Shown one piece after another: positions 1 to 64,000 of a stretch of 64,000 bases of DNA; the first letter of the stretch is position 1; the number at the start of each line of letters is the position of its first letter. The notes under the pieces are model-generated. The model worked only from the letters and a program-made list of their open reading frames with translations. It was not told the origin of the DNA and did no database searches. A program made the position numbers and the translations under genes. The DNA is from Salvelinus alpinus (taxonomy: Eukaryota; Chordata; Actinopteri; Salmoniformes; Salmonidae): assembly GCF_045679555.1 (NCBI RefSeq), contig NC_092099.1, forward strand, positions 14,274,076 to 14,338,075, in the 5' to 3' direction.

Positions 1-102
1 TAAGTCTGGTGGCAGCGCAGGTTATTAACAGCCCTCTAATTCAGGGATGGGCAACTGGTGACCCGCGGATCTATTCTCCCCCCCACCCCAACAAAATATA
101 TA

Positions 103-634
103 CACTGAGTATACAAAACATTAAGAACACCTTGCTCTTTCCATGACAGACTGACCAGGTGAATCCAGGGGAGAGCTATGATCCCTTATTGATGTCACTT
201 GTTAAATCCACTTCAATCAGTGTAGATGAAGAGGAGGAGACAGGTTAAAGGAGCCTGGAGACAATTGAGATGTTGATTGTGTCTGTGTACCATTCATAGG
301 GTGAATGGTCAAGACAAAAAATGTAAGTGCCTTTGAACGGGGTATGATAGTAGGTGCCAGGCAAACCGGTTTGTGTCAAGAACTACAGCGCTGCTGGATT
401 TTTCATGCTCAACAGTTTCCCATGTGTATCAACAATGGTCCACCACCCAAAGGACATCTAGCCAACTTTACACAACTGTGGGAAGCATTGGAGTCAAATT
501 GGGCCAGCATCTCTGTGGAACGCTTTCGACACCTTGTACAGTCCATTTCCTGACGAATTGAAGCTGTTCTGTGGGCAAAAGAGGGAGCTGCAACTCAATA
601 TTAGGAAGGTGTTCCTAATGTTTGGTATAGTCAG
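103..634 (+). mobile_element. Non-autonomous Tc1-like element (CACTGAGTATAC ends)
   Basis: Ends CACTGAGTATACAAAACATT and the inverse near 605-634, with TA at the borders. It belongs to a dispersed salmonid family; partial copies are at about 34780-35075 (inverted) and 62766-62990. The small open frames at 305-561 are remnants of a helix-turn-helix DNA-binding part, not an intact transposase. Confidence 0.75.
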
Positions 635-635
635 T

Positions 636-1388
636 ACTGAACAAAAATATAAACACAACATGTAAAGTGTTGGTCACATGTTCCATGAGCCCAAAAAATT
701 TATAATTGAAGAAATGTTCCATATGCACAAAAAACGTATTTCTCTCACAAATGTGTTTACATCCCTATTAATGAGCATTTCTCCTTTGCCAAGATAATCC
801 ATCCCCCTGACAGGTGTGGCATATCAAGAAGCTGATTAAACAGCATAATCATTACACAGGTGCACCTTGTGCTGGGGGACAATAAAATGCCACTCACTCT
901 ATGTGCAGTTTTGACTAACAGCATAGTGCCACAGATGTTTTGGCATGCTGACTGCAGGAATGTCCACCAGAGCTGTTGCCAGAGAATTGAATGTTAATTT
1001 CTCTACCATAAGCTGCCTACAATGTCGTTGTAGAGAATTTGGCAGTACGTCCAACCTGCCTCACAACCGCAGACCACGTGTAACCACACCAGCTCAGGAC
1101 ATCCACATCTGGCTTCTTCACCTGCGGGATCATCTGAGGGGGGGGGGGTGGAGGGTGCTGAGGAGTATCTCTGTCTGTAATAAAGCCCTTTTGTGGTGAA
1201 AAACAAATTATATTTGGCTGGGCCTGGCTTCCCAGTGGGTAGGCCTGGCTGCCAAGTGGGTGGGACTATGCCCTCCAAGGACCACCCATGGCTACACCCC
1301 TGCCTAGTCGTGAAATCCATAGATTAGGGCCTAATGAATGTATTTCAATTGACTCCAACTCAGTAAAATCGTTGAAATTGTTGTTCAG
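636..1388 (+). mobile_element. Internally deleted Tc1-like element (ACTGAACAAAAATATAAAC ends)
   Basis: Starts ACTGAACAAAAATATAAAC and ends in the inverse (TGTTCAGTA). The plus-strand fragment at 945-1140 encodes the transposase helix-turn-helix region (AGMSTRAVARELNVNFSTIS), after which the catalytic part is deleted at about 1140. A second deleted copy of the family is at 44305-44818. Confidence 0.75.
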
Positions 1389-1390
1389 TA

Positions 1391-2387
1391 TATATATAAA
1401 GAAAAGTCATCTCACTTTCAACTGCGTTTATTTTCAGCAAACTTAACGTGTAAATATTTGTATGAACATAACAAGATTCAACAATTGAGACATAAACTGA
1501 ACAAGTTCCACAGACATGTGACTAACAGAAATGGAATAATGTGTCCCTGAACAAAGGGAGGGTCAAAATCAAAAGTAACAGTCAGTAACAGTCAGAACGG
1601 CCCTTGCCCTCACCCTCCGATCCAACAGGTCCCAGACGTGCTCAATAGGATTGAGATCCGGGCTCTTCGCTGGCCATGGCAGAACACTGACATTCCTGTC
1701 TTGCAGGAAATCAGGCACAGAATGAGCAGTATGGCTGGTGGCATTGTCATGCTGGAGGGTCATGTCAGGATGAGCCTGCAGGAAGGGTACCACATGAGGG
1801 AGGAGGATGTCTTCCCTGTAATGCACAGCGTTGAGATTTCCTGCAATGACAACAAGCTCAGTCCGATGATGCTGTGACACACCGCCCCAGACCACGACAA
1901 ACCCTCCACCTCCAAATCGATCCCGCTCCAGAGTACAGGCCTCAGAGTAACGCTCATTCCTTCAACGATAAACGCGAATCCGACCATCACCCCTGGTGAG
2001 ACAAAACCACGACTTGTCAGAGAAGAGCACTTTTTGCCAGTCCTGTCTGGTCCAGCGACAGTGGATTTGTGCCCATAGGCGACGTTGTTGCCAGTGATGT
2101 CTGGTGAGGACCTGCCTTACAACAGGCCTACAAGCCCTCAGTCCAGCCTCTCACAGCCTATTGCAAACAGTCTGAGCACTGATGGAGGGATTGTGCATTC
2201 CTGGTGTAACTCGAGCAGTTGTTGTTGCCATCCTGTACCTGTCCCGCAGGTGTGATGTTTGGATGTACCAATCCTGTGCAGGTGTTATTACACGTGGTCT
2301 GCCACTGCGAGGACGATGGATTTTTACGAATTATCTTTGAAAGACAGGGTCCTGAAAAAGGGACGTTTCTTATTTGCTGAGTTTATA
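1391..2387 (-). mobile_element. Truncated Tc1-like element with transposase fragment
   Basis: Minus-strand frame 1569-1895 carries MVWGGVSQHH, QHDNATSHTA and [12 protein letters not shown]. These are the second aspartate and the final glutamate blocks of a DDE transposase. The N-terminal half is degraded (1896-2340) and the reading frame is broken. The right end near 2345-2387 has the family's terminal GGGACGTTTCTT...TGAGTTTATATA. It is nested in the 42-2935 hAT. Confidence 0.75.
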
Positions 2388-3486
2388 TATTTTTTAGGAA
2401 CTCAGTCGGGGTCTCAACTTACTGTTGCGACATTTGGTTGTGCATCAGCAGTTTCTCTCTTGTTAGGTCAGTCACTGATAGTCAATGAAATAGCTAATTT
2501 CAGCATTATTTTTTTTAGATTGCTAAATTAGTTTAGCAGTCAGCTATCTAAACTTGTTATCATGGTTTTATTACCGGCCAGGGTCCCCAATTGATTTTGT
2601 TAGTAATTCTCGCTCCCATATAATATTCAAAACTGTAAACATTTTCTCCACCCTATGGCAAAATGTGTATAATTGCAGGAAAATATTTCTAAAACAGCTT
2701 ATTTTCCTCTCCACCCAATGGCAAAATGAGTCCAATTGCACAAAATGAACTCTAAAACTTCATTTCTCTCCACTGTCAAGGGGGCCACTAAAATATTTTG
2801 CTGGCAACGTGGTGGGGTGGGGGGGGGGGGGGGGGGTATGGATGTGACTACGCAGACCGGCTATCAACTGCAGCCCCTCATGATGAGTTCAGATTTTTTT
2901 GTGGCCCCCACCCCCATCAAAGTTGTCCATCCCTGCTCTAATTCAATCCCTGAGAACACAGAAATGCAGAGCGGAGCAAATGGAGAGTCAATGGAGTGTA
3001 ACACTCTCCTCCCTCCAACACAACCGCTCAGCCAGATTAGAGAGAAACGGTCCTTGGTTCTGTCAGATGATCCCATTAGAGGGCCAAGACATCATTAGGT
3101 CATCATTAGGTCTATTAGCAGCAGGGCACATCTGTTGGGTGTACCGGATGCAAGAAGGAGGACAAATTCAAACTCTGCTTACCTTAGCCTTAGGACCATA
3201 TTCAGAGCAACTTGAATATAGGGCCCTGTGTTCTTCTCAAACGGTTGAACCTATAAGTAAAGAGTGAGGCTGGTGAGTCAATAAAGCCAGCAAGTCCTCA
3301 ATATCTCCTGGAGTATAGAAAATATATATCTGTATCTCGCACTATGCTGAAATTATTAAACTACAAAACCAACAGAAAAATACATGAATTAAATCACACA
3401 AAATATATTCAATATCTACAGTGTATATACTTCTATTGATGTCTTCTGACAAGATTATTGAGTTCTATTTGTGAGGAGGCACAATC

Positions 3487-3730
3487 AGATAAAAAAAAAT
3501 ACATTTAACCTTTATTTAACTAGGCAAGTCAGTTAAGAATAAATTCTTATTTACAATGACGGCCTACCCCGGCCAAACCCTAACCCCGGGAGACGTGGGC
3601 CAATTGTGCACTGCCCTATGAGACTCCCAATCACTGCCGGTTGGGGTACAGCCCAGGATCGAATCAGGGTCTGTAGTGATGCCTCTAGCACTGAGATGCA
3701 GTGCCTTAGACCGCTGCGCCTCCCGGGACC
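3487..3730 (-). repeat. tRNA-derived SINE, minus orientation
   Basis: On the minus strand it begins with a tRNA-like head (GCGCAGCGGTCTAAGGCACT, then TTCGATCCTGGGC as B box) and ends with CTTGCCTAGTTAAATAAAGG and an A-rich tail. Related copies are at 45262-45651 and 58818-59046. I recognise it as a salmonid SINE but do not assign a family name. Confidence 0.8.
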
Positions 3731-4079
3731 CTTGACGCTGACTAGATCCTGACTCAACAAAGTAAGAACCGCAGTAGCACTTATGGCCTCCATCATTGTC
3801 GGACACGGGGGGTGAACCTCAAACTACTCTGGCTCATTTCTGAAATGACAATGGCCAGTGAGAGAATGACACAGGGCCTTTTAGATGACTTTAGAGCTGG
3901 CAGTATCAGCAGGATGGCCATTTACTCAGAGTTATTACCTGCTGAAAGGGCCCCTCCAGGAGCCACTGGGAGACTGGCACATACTCACACATAATCAGTG
4001 GGGCATCAAGGTCACTGAATCATGACAAATTAACGTCTGCCTCTGCTGCTGGTGGTGATGATGATACTGAAACCCTCAC

Positions 4080-19825
<15,746 letters not shown>

Positions 19826-19942
19826 GATGCTGCTGCTGCTGAGCTAGCTACTTAACGACCACAGACTGTAAAATGTGCATTCACTCCTGACTACAGAAGT
19901 GTCAGCTGCTGCAGAGCATTACTACGGTTAGTGCTACCCTGA

Positions 19943-20111
19943 ATCCTTGGGACGTCCCTAAACCCTACCCTAACCCTAACCATAAGAATAGCCCTTACCA
20001 TTACCATTACCATAACCCTTACCCAACCTTAACCCTACCTTAACTCTTACATTAAGCGTTTAAAACGTCAACTTCAATAGGGTGACGTCAGAGTTGGGAC
20101 GTCCCAAGGAT
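19943..20111. repeat. Inverted-repeat element with telomere-like CCCTAA core, upstream of STK39
   Basis: Begins ATCCTTGGGACGTCCC and ends with its exact inverse GGGACGTCCCAAGGAT. Between them is a degenerate run of CCCTAACC and TTACCATTACC units. It starts 118 bases upstream of the STK39 start codon, thus in or near its promoter or 5' UTR. I believe similar elements are dispersed in fish genomes. Confidence 0.75.
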
Positions 20112-20156
20112 CCCGTTTAGACTTTTCCGCATTACTATCGCTTGCGATGAAAACAT

Positions 20157-20658
20157 CAGGAAAATACAGGGCCACATTCATTGTGCAACTTTCACCACAA
20201 CGGCAATGTGTCATTTGACTTTATTATAACCTATTATATTAAAATGTCTACCCTATATGGTTTTTAACAACAACCAATAGGCTAAATATGAAAATAAATG
20301 ATGTTCATATTTAAGATTGCCTATCCTATTTCTCTAGATTATTCGTTGAATAGGCTGAATTCAAATATGAGGCCTAATCATGCTGAAAAAAAACACCTGA
20401 AATGTTGTGATAGGCCTATTAAAGTTGACATTTTTCAAACAAAAGTAAATTCCAACTGAAAGTTGTCTTTGTTAGTTGCCAAATCAAATATAATCAAATG
20501 AATTGCCTATTATTTGATTAATAACTTAACTTGAACAAATTCATTCGTTTTAGGCCTATGGCGTTGGTTACAGTTTAGCCTGGATGTTTTGAATGACGCA
20601 GTGATGAACTGTCGTTGTGGTGAAAGTTGCACAATGAATGTGGCCCTTTATTTTGTAT
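20157..20658. mobile_element. MITE with long perfect terminal inverted repeat, STK39-CERS6 interval
   Basis: A 34-base perfect inverted repeat lies at 20169-20202 and 20613-20646, extending outwards with one mismatch over about a dozen more bases (AAAATACAGGG against AAAATAAAGGG). The interior is AT-rich and non-coding. Confidence 0.7.
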
Positions 20659-21437
20659 ATTACATTGTACCCTGGATGATAAAAGTTGCTACAAAGTATC
20701 ACAGCGCGCAATAATAAAATCTTTCCACTAGATGGCAATATTACACCTTCAATCATATACCAACATTTGTGAGGCCCTACAATACATAATGCCTATGAGG
20801 TCCCCTCATTTTATAAAATTAATACACACATTCACATTCTGTATTTACACAAATCTATTAATTTATAATCTCTTGTTGAAAGATTCGTCTGCCAAGGCTA
20901 CAATTACGTGAGACTAGTTCTGGGTAAACCGAGATTAATTCATTAATGCTATAATTTCCTCGACATGAACATTATACAGCAGCTCTTCTGCTATGAGTGT
21001 GCTGGTAAGTAGGGTGGCATGATTGACTAAGTATTCATGTTGATACAGTGCGTGTTTCATGTATTTATTTTTTGCTTTGAATGGCTATGGGACATTTGCC
21101 TAACCAAAATGTGTCAGAAACAGTCAGGACAGGAAGTCGGGAACATATTATTCAATGAGTACTTCAGACTAATAACAATATAATCGTATTATTCTGCATT
21201 GTATTGAGGAGAAAAAACATCAACAGTCAAGGTAAACTCAGCCTATTCCATAAAGTAAACTAAAATCATAATTTAAGATATATTGCTAGTGCCATACACC
21301 ACTTATGCGTGAATACCTTTGTATAGTGACTGCATGTGTGACATTTCAATGCACCAATCACTTGCGGAGGAGTAGATGCCTGATTCATTCTACTTCCCTA
21401 CACTGGAAAGAGCGAGGGAGAAAATAGTGTGTTGTGA

Positions 21438-22285
21438 ACAACAGCGTGAGCAACAACAGTGGAATCGGAGGTTCGCATCATAATAAAAGTCCGTCATTGA
21501 AACTGACGCAAACGGATAAAAATAATGGAATCATGCCACAATTGAACTACATAATGCTAAACAAGTTTGGTATGTTGTTATATAAATTCAACAAAAGACA
21601 ATTATTAGTTAATTTTAAAAAATCAGTTGATTGCACTGTGGATGTATTTGAATTCAGAATTGCATTGGGGGCATACTTAAATTTACAGCCTAACCTATGG
21701 ATTGTGCACCCATTAAATGGAGTATCAGCCTACTCAGTGACACTCACAGAACACAACTATGTAGAGTTTACACAAATATTAGCGTCTTAGCTCTTATTGC
21801 GGGACTTTGATTGTGGGAAATCACCTTTCCAGTCTGTCTATTGTGTGCATGTATATTGGACATTAATATTGCACTGTACAGCCTAACCTATGGATTGTAC
21901 TCCCATGAAATGGGGTACCAGCCTACTCAGTGACACTCACAGAACACAACTATGTGGAATTTACTAAGATGCTAATACTGTATCTGCTAATACTCTATTC
22001 ATTATTTGAATATGTTGGTAACCCTCGAAGCAGGTGTTTGAAGGATATATTGGCACGGGTGTTGTTCGTCTCAGGCCAGCAAACCATGCCAATATATCCT
22101 CCAAACACCGGCACTGAGGGTTACCAACATATTCGGGTTACGAGGGTTACCAACATAAACATTCCATGTTTAGCATTATCTAGTCCAATTGTGGCATGAT
22201 TCCACTATTTTTATCTGTTTCATGTTTCAATCGGGAACTTTTATTTTGAAGGCAACCCGCTGATTTCACTATTGTTGCTCACACT
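21438..22285. mobile_element. Fold-back element with about 130-base inverted ends and an inner palindrome, upstream of CERS6
   Basis: The left arm begins GTGAGCAACAACAGTG (about 21447); the right arm is its inverse near 22265-22285. Similarity continues inward over blocks such as GATAAAAATA, GTGGAATCATGCCACAATTG and ATAATGCTAAACA. Inside lie two direct copies of a roughly 100-base unit (21685-21785 and 21878-21977) and an inner palindrome (22012-22130). It ends about 180 bases upstream of the CERS6 start codon. Confidence 0.7.
22012..22130. repeat. 119-base palindrome, family shared with 62479-62586
   Basis: Arms begin ATGTTGGTAACCCTC and share GGTGTTTG(A/G)AGGATATATTGGCA before a short loop. 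The same GGTGTTTGGAGGATAT and inverse ATATCCTCCAAACACC arms recur at 62479-62586. Confidence 0.75.
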
Positions 22286-22466
22286 AATGTCGTTCATGAC
22301 ACACACGTGGGAAATAGACAGACGGGCGGCGCATACACTGATCCCATCACACTAAAAACCTGCGAAGATCGACCGTGAGACTGCTGCAACTACGCAATAG
22401 GCCATTGATATCGCATTCATTTCTGGTCCATTGGTAAAGTGGACAAAGCGTACATAATACAAGGAA

Positions 22467-42752
<20,286 letters not shown>

Positions 42753-43570
42753 CCGCCACTATGAGACATTTATAAGTACTGGAGCAAAGCTGCAGACCCC
42801 ATTCATAGATACTACATGCGACATGAACAACATTGCCTGTCTGGTACTGGAAGTGCTTAATAGAAATCTGTGAATGCAGTTCCGTTTTCTGTTTGATTAT
42901 TTCCATGTTTCCCGTCTCATTTTATTCTCTTTCTCTATATTTGCATCAAACTGCACTCAATGAAATATCAAAGCACTCCTGTTGGTACAGCCCACTCTCT
43001 GTTTAGCCAATGAATGAAAGCATTCCACTGTTATGGTGAAAGCATGCTGTTTTAAAAGTAGTCTTGACTGGCATACTGGGGGGTCGTTAATTATGTTAGT
43101 GTCTTTGTTATATATTTTTTTTTATGGATATGTTGACAATAATTTGAAAACATATCTCAACTACTTTGTCAGTGTTAAGATGAGTTAATTTTGGACCAAT
43201 CCATAATGCTTATCAGTCCACTATTCCATCAACAGGTAGACACATTACAGTATGAGTCTTTTCACTGGCAAAATGCTAAACACTTGGATTTGCTTTCAAT
43301 GCTGCAATACCAACACATGCCAAAACTGTGACCGAATTTGTTTTGCTCACAAAGGAATAGTAATGTGGTCCCACAACAATGCATTATGGGAAATACAAAC
43401 AAACATTCTCCTTCCATAAGCTGTAAATGAGATGTCAGTAAAACAATTATGTATGTGTGTGTAAAAATAGGGCCATGCTATATTTTAAATTAAAGCATTT
43501 TGTTATAAGTACTCTACAATATTTCTGGTAAGTATTTTTATTAAATGTTCATGGCCCTCTTGGAATACCG
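42753..43570 (+). other. CERS6: Probable CERS6 3' UTR with ATTAAA signals
   Basis: Follows the CERS6 stop directly and has no recognisable repeat. Candidate poly(A) signals ATTAAA occur at 43489-43494 and 43540-43545; no AATAAA precedes them. The true 3' end could be further on. AT content rises from about 43100. Confidence 0.45.
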
Positions 43571-44304
43571 ATATAAGGTATTAAGCGTTGACTCAATTAT
43601 AACCCATGACGATATTAAAGATTGCAAGTCAGAAAGTATGTTTTGTCGATCTGATTTAATTTCAAATAGCAGGTAGTGTACATACTTATTCTTGTGACAA
43701 GCAACTAAGTAATATTGGTAGATTACAGAATTGGAATTTAGTGGGATGTCTTAAATTGACTATGGATGTAAAAAAAAAAAAAAAAAAAAAAAATCGACCT
43801 CCCTGATAACCACTCAAGGTTAGTGGATAATGAATTGCATCTCATAAATGAATCATAACTGAATCCTTGCAATTAATATTCATTCAACAATGCTTCCGGT
43901 ACAATGCCATTGTTTAAAAAAGAAATGTCATTCATCTTGCTAATCCAGTCTCATACATTATCATTGAAATAGAACTAGATAGTGTAGTGTATATTCAACT
44001 TTACAGTAGCATTTGTTTTTCAGAGAAAAACAATAGCTCTTCAGGTGCCCATGTCATTTCTCTATTTACTTGTATTGACAAATATGAATTATCCAAGGAC
44101 ACATGGATAGACTAGGAAGTGTATTATGTAAGTATAATGCAGTCTCATCTTAATGCTGAGCATTGTGGCAATGTATTTACCACCGTCTCTTCTTGATGTG
44201 AACAGATTACATAATACTTTATTGCCAGTATTAAAAACGACTGGGTTTACTCTGCCTGCGAGAAAGGGAACGTTTTGAAGAGGTAAGGGACTGTACGTTA
44301 TTTA

Positions 44305-44818
44305 CACTGAACAAAAATATAAACGCAACATGTAAAGTATTGGTCCCATGTTTCATGAGCTGAAAAATCCCAGAAATGTTCCATACGCACAAAAAAAAGT
44401 ATTATTTCTCTCAAATGTTGTGCACACATTTGTATACACCCAACCGACCTCACAACGGCAGACCACGTCTACCGCGTCGTGCGGTCGAGCGGTTTGCTGA
44501 TGTGAACATAGTGCCCCTTGGTGGCGGTGGGGTCATGGTACGGGCAGGCATAAACTACGTACAACGAACAACATTGCATTTTGTCGATGGCAATTTGAAT
44601 GCACAAAAAATACCGTGACGAGCTCCCGAGGCCCATTGAGAGACCCATTTTTTTAAAGGTATCTGTAAACCAACAGATGCATATCTGTTCTCCCAGTCAT
44701 GTGAAATCCATAGATTAGGGCCTAATGAATTTATTTCAATTGACTGATTTCCTAGTATGAACTGTAACTCAGGAAAATCAATGAAATAGTAGCATGTTGC
44801 GTTTATATTTTTGTTCAT
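44305..44818 (+). mobile_element. Deleted Tc1-like element, same family as 636-1388
   Basis: Ends CACTGAACAAAAATATAAAC and its inverse TTTATATTTTTGTTCA, with TA beyond. The interior keeps a transposase middle segment (RFADVNIVPLGGGGVMVRAG, about 44490-44545) but lacks both flanking coding parts. Confidence 0.8.
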
Positions 44819-45059
44819 TATATAATGAGGGTGAAAATCGGACCTCTTTGAAATGAAAATGGATGACCCTCCCTTCCCCTATATTTTTACACGACCCTCC
44901 CTGAACGCTTGTAAAATAAAATAAGAATACGAATTAAAACATAAAGTGGATAGCAGAGAACATGCCTACAATTTACCCTCACTCTTAAGACAGACCAGAG
45001 CCATAGATATGCAGTTTCAAAATTAACTAACTAAATAGGTATGTGTAGCATGATCTTCA

Positions 45060-45730
45060 AACCAGACTGGCTAACTCCTGTTTCTAAAAGTTAATTCAAA
45101 GGCACTATAGCCTAATAACGCATTTTTTGTTTTTGTATTATTTCATTCAAAGTAATAACATTTTTATTTCATTTTATACAGCCTAAATGCTAAATTTATA
45201 GGCATGTTGAATGCTCCTGCCAACCTGTAGCATGTCACAAAATATTTTTGTATTTTACAATATCCATCTTGTCTCATCGCTGCAACGAGCTCGTGAGGCA
45301 AATCGAGTTATGCGTCCTCCAAATCAAGACCCAAACCGCACTTCTTAACACCCACCCGCATAACCCGGAAGCCAACCGCACCAATGTGTCGGAGGAAACA
45401 CTGTTCAACTGACAACCGAGGTCAGCCTGCAGGCTGCCCGGCCGCCACAAGAAGGCGCTAGAGTGCGATGAGCCAAGTAAAGCTAAACACTCCACTAATC
45501 CGAACGACACTGGGCCCATTCTGCGCCGCCCAATGAGACTCCTTATTTACAACCAGTTGTGACACAGCCCAGGAACGAACCCGGGTCTGTCGTGACGCCT
45601 CTAGCACATCGATGCAGTGCCTTAGACCGCTGCGCCACTCTGTAGGCCCCACAATTTGTTTCTTAAATGGTAGGCTTAAGCCTGAAAGTAATAATATAAT
45701 AATACATTTTCTTTCCTTCTTAGGCTACCT
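45060..45730 (+). mobile_element. hAT-related fragment split by a SINE
   Basis: Sequence before 45262 (TTTCTAAAAGTTAATTCAAAGGCACTATAG and on) parallels 28925-29100 inside the CERS6 hAT element, and resumes after 45651. No ends are assigned. Confidence 0.4.
45262..45651 (-). repeat. tRNA-derived SINE, long form, minus orientation
   Basis: Minus strand starts GGCGCAGCGGTCTAAGGCACT with a B-box-like GGTTCGTTCCTGGGC, then continues into a longer body (ATCGCACTCTAGCGCCTTCT) ending GCTCGTTGCAGCGATGAGAC. Head shared with 3487-3730. Confidence 0.75.
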
Positions 45731-46099
45731 TGCTTGCTCCTGACTGATTTAGAGTTAGTATGTTTAAACAGCTGCCAGTTGTTGCCAGCTGCCAACAGCT
45801 GCCAGTTGAACTGACAGCTGTTTTGTACTGTTTCACTATGGTTTTAGTCAATCTAGCAAGAGGGCAATATTTATTAACGTAGTAATGTTTCCCCACCCTA
45901 TAAAGCTATGACCTTTGGCTTTCACCTGGAATTGTTTATTTAGGTCTGAAGGAAAAAAAATGCTTTTCAACCCATATGATCTAGTACACTATAAAGGTAG
46001 AATAAAACTTATACAAATATAATGGTATGATAAAAAAACGAATGTGAATGACTACGCCTTTTCATGCTTTATTTTATGTCCATATATTTGAGCCATTTA

Positions 46100-46760
46100 A
46101 ACTGCGTGCGTCTGTTACGCGGAGTGGAACAGGGGAACCCAAGAGCAGACTCAGGCGAGGTAACTGGGATGAAGTAATCAAGGTATTCATTGGAACACGG
46201 GGAAGATGGAGTGCAGGTCAGGGGAAGCTCGGGTGAGTTGCTGGAGACCAGGTGCGGAGGCTGAGGCTGGAACGAGAGGGATTGAGACAGGGTAATCAGG
46301 TCCGGAGGGGAATCAAAGGGAGTAGTAGAGTGGGGAATCCAGGACAGAGTAGCAGGATGATGAGACGTGGGACTGGAGACAGGGACCAGAGTCAGAGTGG
46401 GCAGAACTGTAGCGGAGAGGAAAACAGCGTCAGGCAGGGAAACAGGCACAGCAGGGTAACAGGATCTGAATAGTAACAAAAGCTAGAAGTGTAGACTGAC
46501 TGAGCAGAGATTACAATCTGGCAGTGTGGAAGTGGCAGGACTGAGTATTTGTAGAGGTCTTGATTATGGAACAGGTTGCAGCTGGTGGAGATCTGCTCTG
46601 ACTCCAGCACACCTGTCTCCGCCCACACAATCACACACACAGAGAGAGAGAGGGAGAGGGAGAGAGCACAGGGGAAGTGGCGGCAGGTCATGGAGACACC
46701 GGATGGGCACTAGAGGGCGTGGCAGGAGCAGATGTGACAGCGTCCATACTAGACAAGAGA
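46100..46760. repeat. Unclassified purine-rich dispersed-repeat-like segment
   Basis: G/A-rich on the plus strand with recurring GGGAA, CAGAGT and AGACAGGG words and an (AG) tract at 46640-46665. Both strands show 70-136-codon frames (46069-46479, 46526-46837), which I attribute to composition. It resembles the untranslated end of a retroelement, but I cannot assign one. Confidence 0.3.
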
Positions 46761-48533
46761 GAACAGTTATAAGGGCACCATTGTGTTGTTCTGAGCATAT
46801 GCAATGTGTCTGCCTCCGATGTAAAACAAATGTTTGACTTCCACACACAAAATTACTTTACTTATTTCAGGTTTAAGGAAGTGTGTAGGTCGCATTCTTT
46901 ATTGTAGAGCTATACAAGTTATGTATTTAGATCTGATTGTTCGGACAAATTCAGCGATTGCTCTGCCATGTCTGTACGGTGAAGCAGTTGAGCTGAATGC
47001 ATTTTTTTCTAAGGCCCGCACCTTTGACATAACTTTGCACTAGTGATATAAATGTATGTAATGATGCAGCTGACCAACAGAGGGAGGCAAATACACGTTT
47101 ATTCGACAGAGGACGTTGACATGGTCCTAGGAAGGATAGCTGTCTTCTGACTTATAAAACGGTGAGAAATCAATAAAATAAGTCATGTAAACATATACAT
47201 CTTTTCTTAAGTAATTCTAGTGCCCGATTTTGGGGACTGTCAGCTTAAGAAGTTTTAACCTGTTGAAATGTCAATTGATAGTGACAGCATCACACATTAT
47301 TTCCCAAGCAAAGACAATTTTTTGTCTCCTATAAAAGGTTGTAGCGCAGCCTCTGAATATCATAGACAAACCAAAGTTATACCATATACATCAGTGTCAC
47401 GTCTTTCCCCGGAATTTTACAGTTTATTTCTAGCATTGCGTACTAAAGCGACGTTATTGATCGCTTTAAATAATCAGATCCATTAAATGTTTTTATAAAT
47501 CTTAAGCTAACAAGGGGTAGGCCTATGCTATTACCAATTTCTTTAAAAAAAGACACAATACCCTGACACGCCCCCTCAATTCGAGCCCTGGTTTTAATTT
47601 AACACGCCAGGCTCTTCACTGACACTGATATACAGTATTTAAGGAGTGCATGGTGACTGATGTAATTGGCTGAGAAAATCTATGGATAGTAGACTATAGT
47701 TTAGTCTGTCAAACAGGTAGGCCTTCCTCTTATTTCTTGAATAGGAAGGAATAGGCCCCAAAACAAAGCCCTCTTGTTATTAGTAACCTAAAGTCAAATT
47801 AAATGAAGCCTTCTCAAATTAGCCTACTTTCAGCACCCATGCGCTGTCCATATCCGTGGCTGCTACTTCATAGTAAGTTAAGTATATTACTCGAGGTCTT
47901 ACTGTTGTCTTACCTGTTGTGAGGTCAATAACTCTGATACATAGCGTCGTTATGGACAACGAAACATATTGTTTTTATTCAAATCAATTATAGCAGTAGC
48001 AAGCTTACCTCCGTTCCTCCTTTTCATCTTCGCGTTCTCCCACTCAAACTGAACAGGACATCAGTTGTCCTAGTCCGCACGCACAGATATTGCATTTCTT
48101 CAGGTACACATCGAGATACTATAATAAGCAACTAATTCTCAAACCCTGAGCAATATGACATTTAATCAATGAAAAATTGCGCGACCCTCCCCTGGACTAA
48201 ATCAAAAATACCAAACTCTCCCCATGACTGCAATTGAAAAAGTATGACCCTCCCCAATTTTCTCCAAGGTAACAATTGTGTAAAATTTGACCGCTCACTA
48301 AAATGAAAAGGGGTTTCATGAATTTTGAATAACTTTGGACAAATTAAGCAATTTGTTGACATGAATTATCATTTGCACAAAGTGACAGTGGATGGTTGAG
48401 GACATAAATGGTTAAATATTCCACTGGAATTTTCCTTGTGCACTGGTTATATGAGCGCAGGTGATTTCCGCATGAATGACTTTAGGAGGAGCGTGTTCAA
48501 AGTGCAAAGTTAATAAACCATCTTAGACAGAAA
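46761..48533 (+). other. Interval between CERS6 and NOSTRIN, right part
   Basis: No exon recognised. GACCCTCCC words recur at 44870-44900 and 48180-48260, suggesting related repeat fragments. The NOSTRIN promoter should lie just left of 48534; I see no TATA box at a convincing distance. Confidence 0.3.
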
Positions 48534-51500
48534 ATGGCGGACCCCATGAGCACCTGTGCTGTGAGTACTAACTCTACCTCTTTTGAAAGACTACTTTTAG
48601 TCAAATGTACAAAGAAAATCATTATTTCTCCTTTATATGTTTGTACCATAGGTCGACACGTTAATGGATTGTCTTCATAGCTGTGTCTATTACTGTTACT
48701 AGAAATAGCCAGTTTGACAACACCATGACTTGTTGAATGTGTTATAGTACAACCTGTTGTACCAAGATCTGAAGAAGTTCTCAAAAAATGGGGAGCATTT
48801 CTGTAAGGAGCTCATGACAGTATTTCAGCAAAGGTATGGTCAATGTCAACTCCTTGAGAATATCGTTTAGTGAGGTAATTTATTAGAAATTGTTATTATG
48901 CTACCTAGGATTGGAAAAGTAAAACCCTTTTCAACCTGGACTGCACATATTTCTATTTCATAAAATGTCCAATCATTTAAATGTATGGACAATACCAACT
49001 CGGTCATTCACAATTGCATGCTAAGGTCTTAACTTCCCGGATTGAATTTTAATTAGCTGTAGTTACTGTTTCACCTCAGTGTGACAAAAGTAACATTCCT
49101 TTATGGCACTTAATTTGTGACTAGGGCTGAGCTGGAGATCAGTTATGCCAAGGGACTTCAGAAGCTTGCTGGAAAACTCATGAAGGCATCCAAAGGAATG
49201 AATGACAAGTGAGTTGGCTCTACCTTCACATTTCTATCACGCAGTCTGTAATGCTTCAGCGATCCAGATTGAATAGAGCCCATAGTGTAGTGCTCTAAAC
49301 TCTCTGCATGTCGTTGTTTTTCTTTCCGGGAAGTTCCACATACCGAGCATGGTGCCATGTATCTGACGACATGTACTCTACAGCAGACACACACAGGTAA
49401 TACACGCATGACCTTATGACCTTTTTAATCATATTATGACCATATTATGAGGCATTCCTGTAGTAGCGATGTTTCTTGGATATTCTCTATGACTGAGTCT
49501 GAGGAATGATACTATTATGTTGTTTTTTTCAGAGCACTAGGAAGTGCTTTTCAGGCAGAGGCAATTTTAGAAATTCGACAAGTAATTGAGGAGCACAACA
49601 AGAGGAAGAGACCTGTGAGTAATTTGGATCATTTATTCCTACCGACACATCATTCTACACAATTATACATTGAGACATGTTTTTCTTATCCCTTTCTTGA
49701 ATAGCTTGATAATGTTGTTGAGAAAAATGCAAAACTTGTTGTGACGAACTGGAGTGAACAAATCAAGGTAAGTCTTCCTTAAATTCTTGTTTGGTAAATA
49801 CATTGTTTGGTTGATTACATCATTCAAAGAAAATGATTGATTAAGAATATTGTTCAAACATTTTCCCTCACAGATGAAGAAGAAATTGGTTGGATTGACA
49901 AGAGAGCATGAAGCCCTGTTCAACTTTGTTGAAAAGAATACACACATTTGCACAGAAAAAGAAAAACAGAAGGTACTCCACTGCAATATTTACTGTAAAA
50001 CTGTCATTTTCACCTATTGATATGGATGATTAGGAAACCGTCGAAAATCCCAATGTAATAAAAGTTCAAAAAGATGCCATTTCCAACCCCCGAATAAGAT
50101 TAGGATGATGACTTGTTCTGTTGTTAACTAGATGCTGACCAGACTGACAAAGTCTGCTGAGGCCCAGACCAGAACAGACGAGGAGTACTTCACCATCAAC
50201 ATGGATGGTCACGAAATCAGACTGAAGTGGGAAAACACACTGAAAAACTGCTACCAGGTTCTAACCAATCCCCACAGTACATTTCCTCCAAAATCCTTTT
50301 TATTTTAAAGATATGTACCTTCTCTGACTGTACTGTTGATCTGAAGAGAAGGGGTCAAGACAGGTCACCCAAGAAGTTTCGATGTGCAGAGTTCAGTTGT
50401 ATTGTACGTCTCCTCTCATGCTGATGTTTGGTTAGACCCATTTAGAGATAGTCAGGTTTGAGTGTTGCAGCATCCATATTGTGTGCCTGATAGTGATACA
50501 GTATCTTTATAATTTCAGATAATCCAGGAGGTTGAGAAACAGCGGATAGAAGTTCTGTGCAACATTTTGAGTAAATACAACCTCCACATGGCAAGCTTCA
50601 GACACACCCTTGTACATGTGAGCATTCTTCCCAAAATGACTCTAATTACAACCCTGTGACAAAAACTGTATCATTCATTTCTCTTGTATTACTTACAGAG
50701 ACAGAAACAAATAGAACAAGCCATCCAGAAAGTTGATGTGGAAAAGGATATCCAAAATCTGGTGGAGGAGACCAGTGTAGCAGCAGAGGAGAACAAGGCT
50801 AAGTTTCTGATGACTGATTATTTTGTACGGGTCCATTTTGTTCACATAATTGTACAGTACATTTGTATCTGTAAATAGTTCTGGTATTAGTTTGATTTTG
50901 ACCTAAGACATACAGTGCCTGACCCTCAATGACTTATGTTAAGGAGGAGGACAGTAAGTCATTGATGGAAAAAGACAGGAGAAGAGAAGCCATCAAGTCC
51001 AAACTCCAGCGGCTGGGGGACAGTATCGGAAAAACAAAGAAAGACTGTGACGGTAAGTGTTGAAAAATGAAGCATAGAATTTTACTGGAAATAATACATT
51101 TCTGTGTGACACTTTTTCGTTTCATGTCTTCCAACATCCAATTAATAATAGGTCTTGAGAGACTGGTGAAGACCTACTCTGAAAACCCATCGTTCTCAAA
51201 CAAAAAGAACCTGGAAGAAACAGAACAGTTGATTGATGAGGTTTTTTCATACAGCAATAGATCCATTTTGAAAATATGATTTGATATTTTTCTGTATACA
51301 TTTCCTAGCATTGTGTTAAATGCATTTTCCTATTGGATGTCTACAGACCACTCTGAAACTGAACCTTCTTGAAGCAACTCATTGCAAACTCTCCAGCACA
51401 TTGGCTGAATTGGAGGGAAAACCTAAGACTTTGCATCGATTCAGTGCCAGTATAACAAAATGGAAAGAAAAGGTAGGCCCATAATCAAAGTGCATTTGTT

Positions 51501-52339
51501 CGGGCTTTGCACATGTTCATTGTAGCCTAGATTAATTTACCAACATGCAGTATACTGTTTAATCCATATTGTGCATGTTCAATTAGATTTAGACAGCACA
51601 AACACATCATGGCATATCCTTTTTGATGACACAAAATAGATAAACATAAGTATGTATGTATGTTACTATACATCCTAACCAGATTACAATCTGTTTTCCA
51701 AGGATTGCGAGCACAGTATTGTTCAGCTGGCCCGTCCAGTCAAAATCAAAAAGACACCGTTCAGATCGCGTTTGAGGAGCTCCATCATTTACAAAGGACC
51801 CCCTCAGAGTGTGACATCAGCAGAGGCCTCATCAGTAGAAGTAAACCAAGTCTACACTGCTGTCATCCAAGATACTGCAGCTCCAGGGGAATGTGGCTCT
51901 GTCAATGGAGCCATGTCTTTGACTGACGACAAGGAAGGAGAAGGTGACACCCATCCACATATATAATTACAAAGATATACCATTCTGATCTTGCCTATGC
52001 GTCATAACAAGAAACACTAATACATAGAAACTTCTCCTTATGGTGCAGAGTGGTGTAGCATTGGGAAATGCAAAGCTGTTTACGACTTCACATCAGACAG
52101 AGATGATGAGTTGAATATGAAAGAAGGTAACGGACAATAAAAATAGATGGGGGGGAAAAATATGAAATCCATGACTATACTTACAAAATCATTTGTTTAC
52201 AGGAGACCTTCTTGACATCTATCAAAAGGAAGACAGCGGTTGGTGGTATGGGATATTGAATGGACAGATAGGCCATTTTCCATCAACCTACATTGAGGAG
52301 CTGCCCATGTTAAGTGTTGTAGAAACATCAGATGTATGA
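48534..52339 (+). CDS. NOSTRIN: NOSTRIN, F-BAR and SH3 adaptor, complete, 16 exons, 544 aa
   Basis: Nitric oxide synthase trafficking protein: binds membranes by an F-BAR domain, and recruits dynamin, N-WASP and eNOS by its SH3 domain (family knowledge). Exons: 48534-48560, 48748-48833, 49125-49208, 49334-49396, 49533-49614, 49705-49767, 49874-49972, 50132-50257, 50519-50617, 50699-50824, 50944-51052, 51152-51240, 51347-51472, 51703-51943, 52049-52126, 52203-52339. The frame is continuous over 1635 bases with GT-AG ends; donors after 50257 and 51240 are weak. The start MADPMSTCAYNLLYQDLKKF parallels human MRDPLTDCPYNKVYKNLKEF. Residues about 1-260 are the F-BAR coiled-coil (SYAKGLQKLA; LKWENTLKNCYQ). 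The SH3 runs about 480-535 with AVYDF (483-487), GWWYG (512-516) and GHFPSTYIEEL (523-533). It is longer than human (506 aa) mainly in a linker encoded by 51703-51943. The short compact introns (under 0.4 kb) contrast with CERS6. It converges on SPC25. Confidence 0.95.
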
Positions 52340-52390
52340 CAGTCAGTGTTGGCGCAAATGGACAGGGTAAAGCATTTATCCTGTTACATG

Positions 52391-52396
52391 ATTAAA
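52391..52396 (+). terminator. Probable NOSTRIN poly(A) signal (ATTAAA)
   Basis: ATTAAA 52 bases after the NOSTRIN stop, the only good candidate before the opposing SPC25 signal. Cleavage would fall near 52410-52425. Inferred from motif and position. Confidence 0.5.
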
Positions 52397-52440
52397 GTAA
52401 TACATCAATCAACTATGGGGGGGGATGTGTACAAAAAGTG

Positions 52441-52446
52441 TTTATT
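52441..52446 (-). terminator. Probable SPC25 poly(A) signal (AATAAA on minus strand)
   Basis: TTTATT on the plus strand gives AATAAA on the minus strand, about 190 bases past the SPC25 stop. With cleavage 10-30 bases further left, the SPC25 3' end would meet the NOSTRIN 3' end. Confidence 0.5.
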
Positions 52447-52637
52447 TAAAGCAATTCCAAAATGCCTGATCAAATCTTTGGGCCGCTGAAGAACCCCACC
52501 AACTTGAAAATTGCACCTAGCCTTTTAAAATGGACGTCATATAATGGAAACGTTAATATTACAAACAATGTTGGCGACAAAACACACAGGATATTACTAA
52601 AATATGTTAAAATATAAACAGATCCACTTTCTTTTTT

Positions 52638-53888
52638 CTATTCAGGTTTTAGAGCGAGAAATTCTCTCCGGACATTTGCAAGGAAGGCAGAGAAGTTGTT
52701 GGTCTCCTGGAGTCTCTGCTCCAAGTGACTCATGCAATCCAGTGGTGGGTCGCTAGACACAACTGTGGACAAAAATATGGTTATATCACATTTCCAGCCA
52801 TTCATGATAACACTCCTAGTTTCCAAAACCATTTGTTACTGTACTGTTCTATACTATTTACTGTACTCACTCTGGTATAATCCTCCTTCGTTGATCCTCA
52901 GCATGAAGGTGTATACACATTCCGAGTCTTTTTGGTTGATGTCTCGGAAGATAAACTGCAATTTCTCTCCTTGAATAAAAGAATAACAATTCCTTTTAAT
53001 TCTGTGGTTTAACACTTGGTCAACACTAAAATGTTCAAACAATAAAATATTACTGCCATTGCCAACAGACTTATTCCCGATTTACCATGAATTTTTCTAA
53101 TTTCCAATCCCAGCCGACCCTGAAACACCTGCTTGGCTTTGTTGAGATTTTTCAGTCTGTCCTTGTTGGCTTTGTTTTGGGACACAATCACTTAAAAGAA
53201 AGGAAAATCAAGGGGACATGTTTGTTTTGGATACTAATCTATTTTAGAACAATGAATAGTTGTGTGTGAAGGACAAAATCTACTATTCCATTTACTGAAA
53301 AGAGCCTACATTCTTTTTTCTTGGCTTGTTCCACTCGGATCATCTCTATCTTTTCAATGATCTTGCTTTTCTGTACGTTCTTCCCTTCCACTTCAGACAG
53401 TCTCTTCGCAATGCCATTTCTCTTCTCCACCAATGAGGCATTTTTATTTTCCAAGTCTGGGGGTAGGGGGGACATTGTCTTCAATAATAAAGTATGAGTA
53501 GGCTAGTGCCAAGGTTACGGTCAAACTGATTGTTAGTGACACTTCACAGGATGTCATGCCCGGCACAATCTTACCTGTTTTGTATGAGTCTATCGTTTCA
53601 AATATTATTTCATCATCCTTCCATTTCTTTGAACACGTATCTGCAGAAAGAGAAGGGAGATTATTATAGCTGTGAATAGACACATTTTAAGCATAATTGA
53701 CTCGGTAAACATGGCGACAGCGTCCAACTCATACCGAGAACAGATCTGACGGTCTTTCGGTGGGTTTGAACCCAATCCATGCCTGTCTCCGTCATCTCGG
53801 CCGTTCCCTGAAAAAGCATTTTGTTGCGAATGTCTTCCATTGTGCTACTAAACCAATTCCCAATGTTTGCATCTGTAATGCAGTTCAT
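52638..53888 (-). CDS. SPC25: SPC25, NDC80 kinetochore complex component, complete, 6 exons, 231 aa
   Basis: Subunit of the NDC80 complex that, with SPC24, anchors the complex to the inner kinetochore (MIS12/CENP-T) during mitosis (family knowledge). Exons in transcript order: 53735-53888 (start codon at 53886-53888), 53575-53640, 53310-53456, 53086-53190, 52871-52969, 52638-52762. The frame is continuous over 696 bases including the TAG stop. The middle is charged coiled coil (ENKNASLVEKRNGIAKRL and onward). The C-terminal RWD-type globular domain shows GRLGLEIRKIHGEKLQFIF and TNNFSAFLANVRREF, which are diagnostic of SPC25. Human SPC25 is 224 aa as I recall. The N-terminal 51 residues are divergent; an acceptor CACCTAG six bases upstream of the ATG shows that a 5'-UTR exon lies further right. 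All introns are under 270 bases. Confidence 0.93.
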
Positions 53889-54189
53889 GATGATCTAGGT
53901 GACGGAAATACAAAAACACTGATTAGGTCAGTCGACATTTTGGCAAGATACAGGGGCAATTTGCACTTCAAAAAACAACGTGACACCATTCCACTGTTTT
54001 GGTAAACCGCTGAGGGATGGGGCTGGATTTGTTTTACCACTTCCAAATTCATAGGCAGAGCTATGGATACATACAAGGGCTAACAATTTTTTGAGGCTAT
54101 ACACAGTGTGTTCCCAAAGTAGTTTATATTTTGGGGTTCTAATGGAGTATTACAGTTGAATTAAGCTCAAGGCATGTATAAAGTTATAT

Positions 54190-56215
54190 TCTTCAAGAAT
54201 CAAATCAAATTCTATTTTTCACATGCGCCGAATACATTACACCTTACAGTGAAATGCTAACTTACAAGCCCTTAACCAACAATGCAGTTTTAAGTAAAAA
54301 AATTGATAACAAATAATTAAAGAGAAGCAGTAAAATAATAATAGCGAGGCTATATACAGAGTCAATGCACCGGTTACTCAATGTAATATGTACATGTAGG
54401 TAGAATTAAAGTGACTATGCATAGATAATAAACAGAGAGTAGCAACAGCGTAAAAGAGGTGGGGGGGGAAGCAATGCAAATAGTCTGGGTAGCCATTTGA
54501 TTAGCTGTTCAGGAGTCTTATGGCTTGGGGCTAGAAGCTGTTAAGTCTTTTGGACCTAGACTTGGAGCTCCGATACCGCTTGCCGGTCTATGACTAGGGT
54601 GGCTGGGGTCTTTGACAATTTTTAGAGCCTTCCTCTGACAACGCCTGTTATAGAGGTCCTGGATGACAGGAAGCTTGACCCCAGTGATGTACTGGGTTGT
54701 AAGCACTACCCTCTGCAGTGCCTTTCGTTCGGAGGCTGAGCAGTTGCCATACCAGGCAGTGATGCAACCAGTCAGGATGCTCTCGATGGTGTAGCAGCAG
54801 ATTTTTTTGAGGATCTGAGGACCCATGCCCAATCTTTTCAGTCTCCTGAGGGGAAATAGCCTTTGTCGTGCCCTCTTCACAACTGTCTTGGTGTGCTTGG
54901 ACCATGTTAGTTTGTTGGTGATGTGGACACCAAGGAACTTGAAGCCGTCAACCTGCTCCACTACAGCCCGTCGATGAAAATGGGGCCGTGCTCGGTCCTC
55001 CATCTCCTTTGTCTTGATCACGTTGAGGGAGAGGTTGTTGTCCCGGCACCACACGGCCAGGTCTCTGACCTTTTCCCTAAAGGCTGTCTCATCGGTGTCG
55101 GTGATCCCATCTACCACTGTTGTGTCATTGGCAAACTTGATGGCGTTGGAGTCGTGCTGGCCATGCAGTCATGAGTGAACAGGGAGTACAGGAGGGGGCT
55201 GAGCACGCACCCGAGGGACCCCGGTGTTGAGGATCAGCGTGGCGGATGTGTTGTTCCCTACCCATACCACCTGGGGGCGGCCCGTCAGAAAGTCCAGGAT
55301 TCAGTTGCAGAGGGAGGTGTTCAGTCCCAGGGTCCTTAGCTTAGTGATGAGCTTTGAGGCCACTATGGTGTTGAACGCTGAGCTGTAGTCAATGAATAGC
55401 ATTCTCACATAGGTGGTCCTTTTGTCCAGGTGGAAAAGGGCAGTGTGGAGTGCAATAGAGATTGCATCATCTGTGGATCTGTTGGGGCAGTATGCAAATT
55501 AGAGTGGGTCTAGGGTTTCTGGGATAATGGTGTTGATGTGAGCCATGACCGGCCTTTCAAAGCACTTCATGGCTACAGACGTGAGTGCTACGGGTTGCTA
55601 GTCATTTAGGCAGGTTCCTTTAGTGTTCTTGGGCACAGGGACTATGGTGGTCTGCTTGAAACATGTTGGTATTACAGACTCAGACTGGGACAGGTTTAAA
55701 ATGCCAGTGAAGACACTTGCCAGTTGGTTAGCGCATGCTCGGAGAACACGTCCTGGTAATCCGCTTGGCCCTGTGGCTTTGTGAATATTGACCTGTTTAA
55801 AGGTCTTACTCACATCGGCTACGGAGAGCGTGATCACACAGTTGTCCGGAATAGCTTATGCTCTCCTGCATGTTTCAGTGTTACTTGCCTCAAAGCGAGC
55901 ATAGAAGTAATTTAGCTTGTCTGGTAATCTCGTGTCACTGGGCAGCTTGCGGCTATGCTTCCCTTTGTAGTCTGTAATAGTTTGCATCCTCTGCCACATC
56001 CGACGAGTGTCGGAGACGGTGTAGTACGATTCAATCTTAGTCCTGTATTGATGCTTTGCCTGTTTGATGGTTCATCAAAGGGCATAGCAGGATTCCTTAT
56101 ACGCTTCCGGGTTAGAGTCCCGCTCCTTGAAAGCGGCAGCTCTACCCTTTAGCTCAGTGCGGATGTTGCCTGTAATCCATGGCTTCTGGTTGGGGTATGC
56201 ACGTACAATCACTGT
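54190..56215 (-). mobile_element. 5'-truncated L2/CR1-like LINE with decayed reverse transcriptase
   Basis: Minus-strand frames in order: 56217 to 56075 (PWITGNIRTELKGRAAAFKE), 55837-55598 (HKATGPSGLPGRVLRACANQ; TTIVPVPKNT) and 55117-54518 (FKFLGVHITNKLTWS; AWYGNCSASERKALQRVV). These are the linker, early RT and post-RT blocks of fish L2-like LINEs. The polymerase motif at 55121-55135 reads FANDT where FADDT is expected. Frames are interrupted by stops between blocks. The 3' tail reaches a CAAATCAAATTC run near 54190. It lies between SPC25 and the G6PC2 remnant. Confidence 0.8.
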
Positions 56216-57690
56216 GGGGACGATTAATGGCCGATTAATAAGGGCCGATTTCAAGATATAACAATCGTTAATCGGCCTTTTTGGATGCTGATTATGGCCG
56301 ATTACATTGCAATCCACGAGGAGACTGCGTGGCAGGCTGACCGCCTGTTACGCGAGTGCAGCATCAAAATTACCTTGTGGCTGCAAGGAGCCAAGGTAAG
56401 TTGCTAGCTAGCATTAAACTTATCTTATAAAAAAACAATCAATCTTCACATAATCACTAGTTAACTACACATGATTGATGATATTACTAGGTTAACTAGC
56501 TTGTTCTGCGTTGCATATAATCAATGTGGTGCCTGTTAATTTATCATCGAATCACAGCCTACTTCAACTTCGCCAAATGGGTGATGATTTAACAAAAGCG
56601 CATTCGCGAAAAAAGCAGTATCGTTGCAATAATGTACCTAACCATAAACATCAATGCCTTTCTTAAAATCAATACACAAGTATATATTTTTTTAAACCTG
56701 CATTTGTAGTTAAAATAAATGTATGTTAGCAAGCAATATTAACTAGGGAAATTGTGTCACTTCTATTGCGTTCAGTGCAAGCAGAGTGAGGGTATATGCA
56801 GCAGTTTGGGCCGCCTGGCTCGTTCCGAACTGTTGAAAGGCCATTTCTTCCTAACAAAGACCGTAATTAATTTGCCCGAATTTTACATAATTATGACATA
56901 ACATTTAAGGTTGTGCAATGTAACAGCAATATTTAGACTTAGTGTTGACACCCGTTCGATAAATACACACGTATTTCACTGAAAAAATTAACATTTTGTT
57001 TTTGAAATGATCGTTTCCGGATCTGACCAAATTAAATGGCCAAAGGCTCGTATTTCTGTGCGTTTATTATATTATAATTAAGTATATAATTTGATATTTG
57101 ATAGAGCAGTCTGACTGAGCGGTGGTAGGCAGCAGCAGGCTGGTAAGCATTCATTCAAACAGCTCCTAGCAATGCTTGTTTATGACTTCAAGCCTATCAA
57201 CTCCCAAGATTAGACTGGCAATACTAAAGTGCCTATAAGAACATCCAATAGTCAAAGGTATATGAAATACAAATGGTATAGAGAGAAATAGTCCTATTAT
57301 TCCTATAATAACTGCAACCTAAAACTTCTTAACTGGGAATATTGAAGACTTATGTTAAAAGGAACCACCAGCTTTCATATGTTCTCATGTTCTGAGCAAG
57401 GAACTTAAACGTTAGCTTTTTTACATGGCACATATTGCACTTTTACTTTCTTCTTCAACACTGTGTTTTTGCGTTATTTAAAACCAAATTGAACATGTTT
57501 CATTATTTATTTGCGACTAAATTGATTTTATTTATGTATTATATTAAGTTAAAACAAAAGTGTTCATTCAAAATTGTTATAATTGTCATTATTACAAACA
57601 CATATACGCTGGTGCAATCAAACACACACCAACGCTCACAAATCACCATTTACTTTGTTGGACTATTTATTATATTTAACCTGCAGCTCA
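56216..57690. repeat. AT-rich dispersed-repeat-like segment with GGCCGATTA words
   Basis: GGCCGATT or its inverse occurs at least four times between 56225 and 56310 (for example ATGGCCGATTAATAAGGGCC). The following 1.3 kb is AT-rich with no exon recognised. I believe this is a known salmonid dispersed element but cannot place its ends. Confidence 0.45.
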
Positions 57691-57900
57691 GTCACTTTTA
57701 ACCCTGATTACATGTATATAGCTACCTTAACTATCACCAGTATCCCTGCACCGCTATTGGTATTGACTTGTATATAGTGTATTTTCTTGTGTGTATTTCT
57801 TATTCTCCTGTGTATTTTTATCTGACTTCGTATTAACAGTTACTGCATTGTTGTAGAGCTTGCAAGTAAGCATTTCACTATTATTACTCCATTGTTTACA
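57691..57900 (+). mobile_element. LINE 3'-end fragment, plus orientation
   Basis: CCTTAACTATCACCAGTATC, TATTGACTTGTATATAGTGT and GCAAGTAAGCATTTCACTAT are typical of the tail of the same LINE class as 54190-56215 (inverse orientation). Confidence 0.55.
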
Positions 57901-57959
57901 TACAACAATGTATGTGTTTATAACTATCATAATTTCACTGTAATGAACTCTAGTCAGTC

Positions 57960-58620
57960 CTTGCATCTAAAACAGTGCATATGAATATTAGAAGGTTTAG
58001 CCCACATTTCCCTAGGTGTCTAAGAATATTAGAGGTCAGCCCACATTTCCCCAGCCGCCGCATCCCTCAGCTATCAATCTCAAAAATGTCGTGTCTGCCA
58101 TTTTGCTGAAAAAGCGAATTCCAGAATGTACTTTTAAACAGAAACTCACGGTTGACCACGGTTTGTGACACGGATTTCCCAAAAAAATGCCACATGGATA
58201 CAGCTACGACCGGAAGTTACTTTTTCGTAGGTTAATTTACGCAGCAGTTTGGGAAAAGTGTTTGCGAAAATGCTCTCTAAATTTTTAAGAAAAGTATCTT
58301 CGTTGCTGTATCGAAATGGCGTGTTTTTAGCAAATCCCATGTGACGTTATTTATTGCCATAAGACAACACAGCTCATGACCAAACGGGGCCATTGCGATT
58401 TATGTAAAAATCATTTTGGCTATATTAAATACTATGACAACCGATTATCAAATATGGTGAATTTTGTTAACTACCGTGGCAATTTTCGGATGATCCTCGA
58501 ACAAAACTTTCGGCAGCTGTTCGCTGTTGTTTTCAAAATTCCGCGCTCACGGAAACAAGGATGGGCCTGTGACGCCATACCGGAAATTGAGTTTTTATCA
58601 AAATTCAAAGTAGTCATTTA
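57960..58620. other. Unassigned segment with short frames on both strands
   Basis: Contains frames 58146-58340 (minus, 64 codons) and 58376-58621 (plus, 81 codons). Neither has a motif I recognise, and neither has splice signals joining it to a known gene. Sequence complexity is normal, so a degraded repeat or an unknown exon are both possible. Confidence 0.2.
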
Positions 58621-58817
58621 AGAAATAAACTCCTGCGATAAAAATTACAATGTACCGTGTTTATAATGTACGATGTTCATCACTTATGTTCCGCTTAAAA
58701 CCATATTAAAATAAAAAGGATATCAGACACGTTTTTCCTGGTTTCCCACAATGCAAAGTTTTGTTTAGTCTCTTGAATTTGGGCCAGGCTGTCGATGTCT
58801 AACATCACTCTGTTTAA

Positions 58818-59046
58818 AAAATAAAAATAAACGTTAACATTTATTTAACTAGGCAAGTCAGTAAAAAAAAAATCTTATTTACAATGACACCGGCCAAACC
58901 CGGACGACGCTGGGCCAATTGTGCGCCGCCCTATGGAACTCCCAATCACGCCTGGATGTGATGCAGCCTGGATTCGTATCAGGGACTGTAGTGGCGCCTC
59001 TTGCACTGAGATGCAGTGCCTTAAACCACTGGGCCACTCGGGAGCC
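58818..59046 (-). repeat. tRNA-derived SINE, minus orientation
   Basis: Same head (GTGGTTTAAGGCACTGCATC on the minus strand) and same tail (CTTGCCTAGTTAAATAAATG) as 3487-3730. A related tail-like piece occurs at 59752-59815. Confidence 0.8.
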
Positions 59047-59104
59047 TAAAATATCAACCTCTGTATCAACATTAGAAAGAAAAAAAGGTTAACATTTTTG
59101 TCGA

Positions 59105-59298
59105 GTTTATATCAAATCAAATGTTATTATTATTGGTCGCGTACACATATTTAGCAGATGTTACCTCGAGTGTAGCGAAATGCTTATGGTCCTAGCTATG
59201 CAGTAATAGCTACCTAACGATACAAAAAAATACACGCAAATCCCAAAATTAAAAAGAAAGGAATTAAGAAATGTTAGAACGAGCAATGCCAGAGTCCG

Positions 59299-59329
<31 letters not shown>

Positions 59330-59705
59330 ATGATGGTGTGTATAGACATTATGGACAGTATATGAATAGAAAAGCAGTAGTTATATAGGATGAGCATTTA
59401 CTAGAATACAGTATGTAGTGTGTAAAAAAGTATGTAAACATTATTCAAGTGACAAGTGTTCAATGACTATGTACATAGGGCAGCAGTCTTTAAGGTGCAG
59501 GGTTTGGTAGCAGGATAGTAACAGTGACTAAAGTTCAGGGCAGGGTGCTGGGCGGAACCTGGCTAGTGGTGACTATTTAACAGTCTGATGACCTGGAGAT
59601 GGAAGCTCTTTTTCACTCTCTCGGTCCCAGCTTTGATGCACCTATGCTGTTTCCGCCTTCTAGACGGTAGCAAGACAAAAAGGCTGTGGCTTGGTTGTTT
59701 AAGGT
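59105..59705 (-). mobile_element. LINE 3'-end fragment, minus orientation
   Basis: The ATCAAATCAAATG start, a TATA microsatellite (59300-59331) and GACCTGGAGATGGAAGCTCTTT near 59590 match the 3' part of L2-like LINEs. No reverse transcriptase remains. From 59750 to 60100 another dispersed-repeat-like segment follows. Confidence 0.5.
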
Positions 59706-60239
59706 CATGTCTGCATCAACATACATGTTAAGAAATCATGGTTTATTTTTTTATTTAACCTTTATTTAACTAGGTAAGTCCGTTAAGAACAAATTCTTAT
59801 TCATAATGACGGCCTACCAAAAGGCACAAGGCCTCCTTTGGGGACGGGGGCTGGGATTAAAAATAAAAATATAGGACAAAACACGCATCACGACAAGAGA
59901 GACCTAAGACAACAACATAGCAGCAGCTCAATATGGTAGCAGCACAATACATGGTACAAACATTATTGGGCACAGACAACAGCACAAAGGCAAGAAGGTG
60001 GAGACAACAATACATCACACAAAGCAGCCACAACTGTCAGTGAGAGTGTCCATGATTGAGTCTATGAATGAAGAGATGGAGATAAAAACAGTCCAGTTTG
60101 AGTGGTTTTTGCATCTTGTTTCAGTCGTTAGCTGCAGCGAACTGAAAAGAGGAGCGACCCAGGGATGTATGTGCTTTGGGGACCTTAACAGAATGTGACT
60201 GGTTTATCATAGTACCAGCTAAGTCCCTGGAGGTTGTCT

Positions 60240-61029
60240 GGAAAAAGGGCCTGTTAACTATTTTCCATTTTCATTAGGTATCCCAGTGCTCTTACTGGAC
60301 CATCTGGTTGATATTTCTTCAGTCGGTAAAAATAAGAGCAACATTTTTACTTTTGGGACCGCCAGCAAATAATGTTTGAACTATTTCAGACAGCATACCT
60401 GATTCAACTGGTCAACTAATCATAAAGCCCTCGATTAGTTAATCAGGTGTGGCAGTTCAGAGCTACAACAGAATTGTGAAATGTCTGGGTGTTCCCGAGG
60501 AGAGGATTGAGAACCACTTATCTTAGGGTTATGGTTCAAATCAAAAAATTACTTTTAATAATAAACAATACTAATAATACATCTTGTAATGTTTTACTTT
60601 ACTATTAGAAACCCATTGTTGTTGCAATGTTCAATTAACCCACCAGAGAATCACTGAATGGGAAAATGATGTAATAAATCAGTAAATGGATCCCAGTGGT
60701 TCGACTTGTGCATTTGCGGGAGAACACTATCCTCAGAGGTGGACAGAATGGCTGATATTTCACTAACACAAGTAATAGCCTGTGGAAAATGTACACACAA
60801 TCGTCCTGTAAACAACTTTGTGTAACATGCCTTCAATGCTGCCTGAGGAAGACTCTACAGTATAAGTTGAAATGTGTTGCAGTTGTGCGTCCTGATGTAC
60901 AATGCTGCTCTGTTCCTATGTATTATTTTGTAAATATTTTCTGTTAATAATTCACTAAAGTTAATTGCAGCATTTAATTCACTCGTTGCCGTAGCAGTTG
61001 AAGGATTTATGATGGTATTTCAAAGACAT
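60240..61029 (+). other. Upstream region of the G6PC2 remnant, nothing recognised
   Basis: AT-rich sequence with no exon, RNA gene or clear transposon end. Confidence 0.3.
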
Positions 61030-61076
61030 CTCTCTCTCTCTGTCTGTCTGTCTGTCTGTCTCTCTCCCTCTCTCTT

Positions 61077-61114
<38 letters not shown>
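61030..61114. repeat. Compound CT/GTCT/CA microsatellite upstream of the G6PC2 remnant
   Basis: TCTC tract, then (TGTC)n, then (TC)n, then (AC)n, ending 38 bases before the old start codon. Confidence 0.9.
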
Positions 61115-61151
61115 GGTGCTGTAGTTATGGCCGAGTGAGCAGCTGTTCCAG

Positions 61152-61629
61152 ATGGACCTCATCCACAGCAGTGGGGTGCTGGTGATCCAGCACCTCCAAA
61201 GCAACTACAGAGACTACCATGAGTTCCTTGACTTCATGACCTCTGTGGATGACCCTCGTCACATATTTTCTCTCGATTTCCCTCTGTGGTTCCAACTTGG
61301 CCAAATTGTCTGCACCAAGATGATATTTGGGGCAGTTATTGGAGACTGTTTCCACCTAATCTTTTACACTTGTACTGCCATAATTTGTAAAGGGAGGGAG
61401 AGAGTGTTATGTAAGTTATGTAACAGTATCCTTATAGATGCTTATAAAATCATCATGTTTTCTGTTTAGGGGACACGTCTTGTTATATAAATGTTAATAT
61501 GACTGTCTCTTGTTTTTAGTATTCTGTTTGGCTAGTGGCCATACTGGTGGGTGCAGGAAACTGTCTTTTACCGGAATAATTCACTCCCTCAGCTTTAGCA
61601 GTTCCACATTACCTGTGAAACAAGACCAG
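61152..61629 (+). pseudogene. G6PC2: G6PC2 (islet glucose-6-phosphatase related) pseudogene, exons 1-2 only
   Basis: Exon 1 (61152 to about 61369) encodes MDLIHSSGVLVIQHLQSNYR and onward, closely matching the human G6PC2 N-terminus through TKMI and AVIGD to residue 71. At the ancestral donor (codon 73) the bases read AC|TT instead of TG|GT, so the splice site is lost. Exon 2 (61520-61629) is 110 bases, the family's usual exon 2 length as I recall, with AG before it and GTCAGT after it. It reads ILFG-stop-WPYWWVQET, then SLPQL-stop-QF and TCETRPG. The TAG stops are at 61533-61535 and 61596-61598. The phosphatase signature K-X6-R-P is damaged: K72 is Y and R79 is W. Exons 3-5 were not found in the following 2.3 kb, which is mostly repeats. 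The position beside SPC25 is the ancestral G6PC2 locus. A working gene would need readthrough of two stops and cannot be supported. Confidence 0.9.
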
Positions 61630-61839
61630 GTCAGTGTTATTTCCAGTCTGTCAATCATTATGATCATAAATTCTAGAGATTGAAGGAAAGTCAATCATTA
61701 CATTTTCAGTTCTTAGATAATTCTATGTAATGGCTTACAAAATGGCACAACTGTCTGATATATTGTTGTGTGGACTTTAATTTATCTTTGTGAATGTCCT
61801 GCTTGTATGATAGATAAACAGTGTTTATTTGTATTTATA

Positions 61840-62478
61840 CAATGGGTGGGTCTAAACCTGAATGCTGATTGGTTAAAAGCGTATTACAGCCGGTGTCTAT
61901 TCCACAAGTTACCACCGGCAAAATCTATGAATGCCTATTTACTCTGTTCCATCTGAATCCGCAATCCACTGTCTCATCAGCCCAGCCAAGCAATTTATAA
62001 ACTTGATCTCCACTATAAAAAGCATCTAGACATTCTCACATTACTTTTAGACTAACATTTAGTTTTCAACAGCGGAGATTTGTATAAACCTTGCTGTCTG
62101 TCTCCGACATTTGCAAAACTGTTTTCAATATTCAAATTCGATCTCCAGCTGTCCCATAGTAATGAACGTGAAGGGGTCGGAATGAGACAGACAGGCAGGC
62201 AGCGTTTCTCAGCCAGTCGAAATCATGAATTGTTTCAATCATTTTTAAAAGGTACAACGAAACACAGTGCAGCTAGTTTGCAGTCTTTTACAGCTTAAAC
62301 AAATGCAAATGCAGATACTGTTGTTATTCTGGCTGCACTGTTTGACGTGACTGTAAGTTAGCCGTAGTTGGCTAGCTAGCAAGCAAGGGTTAAGAACGTT
62401 GCCAGCCAGTATGGAACATTTAGAACAAACGACTGGGTCGTTGCCATTTCCAAAATGTTGGTAACCCGTTGTATAAAA
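61840..62478. repeat. Probable dispersed repeat after the G6PC2 remnant
   Basis: ATTGGTTAAAAGCGTATTAC and flanking text to about 62480 resembles a salmonid dispersed repeat. I looked here for G6PC2 exons 3-5 and found none. Confidence 0.35.
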
Positions 62479-62586
62479 GTGATAATGCCCTCAAAGCCGG
62501 TGTTTGGAGGATATTGACCTAGTCTAGGCCCTAACAACACCCGTGCCAATATATCCTCCAAACACCAGCTTCTCTGGCATTATTAC
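62479..62586. repeat. Palindromic MITE, family shared with 22012-22130
   Basis: Arms GATAATGCCCTCAAAGCCGG and the inverse of AGCTTCTCTGGCATTATTA enclose the GGTGTTTGGAGGATAT pair. The right half is full; the left arm lost a few bases (GGATATTG for GGATATATTG). Confidence 0.75.
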
Positions 62587-62765
62587 TTAAAGGCAGTCCT
62601 CCCGGTCATGCCATGAGCTCTTCGATTGTCTGGTATATAATAATCACATCAGCACTCAACTTTACCAGAGGCCTTTCTGGCAGCTCAACTCTGGGATGCC
62701 AGAGGTAGGCACATCTATGAGCATGTTATTTTTATATTGCTTTGTGAAAGACTGTACACTGTGTG

Positions 62766-62990
62766 TATAAAACTCATGCTCTTTCTATGACATAGTCTAA
62801 CTAGGTGAATCCAGGTGAAAGCCACAATCCCTTATTGAGGTCACTTGTTCAATCCACTTCAATCAGTGTAAATGAAGAGGAGGAGACAAGTTAAAGAAGG
62901 ATTTTTAAGCCTTTAGACAACTGAGACATGGATTGTGTATGTGTGCCATTAAGAGAGTGGAAGGGCATAATGTTTTTTACACTCATTGTA
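62766..62990 (+). mobile_element. Partial copy of the 103-634 Tc1-like family
   Basis: GTGAATCCAGGTGAAAGCCA through TTGTGTATGTGTGCCATT matches the left half of 103-634; both termini are eroded and it ends in TACACTCATTGTATA. Confidence 0.7.
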
Positions 62991-63004
62991 TATGGCCATA
63001 GAGA

Positions 63005-63866
63005 TCAATTAGGTATACTCAGCCTTGTCTAAGGGTAGTAAGTTGGTGGTCTGTTGATATCCCTCTAGTGGTTTGGGTGGGGTTATATCCTGCCTGGTTG
63101 GCCCTGTCTGGGGGTATCGTCGGACAGGGCCACAGTGTCCCCTGACCCACCCCTGTCTCAGTCTCCAGTATCTATGCTGCAATAGTCTATGTGCCGGGGG
63201 GCTAGGGTCAGTCTGTTATATCTGGTGTAATTATCCTCTTATCTGGTGTCCTGTGTGAATTTAAGTATGCTCCCTCTAATTCTCTCTCCCTCCCCTCCCG
63301 GAGGACCTGAGCCCTAGGATCATACCTCAGGACTACCTGGCTTGATGACTCCTGGCTGTCCATAGTCCACCTGGTCGTGCTGCTGCTCCAGTTTCAACTG
63401 TTCTGCCCGCGGCTAGGGAACCCTGACAAGTTCACCGGACTCTCTCTCTCTCTCTCTACCGCACCTTCTGTTTCGACCTCTGAATGCTCAGCTATGAAAA
63501 GCCAACTGACATTTACTCCCGAGGTACTGACCTGTTGCACCCTCTATCACCACTGTGATTATTATTTGACCCTGCTGGTCATCTATGAACATTTGATCAT
63601 CTTGAAAAACAATCTGGCCTTAAATGGCCATGTGCTCTTATAATCACCACCCGGCACAGCCAGAAGAGGCTCTGAAGCCACCCCTCAGAGCCTGGTTCCT
63701 CTCTAGGTTTCTTCCCAGGTTCCTGCCTTTCTAGGGAGTTTCTCCTAGCCACTGTGCTTCTACATCTGCATTATTTGCTGTTTGGGGGTTTAGGCTGGGT
63801 TTCTGTATAGCACTTTGTGACATCTGCTAATGTGAAAAGTGCTTTATAAATATATTGATTGACTAA
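63005..63866 (+). repeat. Long dispersed salmonid repeat
   Basis: Includes GACCTGAGCCCTAGGATCAT, CCAGTTTCAACTGTTCTGCC and CACCCGGCACAGCCAGAAGA, ending AGTGCTTTATAAATATATTG. I recognise this as a very common repeat in salmonid genomes and even in transcript 3' ends. The 88-codon frame 63377-63643 lies in it and is not a gene. The tail 63867-64000 shows nothing. Confidence 0.65.
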
Positions 63867-64000
63867 TCACTTGGCAAATGGAGTTTGTGGAGTACATTGT
63901 TTGTGAAAGATCCTGGTTCTACTGTAGGCCTAATTATACCAAAAAGTATGTACAATGACCTGGTGGTTTGTGAAGGGTGTGTCAGCACTTAGTACACAAT

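Follow-up and report, generated by a model that had tools for sequence, protein, structure and literature searches.

The G6PC2 copy that lies beside SPC25 on contig C14 of Salvelinus alpinus is, with a probability that we put at roughly 0.96 from the sequence, a dead, unprocessed duplicate left by whole-genome duplication, whose partner on contig C20 remains open. The window analysed here is a stretch of 64,000 nucleotides (C14:14274076-14338075) within an assembly of 2.37 Gb and 928 contigs. At this locus introns and flanking gene order are kept, the coding sequence carries disabling lesions and an intact homeologue stands elsewhere in the genome, as in an unprocessed pseudogene derived by duplication; the kept introns distinguish the remnant from a retrocopy. 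Searching the genome with the DNA of window positions 61152-61629 returned four matches, namely the query itself and three minus-strand pieces of C20 that matched it at 90% (query bases 1-212), 78% (212-322) and 89% (345-478). Aligned to the homeologue, window 61152-61363 is identical at 90% (E 3.6e-74) and window 61496-61629, inside which exon 2 lies, at 89% (E 1.9e-40), bearing out an earlier note that had read the first two exons of a decayed G6PC2 in this stretch.

Three exons can be placed on the plus strand of the window, and the introns between them align to those of C20. By codon alignment, exon 1 (61152-61361) keeps its first 70 codons at 90% identity to exon 1 of C20, its 3' end having been lost to a deletion. 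Exon 2 (61520-61629) is readable over 110 bases, as the note had said; in the alignment it retains its acceptor AG and donor GT, with a change of G to T at its first base. The same note had exons 3-5 missing from the next 2.3 kb, which is right for exons 4 and 5 and wrong for exon 3: protein search and alignment locate the latter at 62593-62704, with an open frame, the donor GTAGGC and PPGH in place of PSGH. Exon 3, which the note overlooked, lies behind a high-copy repeat (61835-62588; 3900 candidate places, 40 scored), which ends a few bases before the exon and gives intron 2 about 756 bases more than its counterpart on C20. For exons 4 and 5 no credible match was found over C14 62705-83925, either by blastn (best match 20 bases of exon 4, E 0.007) or by tblastn (best E 0.41). 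Homeology between C14 and C20 ends at 62770 and restarts at 63863, and the gap between the homeologous stretches is 1093 bases long on C14 and 3212 on C20; a second high-copy repeat (63014-63860; 10513 candidate places, 40 scored) lies where the two exons would be expected and occupies most of their former place on C14. Two loci on C8 in opposite orientation, 1072109-1074007 and 1090352-1092183, each contain a 64-base piece of this repeat in numerous tandem copies.

The phosphatase motif consists of K-X6-R-P, PSGH and S-R-X5-H. On C14 a 46-base deletion at 61361-61366 of the plus strand, recognised in alignment from an interval between shared words that spans 51 bases on C20 and 5 on C14, has removed the end of exon 1, taking with it the catalytic Lys of the first signature, the Trp that follows and the donor GT. 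Two details of the earlier note fall with this deletion: the exon 1 donor was read as changed to AC|TT and the signature Lys as changed to Tyr, but the bases in question are intron, brought up by the deletion, so that the donor was not substituted and the Lys codon was not altered in place; both are gone. Its other two observations on the coding sequence hold. Plus-strand TAG codons at 61533-61535 and 61596-61598, which codon alignment sets against Gln78 and Glu99 of the C20 protein, are the sole stops among the 36 codons of exon 2 in the homeologue's frame, and the Arg of the signature's RP pair is indeed replaced by Trp, R79W in the same alignment. Exon 3 adds S113P, by which PSGH becomes PPGH, and the third part of the motif is missing. 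The C14 remnant, to judge from its sequence, cannot encode a working phosphatase, because the Lys of the first signature is deleted, its Arg is changed, PSGH is broken and everything from exon 4 onward is missing. That exons 1-3 might nevertheless yield a truncated working product is scarcely credible: the frame of exon 1 does stay open through 61469, but the exon 1 donor is lost, exon 2 holds two stops, catalytic residues are altered in exons 1-3 and missing for exons 4-5, and dN/dS is no lower than in intact pairs. It must also be considered that the sequence rests on one assembly, in which errors of assembly or consensus could have disfigured a working second copy. The lesions, however, are of differing kinds (the 46-base deletion, the two stops and a 3' half replaced by repeat), the amino-acid changes at conserved sites are many and exons 4-5 of a second copy occur on no contig, and we give this explanation almost no weight.

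Comparison with the homeologous chromosome and a whole-genome search with an intact protein were both proposed in the earlier note. The comparison found a five-exon G6PC2 on the minus strand of C20 (C20:40777216-40775243), with SPC25 and ABCB11 sequence flanking both loci; its GT-AG introns and 1074 coding bases give a protein of 357 amino acids in which there are no internal stops and the catalytic motifs are present. This open frame supports the note's suggestion that the second ohnologue may still work. The protein has the Pfam domain PAP2 and matched five sequences in the PDB, all of them G6PC1 (best E 4.6e-130), and an NCBIfam search assigned it to no family. Searched against the whole genome it gave 32 matches, comprising the C20 gene itself, the three exons of the C14 remnant, six further G6PC loci (one each on C1 and C36, two on C7 and two on C3) and one distant locus on C7 near 23.95 Mb, which we assign to G6PC3 solely by its distance; no third G6PC2 was found, nor was exon 4 or 5 of G6PC2 seen outside C20 among these 32 matches. 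A genome search with PF01569, whose 32 matches were mostly other phosphatases, was set aside. Over aligned blocks, five of these G6PC loci share 53-56% identity with the C20 protein and the sixth, the second C3 locus, 47%; the six are 54-96% identical among themselves. In a tree of seven rows, from which the decayed C3 row was left out, a split supported at 98/97 separates C20 and the distant C7 gene from the remaining five rows. Against G6PC1 structures C20 scores 416 bits, compared with 483 bits over the same blocks for the C7 gene near 39.85 Mb, as expected if the C20 gene is not G6PC1. The C20 copy thus reads as G6PC2 by its motif, its adjacency to SPC25 and ABCB11 and its separation from the G6PC1-like genes.

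The wider G6PC inventory contains oddities of its own. A second member of the family appears decayed at C3:20380402-20383729, with the frame of exon 1 shifted and stops farther on; its counterpart on C7 gives open matches, and the block identity of the pair is 86%. The pair formed by C1:44584566-44587732 and C36:12212056-12214509 has a dS of 0.053, far under the 0.175 of the C7/C3 pair, which may reflect late rediploidisation or gene conversion; at one position where the other intact genes compared have Trp, the C1 copy carries Arg.

The neighbours of G6PC2 anchor the comparison of the two chromosomes. On the minus strand of the window, SPC25 is legible as four coding exons within 52641-53457 (52641-52757, 52872-52967, 53084-53182 and 53311-53457), a model that begins after the 5' exons and whose coordinates give the core only, with approximate splice ends. 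A genome-wide search with PF08234 (Spc25) gives a single match, at window 52659-52766, and the four exon peptides match Spc25 in the PDB at 7e-36. SPC25 sequence adjoins G6PC2 on C14 and on C20 alike, in keeping with the SPC25-G6PC2 locus named in the earlier note. The C20 copy of SPC25 is broken: 20 bases are deleted from its last exon, another exon shows deletions of 5 and 10 bases, a third is interrupted by foreign DNA of about 3.4 kb whose inverted ends, next to TA, look Tc1-like, and exon 53311-53457 found no match in the C20 stretch searched. The inserted DNA lies at about C20:40784715-40788080, and in parts it resembles window 4364-5998 and 12003-13616 at 85-90%. Open stretches on the minus strand of the window at 54521-56347, in the interval separating SPC25 from the G6PC2 remnant, look by eye like a non-LTR retroelement reverse transcriptase. 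Beyond the window end, three minus-strand exon peptides identify ABCB11, the bile salt export pump providing the best 4 of 470 matched PDB sequences; one of these peptides matches C20:40763214-40763414 at 84%, the next-best place reaching 67%. ABCB11 sequence thus persists on both C14 and C20, and SPC25 and G6PC2 were resolved reciprocally: SPC25 can be read on C14 but is broken on C20, and G6PC2 shows the opposite.

How long ago constraint on the C14 copy was lifted can be approached through its divergence from C20. Over 143 codons 15 changes are synonymous and 30 non-synonymous, stops being counted among the latter, giving a dS of 0.187, a dN of 0.094 and a dN/dS of 0.51 (bootstrap 0.26-1.06). 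Two other G6PC pairs, compared over blocks, have lower dN/dS values of 0.067 (C7/C3, 110 codons) and 0.36 (C1/C36, 310 codons), although that bootstrap interval includes the second. C14 and C20 differ at 28 amino acids, of which 17 were polarised as derived on C14, none as derived on C20 and 11 were left unpolarised; the polarisation goes by majority among paralogues, a method that favours conserved sites and in which some majorities are thin (for example K20R, 3 to 2). Colinear non-coding homology flanks the remnant on both sides, and eight alignable segments differ at 223 of 1514 bases, a Jukes-Cantor (JC) distance of 0.164 that is likely an underestimate, as aligned segments alone were used; it is near the dS of the C7/C3 pair (0.175) in this comparison within one genome. 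With non-coding divergence as the neutral yardstick, the share of the time since the split that passed without protein constraint comes to between 0.67 (w 0.36) and 1.11 (w 0.05), with intervals of 0.03-1.45 (w 0.357), 0.45-1.57 (w 0.2) and 0.64-1.62 (w 0.067); synonymous sites give 0.46-0.96, with intervals extending below 0. These values lean towards an old loss of G6PC2 on C14, and the estimate is too loose to date it.

The same non-coding alignments bear on whether the C14 stretch, its coding gene dead, serves instead as a promoter or enhancer of SPC25 or ABCB11 or as a non-coding transcript. Upstream non-coding sequence is still alignable, with an identity of about 86% (79 of 553 aligned bases differ), and exons 2 and 3 retain their donors, yet among the eight non-coding segments the 5' flank of exon 1 has diverged most (31/160, against 223/1514 overall), which does not indicate special constraint, and intron 2 and the 3' side are filled by repeats; we consider such a role improbable. 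Under the preferred reading of a dead duplicate, genome doubling, probably the salmonid duplication (Ss4R), would have placed the block SPC25-G6PC2-ABCB11 on two homeologous chromosomes. The C14 copy of G6PC2 would have lost its function by point mutation and deletion, gained repeats and lost exons 4-5, in an order of events that we infer, and SPC25 would have resolved the other way, staying readable on C14 and breaking on C20. With its intact frame and conserved residues, the C20 partner most likely supplies the G6PC2 function. The earlier note had cast the C14 copy as the loss of a beta-cell glucose-sensing gene; a loss of beta-cell function is unsupported and does not follow, because the open partner on C20 persists. 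A more adventurous proposal is that SPC25 and G6PC2 became unlinked through reciprocal loss, leaving a single G6PC2 locus, and that freed regulation or a halved dose then shifted the islet glucose set-point, contributing to the glucose intolerance of carnivorous salmonids; we hold this to be a speculation with little probability behind it.

In this assembly the G6PC2 count is one open locus and one dead; expression probes and knockouts therefore need to be directed at C20 only, and the C14 locus should carry no gene annotation. The loss of adjacent genes on opposite homeologues illustrates in compact form how a doubled genome is resolved reciprocally. In the open-licence literature no title was found that concerns the loss of a G6PC2 copy in a salmonid, which is weak evidence of absence. 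The nearest parallel by gene is the rat, in which G6pc2 (IGRP) is stated to be a pseudogene (PMC8941207, PMC5297017): the same gene is lost, but in the rat the loss is that of the species' G6PC2, whereas in the present genome the C20 duplicate is still open. The nearest by lineage is rainbow trout, for which Marandel 2017 (PMC5414149) treats g6pca and g6pcb and describes a g6pca remnant, the word g6pc2 being absent from its main text. That remnant is likewise a decayed G6PC-family duplicate in a salmonid, but of a G6PC1-type gene, whereas the C14 remnant is G6PC2; the C3 locus that looks decayed may correspond to the trout g6pca remnant. The present inventory also resembles that published for rainbow trout, with five G6PC genes counted (PMC5297017) and the g6pca remnant (PMC5414149), and this resemblance, together with the paired loci, is the ground on which the analysis itself reads the duplicates as salmonid. 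Genome-wide, Gillard 2021 (PMC8042706) reports Ss4R ohnologues in 65% (6689) of 10,154 salmonid gene trees and biased local loss in 9 of 47 blocks; since 65% of trees kept both copies, resolution to a single copy is common, a genome-wide statistic and not one for this locus. Like those many losses of one copy, the C14 case is a clean, ordinary example of a known post-duplication process.
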